DNA of 47,861 nt from Aminobacter sp. AP02 (GTDB taxonomy: Bacteria > Pseudomonadota > Alphaproteobacteria > Rhizobiales > Rhizobiaceae). The DNA lies in contig NZ_QGGX01000027.1 of assembly GCF_003148805.1 (NCBI RefSeq), positions 1 through 47,861 of the forward strand. Reading direction: 5' to 3'. A model generated the notes under the pieces. It had not been told where the DNA came from, ran no database searches, and was given only the letters and a program-made list of their open reading frames with translations. The translations under genes and the position numbers were made by a program. Shown one piece after another: positions 1 through 47,861 of the stretch (position 1 is its first letter; each line of letters opens with the position of its first letter).

Positions 1-114
1 ACCGGTTGAACCGATGGAGCCTGCCCGGAAACCGCCCTCCCGTCACTTCTGGATCGGGAGAGTGGCCGGAGCCCCAATCATCCGATCTTTTTTGTGTCCA
101 GTTCTTACCTGCCC

Positions 115-1446
115 TCAGGTCGGAGGCGTGCCGTTTTCAGCGAGCACCTCGCCAGCCAGATAGAGCGACCCGCCGATCAGGATGCGTGGTGCCGGCTCCT
201 TCTCGTCCCAGGTGTCGCGCAGCAGCATCAGCGCATTGGCAACCGAGCTCACAGGCTCGGCGGACAGCCCGGCTTCGCTCGCCCGTACCGCCAGCTCCTC
301 GTTGGGTACGCCAGCGTCGCTCATCGTCACCGGTACGGTGTAGACATGGCGCGCCATGCCGTGGAACGGACGAAAATAGCCGGTCTGGTCCTTGGTATTG
401 ATCATCCCGGCGATGAGGAACAAAGGCCGCGGGAATTTCTCTTCCTGTTCGGTCAGTGCTTCGGCGATGACTGTGCCGGCACCCGGATTGTGGCCGCCGT
501 CGATCCAGATTTCGGCCCCCTTTGGCCCGAGGTCGCTCAGCTTGCCTTGCGGCATGCGCTGCATCCGGCCGGGCCAGGCAACCGTGGACATCGCCTTGTC
601 GGCAGCGCGTTCGCTGATTGGGAAACCAGCCGCGCGGACACCGGCGATCGCCGCCGCCGCATTGGCGAACTGGTGCCGGCCGGGAAGCCTTGGCTGGGGA
701 AGGTCCATCAGCCCGTTCTGGTCCTGGTAGACCATGCGACCGTTTTCTTCGAAGGCGACGAAATCCTGGCCGTAGACCTCGAGCGGGCAGTTTAGGCGTT
801 CGGCGGTGTCGATCAGCACTTGTTGCGCTGCCTCGGTCTCCTGGGCGCCGATGACAACGGGGCAACCGCGCTTGATGATGCCTGCCTTTTCGGCGGCTAT
901 CAGCTCGACCTTGTCACCGAGATAGGCCTCGTGGTCCATCGAAACCGGCATGATGACCGACACTGCCGGCCGCTTGATGACGTTGGTGGCGTCGAAGCGC
1001 CCGCCGAGCCCGACTTCGATGGTGCAGGCGTCGGCCGGGTGTTCGGAAAACAAGACGAAGGTGACGGCGGTGAGGATCTCGAAGACGGTGATCTTTTCGC
1101 CGCGATTGGCCTCGCCGACGCGCCTGACCGCATCGGCCAGCACATCGTCGGCGACCAGCTTGCCGCCGCCGGGCGCGGCCAGGCGATAGCGTTCATGCCA
1201 GTTCACCAGATGCGGCGAGGTATGCACATGCACCAGAAGCCCCGACGCTTCGAGCAGTGCCCGGGAAAATGCCGCGCACGAGCCCTTGCCGTTGGTTCCG
1301 GCGATGTGGATCACCGGCGGCATGTGATCCTGCGGATTGCCGAGCCGCTCGAGCAGCCTGGAAATCCGGTCGAGCGAAAGGTCGAAACCCTTCGGGTGCA
1401 GCGCCAAAAGGCGCTCGATTTCGAGATCGGCTTCGAGCGTGGTCAT
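115..1446 (-). CDS. folC: Bifunctional dihydrofolate synthase / folylpolyglutamate synthase
   Basis: A 443-residue cytosolic Mur-ligase-like enzyme that adds glutamate to dihydropteroate and then to reduced folates, using ATP. The ATP-binding loop GTNGKGS is at about residues 50-56, and the FolC signature DGGHNPGAG lies in the C-terminal third. Length fits the family. The ATG at 1446 is preceded on the minus strand by a G-rich ribosome site. It is the last gene of a minus-strand run trpF-trpB-trpA-accD-folC and lies 41 bp after accD, so co-transcription is likely. The accD-folC pairing is common in proteobacteria. The sequence beyond its stop (1-114) shows no gene. Confidence 0.97.
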   Translation of the reverse strand: MTTLEADLEIERLLALHPKGFDLSLDRISRLLERLGNPQDHMPPVIHIAGTNGKGSCAAFSRALLEASGLLVHVHTSPHLVNWHERYRLAAPGGGKLVADDVLADAVRRVGEANRGEKITVFEILTAVTFVLFSEHPADACTIEVGLGGRFDATNVIKRPAVSVIMPVSMDHEAYLGDKVELIAAEKAGIIKRGCPVVIGAQETEAAQQVLIDTAERLNCPLEVYGQDFVAFEENGRMVYQDQNGLMDLPQPRLPGRHQFANAAAAIAGVRAAGFPISERAADKAMSTVAWPGRMQRMPQGKLSDLGPKGAEIWIDGGHNPGAGTVIAEALTEQEEKFPRPLFLIAGMINTKDQTGYFRPFHGMARHVYTVPVTMSDAGVPNEELAVRASEAGLSAEPVSSVANALMLLRDTWDEKEPAPRILIGGSLYLAGEVLAENGTPPT

Positions 1447-1487
1447 GGCAATCCCCCCGGCTTCAACGTCGTGCTAGCCGCGAGGCA

Positions 1488-2411
1488 TCAGGCCTGTGGG
1501 CGGCGTTCCGGCACCGGCACCACCGGCGGCAGGATGTCGGCCTCGGCCGCCTTGGCGGCAACCGGCGCCTTGACCAGGATTTTCACCAGGTTCGCGACCG
1601 TCGACTTCATTTCCAGGCGCGACACCACCATGTCGACCATGCCGTGATCCATCAGGTATTCCGAGCGCTGGAAGCCCTCGGGCAGCTTTTCGCGGATCGT
1701 CTGCTCGATGACGCGCGGGCCGGCGAAGCCGATCAGCGCACCCGGCTCGGCAATGTGCACGTCGCCCAGCATCGCGTAAGAGGCTGTGACGCCGCCGGTC
1801 GTCGGGTTGGTCAGCACCACGATGTAAGGCAGGCCGGCCTCCTTGAGGCGGTCGACGGCAACAGTGGTGCGCGGCAGCTGCATCAAGGACAGGATGCCCT
1901 CCTGCATGCGCGCGCCGCCCGAAGCGGCAAACAGGATCAGCGGCCGCTTCTTTTCAAGTGCCACGTCAAAAGCGCGGATGATGGCATCGCCAGCGGCCAT
2001 GCCGAGCGAGCCGCCCATGAAGGCGAAATCCTGCACGGTGACGACCACGGGCAGGCCTTCGATCGTGCCGGTGCCTGACAGGATCGCGTCTTCCATGCCG
2101 GTCTTGGCCTTGGCGTCCTTCAGGCGGTCGACATAACGCTTCTCGTCGCGGAACTTCAGCGGATCGGTGACGACCTTCGGGTTCTCGACGACGTCGTAGC
2201 GGCCTTCGTCGAAGAAGAAGCGCAGCCGTTCCTTGGCCGAGATCTTCATGTGATGGCCCGACGAGGGGATCACATACTGGTTTTCCTCGAGGTCCTTGTG
2301 GAACACCATCTCGCCGCTCTCGGGATCCTTGATCCAGAGATTTTCGGGCATTTCGCGGCGGCCCAGCATCGAGTTGATCTTGGGGCGAACGTAGTTGGTA
2401 ATCCAGTTCAT
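1488..2411 (-). CDS. accD: Acetyl-CoA carboxylase carboxyltransferase subunit beta
   Basis: A 307-residue carboxyltransferase beta subunit that works with AccA to transfer carboxyl from biotin to acetyl-CoA, the first committed step of fatty-acid synthesis. The crotonase-like core is clear, for example [19 protein letters not shown] and the oxyanion-type glycines. The N-terminal segment that in E. coli carries a four-cysteine zinc ribbon is present, but all four positions are non-cysteine (IKDPESGEM and VIPSSGHHM). Other rhizobial AccD proteins also lack most of these cysteines. The start ATG at 2411 has GAGGA upstream. It sits 36 bp after trpA and ahead of folC. Confidence 0.97.
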
Positions 2412-2447
2412 GGCAGAAGTCCTCTTCGAGCCCAGGACATGGGATAT

Positions 2448-3287
2448 TTATTGGGCGGTAGCAAGGCGTGCGGCGCGAATGCCCTGGGACAAGCCAGTGA
2501 CCAGCGTTGCCACGGCCTCGGCCGGATCGGCGGTTTTCTCGCCCTTCGGCCCGATGACGTTGGCAACCGCATTGACGATCGCCGTGCCGACAACCACGCC
2601 GTCGGCGGAAGCGCCGATGGTCCTGGCCTGCTCGGCGGTCTTGACGCCGAAGCCGACGCAGACCGGCAGGTCGGTGTGGGCCTTGATGCGGCTCACCGCT
2701 TCGGCGACCTTCGACGTGTCGGCAAGTGCCGAGCCGGTGATGCCGGTCATCGAGACATAATAAACGAAGCCAGAGGTGTTCTCGAGCACCTTGGGCAGGC
2801 GCTTGTCGTCGGTCGTCGGCGTCGCCAGGCGAATGAAGTTGATGCCCGCCTTCAGTGCCGGAATGCACAGCTCGGCATCCATCTCCGGCGGCAGGTCGAC
2901 AACGATCAGCCCGTCGATTCCGGACGCCACCGCGTCCTCCAGGAAGCGGTCAACGCCGTAGATGTAGATCGGGTTGTAGTAGCCCATCATGACGATCGGC
3001 GTTTCATTGTCGTCCTTGCGGAATTCGCGCGCCATCTGCAACGTCTTCTTCAGCGTCTGGCCGGCCTTCAGCGCGCGCAGGCCCGCGGCCTGGATCGCCG
3101 GGCCATCGGCCATCGGGTCGGAGAACGGCATGCCGAGCTCGATGATGTCGCTGCCAGCCTTGGGCAGCGCCTTCATGATCGACAGCGACGTTTCGTAGTC
3201 GGGGTCGCCGCCCATGAAATAGGTCACCAGTGCCGGGCGTCCCTCGGCTTTGAGCTTTGCCATGCGGCGGTCGATGCGGGTGGTCAT
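2448..3287 (-). CDS. trpA: Tryptophan synthase alpha chain
   Basis: A 279-residue TIM-barrel subunit that cleaves indole-3-glycerol phosphate to indole and glyceraldehyde 3-phosphate and channels indole to TrpB. The catalytic pair is visible as Glu50 ([12 protein letters not shown]) and Asp61 (MADGPA). The open frame continues upstream into trpB, but the ATG at 3287 gives the family length and N-terminus ([13 protein letters not shown]). It begins 2 bases after the trpB stop, so translation is coupled. Its product acts as an alpha2-beta2 complex with the neighbouring TrpB. Confidence 0.97.
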
Positions 3288-3289
3288 GA

Positions 3290-4540
3290 TCAGATCTCCA
3301 TACCCAGCATCTTGGCAACCGTATGCACGTCCTTGTCGCCTCGGCCGGACAGGTTGACGATCATCACCTTGTCCTTGCCCATCGTCGGGGCGGTCTTCAC
3401 CGCATAGGCGATGGCGTGGGCGGATTCGAGCGCCGGGATGATGCCTTCGACCTTGGTGGTCAGTTGGAATGCGTCGAGCGCCTCGTCGTCGAGGATCGGC
3501 TGGTAGTCGACGCGACCGGTGTCGCGAAGCCACGAATGCTCGGGGCCGACGCCGGGATAGTCGAGGCCGGCCGAGATCGAATGGCCGTCGAGGATCTGGC
3601 CGTCGTCGTTCTGCAAGAGATAGGTGCGGTTGCCATGCAGCACGCCGGGCCGGCCGGCATTCATCGAGGCGCAATGCTCGATGCCGTCGAGGCCACGGCC
3701 ACCGGCCTCGATGCCGACGATCTTGACGCCGCGGTCGTCGAGGAAGGGATGGAACAGGCCAATCGCATTGGAGCCGCCGCCGACGGCTGCCACGATCATG
3801 TCGGGCAGGCGGCCTTCCTGTTCGAGGATCTGGGCGCGCGCCTCTGTGCCGATCACCGACTGGAAGTCGCGGACGAGTTCCGGATAGGGATGCGGGCCGG
3901 CGGCGGTGCCTATCAGGTAATAGGTGTCGTGCACGTTGGTGACCCAGTCGCGCAGCGCCTCGTTCATGGCGTCCTTCAGCGTGCCGTGACCAGCGCTGAC
4001 CGGGCGCACTTCAGCACCCAGAAGCTTCATGCGGAAGACGTTGGGCTTCTGCCGCTCGACGTCGGTGGCGCCCATATAGACGAAGCACGGGAAGCCGAAC
4101 CGCGCGGCGACCGTGGCCGACGCCACGCCGTGCTGGCCGGCACCCGTCTCGGCGATGATGCGGGTCTTGCCCATGCGCTTGGCCAGAAGGATCTGGCCCA
4201 GGCAGTTGTTGATCTTGTGCGAACCGGTGTGATTGAGGTCTTCGCGCTTGAAATAGATTTTTGCGCCGCCCCCGAGGCCCTTCGCCGAGGAAACGTCACG
4301 AAGATGACGGGTCAGGCCTTCGGCATAATAGAGCTTGGAGGGCCGCCCGGCATAGTGGGTCGACAGATCGGCAAGCTCTGCCTTGAAGGCCGGATCGTTC
4401 TTGGCCTCGTCCCAGTGGCGCTGGAGTTCGAGGATCAGCGGCATCAGCGTCTCGGCGACGAAACGTCCGCCGAAAATGCCGAACATGCCCTGTTCGTCGG
4501 GCCCCGTACGGAAGGAATTGGGCTCAGTCGGCTTGTTCAC
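3290..4540 (-). CDS. trpB: Tryptophan synthase beta chain
   Basis: A 416-residue PLP enzyme that condenses indole with serine to give tryptophan. The PLP-binding lysine is Lys109 in HTGSHKINN, and the phosphate-binding glycine loop GGGSNA is present. The start is a GTG at 4540 ([10 protein letters not shown]) with AAGGAG upstream; no ATG fits the family N-terminus better. It lies 28 bp after trpF and 2 bases before trpA, the usual trpFBA order of Rhizobiales. Confidence 0.97.
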
Positions 4541-4568
4541 GGCCGATCTCCTTGCGGCTGGAGGCTGG

Positions 4569-5228
4569 TCAGGCGGCGCTGCGGTCGCTAGCTGCCCGGA
4601 CGGCCCTGAAGAAATTTTCGATCAGCGCCGCATCCTTGACGCCCGGAGCGCTTTCCACGCCCGAGGAAATGTCGATGCCGGGCGGGTTCGCGAGCCTGAG
4701 GGCGTCGCCGATATTGGCGGCGTTGAGGCCACCGGAAAGCATGTAATCGACGGAGGCGTCAAGGGCTGCGAGCAGCCGCCAGTCGAACGACACGCCATTG
4801 CCGCCGGGCAATTCGGAGCCGGCAGGTGGCTTGGCGTCGAAAAGCAGGCGGTCGGCGACGCCGACATAAGGCGCGATCGCCTCGAGATCGCCTGCCTCGC
4901 GTATGGAAAAAGCCTTCATGACGGGCAGGCCGTAGCGCCCCTTGACTTCGGCCACGCGTGCGGGCGTCTCCTTGCCGTGCAGCTGGATCATGTCGGGCGC
5001 AATCTTGGCCACGATCTCGTCGAGGAAGGCGTCATCGGCATCAACTGTCACTGCGACGGCCTTGGCCTTGCCGCGCGCTGCCTCGCGCAGCCGTCCGGCT
5101 TGCTCTGGCGACACGTTGCGCGGGCTCTTGCCGAAGAAGATGAAGCCGACATGGCTCGCGCCGCCGGAAAGTGCAGCGCCAAGCGCCTCATCAGTCTTGA
5201 GGCCGCAGATTTTGATGTCGAAAGCCAT
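4569..5228 (-). CDS. trpF: Phosphoribosylanthranilate isomerase
   Basis: A 219-residue TIM-barrel isomerase converting phosphoribosylanthranilate to CdRP in tryptophan synthesis. It begins [15 protein letters not shown], where the Cys in KICGL matches the family catalytic cysteine, and ends with the phosphate-binding segment [14 protein letters not shown]. The frame is open further upstream (to 5336), but that extension runs into a palindromic repeat and is not family-like, so the ATG at 5228 is preferred even though its ribosome site is weak. It is the first gene of the trpFBA-accD-folC run. Confidence 0.95.
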
Positions 5229-5283
5229 GAAGGCGGGATTGGCACGAAAAGGCGGCGAAGTCGAGGAAAACAGCGAAGGGATC

Positions 5284-5398
5284 GAGTGGGAGTAGCGAAT
5301 AGTGAGTAGTGGGCCGGCAAGTGGCCGCTGCATCACGCAGAGCTGATCCTGCCTTGTTCACCACTCTCTATTCGCGACTCCCTACTCCCCATTCGCTC
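5284..5398. repeat. Imperfect long inverted repeat built of 7-nt units
   Basis: Arms at about 5284-5313 and 5359-5398 are imperfect inverted copies made of short related units (GGGAGTAG, GCGAATAG, TGAGTAG on one arm; CTATTCGC, GACTCCC, TACTCCC on the other), separated by about 45 nt. It fills the gap between trpF and the YgjP-like gene and touches the stop codon of the latter. Such intergenic palindromes built of TAGCGAATAG-like units recur in rhizobial genomes; that this is one of them is inference from memory of the pattern. Confidence 0.6.
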
Positions 5399-6155
5399 AC
5401 TCGAACTGTATCGCCTGCAGCGCACCGCCATTGCGCTTGAGCCAGGCCTTGCAGCGTTCGGTGTCGGGGCAAAGCTCCTCGCACAGCTTCCAGAATTTCG
5501 GGCCGTGGTTCATCTCTCTCAAATGCGCCACTTCATGGGCGACGAGGTAGTTGATGACCGGCGTGGGCGCCATCATGATGCGCCAGGAGAACGACAGCAC
5601 CCCGTCCGACGTGCACGAACCCCAGCGGCTCGACGTATCGCGAAAACGGATCGCCTTGGCGCGGCAGCCGGCGGACTGGCAGTGCGTTGCCACCATCGCC
5701 TCGATATCGCGCTTGGCCTCGCGCTTGAGGAAATCGGCGATGCGGCGCGGCAGATGTGCCCGGTCGCCATGGACCAGAAGCGTCGGGCCGCTTTCGTCCT
5801 GGGACTGGCGCACGGTTCCGCGCGTCCCGCCTTCATGGATGACGAGATGCGGCACCCCGCGAATGGGAATCTTGATGCCGGGGCGCACCTGCGGACGGTC
5901 AGGCACCTTGGCGAGGCGCTGTTCCAGCCAGCCCTGATGGCGGTCAAGGAAGCGGTCGACCTCGCCCTGGCGCAGGCCGGGTGGCACGGTGATGCGCAGG
6001 CCGCGCCCACCGGCATCGATGCGCAGCGTCAGCCGCCGTGCCCGGTCGTTCTCGACGATCCTGAGTGGCAGCGTGCGGCCCGCGACGACGTGATCCCGCT
6101 CCTGGACGGGCGCAGGTGCTGGCTTTGTCAGCTTGCGGAAGAAGCCAAAGGACAT
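5397..6155 (-). CDS. YgjP-like (DUF45) zinc metallopeptidase domain protein
   Basis: A 252-residue protein of the YgjP/DUF45 family, related to the SprT and M48 metallopeptidases. The zinc motif HEVAH is at residues 207-211 with a further His at 217 (MNHGPKFW), and the family hallmark RDTSSRWGSC precedes it. No signal peptide or membrane segment is seen, so it is probably cytosolic. Its substrate is unknown; in some bacteria YgjP-type genes lie near restriction systems, but here the neighbours are trpF and a DUF2852 gene. The length is typical. It reads away from the DUF2852 gene with 87 bp between. Confidence 0.9.
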   Translation of the reverse strand: MSFGFFRKLTKPAPAPVQERDHVVAGRTLPLRIVENDRARRLTLRIDAGGRGLRITVPPGLRQGEVDRFLDRHQGWLEQRLAKVPDRPQVRPGIKIPIRGVPHLVIHEGGTRGTVRQSQDESGPTLLVHGDRAHLPRRIADFLKREAKRDIEAMVATHCQSAGCRAKAIRFRDTSSRWGSCTSDGVLSFSWRIMMAPTPVINYLVAHEVAHLREMNHGPKFWKLCEELCPDTERCKAWLKRNGGALQAIQFE

Positions 6156-6242
6156 GTGGCGAGACTAGATGATTCGAGGAAAATCGGAGCAAAGAAACGG
6201 CGCCGCGTTACGGCGCCGTTGGCATTCAGCGATGAGGCCACC

Positions 6243-6683
6243 TCAGTCGTCGAGCAGGCCCGACTTGCCGCCCTTCTTGGGCGTGACGGTCGGTGCTGTC
6301 GGCTTGTGGCGGTTGGCCATGAAGCGGTCGAAGTCGTCCTGGTCCTTGGCCCGGCGCAGTTCGCGGGCATAGGCGTCGAATTCTTCGCGCATCTCGTCGA
6401 GCTTGCGACGCTCTTCGTTCAGGCGCTCGAGTTCCTTCTCGCGCCAGTCGTCGAAAGCGACGTTGCCGGTCTGGGCGTTTGCCCGGTAGGAAGCCTTGCG
6501 GCAGCCGGCGAAGAAGCCGTCCGTCGTACGGTTTACGTCGCGCTTGAAACCTTCAAGCCGGTCGCCCCAGATGATGTAGGCAAGCATGGCTAGGCCGAGC
6601 GGCCAGAACACCATGAAGCCGATCACCATCAACGCGATGGTTGCCGGCGTCCAGGCCGGACGGATCAGTGCAGTCGTGTTCAT
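6243..6683 (-). CDS. DUF2852 family membrane protein
   Basis: A 146-residue protein of the rhizobial DUF2852 family, function unknown. It has one or two N-terminal hydrophobic segments (about residues 10-35, TIALMVIGFMVFWPLGLAML) followed by a long charged helical tail rich in Glu and Arg, which probably forms a coiled coil, and a C-terminal basic stretch ending GLLDD. The ATG at 6683 (MNTTALIRPAWTP) is chosen over the upstream ATG at 6734 because family members start near this point. Co-transcription with the YgjP-like gene is possible. Confidence 0.85.
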   Translation of the reverse strand: MNTTALIRPAWTPATIALMVIGFMVFWPLGLAMLAYIIWGDRLEGFKRDVNRTTDGFFAGCRKASYRANAQTGNVAFDDWREKELERLNEERRKLDEMREEFDAYARELRRAKDQDDFDRFMANRHKPTAPTVTPKKGGKSGLLDD

Positions 6684-6803
6684 TGTAGTTTGCCGTTCCT
6701 TTGTTCGAGGCAGCCGGGGAAAAAGCTGCTCCAAACGACATGGGAACGAAAAAATAGCGATTCAAGACGATGTCGGGTGAAACCGGACAATAGCTTGGAA
6801 AGC

Positions 6804-7946
6804 CTAGCCTTTTTTGATGCTCTCGAGCACCAGTACGACGAGGCCCGCAACCAGCCCCCAGAACGCCGAGCCGACACCGAACAGCGTCAGCCCCGAGGCG
6901 GTGACGGCAAAGGCGGTCGTCGCGGCCATGCGGTGGTGGTCGTCCTTGAGTGCGATGGCGAGCGCATTGGCCAAAGGCGCCATCAGCGCGAGGCCCGCCA
7001 CCAGCACGATCAGGCTCTGCGGCAACACAGCGAAGATCGCCACGAGCGAGGCACCGAAGGCTGCGAAGATGACATAGGCGAGCGCGTAGAACGGCCCGGT
7101 CTTCCAGCGTTCCTTCATGTCGGGATGCACGTCCGGGCCGGTGCAGATCGCCGCTGAAATCGCCGCGAGGTTGGTCGTCAATGCGCCGAACGGGGCCGAC
7201 AGCACCGAAAACAACCCGGTGACGCCGATCAACGGTCCGGGTTCTGGGTGGTAGCCGGCGGCGCGCAGCACGGCGAGGCCCGACAGGTTCTGCGACGCCA
7301 TGGTGACGAGATAGAGCGGCAGCGCCAAGCCGATGATCGCTGCGACCGAAAACTCCGGCGCGATCAGCGTCAGCGTCGAAAGTTCCGGCACAGGCAGCCC
7401 GCCAACGCGTCCGGTGAGAAAAGCGGCAAGCCCGCCACCGACGAGCACAACCAGCACCGAAAGAGCCGGATTGTAGAGCCGGATAAGGAAGAATGCTGCG
7501 ATCAGCGGCAAGATCAGCCAGGGATCCACGGGGATGGTTTTCACCGCATTGATGGCAAAGGTGACCACGATACCGGCGAGCATGCCGGAGGCGACCGATG
7601 CCGGTATGCGCGAGATCAGCTGGGTCAGCGGCTTGATCAGCCCGGTCAGCACCAGAAGCACGCCGGTGACCAGGAATGCGCCCACCGCTTCGCCGATGGT
7701 GAAGCCACTGCTCGCTGCGATCAGTGCCGCGCCCGGTGTCGACCAGGCGGTGATGACAGGCATCTTCGTGCGCCAGGACAGCCAGACGGTCTCGAATGCC
7801 ATGGCCAGGCAAATGGCGGTGACCCAGCTCGCCGTCTGGACCTGCGAGGCGCCGACCGCGTTGGCGGCGGCGATGATGATGGCAAGCGTGCCACCGAAGC
7901 CGACGATGGCTGCGACAAATGCCGAAATCGGGATCGAGGCGCGCAT
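6804..7946 (-). CDS. benE: BenE-type benzoate/H+ symporter family transporter
   Basis: A 380-residue polytopic inner-membrane protein with about 11-12 hydrophobic segments. It matches the BenE family in length and in features such as WRTKMPVITAWSTPGAALI. Family members import benzoate with protons in benzoate-degrading bacteria. No benzoate catabolic genes are near, so the true substrate here may differ; the family name is safer than the substrate. It follows the alpha/beta hydrolase by 4 bp on the same strand, so the two are probably one transcript. Confidence 0.88.
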   Translation of the reverse strand: MRASIPISAFVAAIVGFGGTLAIIIAAANAVGASQVQTASWVTAICLAMAFETVWLSWRTKMPVITAWSTPGAALIAASSGFTIGEAVGAFLVTGVLLVLTGLIKPLTQLISRIPASVASGMLAGIVVTFAINAVKTIPVDPWLILPLIAAFFLIRLYNPALSVLVVLVGGGLAAFLTGRVGGLPVPELSTLTLIAPEFSVAAIIGLALPLYLVTMASQNLSGLAVLRAAGYHPEPGPLIGVTGLFSVLSAPFGALTTNLAAISAAICTGPDVHPDMKERWKTGPFYALAYVIFAAFGASLVAIFAVLPQSLIVLVAGLALMAPLANALAIALKDDHHRMAATTAFAVTASGLTLFGVGSAFWGLVAGLVVLVLESIKKG

Positions 7947-7950
7947 CGGA

Positions 7951-8724
7951 TCAACCAGCCCGCTGGATCATTTCGCCGACCGCGCGGGTCATGAGCTCAA
8001 GATCCTGGGGCCGCGACAGGCGATGGTCGCCGTCCGGCACCAGAGACAGCGTCGCGTCGTCGGCGGGCAACAGGCTCATCAGTTTCAGCGCGTGGCTGTG
8101 CGGCACGTCCGGATCGACCAGACCTTGGATGATGTGAACCGGGCAATGCGTATGGATCGGCGCCCCCATGACCAGGTTCTGCCGTCCGTCCTCGATCAGC
8201 GCGCGCGTGTAGATGTAGGGCTCGGGCGAATATTCCGACGGCTCCTCGAAATAGCCCTTCTCCACCAGGTCACGGCGCTGCGCTTCGGTCAGCTGCGGCT
8301 CGACCAGTTCGGCGGTGAAGTCGGGTGCCGGTGCAAGCAGCACGAGACCGGCGACGCGATCGCCCTCGCCCGCCTTGTTGAGCTCGGCGTTCATCCGTAG
8401 CGCGATCCAGGCGCCCATCGACGAGCCGACAAGGATCTGCGGTCCGCGCGTGAACTGGCGAAACACCGCCAGGCTCTCACCGAGCCACTTCGAGATCGTG
8501 CCGTCGGCAAACCTTCCGCCCGACTCGCCGTGGCCGGAGTAATCGTGACGCAGGAAGCTCCGGCCTTTGTCGGCGGCCCAGCCGGCCAGGGTTTCGGCCT
8601 TGGTGCCGAGCATGTCGGAATTGTAGCCACCGAGCCACACGACACCGGGCGTTGCGCCGTCCGTATGCCTCACGGCGATGCTGGTGTTGTCGACCTCAAT
8701 GAACTCTGGCGCGCTTGCAATCAT
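7951..8724 (-). CDS. Alpha/beta hydrolase
   Basis: A 257-residue cytosolic alpha/beta-hydrolase. The nucleophile elbow is GSSMGAW, and the acid and base are likely in the DPDVPHSH and DGDHRLSR segments. The frame is open to 8784, but the ATG at 8724 has a strong GAGGGGAG ribosome site and gives a family-like start (MIASAPEFIEV). It reads divergently from infC, a neighbourhood often seen in Rhizobiales, and is almost fused to benE (4-bp gap). The substrate cannot be told from sequence; a carboxylesterase is the usual guess. Confidence 0.88.
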   Translation of the reverse strand: MIASAPEFIEVDNTSIAVRHTDGATPGVVWLGGYNSDMLGTKAETLAGWAADKGRSFLRHDYSGHGESGGRFADGTISKWLGESLAVFRQFTRGPQILVGSSMGAWIALRMNAELNKAGEGDRVAGLVLLAPAPDFTAELVEPQLTEAQRRDLVEKGYFEEPSEYSPEPYIYTRALIEDGRQNLVMGAPIHTHCPVHIIQGLVDPDVPHSHALKLMSLLPADDATLSLVPDGDHRLSRPQDLELMTRAVGEMIQRAG

Positions 8725-8847
8725 GGCTGCTCCCCTCGCACGGACTTGTGGCACAGCCGCCACGACACGGAAAGTACCCGACAAAAACCTTATTTTGGGG
8801 CAGTTCGCATGCGCACAAGCAGGTGATTTGTTGCGATTGCTGTGTTA

Positions 8848-8876
8848 TTGACATCGCCCGCGCGCTACCCACATTG
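8848..8876 (+). promoter_or_regulatory. Candidate promoter of infC
   Basis: TTGACA at 8848-8853 is followed, at a spacing of 16-17, by the weak -10 like CACATT/ACATTG at 8870-8876. The first transcribed base would fall near 8883, leaving a leader of about 40 nt before the ATT start of infC. The -35 is perfect and the -10 poor. Confidence 0.45.
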
Positions 8877-8923
8877 GCGCGTCAGACATTCAACAACGTC
8901 AATGGCTCGAGGAGACCACGACC

Positions 8924-9460
8924 ATTCGCAGACCTTTTAAAGCAGCCGCGCCTACCAAGGACGGCCCGCGTTCCAACCGTGACATCCGGGTTCCCCGGGT
9001 CCAGCTGATCGACGTCGACGGTTCCAACCGTGGCGATGTTTCCATCAACGACGCACTCCTGGCCGCCGAAGAGGCAGGCCTCGATCTCGTAGAAATTTCC
9101 CCCAACGCCACGCCGCCCGTCGTCAAGATCCTTGACCTCGGCAAGCTGAAATACGCCAACCAGAAGAAGGCGGCCGAGGCGCGCAAGAACCAGAAGGTCA
9201 TCGAGATCAAGGAGATCAAGATGCGCCCGAACATCGACAGCCACGACTACGAGACCAAGATGAAGGCGGTTCGCCGCTTCTTCGAGGAAGGTGACAAGGT
9301 CAAGCTGACGCTGCGTTTCCGTGGCCGCGAAATGGCGCATATGGAACTCGGCATGCAGCTTCTCAACAAGGTTCGCGAGGAAACTGCAACCATCGCCAAG
9401 GTCGAAGCCGAGCCCAAGCTCGAAGGCCGGCAGATGATGATGGTGCTCGCGCCACGTTGA
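8924..9460 (+). CDS. infC: Translation initiation factor IF-3 (ATT start)
   Basis: A 178-residue IF-3 that binds the 30S subunit, blocks 50S joining and checks start-codon choice. There is no upstream ATG, GTG or TTG in frame that fits. Reading from ATT at 8924 gives the standard rhizobial N-terminus ([19 protein letters not shown]) behind a GGAG at 8911-8914. Both IF-3 domains follow, including RFRGREMAH and the terminal [13 protein letters not shown]. Starting at the first ATG (9221) would lose more than half the protein. AUU-type starts let IF-3 repress its own translation in E. coli; the same control is likely here. Confidence 0.96.
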
Positions 9461-9500
9461 TCGGCTGACGCCGCGTCGACCGACATATTCTACTGCTCTT

Positions 9501-9520
9501 GCGCGCCCTTTTGGGCGCGC
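9501..9520 (+). terminator. Probable infC terminator hairpin
   Basis: A perfect 8-bp stem, GCGCGCCC / GGGCGCGC with a TTTT loop, lies 40 bp after infC. The following bases (GGTGCTTTCA) give only a weak U-tract, so termination may be partial. Confidence 0.55.
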
Positions 9521-9625
9521 GGTGCTTTCATGCCCAGGCATTGGGCCAGGGCAACATCATCCTGAAAGGTGCCGACACATCTCGCCTGCGGCCATGCAGG
9601 GGATGCTGCTGGCGGTTGGAATGCC

Positions 9626-10246
9626 ATGAATGAGAAGAGCGATCTGGGCAGGTACCAGAGCATGCGCCGGCTCGTGCTGGCCGTCATGATCATCGTCATG
9701 TTTGCCGCGCTTTTGTTCGGGCAATCGACCTTTCCGCCTGATACCACCGTTCACGAGATTGTCGAGATGGCCGGCATCCTGATGATCTTTCTCGGCATTG
9801 TCGGCCGCTTGTGGTGCACGCTCTATATCGGGGGGCGCAAGTCGGGCGAGATCGTCACCGGCGGGCCATACTCGATTACCCGCAACCCTCTCTATGTCTT
9901 TTCGACATTGGCCGCCGCCGGCGTCGGCGCGCAAATGGGCTCGATCGTTGCGACCTTCGGTTTTGCCGCACTCTGCGCCCTGTCCTTCCACTTCGTCATC
10001 CTGCGAGAGGAAAAGCACCTGTCGTCGCTGCTTGGGCCGGAATATCAGGCCTATGTCGCGCGGGTGCCGCGGTTCTTCCCGAACGTCTCGCTCTATCAGG
10101 AGGGCAACACCGGTAGCTTCAACCCGCGCATCCTGCTGACGACCCTGCTTGACGGCCTGGTTTTCCTGGTGGCACTTCCGGTGTTCGAGCTGATCGATCA
10201 TGCCCAGGTGACGGGCGCCCTGCCGGTGTTGTTCCGCATCCCCTGA
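9626..10246 (+). CDS. Isoprenylcysteine carboxyl methyltransferase (ICMT/PEMT) family protein
   Basis: A 206-residue integral membrane protein with about five hydrophobic segments. It carries the family core GGPYSITRNPLYVF and the Glu-rich segment LREEKHLSSLLG followed by YQAYVARVPRFFP, which bind S-adenosylmethionine and the lipid-like substrate in ICMT/PEMT enzymes. Bacteria do not usually prenylate CAAX proteins, so the substrate is unknown. The ATG at 9626 is preferred over an open upstream start at 9569. It stands between infC and rpmI, a position where many bacteria have no gene. Confidence 0.85.
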   Translation: MNEKSDLGRYQSMRRLVLAVMIIVMFAALLFGQSTFPPDTTVHEIVEMAGILMIFLGIVGRLWCTLYIGGRKSGEIVTGGPYSITRNPLYVFSTLAAAGVGAQMGSIVATFGFAALCALSFHFVILREEKHLSSLLGPEYQAYVARVPRFFPNVSLYQEGNTGSFNPRILLTTLLDGLVFLVALPVFELIDHAQVTGALPVLFRIP

Positions 10247-10284
10247 CGGGCCGAAATTCGTTGCAATTGCCGCAGTTGCGGGTG

Positions 10285-10313
10285 TTGCGCATTGTCACGC
10301 TTGCGCGTATATA
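10285..10313 (+). promoter_or_regulatory. Candidate promoter of rpmI-rplT
   Basis: TTGCGC at 10285-10290 and TATATA at 10308-10313 are exactly 17 bases apart, a good match to the rhizobial housekeeping promoter. Transcription would start near 10320, giving a leader of about 135 nt ahead of rpmI. Confidence 0.55.
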
Positions 10314-10325
10314 GCCGCGTCCAAG

Positions 10326-10355
10326 AACCGCCCGGCAGGGCATGCCGTGGCGGTT
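10326..10355 (+). promoter_or_regulatory. Leader hairpin ahead of rpmI
   Basis: AACCGCC-CGGCA pairs with TGCCG-T-GGCGGTT: 12 base pairs with one bulged T and a five-base loop. It sits at the start of the predicted rpmI leader. In E. coli and Bacillus this operon is repressed by L20 binding to the leader RNA; whether this hairpin has that role is not shown by the sequence. Confidence 0.45.
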
Positions 10356-10454
10356 TCATTTGCTTTTCGGGCTTTGGTCGGCCTGAAAACAACAACATGA
10401 AGGGTTTCAGGGCGCCTTTGGGTGTCGGGAAATTCCGAAGAACGGAGTAGCAAA

Positions 10455-10658
10455 ATGCCCAAGATGAAGACCAAATCGGCTGCCAAGAAGCGGTTCAAGA
10501 TCACCGCGACCGGCAAGGTCCTGGCGGCTGCCGCTGGCAAGCGCCATGGCATGATCAAGCGTTCCAACAAGTTCATTCGCGATGCCCGTGGCACGATGGT
10601 TCTGGCTGAACCGGACGGCAAGAAGGTCATCAAGAATTTTCTGCCGAACGGCCTCTGA
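10455..10658 (+). CDS. rpmI: 50S ribosomal protein L35
   Basis: A 67-residue, very basic ribosomal protein ([20 protein letters not shown]), complete and of normal length. The frame is open a little upstream, but the ATG at 10455 with GGAG at 10444-10447 gives the conserved N-terminus. It is followed 36 bp later by rplT, with which it forms the usual operon. Regulation by L20 acting on the leader is the known mode in other bacteria. Confidence 0.98.
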
Positions 10659-10694
10659 GCCCCGGCCTGGACAGCGTTTTAAGGAGATCATGAC

Positions 10695-11096
10695 ATGGCA
10701 CGTGTAAAGAGGGGCGTAACTGCCCACGCCAAGCACAAGAAGGTTCTCGAGCAGGCCAAGGGTTTCTACGGCCGCCGCAAGAACACCATCCGCATTGCCA
10801 AGCAGGCGGTTGAGAAGTCGAAGCAGTACGCTTACCGCGACCGCAAGAACCGCAAGCGCAATTTCCGCGCCCTGTGGGTCCAGCGTATCAACGCAGCGGT
10901 CCGCGAGCACGGCCTGACATATGGCCGCTTCATCGACGGCCTGAACAAGGCCAACATCGAGATCGATCGCAAGATCCTCTCCGACATGGCCATCCACGAG
11001 CCGCAGGCATTCGCCGTGCTCGTTGCCAAGGCCAAGGTTGCTCTTGAGTACCTCAAGAACACCACCCCGAATGCTTTTGAAAGCGCTGTTGCTTAA
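10695..11096 (+). CDS. rplT: 50S ribosomal protein L20
   Basis: A 133-residue basic 23S-rRNA-binding assembly protein. It starts [20 protein letters not shown] and includes [10 protein letters not shown], typical of the family. A strong AAGGAG lies upstream of the ATG. The alphaproteobacterial L20 is a little longer than that of E. coli, as here. Its stop codon (11094-11096) directly abuts the left arm of an antiterminator-like fold in front of pheS, so the end of its translation may affect read-through. Confidence 0.98.
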
Positions 11097-11145
11097 CCAG
11101 CGCCTTCCCAAGCATAACTGACTTGATTTGGGAAACCCGCGCTGG
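11097..11145 (+). promoter_or_regulatory. Candidate antiterminator fold between rplT and pheS
   Basis: CCAGCGC (11097-11103) is the exact complement of GCGCTGG (11139-11145), and inside it TTCCCAA (11105-11111) pairs with TTGGGAA (11128-11134). The right half uses bases that also form the left arm of the downstream terminator, so the two folds exclude each other. Confidence 0.45.
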
Positions 11146-11168
11146 CACGGCTAGCGCGGGTTTTTCTT
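11133..11168 (+). terminator. Intrinsic terminator / attenuator ahead of pheS
   Basis: AAACCCGCGCT (11133-11143) pairs perfectly with AGCGCGGGTTT (11153-11163) around a nine-base loop and is followed by a T-rich tract. It lies 37 bp after rplT and 42 bp before pheS. It can serve as the rplT terminator, as a pheS attenuator, or both. Confidence 0.8.
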
Positions 11169-11209
11169 TGCAGCAACGAAGGGCCGCTGGGCCGCAACGG
11201 AACTGGACC

Positions 11210-12295
11210 ATGAGCGATCTTGAAACTCTCGAACAATCGCTGCTGAGCGATATCGCCTCCGCCGCCGACGAGCAGGCGATCGAAGCGGTGCGCGTCGCAG
11301 CCCTCGGCAAGAAGGGCTCGGTCTCGGAGATGCTGAAGACCCTGGGTGGCATGAGCGCCGAAGAGCGCCAGACCAAGGGCCCGGCCATCAACGGCCTGAA
11401 GAACCGCGTCACCGATGCGCTGTCGGCCCGCAAGAGCGAGCTGCGCGACGTCGCCATCACCGCACGCCTCGTCGCCGAAAAGGTCGACGTCACCTTGCCG
11501 GTGCGCCAGTCGCCAGCCGAGCGCGGCCGCATCCACCCGATCAGCCAGGTCATCGACGAGATCGCCGCGATCTTCGGCGACCTCGGCTTCTCGATCGCCG
11601 AAGGTCCCGACGTCGAGACCGACCACTACAATTTCACCGCGCTGAACTTCCCCGAAGGGCATCCGGCGCGCGAGATGCACGACACCTTCTTCTTCCCGCC
11701 GGACGCGAATGGCGAGCGCAAGCTTTTGCGCACCCACACCTCGCCGGTGCAGATCCGCACCATGGAGACGCAGAAGCCGCCGATCCGCATCGTCATTCCA
11801 GGCAAGACCTATCGCCAGGATTCGGATGCCACGCACTCGCCCATGTTCCACCAGGTTGAGGGCCTGGTCATCGACAAGACCGCCAACATCGCCAACATGA
11901 AGTGGGTGCTGGAGGAGTTCTGCAAGGCGTTCTTCGAGGTGCCCTCGGTCAAGATGCGCTTCCGCCCGTCCTTCTTCCCGTTCACCGAGCCGAGCCTCGA
12001 GGTCGACATCCAGTGCGACCGCTCGCGTCCCGGCGAAGTGCGCTTCGGCGAAGGCAATGACTGGATGGAGATCCTCGGCTGCGGCATGGTCCACCCGAAC
12101 GTGCTGCGCCATGGCGGGCTCGATCCGGACGAATACCAGGGCTTTGCCTGGGGCATGGGCATCGACCGCATCGCCATGCTGAAATATGGCATGCCTGACC
12201 TGCGCGCCTTCTTCGACGCCGACGTCCGCTGGCTGCAGCACTACGGCTTCCGCCCGCTCGACATGCCGACCCTGTTCGGTGGCCTGAGCGCATGA
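11210..12295 (+). CDS. pheS: Phenylalanine--tRNA ligase alpha subunit
   Basis: A 361-residue class II aminoacyl-tRNA synthetase subunit that carries the catalytic core of the alpha2-beta2 PheRS. An N-terminal helical tRNA-binding region is followed by the catalytic domain, with the motif 3 segment [10 protein letters not shown] near the end. The ATG at 11210 ([12 protein letters not shown]) is preferred; the frame is open further up, but only through the terminator hairpin. Its stop overlaps the start of the ASCH-domain gene by ATGA, so the ASCH gene and pheT are translationally coupled to it. Confidence 0.97.
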
Positions 12296-12723
12296 CCCTG
12301 GCGGCCGACCGATATGCCGGCGCAGTGACCTTCGCCTTCGGCGACACCCCGGAGCTTGCGGACGAGCTTCTGGCGCTGGTGCTGTCCGGCAGGAAGACCG
12401 CGACCTGCGGCGCCTTGCGCGACTATGGCGGCGCCGAGCCGGTGCCCGAGGTCGGCCGTAGGGATGTCGTGCTCGACGGGGCTGGCCGCCGCGCCGCGGT
12501 CATCGAAACCGTCGAGGCGATCCAGCGTCGCTTCGATGAGGTCGATGCCGAGTTCGCCGCTGCTGAAGGCGAGGGCGACCTGTCCTATGAATATTGGCGC
12601 GAGGCACACGAGTCCTATTTCGCCCGCAATGGCGGCTTCTCGCCTGACATGATTTTGGTTTGTGAGCGGTTCCGCGTGGTGGAAGTGCTCGACCGCAACG
12701 ACACGAAACGAGTGAACCCATGA
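12292..12723 (+). CDS. ASCH domain-containing protein
   Basis: A 143-residue protein of the ASCH superfamily, a PUA-like beta-barrel fold. The early [10 protein letters not shown] segment matches the family GxKxxT signature; the C-terminal half has the usual acidic stretch ([19 protein letters not shown]). ASCH proteins are thought to bind RNA, and the YqfB group hydrolyses N4-acetylcytidine. The gene overlaps pheS by four bases at its start and pheT by four at its end, so it is produced in step with PheRS. A link to tRNA or translation is inferred from this position; the activity is unknown. Confidence 0.85.
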
Positions 12724-15125
12724 AATTCACCCTCTCCTGGCTCAAGGACCATCTCGACACCGACGCTTCGCTTGAACAGATCGTCGAGCGGCTGACCTCG
12801 ATCGGCCTCGAAGTCGAATCCGTCGACGACAAGGCAAGCCTAAAACCCTTCGTCATCGCCAAGGTACTGACGGCAAGCAGGCATCCCGACGCTGACAAGC
12901 TGCAGGTACTGACGGTCGACACCGGCGACGGCACGCCTGTGCAGGTCGTCTGCGGCGCCCCCAACGCGCGTGCGGGCCTCATCGGCGCTTTCGCCGCCCC
13001 CGGCGCCTATGTGCCTGGCATCGACGTCACGCTGTCGGTCGGCAAGATTCGCGGCGTCGAAAGCCACGGCATGATGTGCTCCGAGCGCGAACTGCAGCTG
13101 TCGGACGAGCACAACGGCATCATCGACCTGCCGGCCGATGCGCCTGTGGGCACGTCCTTCGCCGCATACGCCCATCTCGACGATCCCATGATCGAGATCA
13201 ATTTGACGCCGAACCGTCCCGACGCCACCAGCGTCTATGGCATCGCGCGCGATCTCGCCGCGTCCGGCCTCGGCACGCTCAAGGACGGCGCGGTTGCGCC
13301 GATCAATGGGGAAGGCGACTGCCCGGTCAAGGTGACCATCGAGGCCCCCGAGCTCTGCCCCGGTTTCGCGCTCAGGCTCGTTCGCGGCGTCAAGAACGGC
13401 CCCTCGCCCAAGTGGATGCAGCAGCGCCTGATTGCTATTGGCCTGCGCCCCATCAATGCGCTGGTCGACATCACCAACTATGTCACCTTTGATCGCGGCC
13501 GGCCGCTGCACGTCTTCGACGCCAAGAAAGTGGCTGGCAACCTCGTTGTCCGCCGTGGCCGTGAGGGTGACAAGGTGCTGGCGCTCGATGGCCGCGAATA
13601 CGCGCTGACGCCCGAGATGTGCGTCATATCAGATGACAACGGCGTCGAATCCATCGCCGGCGTCATGGGCGGCGAGCATTCGGGCTGCGACGAGAACACG
13701 ACCGACGTGCTGATCGAGTCCGCGCTGTGGGCACCGCTCAACGTCGCCCGCACCGGTCGCACGCTCGGCATCATCACCGATGCGCGCTATCGCTTCGAGC
13801 GCGGCGTCGACCCCGAATTCATGGTTCCCGGCGTCGAGCTGGCGACCAAGCTGGTGCTGGAGCTCTGCGGCGGCCAGCCGACGAACACCGATGTCGTTGG
13901 CTATGCCGGCCATGAGCCGAAGGTCGTCTCCTTCCCGCTCTCAGAGGTCAAGCGCCTGACCGGCATCGAGGTCGAAAAGGCCGAGAGCCTGGATATCCTC
14001 ACTCGCCTTGGCTTCGGTATTACGGGCAATGGCGACGTCGTCGACGTCTCCGTGCCGTCCTGGCGTCCCGATGTCGACGGGAAGGCCGATCTGGTCGAAG
14101 AGGTCATGCGCATCCACGGCGTCGACAACATCGCGCCGCAGCCGCTCGGCGCGCATGACGCAGTCAATGGCAAGATCCTGACCACGCTGCAGATCCGCAC
14201 CCGCTCGGCGCGGCGCGCGCTGGCCGTGCGCGGCATGATGGAGGCCGTTACCTGGTCGTTCATCCCGGCAAAGCACGCCGAGCTGTTCGGTGGCGGTCAG
14301 CCTGAGCTGAAGCTGTCGAACCCGATCGCAGCCGACATGTCCGACATGCGGCCATCGCTTTTGCCCGGCCTGATCGCTGCTGCCCAGCGCAACGCCGACC
14401 GAGGCCTCAGCGATGTGGCCTTGTTCGAGGTCTCGGGCATCTATGAGAGCGACACGGCAGACGGCCAGCGCCGCGTTGCATCTGGTGTCCGCCGTGGCAC
14501 CGCCAAGCTCGAAGGCTCGGGCCGTCACTGGGCCGGCAATGCTGGCAATGTCGGCGTGTTCGACGCCAAGGCCGATGCGATCGCCGCACTCGAAGCCTCC
14601 GGCGCTCCCGTCGACCGACTGCAGATCGAAACCGGCGCGCCTGGCTGGTATCACCCCGGCCGTTCCGGTGTGATCAAGCTCGGCCCCAAGGTCGTGCTCG
14701 GTACCTTTGGCGAGTTCCATCCAAGGACGCTCGAAGGCCTCGACGTTTCGGGCCCGCTCTGCGGCTTCGAGGTCTATGTAGATGCGGTCCCCGAGCCCAA
14801 GGCCAAGCCGACCAAGACCAAGCCGAAGCTCGAACTGTCAGCCTTCCAGGCGGTCAAGCGCGACTTCGCCTTCGTCGTCGACAAGTCAGTCGAGGCCGGC
14901 ACGCTGACGCGCGCGGCGCTCGCCGCCGACAAGAAGCTGATCACGGCTGTTTCGGTGTTCGATATCTTCGAGGGCGCGTCGCTTGGCGAAGGCAAGAAGT
15001 CGATCGCCATCGAGGTCTCGATCCAGCCGCAGGAAAAGACGCTTGCCGACCAGGATTTCGAGGCACTGGCCGCCCGGATCGTAGAGAACGTCAAGAAACA
15101 GACCGGCGGCGCCCTCAGAAGCTGA
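12720..15125 (+). CDS. pheT: Phenylalanine--tRNA ligase beta subunit
   Basis: An 801-residue PheRS beta subunit. From the N-terminus it shows the EMAP-like tRNA-binding domain ([20 protein letters not shown]), the B3/B4 editing domain that hydrolyses mischarged Tyr-tRNA, the B5 domain, the catalytic-like core and a C-terminal anticodon-binding FDX-ACB domain ([16 protein letters not shown]). Length is normal. The ATG at 12720 overlaps the stop of the ASCH gene. There is no space for a terminator before the next gene starts 17 bp later; a hairpin inside that gene may serve. Confidence 0.97.
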
Positions 15126-15141
15126 TTTCTGCGAGGCGGCG

Positions 15142-15744
15142 ATGGACCACCTTCGTTATGCAGGCCTGCCGTTCGAGGAGCAACGGCAGGCCTTTTTTGA
15201 CATCCTTCTGGCCGATCCGCTGGTGCGGGCGGCGCTCGAGGGAGCAACAAGGCTGGCCTTGCCGCAATGGATGATCGTTTCGGGCGTGCTCTACAACAGC
15301 ATCTGGAACCACCTCACCAGCCGGCCCACGGGCTACGGCATCAAGGATGTCGACCTGTTTTATTTCGACGGATCGGACCTCTCCTGGGAGGCCGAGGACG
15401 TTGCCATCCGGCGCGGCGCCGGCATTTTCAAAGATCTGCCGCTGCCAGTCGAAATCCGCAACCAGGCGCGTGTCCATCTCTGGTTCGAGCAGCATTTCGG
15501 TTCGCCCCGCCCCCCGCTTGCCTCGACGGCCGAATCCCTTGAGCATTTTGCATCGCGCACCCATTCGGTCGGCCTGCGCTTGAGTGACGACAGCGTTTTG
15601 GAGCTTTGCGCTCCGTTTGGCCTCGATGATATCTTTTCGTTCCGCGTGCTGCCGAACCGACGCCACGACAATCGCGCCACGCACGAATCCAAGGGTCGGC
15701 GCATAAGACAGCTGTGGCCCGAGGTTTCGGTCGCGGAGTGGTGA
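15142..15744 (+). CDS. Nucleotidyltransferase family protein (DUF925 / NTP_transf_6)
   Basis: A 200-residue protein of the DUF925 nucleotidyltransferase-like family. The fold core IVSGVLYNSIWNHL and the acidic pair in KDVDLFYFDGSDLSW (a DxD-type metal site) are present, as is the C-terminal FRVLPNRRHDNR. The substrate is unknown. The start has GAGGCGG eight or so bases upstream. Codons 7-19 contain a perfect 12-bp hairpin followed by a T-run, which would act as a terminator for incoming transcripts from pheT. Its own expression may therefore depend on read-through or on translation across the hairpin. Confidence 0.87.
   Translation: MDHLRYAGLPFEEQRQAFFDILLADPLVRAALEGATRLALPQWMIVSGVLYNSIWNHLTSRPTGYGIKDVDLFYFDGSDLSWEAEDVAIRRGAGIFKDLPLPVEIRNQARVHLWFEQHFGSPRPPLASTAESLEHFASRTHSVGLRLSDDSVLELCAPFGLDDIFSFRVLPNRRHDNRATHESKGRRIRQLWPEVSVAEW
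15162..15198 (+). terminator. Perfect terminator hairpin inside a coding region
   Basis: AGGCCTGCCGTT (15162-15173) pairs without mismatch with AACGGCAGGCCT (15182-15193) around an eight-base loop, and TTTTT follows. It lies 37 bp after the pheT stop but inside codons 7-19 of the DUF925 gene. Confidence 0.75.
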
Positions 15745-15820
15745 GCATTCGCAAAGGAGATACTGTCACCGCACCGGATGAATCACGCCTAGAATTCGTT
15801 GTGCATTGGAGATGTCTTCC

Positions 15821-16399
15821 ATGCTGCGCAACACGACCACGCGTTACGGCTGGGCCGCGATCGTCCTTCATTGGCTGATCGGGCTGATCTTTATCGGCCA
15901 GTTCGTGCTCGGCTGGGCCATGGTCCGAATCGCCAGCCAGCGCACCTCTTTCGAGTTGATCCAGCTGCATAAATCCTTCGGCTTCCTGCTGCTCGGGTTG
16001 GTTCTCATCCGCATCGGCTGGCGGCTTGGCAATGCCAGCCCTGGATTGCCCGAAGAGGTCGGAGCGATGGAGCGCCGGGCGGCCCCGTCGGTGCATCTGG
16101 CCCTCTATGCGGCGCAGCTTGTGGTCCCGCTGTCGGGTTGGGCGCTGGTTTCGGTATCGGTGCTGGAGATCCCGTCCATGCCCTTCAACCTGTTCGTCAT
16201 GCCCAATTTGCCGCTTGGCGTTTCCGAACAGGCCGAGAATTTCTGGATCTTCAGCCACAAATGGCTGGCCTACGCCGCCATTGCCCTGGTTGTGCTGCAC
16301 ATTTTGGCGGCCTTTCGCCACCATTTCTGGCTGCGCGATGTGGTTCTGGTCAGGATGATTTCGCCCTTTGTCGCAAACCGCGCAGGAAAGCCGGAATAG
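15821..16399 (+). CDS. Cytochrome b561 family protein
   Basis: A 192-residue inner-membrane di-heme b-type cytochrome with four hydrophobic helices. Histidines that could ligate heme lie in VLHWLIG, IQLHKSFGF, the HLALYAAQL helix and FSHKWLAY with VVLHILAAFRHH. Members of this family pass electrons, in some cases reducing oxygen species or serving YceI-type partners. Of several in-frame starts, the ATG at 15821 is best placed behind a GGAG at 15808-15811. It is followed by a yceI-family gene, a pairing widely seen in proteobacteria. Confidence 0.9.
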   Translation: MLRNTTTRYGWAAIVLHWLIGLIFIGQFVLGWAMVRIASQRTSFELIQLHKSFGFLLLGLVLIRIGWRLGNASPGLPEEVGAMERRAAPSVHLALYAAQLVVPLSGWALVSVSVLEIPSMPFNLFVMPNLPLGVSEQAENFWIFSHKWLAYAAIALVVLHILAAFRHHFWLRDVVLVRMISPFVANRAGKPE

Positions 16400-16465
16400 C
16401 TGCCGCCGCCGATTCGTTGTTTCCGTGCGTGGCCAGCGAGCCGCGCCATCAGGGAGTACGATGAG

Positions 16466-17044
16466 ATGTCTTTGCGTGTTCTTGGCGTTACAAGCTTCCT
16501 AGCCCTTGGTCTGATCGGCGGTACCGCCTCGGCGGTGGCGCTTTCGGAGGCTGCCGGGCGATATGCCATCTCGGCCAATGGCTCGAGCATTCGCTTTGTC
16601 ATCGGCAAGGCCGGTGGCGGCGGGCTGAACGGTGCTTTTGGCCGCTTCTCGGGCAGCATCAGCATTGACGGCGGCGATATTGGCCGTTCGAAGGTCGACA
16701 TCACCATCTATCCCGATAGCGTCGGTACCGGCCAAGGCCGCGTCGACGCGTTCCTGAAGTCGGATGCAGTCTTCGACGCCGCAAATTCGCGCCAGATCAC
16801 CTTCCGCTCGACCTCGGTACAGCGCACCGGCGACAATTCGGCTGTTGTCACGGGGCAATTGACCGCGCGCGGCCGCACTTCCACCGAAAAGTTTCAGGCA
16901 GAGCTGCACGGCCTGAAGAACGGGCAACTTCGCTTTCACGTCAGCGGCAAGGTGCTGCGCTCGCGTTACGGCATGGATGTGGGTACACCGATCTATTCCA
17001 ACATCGTCGATTTCGAGATGAATTTCGCCGCCCGGCGTGCCTGA
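16466..17044 (+). CDS. YceI family periplasmic protein
   Basis: A 192-residue protein with a signal peptide (about residues 1-23, cut near TASA) followed by the YceI lipocalin-like barrel, which binds isoprenoid or other lipid-like ligands in characterised members. The conserved core is visible from AISANGSSIRFVIGK to SRYGMDVGTPIYSN. It lies 66 bp downstream of the cytochrome b561 gene, and the two probably share a transcript. A second ATG at 16461 is out of frame. The ligand and the physiological role are unknown. Confidence 0.92.
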   Translation: MSLRVLGVTSFLALGLIGGTASAVALSEAAGRYAISANGSSIRFVIGKAGGGGLNGAFGRFSGSISIDGGDIGRSKVDITIYPDSVGTGQGRVDAFLKSDAVFDAANSRQITFRSTSVQRTGDNSAVVTGQLTARGRTSTEKFQAELHGLKNGQLRFHVSGKVLRSRYGMDVGTPIYSNIVDFEMNFAARRA

Positions 17045-17134
17045 GCGTGCCAATCTCCGCTGGCATTTTACGCCCCTTTTGCGCACAGTTCGGGTTGGCG
17101 GCCGCCAGGGCCGAATTTCAGTTCCGGAGGCGAG

Positions 17135-18121
17135 ATGTTTCGTTGGGGCGTACTTTCGACAGCCAAGATCGGCCGTGAGCAGCTGCTGCCGGCGATCGCC
17201 GATTCCGACAATGGCGTGGTTGCGGCCATCGCCAGTCGCGACGTTGCCAAGGCCAAGGCGCTGGCCGACCGTTTCGGTGCGCGCCACGCCTTCGGTTCCT
17301 ATGACGAGTTGCTCGCGTCAGATGCGGTCGACGGGGTCTATATCCCGCTGCCGACCTCGCAGCATCTCGAATGGGCGGCCAAGGCGGCCGAAGCCGGCAA
17401 GCACGTGCTGGTCGAAAAGCCGCTGGCGCTCAAGGCGGACGACATCGCCCCGCTGATCGCCATCCGCGACCGCAAGAAAGTCGTCGTCTCCGAAGCCTTC
17501 ATGGTCACCTACCACCCTCAATGGCTCAAGGTACGCGATCTGATCGCGTCGGGCGCCATCGGCAAGCTCAAGCATGTCCAGGGTGCGTTTTCCTACTACA
17601 ACGTCGATCCCAACAACATGCGCAACCAGCTTGATCTCGGCGGCGGCGCCCTGCCCGACATTGGTGTATATCCGACTGTGACGACACGGTTTTCGACAGG
17701 CAAGGAGCCGGTGCGGGTGCAGGCAAGCATCGAGCGCGACAAGAAATTCGGCACCGATATCTATTCCAGCGTTCGCGCCGATTTCGGTGACTTCGAGCTG
17801 TCCTTCTACCTCTCGACGCAACTCGCCAACCGCCAACTGATGGTCTTCCACGGCGACAAGGGTTTCATCGAAATCCACTCGCCGTTCAATGCCGGGCTCT
17901 ACGACCATCATCGCGTCGAGCTGCACAATGCCGGCCACAACGAGGCGACGGTGTTCCGCTTCCCCGGCGCGCAGCAGTACCGGCTCGAAGTCGAAACCTT
18001 TGTCCGCGCGGCACAAGGCGGCAAGGAGCATGTGTTTTCACTCGAGGAGTCGGTGCTCAACCAGAAGGTCATCGACGCCATCTTCCGCGCCGGCGAACAT
18101 GACGGCTGGGAGAAGGTCTAA
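17135..18121 (+). CDS. Gfo/Idh/MocA family oxidoreductase
   Basis: A 328-residue NAD(P)-dependent sugar- or cyclitol-type dehydrogenase. The N-terminal Rossmann fold begins [15 protein letters not shown], the conserved [10 protein letters not shown] strand carries the EKP motif, and the C-terminal alpha/beta domain includes [15 protein letters not shown]. The start has GGAGG just upstream. No pathway genes are adjacent, so the substrate cannot be named; homologues include glucose-fructose oxidoreductases and dihydrodiol dehydrogenases. Confidence 0.93.
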
Positions 18122-18197
18122 GCTTCATTGCGGTGGGCGATCGTGGAGCGTCATGTTAGGGAGCCTGCGATAACGTCCCGCGCAGAAGGCCACGCCG

Positions 18198-18893
18198 ATG
18201 ATTCCCTGGATCGTACTCGACACCGCTAAGATTCCGGGCGGCGGCGAACTGCGTCTCAAGCAGCGCGGCAGCGAGTTCTCGATCATGCTCGGCTCCAACG
18301 AGCTGATGAACAGTCGCCTCAGCGGCTCCGAGGAGGCGTTGGCGAAGCTCGCCCACGACCGTATCGGCGGCCGTTCGAAGCCGAAGATCCTGATCGGTGG
18401 GCTCGGCATGGGCTTTACACTGCGCGCCGCTCTTGCCCTGTTCGGCAAGGACGCCCGTATCGTCGTTGCCGAACTGCTGCCGGAGGTGGTGGAGTGGGCG
18501 CGCGGACCGATGGCCGAACTGTCCTTTGCCAGTCTCGACGACCCGCGCGTCGAGGTGGTGGTGGGCGATGTCGGTAAGCTTATCCGAGACGGCGCCGGTG
18601 CTTATGACGCCATCCTGCTCGACGTCGACAACGGCCCCGAGGGTCTGTCGCGCGATGCCAATGACAGCCTCTACAACTACACCGGCCTTTACGCCGCCAA
18701 GACCGCGCTGAAGCCGGGCGGTGTGTTGACGGTCTGGTCGCAGGGCCCCGACAAATCGTTCTCGCGGCGCCTGCACGAGAGCGGCTTTGTCACCGGCGAG
18801 GTCAAGGTTCGCGCCAGCACCAAGGGCAGCGGCGCCCGCCACGTCATCTGGGTGGCGGCCAATGGCGGGGCAAAGGGCGCGCGCAAGGCATGA
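18198..18893 (+). CDS. Spermidine synthase-like methyltransferase-fold protein
   Basis: A 231-residue Rossmann-fold protein resembling spermidine synthase. The nucleotide loop GGLGMGFTLRAAL, the acidic VVAELLPEVVEW strand and LLDVDNGPEGL align with the family, but the N-terminal beta-barrel domain is short. The usual catalytic aspartate pair of polyamine synthases is not clearly intact, so true aminopropyltransferase activity is doubtful. It converges on uppP, with 55 bp between the two stop codons. Confidence 0.82.
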   Translation: MIPWIVLDTAKIPGGGELRLKQRGSEFSIMLGSNELMNSRLSGSEEALAKLAHDRIGGRSKPKILIGGLGMGFTLRAALALFGKDARIVVAELLPEVVEWARGPMAELSFASLDDPRVEVVVGDVGKLIRDGAGAYDAILLDVDNGPEGLSRDANDSLYNYTGLYAAKTALKPGGVLTVWSQGPDKSFSRRLHESGFVTGEVKVRASTKGSGARHVIWVAANGGAKGARKA

Positions 18894-18948
18894 ACCCGGA
18901 CTGCGAGATCCGGTCTTGGGATCGCGTCATGCGCCGCCAGCAAACGGG

Positions 18949-19758
18949 CTACCAGCCCCAGGCCAGAAGTGCGATCAACCCGACGCCGCCGACGAGCAGG
19001 CGCCACCAGCCAAACAGCGCATAACCGTTGCGCGAGACGTAATCGAGCAGGTGCCGCACCACGAACAACGCGGTCACGAACGCGGCGATGAAGCCGATGC
19101 CGATCACCGGCAGGTCGGCCGCCGAGAGGATCTCGCGGTTCTTGTAGAGGTCGTAGGCGAACGCCCCGACCATGGTCGGCATGGCGAGGAAGAACGAGAA
19201 TTCGGCCGCCGCGCGCTTTTCCACGCCCATCAACAGCGAGCCGACGATGGTTGCACCCGAGCGCGATGTGCCGGGGATCATCGCCAGGCACTGGAACAGG
19301 CCTATCCTGAGATAGACCGACAGCGGAAACTTGGTCACGTCGCCGTAACGCGGCTTGAGGTCGAGCTTGTCGAGGAACAGCAGCACGATGCCGCCGAGGA
19401 TCAACATGGTGCAGATCAGCTTCGGCGATTCAAACAGCACCGTCTTGATGAAATCATGCGCCAGTGCGCCGATGACCGCCGCCGGCAGGAAGGCGATCAG
19501 GATGCCCGCGACGAAGCGTTGCGTCTGAGGGTCGCGCGGCAGGTCGATCAGCATCCGCCACAGTCGCGCCCAATAGACAGACAGGATTGCCAGGATTGCG
19601 CCCAGCTGGATCAGGATCTCGAAGGTCTTGCCGGTCGAGTTGAAACCGAGGAAATGCCCGGCGAGCAGGATGTGGCCCGTGGAGGACACCGGGATGAACT
19701 CGGTGAGCCCCTCGAGCAGGCCGAGCAGCAGCGCATCGATGATTGTCTGGCTTTCCAT
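18949..19758 (-). CDS. uppP: Undecaprenyl-diphosphatase
   Basis: A 269-residue inner-membrane phosphatase (BacA/UppP) that recycles undecaprenyl diphosphate to the monophosphate carrier for peptidoglycan and polysaccharide synthesis. The catalytic glutamate segment [14 protein letters not shown] is near residues 15-28 and the [10 protein letters not shown] motif in the middle; about eight hydrophobic helices are seen. The ATG at 19758 has a G-rich ribosome site. High activity of this family gives bacitracin resistance. The gene stands alone and is divergent from the GST gene. Confidence 0.96.
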
Positions 19759-19919
19759 TCCGTCCCCGCGAGATCGTTCAATCGGGATTGCTTGTCATAG
19801 GGCGGAACTCACCCTATAGGTCGGGTCGCCCCGAGAGCCCGGTGCGCCGGGCCCAAAAGCTCTAGCGGCGCGGCAACCGATTCGCCAGAGCGCCATCGAT
19901 CACGAAATTTCGCAGGACC

Positions 19920-20612
19920 ATGCTGACGCTTTTCCACCACCCAATGTTCGCGACATGCCGTTTCGTCCGTCTGGCTTTCGGCGAGTATGGCGAGGAGCTG
20001 GCGCTGATCGAGGAGAAGCCGTGGACCCGGCGCAAGGAATTCCTGGCGCTGAATCCGGCGGGAACGCTGCCGGTGCTGCTCGCCGAGGGTGACGTGCCGA
20101 TCGTCGGCGCGATGATCATTTCCGAATACATCGACGAGACCCGCGGCGTGCTCAAGCGCGAGCGCCGGCTGTTCGCCGAGGACCCGATGGAGCGCGCCGA
20201 AATCCGCCGCCTCACCGACTGGTATCTCACCAAGACCGACAGCGAAGTCACCCGGCATCTGGTGCGCGAGCGCGTGCTGAAGCCGCATATGCCGGAATCG
20301 GCCGGTGGCGGCTCGCCCGATTCAGCCGCGATCCGTGCTGCGCGTGCAAATATTCGCCAGCATATGAAATACACCAACTGGCTCGCTGGCACGCGCCACT
20401 GGCTCGCTGGCCCGCGCATCACCTACGCAGACCTCGCCGCCGCCGCCGCCCTTTCGGTGCTCGACTATCTCGGTGAGATCGACTGGCGCGAATATTCTTC
20501 GGCCCGCGAATGGTACACCAGGGTCAAGTCGCGCCCATCCTTCCGGCCGTTGCTCGCCGACCGGGTACGCGGCCTGACGCCTGCATCGCACTATGCGGAC
20601 CTCGATTTCTGA
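19920..20612 (+). CDS. Glutathione S-transferase family protein
   Basis: A 230-residue cytosolic GST. The N-terminal thioredoxin-like domain includes the conserved [13 protein letters not shown] loop and the C-terminal helical domain the [18 protein letters not shown] segment. A tandem 21-bp near-duplication encodes NWLAGTR followed by HWLAGPR in the C-terminal domain. The substrate is unknown. Its 3' end overlaps the start of queG by about 20 bases, an arrangement that suggests co-expression. Confidence 0.92.
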
Positions 20613-21750
20613 TACGGCCCTGCGCCAGCTGATCGAGCGCGAAGCCAAGCGCGCCGGCTTCGCCGCCGTCGCCGTCACGCGCCCCGACGCCATTCCGCTG
20701 GCCCCTGCCCGCCTCGCCCAGTTCGTCGACGAAGGCCTGCATGGTTCGATGGGCTGGATTGCCGAGACCTTGGAGCGCCGCAGCGAGCCCTCCGTCCTGT
20801 GGCCCGAGGTCCGCTCGATCATCGTCCTGGCGATGAATTACGGACCCGACAGCGATCCGCGCGACCTCCAATCCCAAAAGGACTGTGCCGCCATCTCGGT
20901 CTATGCCCGCAACCGCGACTATCACGATGTCATGAAGGGCCGGCTGAAGGAGATCGCCGGCAAGATCGTCGCCCGCGCCGGTGGCGACGTGAAGGTGTTC
21001 GTCGACACCGCTCCTGTGATGGAAAAGCCGCTGGCGGAGGCGGCCGGGCTTGGCTGGCAGGGCAAGCACACCAATTTGGTCAGTCGCGAATTCGGCTCCT
21101 GGCTGTTCTTGGGCACCATCTTCACCACTGCCGAGCTCGAGCCTGACGAAGCAGAGATCGACCATTGCGGCTCCTGCCGCGCCTGCCTCGACGCTTGCCC
21201 CACCGACGCGTTTCCTGCGCCCTACCGGCTCGATGCGCGGCGCTGCATTTCCTACCTCACCATTGAGAACAAGGGACCGATCCCGCTCGAGTTCCGCCAA
21301 AAGATCGGCAACCGCATCTATGGCTGCGACGATTGCCTTGCCGCCTGCCCGTGGAACAAGTTCGCCCAGGCCGCGTCCGAACAAAAACTGGCGGCCCGCG
21401 ACGACCTGCGTGAGCCGCGCCTGATCGAGCTTCTGGCACTCGATGACGCAACCTTCCGCACTTTCTTTTCCGGCTCGCCGGTCAAGCGCATCGGCCGAGA
21501 CCGCTTTATCCGCAACGTCCTGATTGCATCGGGCAATTCGGCCGACGCCGCGCTTGTCGAGCCTTGCCGGGCCCTGCTCGCCGACCCCTCGCCCCTGGTG
21601 CGCGGCGCGGCCGTCTGGGCGCTGTCGCGGCTTGTTTCCAGGAAGACATTTTCGGCCCTTGCGCAACTGGCCCTGAAGTCGGAAACCGAAGCAGATGTGA
21701 TTGCCGAGTGGCAGGTCACGCAAGCTGAACCCGCACGGACGCAGGCATGA
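20593..21750 (+). CDS. queG: Epoxyqueuosine reductase
   Basis: A 385-residue cobalamin- and iron-sulfur-dependent enzyme that reduces epoxyqueuosine to queuosine in tRNA anticodons. Two [4Fe-4S] cluster motifs are clear: [12 protein letters not shown] and [13 protein letters not shown]. An N-terminal cobalamin-binding region and a C-terminal HEAT-like segment flank them. The start at 20593 ([12 protein letters not shown]) lies inside the end of the GST gene. The downstream epimerase-like gene overlaps its stop by ATGA. Length is normal for the family. Confidence 0.96.
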
Positions 21751-22661
21751 CCGAGCAGAAAACATTCATCTTCGGCGCCGGCTACTCCGGCAAGGCATTC
21801 GCCCGCATGCGCCCTTCTGGCGTTCGCATCGCTGGCACGACCCGCTCGCCCGACAAATTCGCGGGTCTCGAAGCAGCCGGCATCGAGCCTCTTGTCTTTG
21901 ACGGACAGCTTACTCCGGAAATCAGGGCGCAATTGGCGACGACAACCCATCTGGTTGTCTCCGCCGCTCCCGGCGACGGTGGCGACCCGGTGCTGAACGC
22001 CGCCCACGAGGCGATTGCGCATGCCACGCCCTTGCTGCGCTGGATCGGCTATCTCTCGACCGTCGGCGTCTATGGCGACTATGGCGGTGCCTGGATCGAC
22101 GAGACCGCCGCTTGCCGGCCGAAACCCGGCCGCTCGCAGATGCGCCTCGACGCCGAGCAGGCCTGGCACGAACTCGGCGAAGCTGTGGGGCGCCCGGTGG
22201 CGATCTTGCGCCTGTCGGGCATCTATGGCCCGGGGCGCAACGCCTTCGTCAATCTCGAAAACGGCACCGCCAAGCGGCTGATCAAGAAGGATCAGGTGTT
22301 CAACCGCATCCATGTCGACGACATCGCGGGCGCGCTGTGGTTCCTCGCCGATGGCGACTATGGCGGGGTCTTCAACGTCACCGATGATGAGCCAGCCCCG
22401 CCCCAGGACGTCGTCGCCTACGCTGCCGAAAAGATGGGCGTTGCGCCACCTCCCGAAATTCCTTTCGAGACTGCCCAACTTTCGCCCATGGCGCGGTCCT
22501 TCTATGGCGAAAACAAGCGCGTCGCAAACACCGCGATCAAGGCGCTGGGCTACGAATTCCGGTTGCCGAACTATCGCGCGGCGCTGGACACCATGTGGGC
22601 CGACGGCAGCTGGCGCGGCGAAGGCGAAAGCGACAGGCGCAGCCCGATCAGGCAGGGCTGA
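21747..22661 (+). CDS. SDR-type NAD-dependent epimerase/dehydratase family protein (YeeZ-like)
   Basis: A 304-residue Rossmann-fold protein of the extended or atypical SDR group. The dinucleotide loop GAGYSGKAF is at the very start, the segment [12 protein letters not shown] carries a plausible catalytic Tyr, and [12 protein letters not shown] is typical of YeeZ-like proteins. The catalytic YxxxK is not clean, which is usual for this group. The function is unknown. Its start overlaps the queG stop by four bases, so it is translated with queG and perhaps GST. Confidence 0.88.
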
Positions 22662-22745
22662 GCGACGAAATGATCGGGGTATGGGTGCCAAAATTTACCT
22701 TTCGGTAACCGTGGCAGCCCAAGCTGGCCGAGAGGATCGGGTTCC

Positions 22746-23843
22746 ATGACGGCATTTTTCAGCGGATTTCTTGGCAAGGCAGGGCGGCTCCTCATGGCTG
22801 CCGCCACCCTTGGTCTCGTCGGTCTCGACATCCAGTCGGCCAGCGCTTCGGAACTCGCCAAGGACCTGTTCGGCGGCAAGAAACTGCCGGCCGCGACCGC
22901 GCCTGCTTCCTATGGCTTCTATTCCAAGGGCTGTTTCTCGGGCGGCGTCGCCATCGCCACCGACGGCCCGACCTGGCAGGCGATGCGGCTGTCGCGCAAC
23001 CGGCGCTGGGGTCATCCCAAGATGATCGCCCTGATCGAGAAACTGTCCCGCGAAGCTACCCGGGACGGTTGGCCCGGCCTGCTCGTCGGTGACATCTCGC
23101 AGCCGCGCGGCGGCCCGATGCTGACCGGGCACGCCTCCCACCAGATCGGCCTCGACGCTGACATCTGGCTGACGCCGATGCCCGACCGCCGGCTGTCGCC
23201 GACCGAGCGCGAGAACATGAGCGCGGTGTCGGTGGTCAACGAAAAGACCCACCGCGTCATCGAAAAGCGCTGGACGCCGGCGCACACGCGCCTGCTCGAA
23301 CGCGCCGCAAGCTATCCGGAAGTCGAGCGCATCCTGGTCAATCCCGGCATCAAGAAGAAGCTGTGCGACACCGTCACCGGCGACCGCTCGTGGCTGCGCA
23401 AGGTTCGCCCGTTCTGGGGTCACGACTATCATTTCCATGTCCGCATCGGCTGCCAGCCGGGCTCGCAGGGCTGCAAGGAGCAGGATCCGACGCCGCGCGG
23501 CGACGGCTGCGACAAGTCGCTGGCCTGGTGGTTCACCGAGGAGCCATGGCGTCCGGCAACCGGACCGGCCAAGCCCCGGGCGCGCGACATCATGACCATG
23601 GCCAGCCTGCCCAAGCAATGCCTTGCCGTGCTCAATGCGCCCTCGCCCGTCAACGAAGCCGCGGTGACCTATCACGGCAAAGGTGGTGCGCCGACGGCGG
23701 TTGTCGCTGCTCCGGAACCCGAAGCTGTAGCCCCCGGCAAGCCTGTCATTTCGCAGCCCGGCGTGCCGGCTACGGCAAATGCTTTCGCACCCAGGCCTTC
23801 GGGGGACATTCCGTTGCCACGGCCACGGCCGACAAACAACTGA
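22746..23843 (+). CDS. mepA: Penicillin-insensitive murein endopeptidase
   Basis: A 365-residue periplasmic M74 metallopeptidase that cuts cross-links (D-alanyl-meso-DAP) in peptidoglycan. An N-terminal signal sequence ends near SASA; the zinc ligands lie in [14 protein letters not shown] and in [13 protein letters not shown]; paired cysteines (GCQPGSQGC) are as in the family. A proline- and alanine-rich tail of about 60 residues follows the catalytic domain. The ATG at 22746 has GAGAGG upstream. It stands 84 bp after the epimerase-like gene. Confidence 0.95.
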
Positions 23844-23925
23844 TGCTGCAAGGGGTGGTGCTTCCAATGGAGCGGAAATCCGTCTATGGATTTCAACCGA
23901 TTTAACTTATTCGGGCGCCCCGAGA

Positions 23926-24309
23926 GTGACACCAGCCTTGCGTCTCGCACTGATCGCTCATGATGAGAAGAAGGACGACATGGTCGCCTTCACCGGCGCT
24001 CATTCCGAATTCCTCATGACCTGCCACATCGTAGCCACCGGCACCACCGGCCAGCGCGTGCTGGCGGCCTGCCCCGGCCTCAACCTGACGCCGTTGAAAA
24101 GTGGTCCGCTCGGCGGCGATCAGCAGATCGGCGCGCTGATCAGCGAGGGCAAGATCGACCTCTTGATTTTCTTCGTTGATCCGCTGACGCCGATGCCGCA
24201 TGACGTCGATGTGAAGGCATTGATGCGGCTTGCCATCGTCTACGACATTCCCATGGCGTTGAACCGGGCGACGGCCGAGATCATGCTGGAAAACCAAGAG
24301 AACGGCTGA
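23926..24309 (+). CDS. mgsA: Methylglyoxal synthase
   Basis: A 127-residue enzyme converting dihydroxyacetone phosphate to methylglyoxal and phosphate, a bypass of lower glycolysis. Family segments are clear: [14 protein letters not shown] at the start, [14 protein letters not shown] with the catalytic Asp, and [15 protein letters not shown]. The frame is open upstream to 23779, but family proteins begin just before [11 protein letters not shown] at 23926 fits best, with TTG at 23938 as an alternative, and neither has a strong ribosome site. glk follows after 26 bp, which makes metabolic sense. Confidence 0.92.
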
Positions 24310-24335
24310 ACGCCGACGCGGGGACGAAACCGGGC

Positions 24336-25358
24336 ATGTCACATCTCAGCGATCAACCGCAGGCTCTCCCCTTCCCGATCCTGATCGGCGATATCGGCGG
24401 CACCAATGCGCGCTTTGCCATCGTCGAGAGCGCCGACAAGGACGCCGGCGAGCCGCGCATCGTGCAGACCGCCAGCTATGCCACGATCGACGACGCCATT
24501 CTCGCAGTCCTCGACGGCGCACCGGTCAAGCCGCGCTCGGCGGTGCTGGCCGTCGCCGGCCCGGTCGAGGGCGAGGAGATCGCGCTCACCAATTGTCCTT
24601 GGGTTGTCCGTCCCCGGCAGATGTTTTCGACGCTCGGGCTCACCGACATCCTCGTCCTCAACGATTTCGAGGCCCAGGCGCTGGCCGTCGTAGCCCTTGG
24701 CGACGAACACATGGAAAAGATCGGCGGCGGCGAGCCTGAAGAAGGTGCTGGCCGCGTGGTGCTTGGCCCCGGCACCGGCCTGGGCGTCGCAGGGCTGATC
24801 CATGCGCTCGGCCGCTGGATTCCGGTGCCCGGCGAAGGCGGTCACATGGATCTCGGCCCGCGCAGCGAGCGTGATTTCGAAGTCTTTCCGCATCTCGAAA
24901 AGCTCGACGGCCGCATCTCGGGCGAGCAGATCCTGTGCGGGCGCGGCCTGGTCAACACCTATCGCGCCGTCGCCGCGGCCGACGGCAAGACACCTGCCCT
25001 CACCCAGCCGGCGGAAGTCACTGCCGCCGCCCTCGCGGGCAGCGATGCCATCGCGCAAGAGGCGCTTTCGATCTTTGTCACCTGCCTTGGCCGCACCGCT
25101 GGCGACCTCGCGCTGGTGTTCAAGAGCAAGGGTGGCGTCTTCTTGACCGGCGGCATCGCCCAGAAGATCGTGCCGGCGCTGAAACAGGGCAATTTCCGCG
25201 AAGCCTTCGAAGACAAGGCGCCGCATCGCGAGCTGTTGGCCTCGATGCCTGTCTATGTCATCACCCACCCGCTGGCGGCCCTTGCCGGGCTTGCCGCCTA
25301 TGCACGCAAGCCGGAACTGTTTGGCGTCGAAACTGGCGACCGGCGCTGGCGCCTGTAG
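24336..25358 (+). CDS. glk: Glucokinase
   Basis: A 340-residue ATP-dependent glucokinase of the bacterial Glk (ROK-less) type. The phosphate-binding loop [13 protein letters not shown] is at residues 17-29, the substrate segment [11 protein letters not shown] and the second phosphate loop [13 protein letters not shown] follow. It makes glucose 6-phosphate in the cytosol. It lies directly downstream of mgsA, which can drain triose phosphate, and upstream of dapB and gpmA. Confidence 0.95.
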
Positions 25359-25462
25359 CCTTCCAAAAGGCGGTTCCCCCATCGCACGTCATGCTTTATG
25401 AGGGGCGCAGTTTTCGCGCAGCGGCAGGGCTGCCTGTTTGACCGCGCCGCAAGGAGCTGACA

Positions 25463-26272
25463 ATGAGCGACATGGGTCTTGTTGTGGTGGGTGCCGCCGG
25501 GCGGATGGGACAGGTGCTGTTGCGCACGGTCCACGCCATGGAGGGCGTACGGGTCGTCGGCGCCATCGAGCGCACCGGCTCGCCCCATCTCGGCAAGGAC
25601 GCCGGCGAACTGACCGGCATCGGCATCATCAATGTCGAAATCACCGATGATCCGCTTGCCGCTTTCGCCAAGGCCGACGGCGTGCTCGATTTCACTGTCC
25701 CGGCGGCAACCGTCGAGTTCGCGGGCTACGCCGCCCAGGCGCGCATCGCCCATGTCATTGGCACCACCGGGTGCTCGGCCGACGACGACGCCAGGATTGC
25801 CGCCGCCGCGCGCCACGCAACCATCGTCAAGTCGGGTAACATGAGCCTCGGCGTCAATTTGCTCGCGGTGCTCGTCGAAAAGGCCGCCCAGGCGCTCGGT
25901 CCCGATGATTTCGACATCGAGATCCTCGAAATGCACCACCGCCACAAGGTCGATGCGCCCTCGGGTACGGCACTGCTTCTCGGTGAAGCTGCCGCACACG
26001 GGCGCAAGATCGCGTTGGCCGAGAAGAGCGTGCGTGTCCGCGACGGCCACACAGGCGTGCGCGAGACCGGTACGATCGGATTTGCCACGCTGCGTGGCGG
26101 CTCGGTCGTCGGCGACCATTCCGTCATCCTCGCCGGCACCGGCGAACGTATCACCATGTCGCATCAGGCCGAAGATCGCAGCATCTTTGCCCGGGGCGCC
26201 GTCAAGGCGGCCTTGTGGGCGCATGGCCGCAAGCCCGGCCTCTACTCGATGCGCGACGTGCTCGGGCTCTGA
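25463..26272 (+). CDS. dapB: 4-hydroxy-tetrahydrodipicolinate reductase
   Basis: A 269-residue NAD(P)H-dependent reductase in the lysine/meso-diaminopimelate pathway. The nucleotide loop [11 protein letters not shown] is at residues 9-19, and the substrate and catalytic segment [15 protein letters not shown] is typical. AAGGAG lies just before the ATG. It is followed 44 bp later by gpmA. Confidence 0.97.
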
Positions 26273-26316
26273 CAAACCGAAACCAGCCTCATCTTCTCAA
26301 TCCCTAGGGAGCAAAA

Positions 26317-26934
26317 ATGTCCGGAACTCTCGTGCTCGTCCGTCACGGCCAGAGCGAATGGAACCTCAAGAACCTGTTCACCGGCTGGCGCGACGTCGAC
26401 CTGACCGAACAGGGCACCGCCGAAGCCAAGGCCGCCGGCCAGAAGCTCAAGGCGCGCGGACTGAAGTTCGACATCGCCTTCACCTCGGCGCTGATGCGCG
26501 CGCAAAAGACCTGCCAGTACATCCTCGATGCTACCGGCCAGAGTGACCTGAAGACTATCCGCAACCAGGCGCTCAACGAACGCGATTATGGCGACCTCAA
26601 TGGCCTCAACAAGGACGATGCCCGCGCCAAATGGGGCGAGGAGCAGGTCCATATCTGGCGCCGTTCCTACGACACCCCGCCGCCCGGCGGCGAGAGCCTC
26701 AAGGACACCGGCGCGCGCGTGTGGCCCTACTACATGCACGACATGCAGCCGCACGTGCTGCGCGGCGGCACGGTGCTGGTCGCAGCGCACGGCAATTCGC
26801 TGCGCGCGCTGATCATGGCGCTTGAAGGCATTTCAGGCCCAGACATCGTCAAGCTCGAACTCGGAACCGGCGTTCCGATCGTCTACAAGCTCAACGCTGA
26901 TTCGACCGTCGCTTCCAAGGAAGTGCTGGCGTAA
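26317..26934 (+). CDS. gpmA: 2,3-bisphosphoglycerate-dependent phosphoglycerate mutase
   Basis: A 205-residue glycolytic mutase interconverting 3- and 2-phosphoglycerate. The phosphohistidine motif [10 protein letters not shown] is at residues 6-15, the second conserved block [13 protein letters not shown] and the late HGNSLRAL are present. It is the shorter alphaproteobacterial form. GGGAG precedes the ATG. A hairpin follows the stop by a few bases. Confidence 0.96.
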
Positions 26935-26939
26935 GCCGA

Positions 26940-26968
26940 TAGGGGAGCTGCGGATTTGCAGCTCCCTA
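26940..26968 (+). terminator. Probable gpmA terminator hairpin
   Basis: GGGAGCTGC (26943-26951) pairs perfectly with GCAGCTCCC (26958-26966) with a GGATTT loop, and the stem can be extended with one bulge. It starts 6 bp after the stop of gpmA. No real T-tract follows, so efficiency is uncertain. Confidence 0.5.
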
Positions 26969-27075
26969 CCCTTCGCCGTCCTCGATATGCCACCTTCCCC
27001 TGCGTCATGCGGCATGCTTGAATGCGACAATTCCGACCAGTCGCGCCATTCGTCGGCAAAAGCTGAAAAAGCGCG

Positions 27076-27104
27076 TTGACACAGTCGCTTCGCCCGCTTA
27101 CATC
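27076..27104 (+). promoter_or_regulatory. Promoter of tRNA-Leu
   Basis: A consensus TTGACA at 27076-27081 is followed after exactly 17 bases by TACATC at 27099-27104. Transcription would start near 27111, a few bases before the mature tRNA. Confidence 0.65.
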
Positions 27105-27114
27105 ACCGCCACCA

Positions 27115-27199
27115 GCCCAGATGGCGGAATTGGTAGACGCGCACGGTTCAGGTCCGTGTGCCGCGAGGCGTGGAGGTTCGAGTCCTCTTCTGGGCACCA
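27115..27199 (+). tRNA. tRNA-Leu (anticodon CAG)
   Basis: An 85-nt class II tRNA. The acceptor arms GCCCAGA (27115-27121) and TCTGGGC (27189-27195) pair fully, followed by discriminator A and an encoded CCA. The anticodon stem CACGG/CCGTG holds the CAG anticodon at 27149-27151, which reads CUG. The T arm contains GGTTCGAGTCC. The short variable arm is as expected for leucine. Confidence 0.97.
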
Positions 27200-27240
27200 G
27201 TTTCCTTTTTCAGACAGCCTTTAGCTGTCGAGAAATTACA

Positions 27241-27268
27241 AAAAAGCCCGGTTCGCCGGGCTTTTTTG
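27241..27268 (+). terminator. Intrinsic terminator after tRNA-Leu
   Basis: A textbook terminator: a run of A, then GCCCGG-TTCG-CCGGGC (a stable UUCG tetraloop), then six T. It lies 41 bp after the tRNA. Confidence 0.9.
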
Positions 27269-27441
27269 TTGCCCGAAATTTACCCGCCCCACGGGGCGTT
27301 GAAAGCAGTTAGCAGTTTATCGGTACGAATAACTTCACCGAGTCTCCAGTCGACTTTCCAAGGTCAGTATTGAATCCTGCTGCCTCGAGTAGGCCGGTTT
27401 TCATTATTTGTTTTGTTACTATTTGAACCTACGGTTGTACC

Positions 27442-28491
27442 ATGCAGGCTGGGGCAATGGTGGCGATGGGCGCAGGAAATCTGTCTGGTAGGCGTCAGGT
27501 CGCTCTCTCTGTTGTCGTTCCTTGCTACAATGAGATCGACAGCATTGACGAGCTTTACAAGCGTGTCTCCGATGCCTGCCAGAAGCAGGTTGGAAGCGCC
27601 TATGAAATTGTTTTGGTCAATGACGGTTCAACCGACGCAACCCGAAACGCAATCGTCGAGATGGCGGCGAATGATCCTCACGTGGTCGGCGTGGACCTTG
27701 CGCGTAACTATGGCCACCAGATCGCGCTCAGCGCCGGCCTGGAATTCTGCGTCGGCAACCGCATCCTCATTCTCGATGCCGATCTTCAGGATCCGCCAGA
27801 ACTTCTGGCTGCACTGATGGCGAAAATGGATGAGGGGTTCGACGTCGTCTACGGCCAACGCCAGGGGCGCGAGGGTGAAAGCTGGTTCAAGCTCGCCACC
27901 GCGTCGCTCTTCTACCGCCTTCTGCGCAAGATGGTAGAAATCGATATAGCCGCCGACGCGGGCGATTTCCGCCTCATGAACCGGCGTGCGCTGGATCATC
28001 TGAATGCGATGCCCGAACGTTATCGTTTCATCCGCGGCATGGTGAGCTGGATTGGCCTGAGACAGACGGCGTTCTCGTACCAGCGTCAGCGCCGCTTTGC
28101 GGGCGCCACCCATTATCCACTGCGCAAGATGGTCATGCTTGCGGTCGACGCCATGACAAGTTTTTCGGTCGCCCCGCTGCGCTTCGCTTCGCACCTTGGC
28201 ATGGCGTTCGGCGTGCTTGGCCTGATGGCGCTCGGCTATACCATCTTTTCGTGGGCGGCCGGCAGTGTATTGCCGGGATGGACCAGCCTGGCGGCGATCA
28301 TCCTCATCCTTGGCAGCGTCCAGCTGCTCGTCCTTGGTATCTTCGGTGAATATCTCGGCCGGATGTACATGGAGGCGAAACGTCGGCCACTCTACATCGT
28401 CAACGAGATCATTTCAGGCGAGATGCCCAAGGGGCAGAACCTGGACATTCGTGACTTGCAATCGCGTTTGAAGGAGGCCATGCGTGCTTGA
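27442..28491 (+). CDS. GtrB/DPM1-like family 2 glycosyltransferase
   Basis: A 349-residue membrane-anchored GT2 enzyme of the polyprenyl-phosphate glycosyltransferase type (GtrB, ArnC). The catalytic half begins LSVVVPCYNEIDSIDELY and carries the metal-binding DAD in ILDADLQDPPELL. Two C-terminal hydrophobic helices follow (about residues 235-310). Such enzymes load a sugar onto undecaprenyl phosphate on the cytosolic face. The exact start is unsure: ATGs at 27442, 27457 and 27466 are possible. The gene opens a cassette with a methyltransferase and a GtrA fusion that overlap in series. Confidence 0.92.
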   Translation: MQAGAMVAMGAGNLSGRRQVALSVVVPCYNEIDSIDELYKRVSDACQKQVGSAYEIVLVNDGSTDATRNAIVEMAANDPHVVGVDLARNYGHQIALSAGLEFCVGNRILILDADLQDPPELLAALMAKMDEGFDVVYGQRQGREGESWFKLATASLFYRLLRKMVEIDIAADAGDFRLMNRRALDHLNAMPERYRFIRGMVSWIGLRQTAFSYQRQRRFAGATHYPLRKMVMLAVDAMTSFSVAPLRFASHLGMAFGVLGLMALGYTIFSWAAGSVLPGWTSLAAIILILGSVQLLVLGIFGEYLGRMYMEAKRRPLYIVNEIISGEMPKGQNLDIRDLQSRLKEAMRA

Positions 28492-29185
28492 AGCAGAGTT
28501 CGACCAATTCGCTGCCGAATATCAGCAACAACACGCAGCGAGCATTCGACTCAGTGGTGAAAAGCCTGACTTCTTTGCCAGATACAAGATTCGGGACATC
28601 GCCGAGGCGCTTGATGGGAAAGGCGTAAAGCCGCGACGGATACTCGACTTTGGAGCCGGCGTTGGCAATTCGCTTGGGCCTATGCGCGAATCCTTCCCTG
28701 ACAGTCAGATCGCCTTGCTCGACCCGTCCATGCAATCGCTGGAAATTGCCGAGAAACGGTTTCCCGGTCAGGCTCGATTCCAACATTTCGACGGCGTGAC
28801 AATTCCCTTCGACAATGGCCATTTCGATGTCGCATTCGCTGCATGCGTCTTCCACCACATCCCAGAAGAGCTCCATGTCGATCTGCTGAAGGAAATCGAC
28901 CGCGTACTCGCCGTCGGTGGCAGCTTCTTTCTGTTCGAGCACAACCCGTTGAACCCACTTACCTTGCACGCGGTTCGAAATTGTCCGTTCGACGAGAACG
29001 CGGTGCTCATCCGTGCCAGCGTGTTGCGGCAGCGAATGGCCGAAGCCGGCTTCGACAAAGCCCGGATTGTCTATCGAATTTTCTTCCCTCGCATCGTCGC
29101 CAGAATGCGCCCCCTCGAGCGCTTCATGACGAGATTTCCGCTCGGAGCGCAATATTTTGTCCACGCGATCAAGGTTGCTGCTTGA
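28484..29185 (+). CDS. Class I SAM-dependent methyltransferase
   Basis: A 233-residue methyltransferase. Motif I is ILDFGAGVGNSLG, followed by the acidic ALLDPSMQ strand and FDVAFAACVFHHIPEE. The start is GTG at 28484, with AAGGAGG six bases upstream, inside the end of the glycosyltransferase gene. It has no membrane segment. In this context it probably methylates a sugar or lipid-linked glycan made by its neighbours, but the acceptor is not known from sequence. Confidence 0.9.
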   Translation: MLEAEFDQFAAEYQQQHAASIRLSGEKPDFFARYKIRDIAEALDGKGVKPRRILDFGAGVGNSLGPMRESFPDSQIALLDPSMQSLEIAEKRFPGQARFQHFDGVTIPFDNGHFDVAFAACVFHHIPEELHVDLLKEIDRVLAVGGSFFLFEHNPLNPLTLHAVRNCPFDENAVLIRASVLRQRMAEAGFDKARIVYRIFFPRIVARMRPLERFMTRFPLGAQYFVHAIKVAA

Positions 29186-31094
29186 GCTTCCCCGGATCCT
29201 GCGATTTGGAGCCGTCGGGCTGCTCAACACGGCTCTTGGCTATGCCGTCATACTGGGGGCCCTGCAGTTCGGTTACGGCGATGTTGTGTCGAATGCGACC
29301 GGCTTCGCTGCCGGCCTGGTCTTGAGCTTTGTCCTGAACCGCAACTGGACGTTCAACCGCGCCACTGGCTATCGCAGCGGCACCATCCAAAGGTACATTC
29401 TGACCTTCGTGGTCGCCTACAGCGTCAACTTGGCGATTGTCCTGGCTGCCCGGGCTGCGGGCCTGATCGACAATCCGTTTACCCATCTTGCCGGCATCGC
29501 GGCCTATTCGCTCACCTTCTATCTCGGGGCGAGCCGCTTCGTATTTGTTCCGAGCCGACGACTGACACGGGTCAGTGCGCCTTCGATCAATATGCTTGCC
29601 ACCCAGTGCTGGCCGGAACTGCTTGTCTTGCTCGGCATCCTGGTGGCCTATTTGCTGCTCAACGACATTGCGGTGTCGCATGACGTAACTTGGCAGATGT
29701 GGATCGCGCGTCAGTTGCTGGGCGGTGCCACACTTTATCGCGACATCCTGGAGCTCAATCCGCCGCTATGGTTCTGGATGGCGCTTCCCGTCGAGTCGAT
29801 GGCTCAGAAATTTGGCATTCCCTCCGTGCAAGCGATGATTGCCGCTGTTTTTTTGCTGGCTACCATTGCCCTTGCGCTGCTGTCGGCCCTCCTCGCCGAA
29901 AGGACCGCCCGTGAGCGCGGATTGCTGCTTGTCGCGGCTTTCGTGGCGACAATCATTGTTCCGCTGCCTGACTTCGCGCAGCGCGAGCATCTTGCCCTCA
30001 TTTGTGCTCTTCCATATGTCGCGCTGATTGCCAGGCGGGCCGATAGCCTGCCGACGAATTGGAAGATTGCCGCAGCGGCCGCGCTTATCGCTGGAGCCGG
30101 CTTGGCGCTGAAGCACTATTTCGTCCTCGTCCCGATGGTCCTGGAGATCTGGTTGCTCTTGAAGCAGCGCCGCAACTGGACGCCGCTGCGAGCAGAGCTG
30201 ATCGTCTTGTCATCCATTGGCGCACTGTATGCGGTAGCGGTTGTGGTCTTCGCTCCCGATTTTCTCGGAACGATGGTTCCCATGGTCAATCTCGCTTATG
30301 CGGGATACGAGACCACGTTTGTCGACCAGTTTGCACGGCCATATCTTGCCCTGTGGGCTCTGTGCGCCTTTGCCCTGTGGAAGCAGCGGTCCGAGGCAAC
30401 TTCATTGACTGTTGCTGCGGCATTGGCGGCACTGGCGTTTAGTTTGGCGTATTTCGCCCAACAAAAGGGCTGGCGATACCATTCGATTCCAGCAACATCG
30501 CTGGCCCTGTTTGCGACGGCCACGCTTTGGCATCGCTTGCGATGGAAAAGCACGACGCTGCCGGCTGGTGTCGCGATGGCCGCAGCTGTGTTTGTGCCCA
30601 TCTATGCAAGCCTCGTCCATGGGCCTCATCAGAACCTGGTGGAGAAGGAGGTCAACGACCTGCTGAGCGACAGCAAACCTGGAAAGACCGTCGTCATGCT
30701 GACGGCCAATCCCTCCAGTATCTGGCCGATGGTCGAAGATGCCGGCCTAAAGTGGCCGTCTCGTCATTTCACCTTCTGGATGGTTCATACCATTTTCGCG
30801 TATCAAAACGAGCACGGGCAACTCTCTTCGGAACTCGAGCGTCTGGCACAAGACGTCCGTCAGCAAACGGTCGAAGATTTTACCTGCAACCCGCCTGAGA
30901 TGATCCTCGTCGACGATTTCCGTTACTCGAGGTCGCCGGGATTCGACATTGTCGATTTCTTCAGTGAAAACGCCGAGTTCAGGCAGCTTTTTGCTCACTA
31001 CGATTTGGTCAGGCAGGTCGATGCCTACGCGTCCTACAAGAAATCTGACGCCTGGGTGCCGACAGCTTCGTCACACTGCAGAACCATCCATTGA
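29157..31094 (+). CDS. GtrA-domain / polytopic GT-C-like fusion protein
   Basis: A 645-residue inner-membrane protein. Residues about 12-135 are a complete GtrA domain (RFGAVGLLNTALGYAVILG through FYLGASRFVF), four helices that in serotype-conversion systems help flip polyprenyl-phosphate sugars. The rest is a second polytopic part of about ten helices with an acidic luminal segment YRDILELNPPLWFW, like the catalytic first loop of GT-C glycosyltransferases, and a soluble C-terminal tail. TTG at 29157 with GGAG upstream is the likely start, overlapping the methyltransferase. A flippase and the transferase that uses its substrate in one chain is the inferred role. Confidence 0.82.
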   Translation: MSTRSRLLLELPRILRFGAVGLLNTALGYAVILGALQFGYGDVVSNATGFAAGLVLSFVLNRNWTFNRATGYRSGTIQRYILTFVVAYSVNLAIVLAARAAGLIDNPFTHLAGIAAYSLTFYLGASRFVFVPSRRLTRVSAPSINMLATQCWPELLVLLGILVAYLLLNDIAVSHDVTWQMWIARQLLGGATLYRDILELNPPLWFWMALPVESMAQKFGIPSVQAMIAAVFLLATIALALLSALLAERTARERGLLLVAAFVATIIVPLPDFAQREHLALICALPYVALIARRADSLPTNWKIAAAAALIAGAGLALKHYFVLVPMVLEIWLLLKQRRNWTPLRAELIVLSSIGALYAVAVVVFAPDFLGTMVPMVNLAYAGYETTFVDQFARPYLALWALCAFALWKQRSEATSLTVAAALAALAFSLAYFAQQKGWRYHSIPATSLALFATATLWHRLRWKSTTLPAGVAMAAAVFVPIYASLVHGPHQNLVEKEVNDLLSDSKPGKTVVMLTANPSSIWPMVEDAGLKWPSRHFTFWMVHTIFAYQNEHGQLSSELERLAQDVRQQTVEDFTCNPPEMILVDDFRYSRSPGFDIVDFFSENAEFRQLFAHYDLVRQVDAYASYKKSDAWVPTASSHCRTIH

Positions 31095-31273
31095 ACGCGA
31101 CAATGCTTGAATCTTTCATCTGACGCCTCATTCGAGGCCCGATAGCTTTGCGAGCAACGTCTTGCGGCCTCGCCAAACTGCCAGCACACTACCCCATTGA
31201 ACTGGCCATCCTGCTTCATAGCGGCACGCGTCGTCTACGTTGTGGCAAGGCCGTCGAAAGACAAGGTGTTTGA

Positions 31274-32308
31274 ATGAAATGCTGTGTCTATACTGTATTG
31301 CTTGGCGGATATGAGGATATCAACGAGCAACCCGTCGCCTGTCGTTCTCAGCTGCCGTTCGTCTGTCTGACTGATGATGCCACGTTGCAAAGTGCGAGCT
31401 GGGATTGCCGTCTAGTAGAGCCGGTGTTTCCCCAGGACCCGATACGCAGCCAGCGCGACCTGAAGATTCGCCCGCATATGTACCTGCCGGATTATGATTG
31501 CTCGATCTACATCGACAATTCGGTGGTGTTGAAGGAACCGCCCGAACGCCTGCTCGAGCTGTTTGAGCCCGAGACGGGCTTCCTTGTTCCGCCTCACTCT
31601 TTCCGGGAAACCGTTTTGGACGAGTTCCTCGAGGTTGCGCGGCTGGGCTTCGACGATTCGACGCGCATTTTCGAGCAGCTGAATCACTATACGCTAAGCT
31701 GTCCCGAAGTGCTGACTGAGCGGCCGTGGTGGTCGGCCATCCTGGTTCGAGATCATCGCTCGGCGCGGGTTCGCTCGATGCTGGAAATCTGGGCTTCCCA
31801 CGTCATGCGCTACTCGCGCCGCGACCAGCTTTCGATCAACGTGGCGTTCAAGGCAGCCAATCTTCAGCCGACTGCGCTGCCCATCGACAATTTGCTGTCC
31901 GATCTGCACGTCTGGCCGCAGGTGGTGGGCCGTGATCGAGAAAAGGGCGCACGCAATATCACTGTCAGCCTGATGCCCGTCGGCGCTCGCATTCGGCATC
32001 TGGAACAAAAGCAAGCCGAGTTGCTTTCGGCGCACGAGCAAGAAAGCCGCGCCCTGCGAACTGAGAACGCGCGGCTTTCTGCTGCATTCGAATTTGAACA
32101 CGCTGCCGTCAACGCCGCTCGCTCCGCCGAGGCGACTGCGTTGCATCAGGAAATAGCGCGGCTTCACGCAAAGGCCGAAGCGCGTCGAACGAAGAACCGG
32201 TTGCGCCGGTGGCGCGACAAGGTCATTCGCCTGTTCCACCCGGGTCGCGGTCGCGCCCCGGCGGCCGACATCGATCGGCGGGCCGGGACATCTGACCTCA
32301 CGGCATAA
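31274..32308 (+). CDS. DUF616 glycosyltransferase-like protein with C-terminal coiled coil
   Basis: A 344-residue protein. The N-terminal 230 residues match the DUF616 (TOD1/MUCI70) glycosyltransferase-like domain: VYTVLLGGYEDINEQP at the start, a likely DxD-type site in YIDNSVVLKEPP, and the basic-acidic core YSRRDQLSINVAF. The last 110 residues form a heptad-rich, Glu/Ala/Arg helix (RHLEQKQAELLSAHEQ) ending in a basic tail, probably a coiled coil at the membrane. It is separated from the GtrA fusion by 179 bp without a gene. Acceptor and sugar are unknown. Confidence 0.8.
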   Translation: MKCCVYTVLLGGYEDINEQPVACRSQLPFVCLTDDATLQSASWDCRLVEPVFPQDPIRSQRDLKIRPHMYLPDYDCSIYIDNSVVLKEPPERLLELFEPETGFLVPPHSFRETVLDEFLEVARLGFDDSTRIFEQLNHYTLSCPEVLTERPWWSAILVRDHRSARVRSMLEIWASHVMRYSRRDQLSINVAFKAANLQPTALPIDNLLSDLHVWPQVVGRDREKGARNITVSLMPVGARIRHLEQKQAELLSAHEQESRALRTENARLSAAFEFEHAAVNAARSAEATALHQEIARLHAKAEARRTKNRLRRWRDKVIRLFHPGRGRAPAADIDRRAGTSDLTA

Positions 32309-32312
32309 AATT

Positions 32313-32341
32313 CCGGCTCCCTCCAGCGTGTCGGGAGCCGG
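32313..32341. terminator. Hairpin between convergent genes
   Basis: CCGGCTCCC pairs perfectly with GGGAGCCGG around an 11-base loop. It sits 5 bp after the DUF616 gene and 19 bp from the end of the SPW gene. On the minus strand the stem is followed by AATTTTAT, so it fits best as terminator of the SPW gene; on the plus strand there is no T-tract. Confidence 0.55.
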
Positions 32342-32359
32342 ATTCAGGTTCACGCTGCA

Positions 32360-32734
32360 TCATGCCTCAAGATTGCGGTTGCGATCCTGCCAGAGCTCCA
32401 GGATGGCCAGTGCCGCCACTGCGATGCCGAGGCCGATGTGCCAGCTGCGCAGCGCGCCGCCATATTGGAAGAAAAATGGCGAGATGATCATCCAGGCGCC
32501 GCACAGCAGCGACAGGAACTCCTCCCAGCGCCTCAAGAAGACCTGCTCGAGGCCGGCGAGCACCACGACGGCCGCACCCACAAGTGCTGTGACCGCCACC
32601 ATTTTGGGCATGCCGGCATTGCCGAGCAGCATCGGCGAGGCAATGATCGCGACGCCGAGGATCATCGACGCGATGTCCTCCCAGCGCCGGTGTTGCATCA
32701 GGCCCGAGGGGGCCATTTTCTCAAGCGTTGCCAT
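32360..32734 (-). CDS. SPW repeat membrane protein
   Basis: A 124-residue inner-membrane protein with four hydrophobic helices arranged as two repeats, each starting with RRWED or RRWEEF and followed by a helix ending in a degenerate SPW motif (ASPMLLG and ISPFFFQ). The SPW family is common in Rhizobiales and its function is unknown. GAGGA precedes the ATG at 32734. It lies in a cluster of small envelope-related genes. Confidence 0.85.
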   Translation of the reverse strand: MATLEKMAPSGLMQHRRWEDIASMILGVAIIASPMLLGNAGMPKMVAVTALVGAAVVVLAGLEQVFLRRWEEFLSLLCGAWMIISPFFFQYGGALRSWHIGLGIAVAALAILELWQDRNRNLEA

Positions 32735-32928
32735 GGCAAAAATCCTCTTCGGATACGTTCGAGTTAAGCTCGAGCGCCCGTGAGGACTATGTGTACGTGC
32801 CTGTTGAACTCCTCAGTCGGGCGTTCTTCGCACTGGCAGCATTATCTCAAGAAAACGCAATAAGTTCAATGACGACGAAGGGCGACACGGCGGCGCGCCG
32901 GTGAGGCAAGGGAGCCTTGCAGCGTGCG

Positions 32929-33117
32929 TCATCCGCGTCTGGTTTGCCGCAACCACCACAGGGCGACGCAACCGCCGAGCGCGGTGACGATTCCGATCCA
33001 GAACCATTCCGTGCGTCCGGTCATGAAGCTGCCGCCGAGCCAGCCGGCGCCTTGCAACATCCAGACAGCCCCGACGATGATTGCGACACCGGCGACGATT
33101 TTGGCAATTCTGTTCAT
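32929..33117 (-). CDS. Small two-helix membrane protein
   Basis: A 62-residue protein, MNRIAKIVAGVAIIVGAVWM at its start, with two hydrophobic helices separated by a GSFMTGRTEW turn. Proteins with this GSFMTG turn are widespread and unnamed. The frame is open to 33183, but the ATG at 33117 has GCGAGGTG upstream and gives the family start. A sequence resembling an EcfG general-stress promoter lies 30-55 bp upstream, which suggests stress-induced expression. No function can be assigned. Confidence 0.75.
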   Translation of the reverse strand: MNRIAKIVAGVAIIVGAVWMLQGAGWLGGSFMTGRTEWFWIGIVTALGGCVALWWLRQTRRG

Positions 33118-33147
33118 GCGCACCTCGCCTTCGCTGATTATGTTCAT

Positions 33148-33173
33148 AACGTCGTTTGAATGCGTATATTTCC
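33148..33173 (-). promoter_or_regulatory. Candidate EcfG-type stress promoter
   Basis: On the minus strand GGAAA (33173-33169) and CGTT (33151-33148) are exactly 17 bases apart. The EcfG consensus in alphaproteobacteria is GGAAC-N16/17-CGTT, so one base differs. It would start the transcript about 20-25 bases ahead of the 62-residue membrane protein gene. Confidence 0.4.
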
Positions 33174-33278
33174 ACAGCACCACGGAGTATTCCTAGCAAG
33201 CTTATCCGATGTGGCGATTCGCCTGACCTGTCGATCAGCTGAGCGACAAATCAAGAAGTATGAAAATATTCCTTCGAC

Positions 33279-33320
33279 TGGAGTCTCGGCAGTCTAACAG
33301 ACTGTTACCATGAGACTCCA
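33279..33320. repeat. Nested inverted repeats
   Basis: The outer arms TGGAGTCTC (33279-33287) and GAGACTCCA (33312-33320) pair perfectly, and inside them CAGTCT (33290-33295) pairs with AGACTG (33299-33304). It lies between the divergent small membrane protein gene and the rlpA-like gene. Confidence 0.6.
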
Positions 33321-33424
33321 AACGTGTGCGCCTGCCATGGAACCGCCAGACGGTTGCCCCATTCGCCGCCACATTTAGGTTGAAACCGCTCCGTGTGTAC
33401 AATCAACGGAGCATTAACCAAAAG

Positions 33425-33784
33425 ATGAAGAGCGCCAAGCCCGCGATCGCGGCGGCCACACTCGCCGCCAGCATGATGTTTCTAGCTTCCACCGGTACAG
33501 CCTCGGCACAATGCGGCAGGGCATCCTGGTACGCGCTGACCTCGAAGACCGCTTCGGGCGAGCGCATGAATCCATCGGCCATGACCGCAGCGCATCGTTC
33601 GCTTCCTTTTGGCACCAAGCTCAGGGTGACCAACCAGAAGAACGGCAAGAGCGTCATCGTTCGTATCAACGACCGCGGCCCGTTCATCAAGGGACGCGTG
33701 CTCGACCTGTCGAAGGGTGCCGCCCAGCAGATCGGCTTTGTCCAGTCGGGACATACGTCCGTGTGCATGGAACGCCAGAGCTGA
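33425..33784 (+). CDS. RlpA-like septal lytic transglycosylase domain protein
   Basis: A 119-residue exported protein. A signal peptide (residues 1-28, ending TASA) is followed by a double-psi beta-barrel with the RlpA hallmarks [37 protein letters not shown] and [16 protein letters not shown]. It lacks a lipobox at the cleavage site and the C-terminal SPOR domain of E. coli RlpA, as in many short rhizobial members. It may cleave naked glycan strands. The start at 33425 is chosen because it gives a normal signal peptide, although the ribosome site is weak. It converges on the ATP-grasp gene. Confidence 0.88.
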
Positions 33785-33796
33785 CGCGGAAGCAGA

Positions 33797-34855
33797 TTAC
33801 CGGAGCAGACGGCGCGCCGCCGTCTCGGCCATCGCGTCAGCGAGGCCAAGCCGCCACTCGGTCCGGCAATAGTCGCGGAAATCGAAGCAGGGCAGGCCGG
33901 GGCAGACCTCGAATTCGATGAGGTACACGGTGTCGTCTGCCTCGACGCGGAAGTCGAGCGAGAAGACATCACGCAGGCCGAGCCCTGTGGTCAACCTGGC
34001 CGCGATCTGCCTGATCTTTTCCGCTGCTCGCGGCTGGAGAGACCCCACAGCGACCAGTTCCGGCTCTGCATAACGTCCTTCGGCCCTCGCTGCCGAGCCG
34101 GTTTCGCCATACAGCGCCATGCTGTCGGCCATGGTCTGGAAATCACCCCCTGAATCGACGAAGACGATCCCAAGCGCTTGCGGTCCGGCATCGATGTCGA
34201 CCGCCAGGAAACTTGCCCGCACGTTGCGGCCCGCCACGTAGGGCTGCACGATGACGTCGTCGCGATAGGCGTCGAACACGCGTCGGCCGAGCACAAGTGC
34301 TTCGTTCGCCACACTGCAGCGCGAATCCTTCCAGATGCCGATCTTGGCGCCGAGACGGTTCGGCTTGACGAAATAGCCCGATGATGACGCAGGTGGCTCG
34401 ACCAGCCACCTTCCGCCGCGCGCCAGCCCGGCCAATGGCACCGGCAGGCCGAGGGCAGCGAGAACCGCACCGGCGCGGAACTTGTCCTGGCATAGCGCAA
34501 ACAACGAGTCGTCTGCGCCGATGGTGGCGAGCCCGTTGAGTCGGGCGAGGGCAGGGGCTGCACCGCCACGAAAATAGGCGATGCCGTCAGTCAGCGTCCA
34601 GACAAGCGTCGTCTTGCGGTCGCATGCCGCCATGGCCACCGCAGCGTCGTCCAGTTCGACGGCACGGAAGTCCAGGCCGCGTCGCGCGCAGGCGTCGGCA
34701 AGTGCACCGAACTCGGGCGCCAGATCGGTCGACTGCGCCAGATAGGATGAAATCTCGGTCGCTGCCTTTTGGGAAAAACCGTCTGCCAACAGCCGGTCGC
34801 GGCAGGCGCGCTCCGGTTCGTGGACAAGGATAAGCGTCGGTCTTTGTCCGGTCAT
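33797..34855 (-). CDS. ATP-grasp domain protein of unknown substrate
   Basis: A 352-residue protein with an ATP-grasp fold resembling D-Ala--D-Ala ligase. A pre-ATP-grasp N-terminal domain is followed by the LGAKIGIWKDSRC region, the VIVQPYVAGRNVRA segment and the metal-binding YLIEFEVCPGLPCFDF end, where the usual E-x-N is changed to E-x-C-P. It probably ligates a carboxylate to an amine. No peptide or cofactor genes are adjacent. Upstream the start is abutted by a 9-bp inverted repeat and has only a distant AGGA. Confidence 0.78.
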   Translation of the reverse strand: MTGQRPTLILVHEPERACRDRLLADGFSQKAATEISSYLAQSTDLAPEFGALADACARRGLDFRAVELDDAAVAMAACDRKTTLVWTLTDGIAYFRGGAAPALARLNGLATIGADDSLFALCQDKFRAGAVLAALGLPVPLAGLARGGRWLVEPPASSSGYFVKPNRLGAKIGIWKDSRCSVANEALVLGRRVFDAYRDDVIVQPYVAGRNVRASFLAVDIDAGPQALGIVFVDSGGDFQTMADSMALYGETGSAARAEGRYAEPELVAVGSLQPRAAEKIRQIAARLTTGLGLRDVFSLDFRVEADDTVYLIEFEVCPGLPCFDFRDYCRTEWRLGLADAMAETAARRLLR

Positions 34856-34858
34856 CGG

Positions 34859-34896
34859 GCGATTGTCCTGCTGCTGTTGCGCGAGCCGACAATCGC
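34859..34896 (-). repeat. Inverted repeat at the start of the ATP-grasp gene
   Basis: GCGATTGTC (34859-34867) and GACAATCGC (34888-34896) are perfect 9-bp arms with 20 bases between. The proximal arm ends three bases before the start codon and would cover the ribosome site in RNA. Confidence 0.55.
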
Positions 34897-34961
34897 ATCC
34901 ACCTGGGCTTGGGCTTGCCGGGAAACCGACCTGTTGGCATCGCCCAGGCGACAGCGTTACC

Positions 34962-35831
34962 TCAGATCAGCACATTCGGCTCGTGCCGCCCATTGACCGC
35001 GATGTCGAGCAGGAACGTCTTGCCGGCATGCGGATCGGCGCTGCGCGCGGCTTCGTCCATTCCCTCCCACGCAGACGTCACTGCCAGCCGGTCGGCGCCG
35101 GCACCCACGAAGGCAGGGCATGACGCCTGCTGTGCCGGCACCGGCACCGAGCGCAGTACCCTGCCGTCGGGTGCATATGCATCGATCCTGCTGCCGCCCC
35201 AGCTGGCGTTCCACAACACGCCATCGCGGTCTACCACCGAGCCGTCGATGCCGCCCTTGTCGCCACGGCGGTCGACAAACAGTTTCGGCTCGCCGAGCGG
35301 CAGGCCGGTGTCTGGGTCGCAGTCGAGGCGATAGAGCAGGTTGGTCGCCGTATCGCTGTAATAGGCGGTCTTGCCGTCGGCGCTGAAGCAGATCGAGTTG
35401 GGGATGCTGATCGCCGGGAAGAGCAGCCTGAGTTCGCCGCGTAAATACCAGTAGATGGCGCCGGCTCCGGCCTCGGCTTTCTTGCCCATGGTGCCGAACC
35501 ACAAGGCACCGCAGGGATGGACCCGGGCATCGTTCGAACGCGTCGCAGGGTTGGATGCCTCGACCGACATATGCGGCGTCAGCTTGCCGGTCGCGGCATC
35601 GCGGATATGCAGGCCGGTTTCGGTCAAAAGCAACTGGCGTTCGCCGTCGATCGTGGCGAGAGCGCTTGCCCGTTCGCTGAACTGGTGCACCTTGGTCGCG
35701 CCACCCGCCAGCTTCTTTTCCAGCATGCGGTTCGCCAGTATGTCGAACCAGAAGAGCGTGTCGGTGGCGGGATCGTAGGTCGGCCCTTCGCCGAGCTCAC
35801 AGGCCTCGTCGGACAGGATCACGGCAGCCAT
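34962..35831 (-). CDS. SMP-30/gluconolactonase family lactonase
   Basis: A 289-residue six-bladed beta-propeller of the SMP-30/LRE family. It contains the metal-site segments LGEGPTYDPATDTLFWFD, NDARVHPCGALWFGTMG, PNSICFSADGKTAYYSDT and GGIDGSVVDRDGVLWNASWG. The ATG at 35831 with AAGGGAG upstream is preferred over an open upstream start. It is the last gene of the galactose operon, one base after dgoA, so it probably hydrolyses the galactonolactone made by the operon's dehydrogenase. Confidence 0.9.
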   Translation of the reverse strand: MAAVILSDEACELGEGPTYDPATDTLFWFDILANRMLEKKLAGGATKVHQFSERASALATIDGERQLLLTETGLHIRDAATGKLTPHMSVEASNPATRSNDARVHPCGALWFGTMGKKAEAGAGAIYWYLRGELRLLFPAISIPNSICFSADGKTAYYSDTATNLLYRLDCDPDTGLPLGEPKLFVDRRGDKGGIDGSVVDRDGVLWNASWGGSRIDAYAPDGRVLRSVPVPAQQASCPAFVGAGADRLAVTSAWEGMDEAARSADPHAGKTFLLDIAVNGRHEPNVLI

Positions 35832-35832
35832 C

Positions 35833-36468
35833 TCACGCTCCCTTGCCGAGGGCGTCCCAGCCGGCCACTGCGGCCCGCGCATGCGCGCCGACATCGGCAG
35901 CGCTCATGCCGGGCTTGTAGAGGCTGGAGCCGAGCCCAAACAGCTGCACGCCGACCTTGGCATAGGCCGCGAAGTCGACCTCCGACACACCGCCGACGAC
36001 GCCGACCTGCGTCTCCTTGGGCAGCACGGCGCGGATCGCTGAAATGCCGCCGGTGCCAAGCACGCTTGCCGGGAAGAACTTCAGCGCCGATGCGCCAAGC
36101 CGCAGCGCCAGAAACGCGTCGGTGGGCGTGAACACACCGGGCATCGTCACCATCTGGTGCACGCCCGCGCGGCCCATCACCTCGGCATCGATATTGGGGC
36201 TGACCAGAAGCCGCCCGCCGGCATCGTTGAGCCGGTCGACATCCTTGCCCCACACCACTGTGCCGCCGCCGACGAGAGCCTGCGGCAGCGCCTTGGCCAA
36301 CAACTCGATCGAGCGGAACGGATCAGGAGAGTTGAGCGGCACCTCGATCGCCTCGATGCCAGCTTCGAAGACGGCATTGCCGACGTCGAGCGCTTCTTCC
36401 GGCTTCAGTCCGCGCAGGATTGCGACCAGTCCGCGATTGAGCCTGGGGAAGGGTGCTGTCTGGCTCAT
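35833..36468 (-). CDS. dgoA: 2-dehydro-3-deoxy-6-phosphogalactonate aldolase
   Basis: A 211-residue KDPG/KDPGal-type class I aldolase. The Schiff-base lysine is in ALKFFPAS and the acidic catalytic residue in AIEVPLNSPDPF. The long RGLKPEEALDVGNAVFEAG start is typical of DgoA rather than Eda. It splits KDPGal into pyruvate and glyceraldehyde 3-phosphate. Its start overlaps the dgoK stop by ATGA, and the lactonase begins one base after its own stop. Confidence 0.93.
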   Translation of the reverse strand: MSQTAPFPRLNRGLVAILRGLKPEEALDVGNAVFEAGIEAIEVPLNSPDPFRSIELLAKALPQALVGGGTVVWGKDVDRLNDAGGRLLVSPNIDAEVMGRAGVHQMVTMPGVFTPTDAFLALRLGASALKFFPASVLGTGGISAIRAVLPKETQVGVVGGVSEVDFAAYAKVGVQLFGLGSSLYKPGMSAADVGAHARAAVAGWDALGKGA

Positions 36469-37412
36469 CGGGCTTCTCCATCAGTCAACATCTTGTTGCG
36501 GCGCGCCGCCGCCACCAGTCCTGCCAGCACCGCCTGGTCGGCGTCGGCGATCTTCACCGCGATGCCGTCAAGCGCCATGGCTTCGGCGTAAAGCGCGCCC
36601 AACGACCCCGACACGACGAGGACCACGGGCGCACCACGCCGGCCAAAACGCCGCGTCGCCGAGGCGATCTCGGCACCTATCAACAGGCCCGACAGCGCTG
36701 CCGCCGCATCGTCCGGGCCCAGTCCGTTCAACAGGCCTGCAGCGCGGATGCCAAACAGCCTGGCGGCGATGTCGCCGTCGAACAGCGCCTCTTGGCACCA
36801 GTCGCGAAACACCTGATTGTCGGGAGCAACCGCAGCCGGCTTTTCACCGATAGAATGCCGCAGGATCGAATGCCCGGACAGCACCGAAAACATCTCGCCG
36901 GTCGGCCAGGTTCCGAAGCCCGAAATCGCGCCACCCTCGGCGATGACCCATTTCGAATGCGTGCCGGGCATGCATACGACGTGGCTGCCCGATCCGATCA
37001 GGCTGGCCACGCCGGCAAGCTGGGTCTCTTCGCCGCGCATCACGTCGGGCGTGCGCGCACTGCGCTGGGCAAGGCCTGGCACGATGCGGATGTCGCGGCC
37101 GGCACTGGGGACGCGCACCGCCGCGCCCAGAATATCGGCCAGCGAGGCAGGTACATCGACATAAGGCGCTTCGATCCAGCCCTGACGGGCGCCAGCCATG
37201 CCGCAAACGATCGCCGGTAAAGCGGCGGGGGCGCCCATTTCCTGGAGATGGCGGTCGAGCACGACGGCAAAACCCTTGTGCTGGGCTATCAGCAAGCCTT
37301 CGTCGCTTCGGCGTTCGTCAACCACTGAGCCAGAGGCGTCGAGCAACCACACGCGCAGCCGCGTCGTGCCCCAGTCGACGGCGGCGATAGCTGCCTTGGA
37401 TGTTGCGCTCAC
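36465..37412 (-). CDS. dgoK: 2-dehydro-3-deoxygalactonokinase
   Basis: A 315-residue sugar-acid kinase of the DgoK family. The N-terminal phosphate loop AAVDWGTTRLRVWLLDASG and the mid-protein PGTHSKWVIAEGG match the family. The frame stays open far upstream through the dehydrogenase gene, but GTG at 37412 with GGAGGAA before it gives the family start. That GTG overlaps the dehydrogenase stop by four bases (GTGA). It phosphorylates 2-dehydro-3-deoxygalactonate for DgoA. Confidence 0.93.
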   Translation of the reverse strand: MSATSKAAIAAVDWGTTRLRVWLLDASGSVVDERRSDEGLLIAQHKGFAVVLDRHLQEMGAPAALPAIVCGMAGARQGWIEAPYVDVPASLADILGAAVRVPSAGRDIRIVPGLAQRSARTPDVMRGEETQLAGVASLIGSGSHVVCMPGTHSKWVIAEGGAISGFGTWPTGEMFSVLSGHSILRHSIGEKPAAVAPDNQVFRDWCQEALFDGDIAARLFGIRAAGLLNGLGPDDAAAALSGLLIGAEIASATRRFGRRGAPVVLVVSGSLGALYAEAMALDGIAVKIADADQAVLAGLVAAARRNKMLTDGEAR

Positions 37413-38176
37413 AAGATTCCTCCATCGACGATCAGCGTTTGCGCCGTCAGCATTTTCGACGCGTCGGATGCCAGGAAAAGCACCGTGCCCACCATGTCTT
37501 CCGGCAACATCATGTCGGGAATGCACTGCCTGGAGATGTGTTCGTTGAGCGACGACTCGGTCACCCACAGCTCGCGCTGGCGTTCGGTGATCACCCAGCC
37601 GGGAGCCACCGCGTTGACCCTGATCCTGTCTGGGCCATAGCGCCCGGCAAGCCCTTTGGTCAGCCCGACGATGGCGGCCTTTGCCGCGGTATAGGCCGGC
37701 ATCGTGCCGATGTTCAGCATGTAGGAGGTCGAGGTGAAATTGATGATCGAGCCGCCGCCGGCGGCCGCCATGCCAGGTGCTACGGCCTGGATCGTGAAAA
37801 AATGCGGCCGGATGTTCACCGCCTGGTTGGCATCCCAGCTCTCGGGCGTAACGTCCGCGACCTCGTGGCGGGCATCGTTGGCGGCATTGTTGACCAGCAC
37901 CGTCACCGGTCCGTGCGCCTCGACTGCCGCAGCCACCGCGCTGCGCAGCTCGTCGATGTCGCTGAGGTCGGCGTGCAGGAAGAGCGGCCTGTTGCCGGTC
38001 GCCATATCCACGCGGTCGCAAAGTGCCCGGCTCGGTTTTTCCGCGATGTCGATGAAGGCGACCTTGGCGCCTTGGTGGGCAAAACCTTCGGTCAGTGCGC
38101 CGCCGATACCGGAGCCGCCCCCGGTTATGAGCACCGAGCGGCCTTCGAGGTCAGGAAATCGCGCCGATGGCATCAT
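37409..38176 (-). CDS. SDR dehydrogenase, probable D-galactose 1-dehydrogenase
   Basis: A 255-residue classical short-chain dehydrogenase: cofactor loop TGGGSGIG, NNAAND in place of NNAG, catalytic Ser in NFTSTSYM and Y-x-x-x-K in AYTAAKAAI. By its operon with DgoK, DgoA and a lactonase, it probably oxidises D-galactose (or L-arabinose/D-fucose) to the lactone, the first step of the De Ley-Doudoroff route; substrate choice is inference. Start ATG at 38176 has GGGGAG upstream. It is the first gene of the operon. An imperfect palindrome CGGAG-CATGC-CTCCG at 38212-38226 lies in its upstream region. Confidence 0.88.
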   Translation of the reverse strand: MMPSARFPDLEGRSVLITGGGSGIGGALTEGFAHQGAKVAFIDIAEKPSRALCDRVDMATGNRPLFLHADLSDIDELRSAVAAAVEAHGPVTVLVNNAANDARHEVADVTPESWDANQAVNIRPHFFTIQAVAPGMAAAGGGSIINFTSTSYMLNIGTMPAYTAAKAAIVGLTKGLAGRYGPDRIRVNAVAPGWVITERQRELWVTESSLNEHISRQCIPDMMLPEDMVGTVLFLASDASKMLTAQTLIVDGGIL

Positions 38177-38292
38177 GATCACTCCCCGCATCATGCCCGC
38201 ATTCGACGCTGCGGAGCATGCCTCCGTATTAGTGCGGGCAAGGGAAAAGGGGAACCGGATTTCGTGCCTGTCGGCTTCGATTCCGAACCGGC

Positions 38293-39636
38293 TCAGATCG
38301 CCCGCGCATAGGCCGCGCCGCGATATGATTCGCGCAGATAGCCAAGCGTCGCATCGGCGTCCGCTGGACGACCAAAAAGGTAACCTTGTCCGCCGGCACA
38401 GCCGAATTGCACCAGGCGCTCAGCCTGTGCTTCAAGCTCGATGCCTTCGGCAACGACATCCATGCCGAGACCTTCGCACATCGCCAAGATGGCACGAATG
38501 ATATGCTCGGAAGGGCGGTCTTCGAGGATCGAGGCGACAAAGGCGCGGTCGATCTTGAGCTTGTCGAAGCGGAACTCGCGCAAGCGTCCGAGCGACGACT
38601 GGCCGGTGCCGAAATCGTCGAGCGAAACGCGAATGCCGACACGCCGGAGGTCCTCGACGATCTTTGCAGCCGAGACGGGGTCGGTCATCAAGCCGGTTTC
38701 GGTGATTTCGATCTCGAGCCGACGCGGATCGAAGCCGGTGCGTTCGAGGATCGACAGGATGTGCAGGCCGGTGTTCTGGTCGACCAGCTGCGAGGGTGAC
38801 AGATTGAAGGACAAGAACATGTCCTTGGGCCAGCTGCGCGCGGCTTCCGCCGCCTTGCGCAGGACCAGCTGCGACAGCGGGCCGATGATGCCGCGCTCTT
38901 CGGCGATGGGAATGAAGACAGCCGGCGATACAAAACCGAGGTCGCGGTCTGTCCAGCGGGCGAGTGCTTCGAAGCCGATCGTGCGGCGGGTGTTGAGGTC
39001 GACGATCGGCTGAAAATGCGGGGCCACTTCGCCGGCGGCAACTGCGCGGCGCAGCGCCTGCTCGATCCGGGTGACGCGCTTTGCCGCTTCTTCCATCTCG
39101 CGGGTGTAGACGACGACACGACCTCGGCCCGAACGCTTGGCATGGTAGAGAGCGGTCTCGGCCTTGCGCACCAAGGTTTCCGTGTTGTCGTCGGCCGAGT
39201 GGAACAAGGAGCAGCCGACCGAGGCAGACAAGCGCGCGGTGCGCTCGCCGACATCGTAGGGTGCCGACAGGATTTCAATGAGCATGCGTGCCTTTTCTGC
39301 GGCGGCATCCTCGGAGAACACCAGCGGGTAGAGGAAGGCGAATTCGTCGGCGCCGATGCGCGCCACGGCCGAATGGCCCTCGCAGGCGGCCCGCAGGCGC
39401 ATCGCCACCTGGATCAGGATGTCGTCGCCGGCGCGATGGCCGAACAGGTCGTTGATCGGCTTGAAGCCATCGAGATCGAGAATGCCAACTGTGAAGGGCG
39501 CCGGGTCCTCGGCACGGTCGCCGATCAGCCGCTCGACCTTGTCGAAGAAGCGGCGCTGGTTGCCGAGCCCGGTCAACGCGTCGGTGAAGGCCAGATCCGA
39601 CGTGTCCCTGTCCGAATGGCTGACGCCGAATGACAT
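38293..39636 (-). CDS. GGDEF-EAL domain protein, probable c-di-GMP phosphodiesterase
   Basis: A 447-residue cytosolic protein with no sensory domain: GGDEF about residues 20-175, EAL about 190-435. The cyclase signature is altered to GADEF (RIGADEFAFLYP), so cyclase activity is doubtful. The EAL domain keeps its key residues: FEALARW, the Asn in SFNLSPSQLV, EITETGL, LDDFGTGQSS, KIDRAF and VVAEGIE. Net hydrolysis of c-di-GMP is therefore likely. The frame is open to 39843, but the ATG at 39636 (MSFGVSHSD) gives the better start. It lies upstream of, and on the same strand as, the galactose operon, 116 bp away. Confidence 0.92.
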   Translation of the reverse strand: MSFGVSHSDRDTSDLAFTDALTGLGNQRRFFDKVERLIGDRAEDPAPFTVGILDLDGFKPINDLFGHRAGDDILIQVAMRLRAACEGHSAVARIGADEFAFLYPLVFSEDAAAEKARMLIEILSAPYDVGERTARLSASVGCSLFHSADDNTETLVRKAETALYHAKRSGRGRVVVYTREMEEAAKRVTRIEQALRRAVAAGEVAPHFQPIVDLNTRRTIGFEALARWTDRDLGFVSPAVFIPIAEERGIIGPLSQLVLRKAAEAARSWPKDMFLSFNLSPSQLVDQNTGLHILSILERTGFDPRRLEIEITETGLMTDPVSAAKIVEDLRRVGIRVSLDDFGTGQSSLGRLREFRFDKLKIDRAFVASILEDRPSEHIIRAILAMCEGLGMDVVAEGIELEAQAERLVQFGCAGGQGYLFGRPADADATLGYLRESYRGAAYARAI

Positions 39637-39938
39637 GCTTGGTCTCTGTTCTGCTTTAACTTTGAATCGTTGCAGGACCCTGCCAGCAAAGCGTTTAGGA
39701 ATTGTTTTCAATTTGCCTGCCTGTCCGGATTTCGACACCGCGTCGAAACCGGTTTCACGTAGATCCGTTTTGCACTGCCCGCCAATGCTGTCCGGCTCGC
39801 TTTGGAGCGCATGGCAACGCTGCGCCGCCGCCCGCCATTGCATAAGGCCGGCAAATCGCTACATCCTCGTCAATGAGGCGCGCAACCATTCACCGGTTGC
39901 CGCGCAAACACTGTCGACCAGCCGCGCCGGAGACCTCC

Positions 39939-40880
39939 ATGCCGCTCAAGATCGCCGTCCAGATGGACCACATCTCAACCGTCTCCATCGCCGGCGACAC
40001 CTCGTTTGCGCTGTCGCTTGAAGCACAGCGGCGCGGGCACGAACTGTTTCACTATACGCCCGACCGGCTGTCGCTGCGCGACGGCAAGGTGTTCGCCCGC
40101 ATCGAAAAGCTCGAGGTGCGCGACATCAAGGGCGACCATTTCACCCTCGGTGAGCCGGTCCGCACCGATCTCTCCGAAATGGACGTGATCCTGCTGCGCC
40201 AGGACCCGCCCTTCGACATGAACTACATCACCACCACCCACATCCTCGAGCGTATCCATCCCAAGACGCTTGTGGTCAACGATCCGGCCTGGGTGCGCAA
40301 CAGCCCTGAAAAGATCTTTGTCACCGAGTTCGGCGACCTGATGCCGGAAACGCTGATCACCAAGGATCCGCAGGAGGTTGCCGCCTTCCGCAAGGAGTTC
40401 GGCGACATCATCGTCAAGCCGCTTTACGGCAATGGTGGTGCTGGCATTTTCCATCTGCATGAAGCCGACCGCAACCTCTCCTCGCTGCTTGAAATGTTCG
40501 GCCAGATGTTCCGCGAGCCCTACATCGTCCAGCGCTACCTCAAGGACGTGCGCAAGGGCGACAAGCGCATCATCCTGATCGATGGCGAGCCGGTCGGGGC
40601 GATCAATCGCGTGCCGGCGGAACACGATGCCCGATCCAACATGCATGCCGGTGGCCGCGCCGAAAAAACCGAGCTGACCGAACGCGAGCGCGAAATTTGC
40701 GCCCGCATCGGCCCGTCGCTGCGCGAGCGCGGTTTCATCCTCGTCGGCATCGACGTCATCGGCGACTACATGACCGAGATCAACGTGACCTCGCCGACCG
40801 GCATCCGCGAGGTCAAGAAGTTCGGCGGCGCCGACATCGCCGCCCTGTTCTGGGATGCAGTGGAGAAGAAGCGGAGCTGA
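39939..40880 (+). CDS. gshB: Glutathione synthetase
   Basis: A 313-residue ATP-grasp ligase that adds glycine to gamma-glutamylcysteine. It begins [20 protein letters not shown] and shows the ATP-binding [12 protein letters not shown] loop and the Mg-binding [11 protein letters not shown] end. GGAG lies upstream of the ATG; an upstream open stretch is not family-like. It converges on the CmlA/FloR-like exporter gene with only 6 bp between. In rhizobia gshB often lies near comM, which is 3 kb away here. Confidence 0.97.
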
Positions 40881-40886
40881 CTTCGG

Positions 40887-42104
40887 TCAGTCCGCAACCA
40901 TCTCTTGCATCTTGGGCTGCCGCATCTGCAGCAGCCTGAGGCCGCACAGCGTCACCACCGCCATGACCGCGCAGTAGCCGATGAGCGGCCAGGCCGTGTC
41001 GCCGCCGAGCATGACCACGGCAAGCGTGCCGACGGTGCCTACGATCAGGCTCTGGACGCAGAAGTAGAGCGCGACCGCGGTGCCCGCCGCGTCGCCGAAT
41101 GCCTCAAGCGCACCATTTGCGGTTACCGATCCTGTGAAGACGATGCCGACGGCGATCACCCACATCGGCACGACGAAGCTCAGGAACGACGGCTCTGCGA
41201 ACAGCTGCCCCACGGCCAGCAGCGCGGCGCCCAGGAGCAGCATTGCCATGCCCCTGGCAAGGCTGCCGGGGATGCCCCACCTTGCCACGAACCGCTTGGC
41301 AAAACGCGTGGGCGCGATCATCGCCAGCGCCGCAGTGGCGAAGGCGAGGCTGAAGCCGAACTGCGAGCAGCCGACCCCGTCGATGAGCACGCGCGGCGCT
41401 GTCGAAAAGAAGACGAAGAACGCGCCCATCGCCGCGCTGAAGCCCAGGGTGTAGACCCAGAACGCTGGGCTGTTCAGGATCAGCCGAAAAGCTGGGCGGT
41501 CCACGGCCAGCGATGGTCGGCGCGTCTCGTGCCATCTTGCCAGCGCATTCGCTGTCGCTGCCAATGCAAGGAGGCCGAGTGCCATGAAGATCGCGCGCCA
41601 GCCGAGGCTATCCGCAATCAATGCGCCGGCAATCGGCCCAAGTGCCGGCACACAGGCCAGCATCGCGCTGAACAGGCCGTAGATGACGGCACTTTCCGGT
41701 CGCTCGGCATAGACATCGCGAACCGTGGCAAATGTCGCCACGAGCGCTGCCGAGGCGCCCAATGCCTGCAGCACGCGCAGCGCGACAAATGCGGCGGCGG
41801 AGGATGTGCCGGCAAGCAGGAACGACGCCACCCCAAACAGCAGCGCGCCTGATATCAGCACCGGGCGCCTGCCGATCCTGTCGGAGATCGGGCCGAACAC
41901 GACCTGCCCGAGCCCGAGAACGATCATGTACAGGCTCAACGTCAGCTGGATGACCACGGGCGTGGTGTCGAGGATGCCGGGCATTGCAGGAACGACCGGC
42001 AGATAGATGTCCATGGCCAGCGAGGCCAGGATGTCGAACGGTGCCATCAGCAGCAGCGCCGCTGGCAAGGAATAATTCCACGTTGGGGAGTTTGGATTGG
42101 GCAT
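40887..42104 (-). CDS. CmlA/FloR-like MFS drug exporter
   Basis: A 405-residue 12-helix major facilitator of the DHA1 Bcr/CflA group. It closely resembles CmlA/FloR chloramphenicol-florfenicol exporters: LLMAPFDILASLAMDIYLPVVPAMP at the start holds the family D1-type motif (MDxYLP), and GPISDRIGRRPVL is the loop 2-3 motif; YTLGFSAAMGAFFVFFSTAP also fits. Chromosomal homologues exist in environmental Rhizobiales, so actual drug resistance is not proven. The ATG at 42104 is preferred. A 17-bp palindrome at 42120-42136 just upstream is a likely operator. Confidence 0.88.
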   Translation of the reverse strand: MPNPNSPTWNYSLPAALLLMAPFDILASLAMDIYLPVVPAMPGILDTTPVVIQLTLSLYMIVLGLGQVVFGPISDRIGRRPVLISGALLFGVASFLLAGTSSAAAFVALRVLQALGASAALVATFATVRDVYAERPESAVIYGLFSAMLACVPALGPIAGALIADSLGWRAIFMALGLLALAATANALARWHETRRPSLAVDRPAFRLILNSPAFWVYTLGFSAAMGAFFVFFSTAPRVLIDGVGCSQFGFSLAFATAALAMIAPTRFAKRFVARWGIPGSLARGMAMLLLGAALLAVGQLFAEPSFLSFVVPMWVIAVGIVFTGSVTANGALEAFGDAAGTAVALYFCVQSLIVGTVGTLAVVMLGGDTAWPLIGYCAVMAVVTLCGLRLLQMRQPKMQEMVAD

Positions 42105-42119
42105 GACTAGGCATCCGCT

Positions 42120-42136
42120 CAAATGAGATTCATTTG
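42120..42136. promoter_or_regulatory. Candidate operator upstream of the exporter gene
   Basis: CAAATGA-GAT-TCATTTG is a perfect 7-bp inverted repeat with a 3-bp centre, 15 bp upstream of the exporter start codon. The size and position are those of a TetR- or MarR-type repressor site; no regulator gene is adjacent in the window. Confidence 0.5.
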
Positions 42137-42182
42137 GCGGCGATCTGCCACTCAGGGATCTACGGATATGGCTGGACAGACT

Positions 42183-42212
42183 GCCGCAACAACGTCTTGA
42201 GGTTGCTGCGGC
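42183..42212. repeat. Hairpin between the broken cyclase gene and the exporter gene
   Basis: GCCGCAACAAC (42183-42193) pairs with GTTGCTGCGGC (42202-42212) with one mismatch in 11 and an eight-base loop. No T-tract follows on either strand. It lies downstream of the cyclase and upstream of the exporter on the minus strand. Confidence 0.5.
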
Positions 42213-42370
42213 TTACTTGTCCGAGGTCTTGGCTGTGCCCATGTTCGTCTCGCGGATAGCGCGTGCACTTTCGGAAATTCGCCAGTCCATTACCAGCCTG
42301 ATTGGTCTGGAACAACCCGGGCTGGGATGAAGGCCGCACGCTTGCATGCCATCGCTGGCGTCCGTCGCCG

Positions 42371-43449
42371 TCAAGCGGCGCGATGGTTTTGCATGTCGCC
42401 GGCGTCGTCTGGCTTGAAAATCCGAAACGTGTTTCGCCCTGCGGCCTTGGCAGCATAGAGCGCGGTGTCGGCCTGGACGTGCAGGTCACAGAGGGTGTTC
42501 TGGGCGAACAGCGCGATGCCGACCGAGGCACCAAGCCTGAGCGAACTGCCACGGTGCTCGATGGGCCTGCCGAGCGTCTCGATGATATCGCGCGCAAGTT
42601 CGGAAACAGCGGCCAGGTCGAACTGCGCTCCCACCAGCACGGCAAACTCGTCGCCGCCGATGCGCGAGACGAGCTCCACACCAGCACAGGCTGATTCCAG
42701 TCGCCGGGCACGTGCCTGAGGCACTCGTCGCCCGTGACATGGCCGAACGTGTCGTTGATCTGCTTGAAGCCGTCGAGATCGACCAGAAGCAACGCGCCAT
42801 GCGCGGACCGATCCGCGCAGCAGGCGGTCAGCTCCGCCAGCTTCTTCTGGAACTGGCTACGGTTGGCGAGCCCGGTCATGACGTCGAATTCGGCGAGATA
42901 GCGCGTCTGGTCGGCCAGTATCTTCTCTTCGGTGATATCCTGCTTCATGCCGAAGATGCGCACCGCGATGCCATCCTCGCTTTCGACGCTGGCGGTGATG
43001 CGTATCCAGCGGCGATTGCCCTTCACCGTCACGATTTCGGCGTCCAGGCCGAATCCGGTGCGCTCCTCGATTCCCTTGCTGCGCCTGACATGCAGTTCGG
43101 CGGCCGACGCGGCCGTGTAGCACTTGACGATTTCCTCGCGGATGAGTGCGGATCCGCGCGGAAGATCGAAGATGTCGTAGACGACATCTGTCCAATGCAG
43201 TGACTGGTCGGCAAGGTTGCATTGCCATACGCCGATCCGGGCGGCGGCCGATGATCTTTCGAAGATTTTCTGACTATGCGCAAGCGAGGCCGCTTGGGCG
43301 CTGATGAGCGCAGCCTGTTCTTCCAACTGGGCCTTGAGTTTGGTGATCGTGACAGCTTCATGCCGCCGGCGAACGCCCGGACGCCCGATCTTTTGTTTGG
43401 ACAGCCCCCGCTGCATGATGAAGCTCAGTCGCCTTCCTTGATGATGCAT
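42371..43449 (-). pseudogene. PAS-GGDEF diguanylate cyclase, frameshifted
   Basis: A PAS-type sensory domain (ERSSAAARIGVWQCNL to FGMKQDITEEK) is followed by a GGDEF domain that starts normally (FDVMTGLANRSQFQKKL, LLVDLDGFKQINDTFGHV). The frame is lost at about 42708-42711, after GDECLRHV. The rest of the domain, ARRLESACAGVELVSRIGGDEF onward to the end at 42371, is intact in another frame. Restoring one G at that point gives a complete cyclase with a perfect GGDEF. In the present frame the protein would run on as nonsense to 42160. The start is ATG 43449 or 43416. It may be a true inactivation or a sequencing error. Confidence 0.85.
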
Positions 43450-43718
43450 CCTACATTAGCGCACAAGCACTTAAGACTCTCTGTGTTGTGCCGTTGCGGC
43501 AGCCGCAATGCGAGACAAGGTTAATGGGGGGGTGTCTTTGCTGCTGGGTCGGATGTTCCCTTAATGTTCTTGCATCGAATTGCAATCTATGCTTGTCTTT
43601 TGTTGGGTCATCCACGACCTGATCGCGCGGGCGAAGGGTAGCGCCTGCATGGGGCCAAAATGCTGCACGTCCTTGGCGCATCCCAAGGGACATGTGGCGC
43701 CGAAGCGGAGGGGGCAGC

Positions 43719-43967
43719 ATGGTTTCGCGCGTGCGCACTGTCGCGTTCCAGGGCATCGAGGCGGTTCCCGTCGACGTGCAGGTGATGGTGGCGCCTGGCA
43801 AGGTGGGCATGCATATCGTCGGCCTGCCCGACAAGGCAGTCGCCGAAAGCCGCGAGCGGGTGCAGGCGGCGCTCCACGCCTCGGGCCTGTCGATGCCGGC
43901 CAAGAAGGTCACCGTCAATCTCGCGCCCGCCGACCTGCCCAAGGAGGGAGACCTACTGCCATATTGA
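43719..43967 (+). pseudogene. comM: comM (yifB), truncated by island insertion
   Basis: The first 77 or so codons of a ComM/YifB magnesium-chelatase-like AAA+ protein: MVSRVRTVAFQGIEAVPVDV, the HIVGLPDKAVAESRERV block and NLAPADLPKEG. ComM is a branch-migration helicase acting in natural transformation and has about 510 residues, so over 80 percent is missing here. Similarity stops at KEG (about 43949); four or five foreign codons and a stop follow. GGAGG lies seven bases before the ATG at 43719; the ATG at 43692 lacks a site. The rest of comM should lie beyond the other end of the island. Confidence 0.9.
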
Positions 43968-44041
43968 TATCAGTATCCTGATCCTTAAGCAGCTGAAAAG
44001 ACGACGAGATTCGATACTCGGGGATTGGATATCATTATCCT
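43966..44041. repeat. Direct repeats at the island edge (possible recombinase sites)
   Basis: GATATCAGTATCCT (43966-43979) and GATATCATTATCCT (44028-44041) are alike at 13 of 14 positions and lie 62 bp apart. Each contains an inverted core, GATA-TCA(G/T)-TATC, and the second extends to GGATA-TCAT-TATCC. Their place right at the island edge suggests recombinase arm or core sites. Confidence 0.55.
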
Positions 44042-44558
44042 TTGGATGAATTCGGCTAGGCACGGCGTGGTTGTATAACGAGCCCAACGTGGCAGCCGCC
44101 TGAAAAGCGATTAGGTTGCGCTTGGCAGTTACAACAGCAACCTCTCTGACACCCAATCAATAATTGTCGAACTGGCGAACTTCGACTCCTACCGTTGCAG
44201 CTCAGCACTCAAATATTCTGGGACACGGCGCTCGTTGCTGCCGCGCTGGTTCACTACAGGACGTCGCATCCTAACTGGCAATTCCATCTCCCACTGGAAT
44301 CTCAAAAAAGCCAGACGCTCATGTCTTGAGCGCTTAAAGACCAACTCCCAAAGCAACGACTGATTGCTATACTGACTCGAATCAGCTACAAGACACAACT
44401 ACAAATAATTGTACATGAGGAGATTGATATTAAATAATAAAATTGTGATTTTTTGTTTTAATAATAATTAGAATTAAGGAGAGAAATTTATTTCTGACAA
44501 GAAATAGAATTTCCATTGAAAGACACAACTGACATTTTCGTAAAAAATACGGTTTGGT
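43968..44558. other. Gene-less AT-rich island edge, 590 bp
   Basis: No reading frame here looks coding: those present on the minus strand are short, start anywhere and have no domain. The left part holds the GATATCA repeats; the right part (44400-44530) is very AT-rich, as expected for a promoter and attachment region of a recombinase operon, and contains one hairpin (44483-44513). Confidence 0.6.
44483..44513. repeat. AT-rich hairpin upstream of the recombinase gene
   Basis: GAAATT-TATTTCT pairs with AGAAATA-G-AATTTC, 13 base pairs with one bulge and a GACA loop. It lies 46 bp before the first recombinase start. It could be an operator, a recombination structure or simply a chance AT-rich palindrome. 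Confidence 0.45.
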
Positions 44559-46637
44559 TTGGATAATAATCTGAAAAATATCGGGCGAGGTCGCGGCCCA
44601 AGAAATCCTCATAACGAAAACGGGCAAAATGTCCGTGATCTGAAAAGTGATTTTACCGACGAAGCGAGTGCGTCCCGCCCACGATTCTCATTTTGCATCA
44701 CCGGACATCCCTTTTCATACCACCTAACAGCGCTCATGCCGTATTTTGGCGAAAAGTTTTGCCAGCGGTTTGAACGCGCTTGGAGGAATGCGGCCACCTT
44801 TCAGAGCGGACCGACCTCAAACAATTACTTCAAAGCGGCCCGCACGGCCTTTCTACTCATTGGCCGAAGAGGGGCGGCCGAACCCACGTCAGCGGAAGGC
44901 ACAATTCTTCGAGGGTTTCGTGACGGGCCGAAATGGATTCCGAGCGACCAAGAGTGGGCAGCGATACTAGCTAATTTGGCAGGGGCAATACTTACCCTTA
45001 GCGACGACTCCTTCATAAGCAAGGGAAGCGCAGAGAGTCGGAACAAAAAGTTCGAGTCTCTCCGTTCTGCGCTTCGATGGCTCTCTGGCCAAGGTCTGAT
45101 CCCGGAAATCGAGCTAGAAGGAAACCGACTTCGCGAAGAGTTCGGGGCAGCCTCAAAGTGTCTGGCGACGATCAAATTCGAAGCGGGGAGGTTCGATATC
45201 TCAGGCCTGAGCTTGCGTGAGGCGTCCAACAGGTTTTCTACCTGTAACAGGGAAATGCTTGACGAGCTGCGGAAACAGCTCTGGATCGAGCTTAAAGAGA
45301 ACTTGGATCTCTATGAGCAGGGCCAAGTGCTCATGAGCGACCCCACCTTGCCAGATTTTCCCGAAGTCGAAAACCTACTCACTCTGTATTCGCGAGTAGG
45401 CCTCAGAAGCAAGAAACATCACGAGACCCTCGGGTTTTCCCGGCAGCAAGCGTTAGGATTAGCCCTGAAAATATTCAGGCATCGCTCAATCAAAGGAAAC
45501 TCGACTTCACTGAAGGCAATCGAATTTGCGAGATCGATTATCGGAAACGATGAAGCGCAGCCCTATTATGAGGCGACCAACAAGAGTCTGAATGCAGCTT
45601 ACCATATTATTCTGATCGACCTAGGTGCGAACTGCCAGCCTACCGATGATATCCCGTATGAATGCTACTCCGACAAACCTCGGAGAGGAAGGATAAGGGT
45701 CCGAAGCGTTCGCCTTAATAAGAACAGGAGCAACGGCAAAGCCGTTCCTGGTGTTCTTAAGGAAGACATTTCCGAGACAGAGCTATTCTTAGCGACGAAG
45801 AACTTACCAGACCGCCCGTCTGGCGTGGTGATTATAGAGATATGGAAAAAGCTCACTGCTTCCATGAGAAGTCGGACGGGACTGACAGCTGAGCGTCTGT
45901 GGGTTTGGCGCAATGCTGGCTGGTCTGAAGTCCGAACTTCACTGGTGTCCATGTCATCTGACCGATGGCCTGCCTTCCTCGCGCGACATGCGGAAAACGA
46001 GGTGTTTGGCGGACTCCAAATCACTCGGCAAAGCATTCGAACTGCCGTCCGTAACGCCAGAGGCGAAGCTGGACATCTTGATATCGCGGTAGAGCAAGCG
46101 CTTATGGGCCATTCCAGCGCGAAGACAACATTCGAGTATCTGAGCGAAGGAGCTACAAGATCGCTTCTCGAAAGCCAGATAAGGGATTTCATAGATGCTT
46201 GGGAGGCCGTGAGCGTTCGCGATATCGATTCTGCAGCACAACTGCTGGGAATCCCGTCAGCAGAGCTTTCCAATCGAGCACAACTTGGTATTGAAAACGG
46301 CTTAGCCATTTTAGCTAGTCGGGCAGAGGAGCGCACGAGCTCTGCCCCTCGCGATTCTTCTCCGGTTCTTTCGAAGGCTGCTCAAGAGTTTTCCATTTCG
46401 ACTGTCTCCATGACAAACCTTGAATTGGCGCGTCGCGCACTCCGCCAACAATTCGAGATCATGGTGAACGTGAACCCTCAGCGGTTCGTCCGAAAATGGC
46501 TACCCTGGATGGCGATAGTAGAAGGTTACTGCGCACGCTTAGAGCAGAGCCGCTTCCGCCTTCAGTTCTCTAGAGTCTGCAAGGATGTAGACCAACACCT
46601 ATACGAAGGCTCCTTAAGGATACCATTGCTATGGTAG
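44559..46637 (+). CDS. Large non-canonical tyrosine recombinase
   Basis: A 692-residue protein. Only the catalytic end is recognisable: QSIR (Gln491-Arg494, in place of the usual H-x-x-R), then LMGHSSAKTTFEYL with His518 and the nucleophile candidate Tyr527, at the normal nine-residue spacing. The first catalytic Arg is not certain (perhaps in SRTGLTAERLW). About 490 residues precede the box and 165 follow it, far larger than phage or XerC/D-type integrases. The start is probably TTG 44559, without a good ribosome site. It overlaps the next gene by seven bases. It probably drives integration of the island into comM. Confidence 0.78.
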   Translation: MDNNLKNIGRGRGPRNPHNENGQNVRDLKSDFTDEASASRPRFSFCITGHPFSYHLTALMPYFGEKFCQRFERAWRNAATFQSGPTSNNYFKAARTAFLLIGRRGAAEPTSAEGTILRGFRDGPKWIPSDQEWAAILANLAGAILTLSDDSFISKGSAESRNKKFESLRSALRWLSGQGLIPEIELEGNRLREEFGAASKCLATIKFEAGRFDISGLSLREASNRFSTCNREMLDELRKQLWIELKENLDLYEQGQVLMSDPTLPDFPEVENLLTLYSRVGLRSKKHHETLGFSRQQALGLALKIFRHRSIKGNSTSLKAIEFARSIIGNDEAQPYYEATNKSLNAAYHIILIDLGANCQPTDDIPYECYSDKPRRGRIRVRSVRLNKNRSNGKAVPGVLKEDISETELFLATKNLPDRPSGVVIIEIWKKLTASMRSRTGLTAERLWVWRNAGWSEVRTSLVSMSSDRWPAFLARHAENEVFGGLQITRQSIRTAVRNARGEAGHLDIAVEQALMGHSSAKTTFEYLSEGATRSLLESQIRDFIDAWEAVSVRDIDSAAQLLGIPSAELSNRAQLGIENGLAILASRAEERTSSAPRDSSPVLSKAAQEFSISTVSMTNLELARRALRQQFEIMVNVNPQRFVRKWLPWMAIVEGYCARLEQSRFRLQFSRVCKDVDQHLYEGSLRIPLLW

Positions 46638-47818
46638 TCAACTCACCACAACTATCTTCTCACTCTTGCTCGCAGCACGATGAAATCTTAGGAGCGCTTT
46701 CCAAACCACACTGGCTTGTCGAGGGTAGGCTGCTAGATAACCAGTGGAGTGTGCAAATCGGGGATGCTGAGAACGAACGCCCGCTGTTTGTGGATTTTGA
46801 TCAGCCGATTACACCCTGGCCAGATGCAAAATCTCTCACCGATCCTGCTTTCGAGCTTGATCTAATCACGATCAAGCTCATTTTCGTCCTCGCACTAAAA
46901 CCGAAGCCATTAGGGTGGATCACATCTAGAATATCTGTAGGCCCTAATATCGTAAACAACTACATAGATTTTATTCGTTGGCGCACCGACAGAGGTGTCT
47001 TGAACAACAAATCACTCAACGCCGCTTGGTTCAATGAGTATGATGCCTCGTTGAAGCGCTGTTCGCGCGAAGGTCTTTTGAATCTTACCAGTCGGGCGAA
47101 GTCCATCTTGCAGGCTGTCGGGAGAAAAGCGATCAAGCTGCCTGTTGATGTTAGGGGAGACATTTCCGGTGATGCGCTAGCCAAGTTGTTGGGGGTTGGA
47201 GGCGCTACATCTGTCACACCGGAGGCACGTCAATACATAGAAGTATATTTTAAAGAAAAGAGACTCCGTTACACTCGCAATTCACGAGAACGAGCGACAC
47301 CGCTGCCGCTGGGCGGTGATGTCGTTACTACGGCTGCTTCACGACACTATAAGGTGTGGTACGATCTCTGGCGTTTACGCAGTTATCTTTCCCACGATCC
47401 TATCGGCTATCGAGCTTTCAAGACCCGTAGAGAGGTCTCTAGGCATTGTCGAAAATTCTTTCGCGATTCCGTTCGTACTGAGGATGCTCCGGCCTACCAG
47501 ACAAGCTTCCTAATAAATGCATCTCTGAAACTTCTCTTGGACCCGATTGCCAAGAAGCTCGTCGATTTGGTCACATATGGGGTTGATGATGAAGGCTCGC
47601 TCAAGAACAAAGACCTTCTTCGCGAGTGCAATCAGCGACTTATCGCGCTAGGATTTTCAGCGTTATCGCAGACCTACCATCTTTATCGTGGGAGGAAGGT
47701 AGACGGAACGACGCTCCATCAAATGTTGTTCAGAATCTTGCCAATGGCGGCACGTGTCATAACTGCTGAACCGCCCCGGGTTTGCCGGAGGCTCCAACTT
47801 TTGAGAGATTGGAGCTGA
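46631..47818 (+). pseudogene. Second recombinase-operon gene, cut by an IS3-family element
   Basis: The frame encodes 395 residues, but only about the first 378 are native; from 47767 the codons come from the end of an insertion sequence (last native residues ARVITA). The native part has no named domain. Its mixed alpha-helical N-terminus (DFIRWRTDRGVLNN, LNAAWFNEYDASLKR) looks like the DNA-binding arm of a long tyrosine recombinase whose catalytic part would lie beyond the insertion; this is inference. The ATG lies within the end of the first recombinase gene, so the two are coupled. Confidence 0.65.
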
Positions 47819-47861
47819 TATGAGCAAGACAACGAACAAATTCTCGCCTGAGGTCCGTGAC
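47767..47861 (+). mobile_element. IS3-family insertion sequence, left end
   Basis: The terminal sequence TGAACCGCCCCGGGTTTGCC at 47767 is a typical IS3-group end (TG start, IS51-like), and an orfA starts 53 bp inside it. The element runs past the window, so the other end, the target duplication and completeness cannot be seen. Confidence 0.8.
47820..47861 (+). CDS. IS3-family transposase OrfA, 5' end only
   Basis: Fourteen codons are visible, reading MSKTTNKFSPEVRD, which is the usual start of OrfA proteins of IS3-group elements; these bind the element ends through a helix-turn-helix and are frameshift-fused to OrfB. GGAG lies five bases before the ATG. The remainder is outside the window. 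Confidence 0.8.
   Translation, partial: MSKTTNKFSPEVRD

Follow-up and report, generated by a model that had tools for sequence, protein, structure and literature searches.

Two overlapping recombinase-type genes of Aminobacter sp. AP02 probably open the operon of an SE/GInt-like integrative element in comM

Which kind of mobile element carries two long, overlapping genes at the end of a contig of Aminobacter sp. AP02? The window, i.e. the whole stretch of 47,861 nucleotides that was analysed, had been read in a preliminary description as holding a possible new multi-recombinase element. The features named there, namely a 692-residue gene, its 7-base overlap with the next gene, and the QxxR and GH-nine-Y motifs, are all present in the sequence. 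We conclude that the window very probably contains the left end of an SE/GInt-type integrative element of ~24 kb, which lies in comM and consists of a four-gene operon (Tfp/IntB/Srap/IntA) and cargo. The two genes and the insertion sequence that interrupts the second are as follows.

44559..46637, plus strand: gene 1, 692 aa, TTG start; Tfp/GinC-like, Asn in place of Arg I, QxxR, GH..Y present
46631..47766, plus strand: gene 2, N-terminal part; IntB/GinB-like large tyrosine recombinase, interrupted
47764..47766: target duplication TGC, repeated at the flank start on contig C56
47767..47861: left end of the insertion sequence, which interrupts gene 2 and runs to the contig end; identical 95-bp ends occur on C48, C23 and C13
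Contig C56 (L017:97-1158): gene 2, C-terminal part, 354 aa

In gene 1, the QxxR box reads ITRQSIR and the GH-nine-Y motif GHSSAKTTFEY, while Asn takes the Arg I position (LGANCQP), leaving two classical catalytic residues missing. The protein is encoded by the first gene, as described earlier. By its motifs it corresponds to a putative recombinase-fold partner of the Tfp/GinC type and not to the lead recombinase, since it lacks Arg I and the ordinary recombinase comes last of the four. The 395-aa frame of the second gene (46631-47818, overlapping gene 1 at 46631-46637) codes for gene 2 over roughly its first 378 aa only and then reads into the insertion sequence. Its assignment as a recombinase stands by motif: we found the catalytic motifs on C56 (ARRDDEI ... 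HQFR ... RHFNPETTRGY), and gene 2 is, as far as these motifs tell, a large tyrosine recombinase. Other genomes carry homologs of the two frames, likewise one after the other in this order, which is more than chance would give.

For gene 1 alone, searches of Pfam, NCBIfam and PADLOC returned no family, nor did Pfam or NCBIfam for the window part of gene 2; the C-terminal part of gene 2, searched against Pfam at E up to 10, gave a single chance-level match (E 0.021). Among solved structures, phmmer with gene 1 picked up two Rad50 chains only (E 0.43 and 0.6). Plasmids gave no tblastn match to gene 1 or to the N-terminal part of gene 2, and a scan of viral contigs with gene 1 likewise found nothing. 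In profile searches against solved structures, the best matches of gene 2 were tyrosine recombinases, all weak (best E 0.0072), and Tfp weakly matched XerA (E 0.084) and XerD (E 0.36). Similarly, hhalign against the gene-4 alignment was weak, with probabilities of 3.5% for the Tfp alignment and 8.7% for the gene-2 alignment. Structure models built from two-row alignments reached a mean pLDDT of 34.0 for gene 1 and 34.1 for the C-terminal part of gene 2. The recombinase fold expected of the second gene is thus hinted at by the profile matches, but unconfirmed by the models.

The insertion sequence breaking gene 2, which we take to be IS3-like, starts at 47767, 95 bp short of the contig end. Its other end opens three contigs (C56, C8 and C7), among which C56 keeps the reading frame of gene 2 beyond the 3-bp duplication TGC. 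Because gene 2 is split at 47766, the remaining operon lies on C56; for the same reason this copy of the island, a larger mobile island with a smaller transposon inside it, is presumably immobile unaided.

The recombination operon consists of four genes, Tfp-like, IntB-like, Srap-like and IntA-like in that order, and lies ~0.6 kb inside the island, at its left end. The set recurs in this order at other loci, and the proposal of a multi-recombinase element is borne out. Of the last two genes, gene 3 is small and gene 4 encodes an ordinary tyrosine recombinase, scoring 27.4 bits against PF00589, barely above the cut-off of 27.1. BLASTP linked all four genes to other loci, with E values of 3e-11 for gene 1 (Rhodovastum), 2e-25 (G023) and 8e-19 (Azospirillum, Rhodovastum) for the C-terminal part of gene 2, about 1e-5 for gene 3 (Rhodovastum, Azospirillum) and 3e-15 for gene 4 (Azospirillum). 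The cargo after the operon comprises a trypsin-like protease, DUF1254/DUF1214 proteins, SIR2-HerA defence, AAA+ and M41 frames and an HTH protein. A decayed prophage or an ICE/IME whose integrases lie together by chance would also suit the tyrosine recombinase motifs and the GC content of the island (49.7-54.8% vs 63.0% in the flank), and the HerA frame does match TrwB_AAD_bind, a domain of conjugative coupling proteins (E 2e-6). However, that frame is PADLOC HerA at 468 bits and adjoins SIR2, and 10 cargo frames, part of those in the island, showed no phage structural or relaxase family in Pfam. Genes 1 and 2 found at best one PHROG, an integrase for gene 1 (E 0.12), and the four-gene set recurs elsewhere in the same order. 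Taken together, such an origin appears very improbable.

The target gene and the ends of the island were located as follows.

43719..43946, plus strand: target gene comM/yifB (Mg-chelatase-like ATPase), 5′ part, interrupted in its KEG codons; PF13541, E 6.4e-20
43947..43952: 6 bp adjoining the left end, GGAGAC, as compared with uninterrupted comM (L070-L077)
43953..43965: left terminal repeat, 13 bp, CTACTGCCATATT
Within 43966..44040: subterminal repeats GATATCAGTATCC (43966-43978) and GATATCATTATCC (44028-44040)
L004:14496-14508 (C20), other strand: right partner repeat CTTCTGCCACATT, 11/13 identical to CTACTGCCATATT

The TIGR00368 model is split between positions 4-74 in the window and 74-499 on C20:14510-15778, while comM runs unbroken across the cut site in eight of nine other genomes of the genus (L070-L077), the ninth giving a short comM match only. 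In the register of 43947..43952, these eight genes read GGCAGC (7/8) or GGGAGC (1/8). GGATATCG is present near the right end as well, and the subterminal repeats are candidate arm-type binding sites. The island is spread over three contigs (C27, C56 and C20); the join between C56 and C20 is probably spanned by one DUF1254/1214 protein, of which ~60 codons are missing. As for a RIT (recombinase in trio) element, three recombinase-type genes with short overlaps are what it would show. That identity is refuted on gene content and size, as a small fourth gene lies between the recombinase genes, gene 1 is without Arg I, and there are cargo and a distant right end; we regard it as extremely improbable, and the misfit to RIT trios remarked on earlier is real.

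Related loci fell into two tree groups, 12 with the order A-tfp-B, which is that of SEs, and nine, among them the window, with A (gene 4 of the operon) downstream. By profile matches, six of the nine are tfp-B-D-A (the window and five others), one (Rhodovastum) has A four genes on, and two (G352 and G366) have it at the far, right end of the element. The survey of gene order left out the phylum-search matches G679, G695 and G721 and most plasmid matches. The groups are separated by support of 98/97 in the tree of the gene-2 C-terminal part (8 and 12 rows), and by SH-aLRT values of 100 with full gene-2 rows (9 and 12 rows) and 98 with Tfp (9 and 11 rows). G315b, a near-copy of G137, was left out of both trees; G197, in which no Tfp was recognised, stands in the gene-2 trees and was left out of the Tfp tree; an Alteromonas row is in the trees and was assigned to neither group. 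The window rows are long branches, which in one tree join another long branch.

We found that Arg is absent from the Arg I column in all 21 Tfp rows (Asn in 18), although the assignment of this column is not beyond doubt because two rows (G132 and P. putida) have an Arg one position ahead of it. The Tfp rows keep Arg II (21/21), Tyr (21/21) and His (20/21). Gene-2 rows have Arg I and Tyr in 22/22, and eight of the 22 lack the first His of HxxR.

Members of the set were found in comM, thyA and bcp. At thyA, a 1.7-kb recombinase-less derivative has the same ends as a 39-kb element; moreover, the thyA relatives carry a second, complete thyA, which would keep the enzyme available as a presumed replacement. 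The end repeats are 11/13 identical in the window, 13/13 in G023 and poor in G352/G366. A 6-bp spacer is clear in the two thyA relatives G023 and G434, while at comM and bcp (the window and G352/G366) it fits the host only with the end repeats ~2 nt out of register.

In SEs, the native hexamer lies beside the operon-proximal end and the donor hexamer at the other end (PMC10214605). In G434, the left hexamer is CGGACA and the right one CCCTTC, the native one in G433 of the same genus being CCCTTC; G434 has no operon of its own, and its left is the 5′ side of thyA, as in G023. Similarly, G352/G366 carry AAGATC on the left and AAGGAC on the right, with AAGGAC or AAGGAT as the native hexamer, and the window carries GGAGAC and AGCAGC, against a native GGCAGC in seven of eight genes. 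The G023 pair (CCCTTC/CCGTTC) is uninformative. In these few cases the foreign hexamer looks to be at the operon-start end, i.e. with a polarity reversed relative to SEs.

These results bear on whether the island simply belongs to the SE (or GInt) family as published, with the position of gene 4 a trivial local rearrangement. SEs and GInts are described with a similar gene set, imperfect repeats at the ends, specific targets and a comparable layout of cargo, and with 6-bp junctions such as are clear here in G023 and G434 (PMC10214605, PMC5385486). Moreover, gene 4 of G352/G366 stops ~10 bp short of the element's right end, and a circle would therefore place it beside tfp, restoring the SE order. 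However, a supported branch sets the A-downstream loci apart on both trees, and their targets range over comM, thyA and bcp, so that we take their arrangement to be inherited; the foreign hexamer is apparently at the end where SEs carry the native one; and SEs are reported as confined to Gammaproteobacteria, with no SE Tfp/Srap homologs reported for Alpha- or Betaproteobacteria (PMC10214605). Plain membership thus seems unlikely. A separate family of Alpha- and Betaproteobacteria, with ends between the ordinary recombinase gene and tfp, reversed polarity, conserved-codon targets and tiny derivatives, has in our judgement an even chance. In such a family, the ordinary recombinase gene, which in G352/G366 reaches the far end, would stand in the SE order in the circle alone, and in the window type it would have come to follow the other three genes. 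Some members would bring a replacement copy of the broken gene, and tiny recombinase-less derivatives (1.7 kb, thyA only) would keep the same ends. The best reading is that the window island is SE/GInt-like, its proteins having been compared with those of SEs and GInts by description, and forms a separate, rearranged lineage. This agrees with the earlier suggestion of a GInt relative or a separate family, the four-gene set being SE/GInt-like by description with its own branch on the trees.

In an SE/GInt-like element of this kind, genes 2 and 4, which have the catalytic motifs, would act on the terminal repeats and the host site, cutting on both sides of the 6-bp spacer and swapping strands. 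Gene 1 may bind the core sites as a non-cutting partner, and gene 3 may serve as an auxiliary factor. The element would pass through a circular intermediate and enter conserved codons of particular protein genes. These biochemical roles of genes 1-4 are proposed from sequence.

The loci show a four-gene set of the SE kind in Alpha- and Betaproteobacteria, together with a second, rearranged lineage. If the polarity is truly reversed with the ordinary recombinase gene on the other side, it becomes possible to ask directly which recombinase is responsible for the strand bias. In the thyA members, nature seems to offer an example of an important gene being broken and another copy supplied, and the replacement of Arg I by Asn with the Tyr kept (18/21 Tfp rows) raises the question of what role such a near-enzyme plays.

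Among known systems, SEs comprise two recombinases that bear the catalytic motif, a protein of the recombinase fold that lacks it and a small auxiliary protein, are target-specific, and have the order intA-tfp-intB-srap from the left end, with imperfect inverted repeats of 13-19 bp and a 6-bp spacer to the target arm (PMC10214605). One criterion of SEs is that recombination of attL with attR gives a circle but no empty site. SEs such as SE-6283 and SE-6945 are alike in the four core genes, imperfect terminal repeats, specific targets and far-side cargo, and in the 6-bp spacer as far as it is clear in the two thyA relatives; all four core genes are homologous within our own set of loci and tied to the SE proteins by description. 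Unlike SEs, in which intA comes first and the foreign hexamer lies at the far end, the window type has the intA-like gene downstream of tfp-intB-srap and the foreign hexamer apparently at the operon-start end, the loci come from Alpha- and Betaproteobacteria, and Arg II, Tyr and His are retained in the Tfp-like rows (His in all but one). GInts (ginABCD) share three recombinase-type genes with a small protein, large cargo and specific insertion, and their GinC likewise misses the first Arg (PMC5385486); their order begins with ginA and puts the degenerate protein in third place, whereas in the island that protein leads and the ordinary recombinase comes last. RITs are described as three adjacent recombinase genes with short overlaps, ~3,500 bp in total and with a possible catalytic motif per family (PMC3414803), and have no fourth core gene or large cargo. 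Tn554 (tnpA, tnpB, tnpC) resembles the island in its ordinary and large recombinases, small auxiliary protein and 6-bp footprint, but has no Tfp counterpart (PMC10214605) and another gene order, whereas here gene 1 heads the operon.

The possible multi-recombinase element of the preliminary description is a real element resembling the published SE and GInt islands, as judged from its four-gene set, the split comM gene, its ends and its relatives, and its second gene is interrupted by an insertion sequence. The 692-aa frame spans 44559-46637, and the next one starts at 46631 with a 7-bp overlap, both as first described. The second frame runs into the insertion sequence, which occupies the window from 47767 on. 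The genome (5.6 Mb) is divided into 72 contigs, of which C27 is the window. Plasmid sequences that match window genes come from Neorhizobium, Paracoccus, Sinorhizobium and Shinella, among others, pointing to a probable alphaproteobacterial host. The 95-bp end of the insertion sequence recurs, identical, on contigs C48, C23 and C13, while the opposite end was found on C56, C8 and C7. Among the latter three, it is on C56 that gene 2 resumes in frame, past a 3-bp duplication (TGC); both parts of the gene were handled separately throughout. Beyond gene 2, C56 carries a frame of 148 aa, then frames for a tyrosine recombinase (482 aa) and a trypsin-like protease, and finally the beginning of a DUF1254-type protein. 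Because this DUF1254/1214 protein seems to be resumed at the start of contig C20, with about 60 codons missing as judged against a paralogue, C56 and C20 are probably neighbours. We refer to the four genes as tfp (Tfp/GinC-like), B (an IntB-like large tyrosine recombinase), D (small, Srap-like) and A (an ordinary tyrosine recombinase).

The target of the element is comM/yifB, of which model positions 4-74 lie at 43740-43952 of the window and positions 74-499 at C20:14510-15778. A comM probe matched all nine other genomes of the genus in some way; the gene is uninterrupted across the cut in eight (L070-L077), and the ninth (G008, 81% complete) gave a short match only. About 23 kb of island sequence was recovered, and we estimate a size of about 24 kb by adding the gap and an insertion sequence of ordinary size. 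The GC content of the three island pieces is 49.7, 52.4 and 54.8%, versus 63.0% in the flank. The ends and main cargo of the island are as follows (L004 is C20).

Window 43953-43965: left end of the island, CTACTGCCATATT
L004:14496-14508, opposite strand: right end of the island, CTTCTGCCACATT
L004:5087-8205: SIR2-HerA anti-phage defence pair (PADLOC; HerA 468 bits, SIR2 285 bits)
L004:10865-13464: adjacent AAA+ ATPase and M41 (FtsH-type) peptidase frames, near the right end

The AAA+ ATPase frame is also matched by IetA models. Further cargo on C20 comprises a DUF4238 and an HTH protein. Next to comM, on the minus strand at window 42160-43449, lies a frame that by its motifs looks like a PAS/GGDEF protein whose reading frame is broken; GGDEF itself falls within an overlapping frame (42371-42724).

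The gene 1 motifs noticed earlier, a QxxR box and a GH followed by Tyr nine residues after the His, were borne out. At the Arg I position the window's protein carries Asn, and across 21 Tfp rows this column holds Asn in 18, Glu in two, Ser in one and Arg in none, with two rows having an Arg one position ahead. Arg II and the Tyr are present in all 21 rows and the His of GH in 20. These motifs in register, together with weak profile matches (XerA, E 0.084; XerD, E 0.36; alongside unrelated ones at E 0.40-0.42), suggest that gene 1 may be akin to tyrosine recombinases. Integrase SAM-like domains were matched by one of six family members, which is not the window's protein, and neither hhalign nor structure prediction helped with this relation. 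In gene 2, Arg I and the Tyr are conserved in 22 of 22 rows and the first His of HxxR in 14, including the window's; four invariant Cys lie close to the C-terminus in a seven-row alignment. The small gene 3 is weakly similar to its Azospirillum and Rhodovastum counterparts (E about 1e-5). Gene 4 scored 27.4 bits with PF00589, whose cut-off is 27.1 (E 3.4e-6), and displays R..HxxR..GH..Y.

Within the host's order, a gene-2 profile had matches in 11 of 397 genomes, the window's own counted (E <= 1e-6), and a profile built from five window-type rows detected five of 398 genomes of the phylum, including the window's own and G272 (E <= 1e-10). We also compared plasmid loci of Azospirillum argentinense, Rhodovastum atsumiense, Mesorhizobium loti, Methylomonas sp., Alteromonas mediterranea, Lichenicola cladoniae (a fragment only), Cupriavidus metallidurans, Pseudomonas putida, Bradyrhizobium sp. 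and Sphingobium yanoikuyae, and a Pseudoduganella umbonata genome, the sole confirmed locus of 108 pattern matches. The gene orders were as follows (G numbers denote other genomes).

tfp-B-D-A, contiguous: window, G023, Azospirillum, G272, G239, Pseudoduganella
tfp-B-D, four genes between, then A: Rhodovastum
tfp-B-D at the left end, A at the right end: G352, G366 (A of 524 aa; 322 and 327 bits)
A-tfp-B: Methylomonas, Mesorhizobium, G362, G132, G315 (two loci), G297, G137, Cupriavidus, P. putida, Bradyrhizobium, Sphingobium

In G352 and G366, the stop codon of A lies about 10 bp inside the right junction (L082, L084), so that a circle would bring A beside tfp; G352 has two additional 295-aa frames that weakly match A. 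D was recognised by profile downstream of B in seven of the 12 A-tfp-B loci, and in the other five a frame of 116-178 aa, a candidate D, starts close to where B ends. G197 has A upstream of B, with Tfp not recognised. On the Alteromonas plasmid (L021), a Tfp-like gene, B and D are followed by two genes, one of them for an AAA ATPase, and then by a separate integrase (A), which matches neither order well.

The two arrangements also separated in unrooted trees, in which the window rows form long branches. The gene-2 C-terminal tree split eight window-type from 12 A-first rows, G197 included (98/97), the full-length tree with Pseudoduganella added split nine from 12 (SH-aLRT 100), and the Tfp tree split nine from 11 (support 98). 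Alteromonas fell on the window side, with a tool warning of a possible false window-Alteromonas joining in one tree.

The relatives occupy several targets, of which thyA, bcp and the resolvase bear names that we assigned by sequence motif. The host thyA of both G023 and G272 is broken at its FLGVP motif, and a second, complete thyA lies upstream of gene 1. G239 has a complete thyA directly before gene 1 and another thyA-like stretch past gene 4; a search for a cut host gene there found none. In three relatives, each from a different genus (L013, L056, L057), a complete thyA frame lies upstream of the recombinase genes. The G352 and G366 elements (about 25.3 and 25.7 kb) lie inside a peroxiredoxin gene (bcp) at YFYPK. 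The left flank of the Azospirillum element reads as a gene for a serine resolvase, broken at YARVSTE, and that of the Rhodovastum element as a gene annotated as SNF2-related, cut ahead of GLGKT.

At thyA, the 39-kb G023 element has identical 13-bp ends, TTTTCCGACATCA, with 6-bp spacers CCCTTC and CCGTTC. A 1.7-kb insertion at the same site in G434, of the same genus (L113:1036-2750), shares these ends; it carries TTTTCCGACATC at both ends, with spacers CGGACA (left) and CCCTTC (right), and contains two frames, one for thyA and one of 143 aa. The four profiles detected no recombinase gene within the 40 kb of sequence read at this locus. The native hexamer in G433, also of this genus, is CCCTTC. 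The left hexamer of G272 is CCGAGG; its right end was not found. The bcp elements have the native hexamer at the right (AAGGAC or AAGGAT in five relatives read) and AAGATC at the left. At comM, the right hexamer AGCAGC has one mismatch to the common native GGCAGC, and the left, GGAGAC, has three. At bcp the repeats at the ends are of poor quality and lie out of register by about 2 nt; those at comM are likewise out of register, by 2 nt. By these hexamer comparisons, the foreign hexamer appears to lie at the left end at three targets, thyA (G434), bcp and comM, where G352 and G366 may represent one shared insertion event and G434 is without an operon of its own. In all of the window, G352/G366, G023 and G272, it is the 5' side of the target gene that adjoins the operon start, so polarity relative to the operon and polarity relative to the target are indistinguishable.

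Among the matches listed from the open-licence literature (titles and abstract openings), this arrangement, SEs in Alphaproteobacteria and such islands in thyA or comM are undescribed. A passage of PMC5385486 mentions gin operons in Alphaproteobacteria, and one of PMC10214605 reports that neither SE nor GInt core blocks were detected in that class; as these passages disagree, the host range is already in dispute. The lineage of the window element differs from SE and GInt in gene arrangement. In SEs, according to the passage of PMC10214605 on their hexamers, the native hexamer lies beside the operon-proximal end and the foreign one at the other, which is opposite to the rule apparent here at thyA, bcp and comM.
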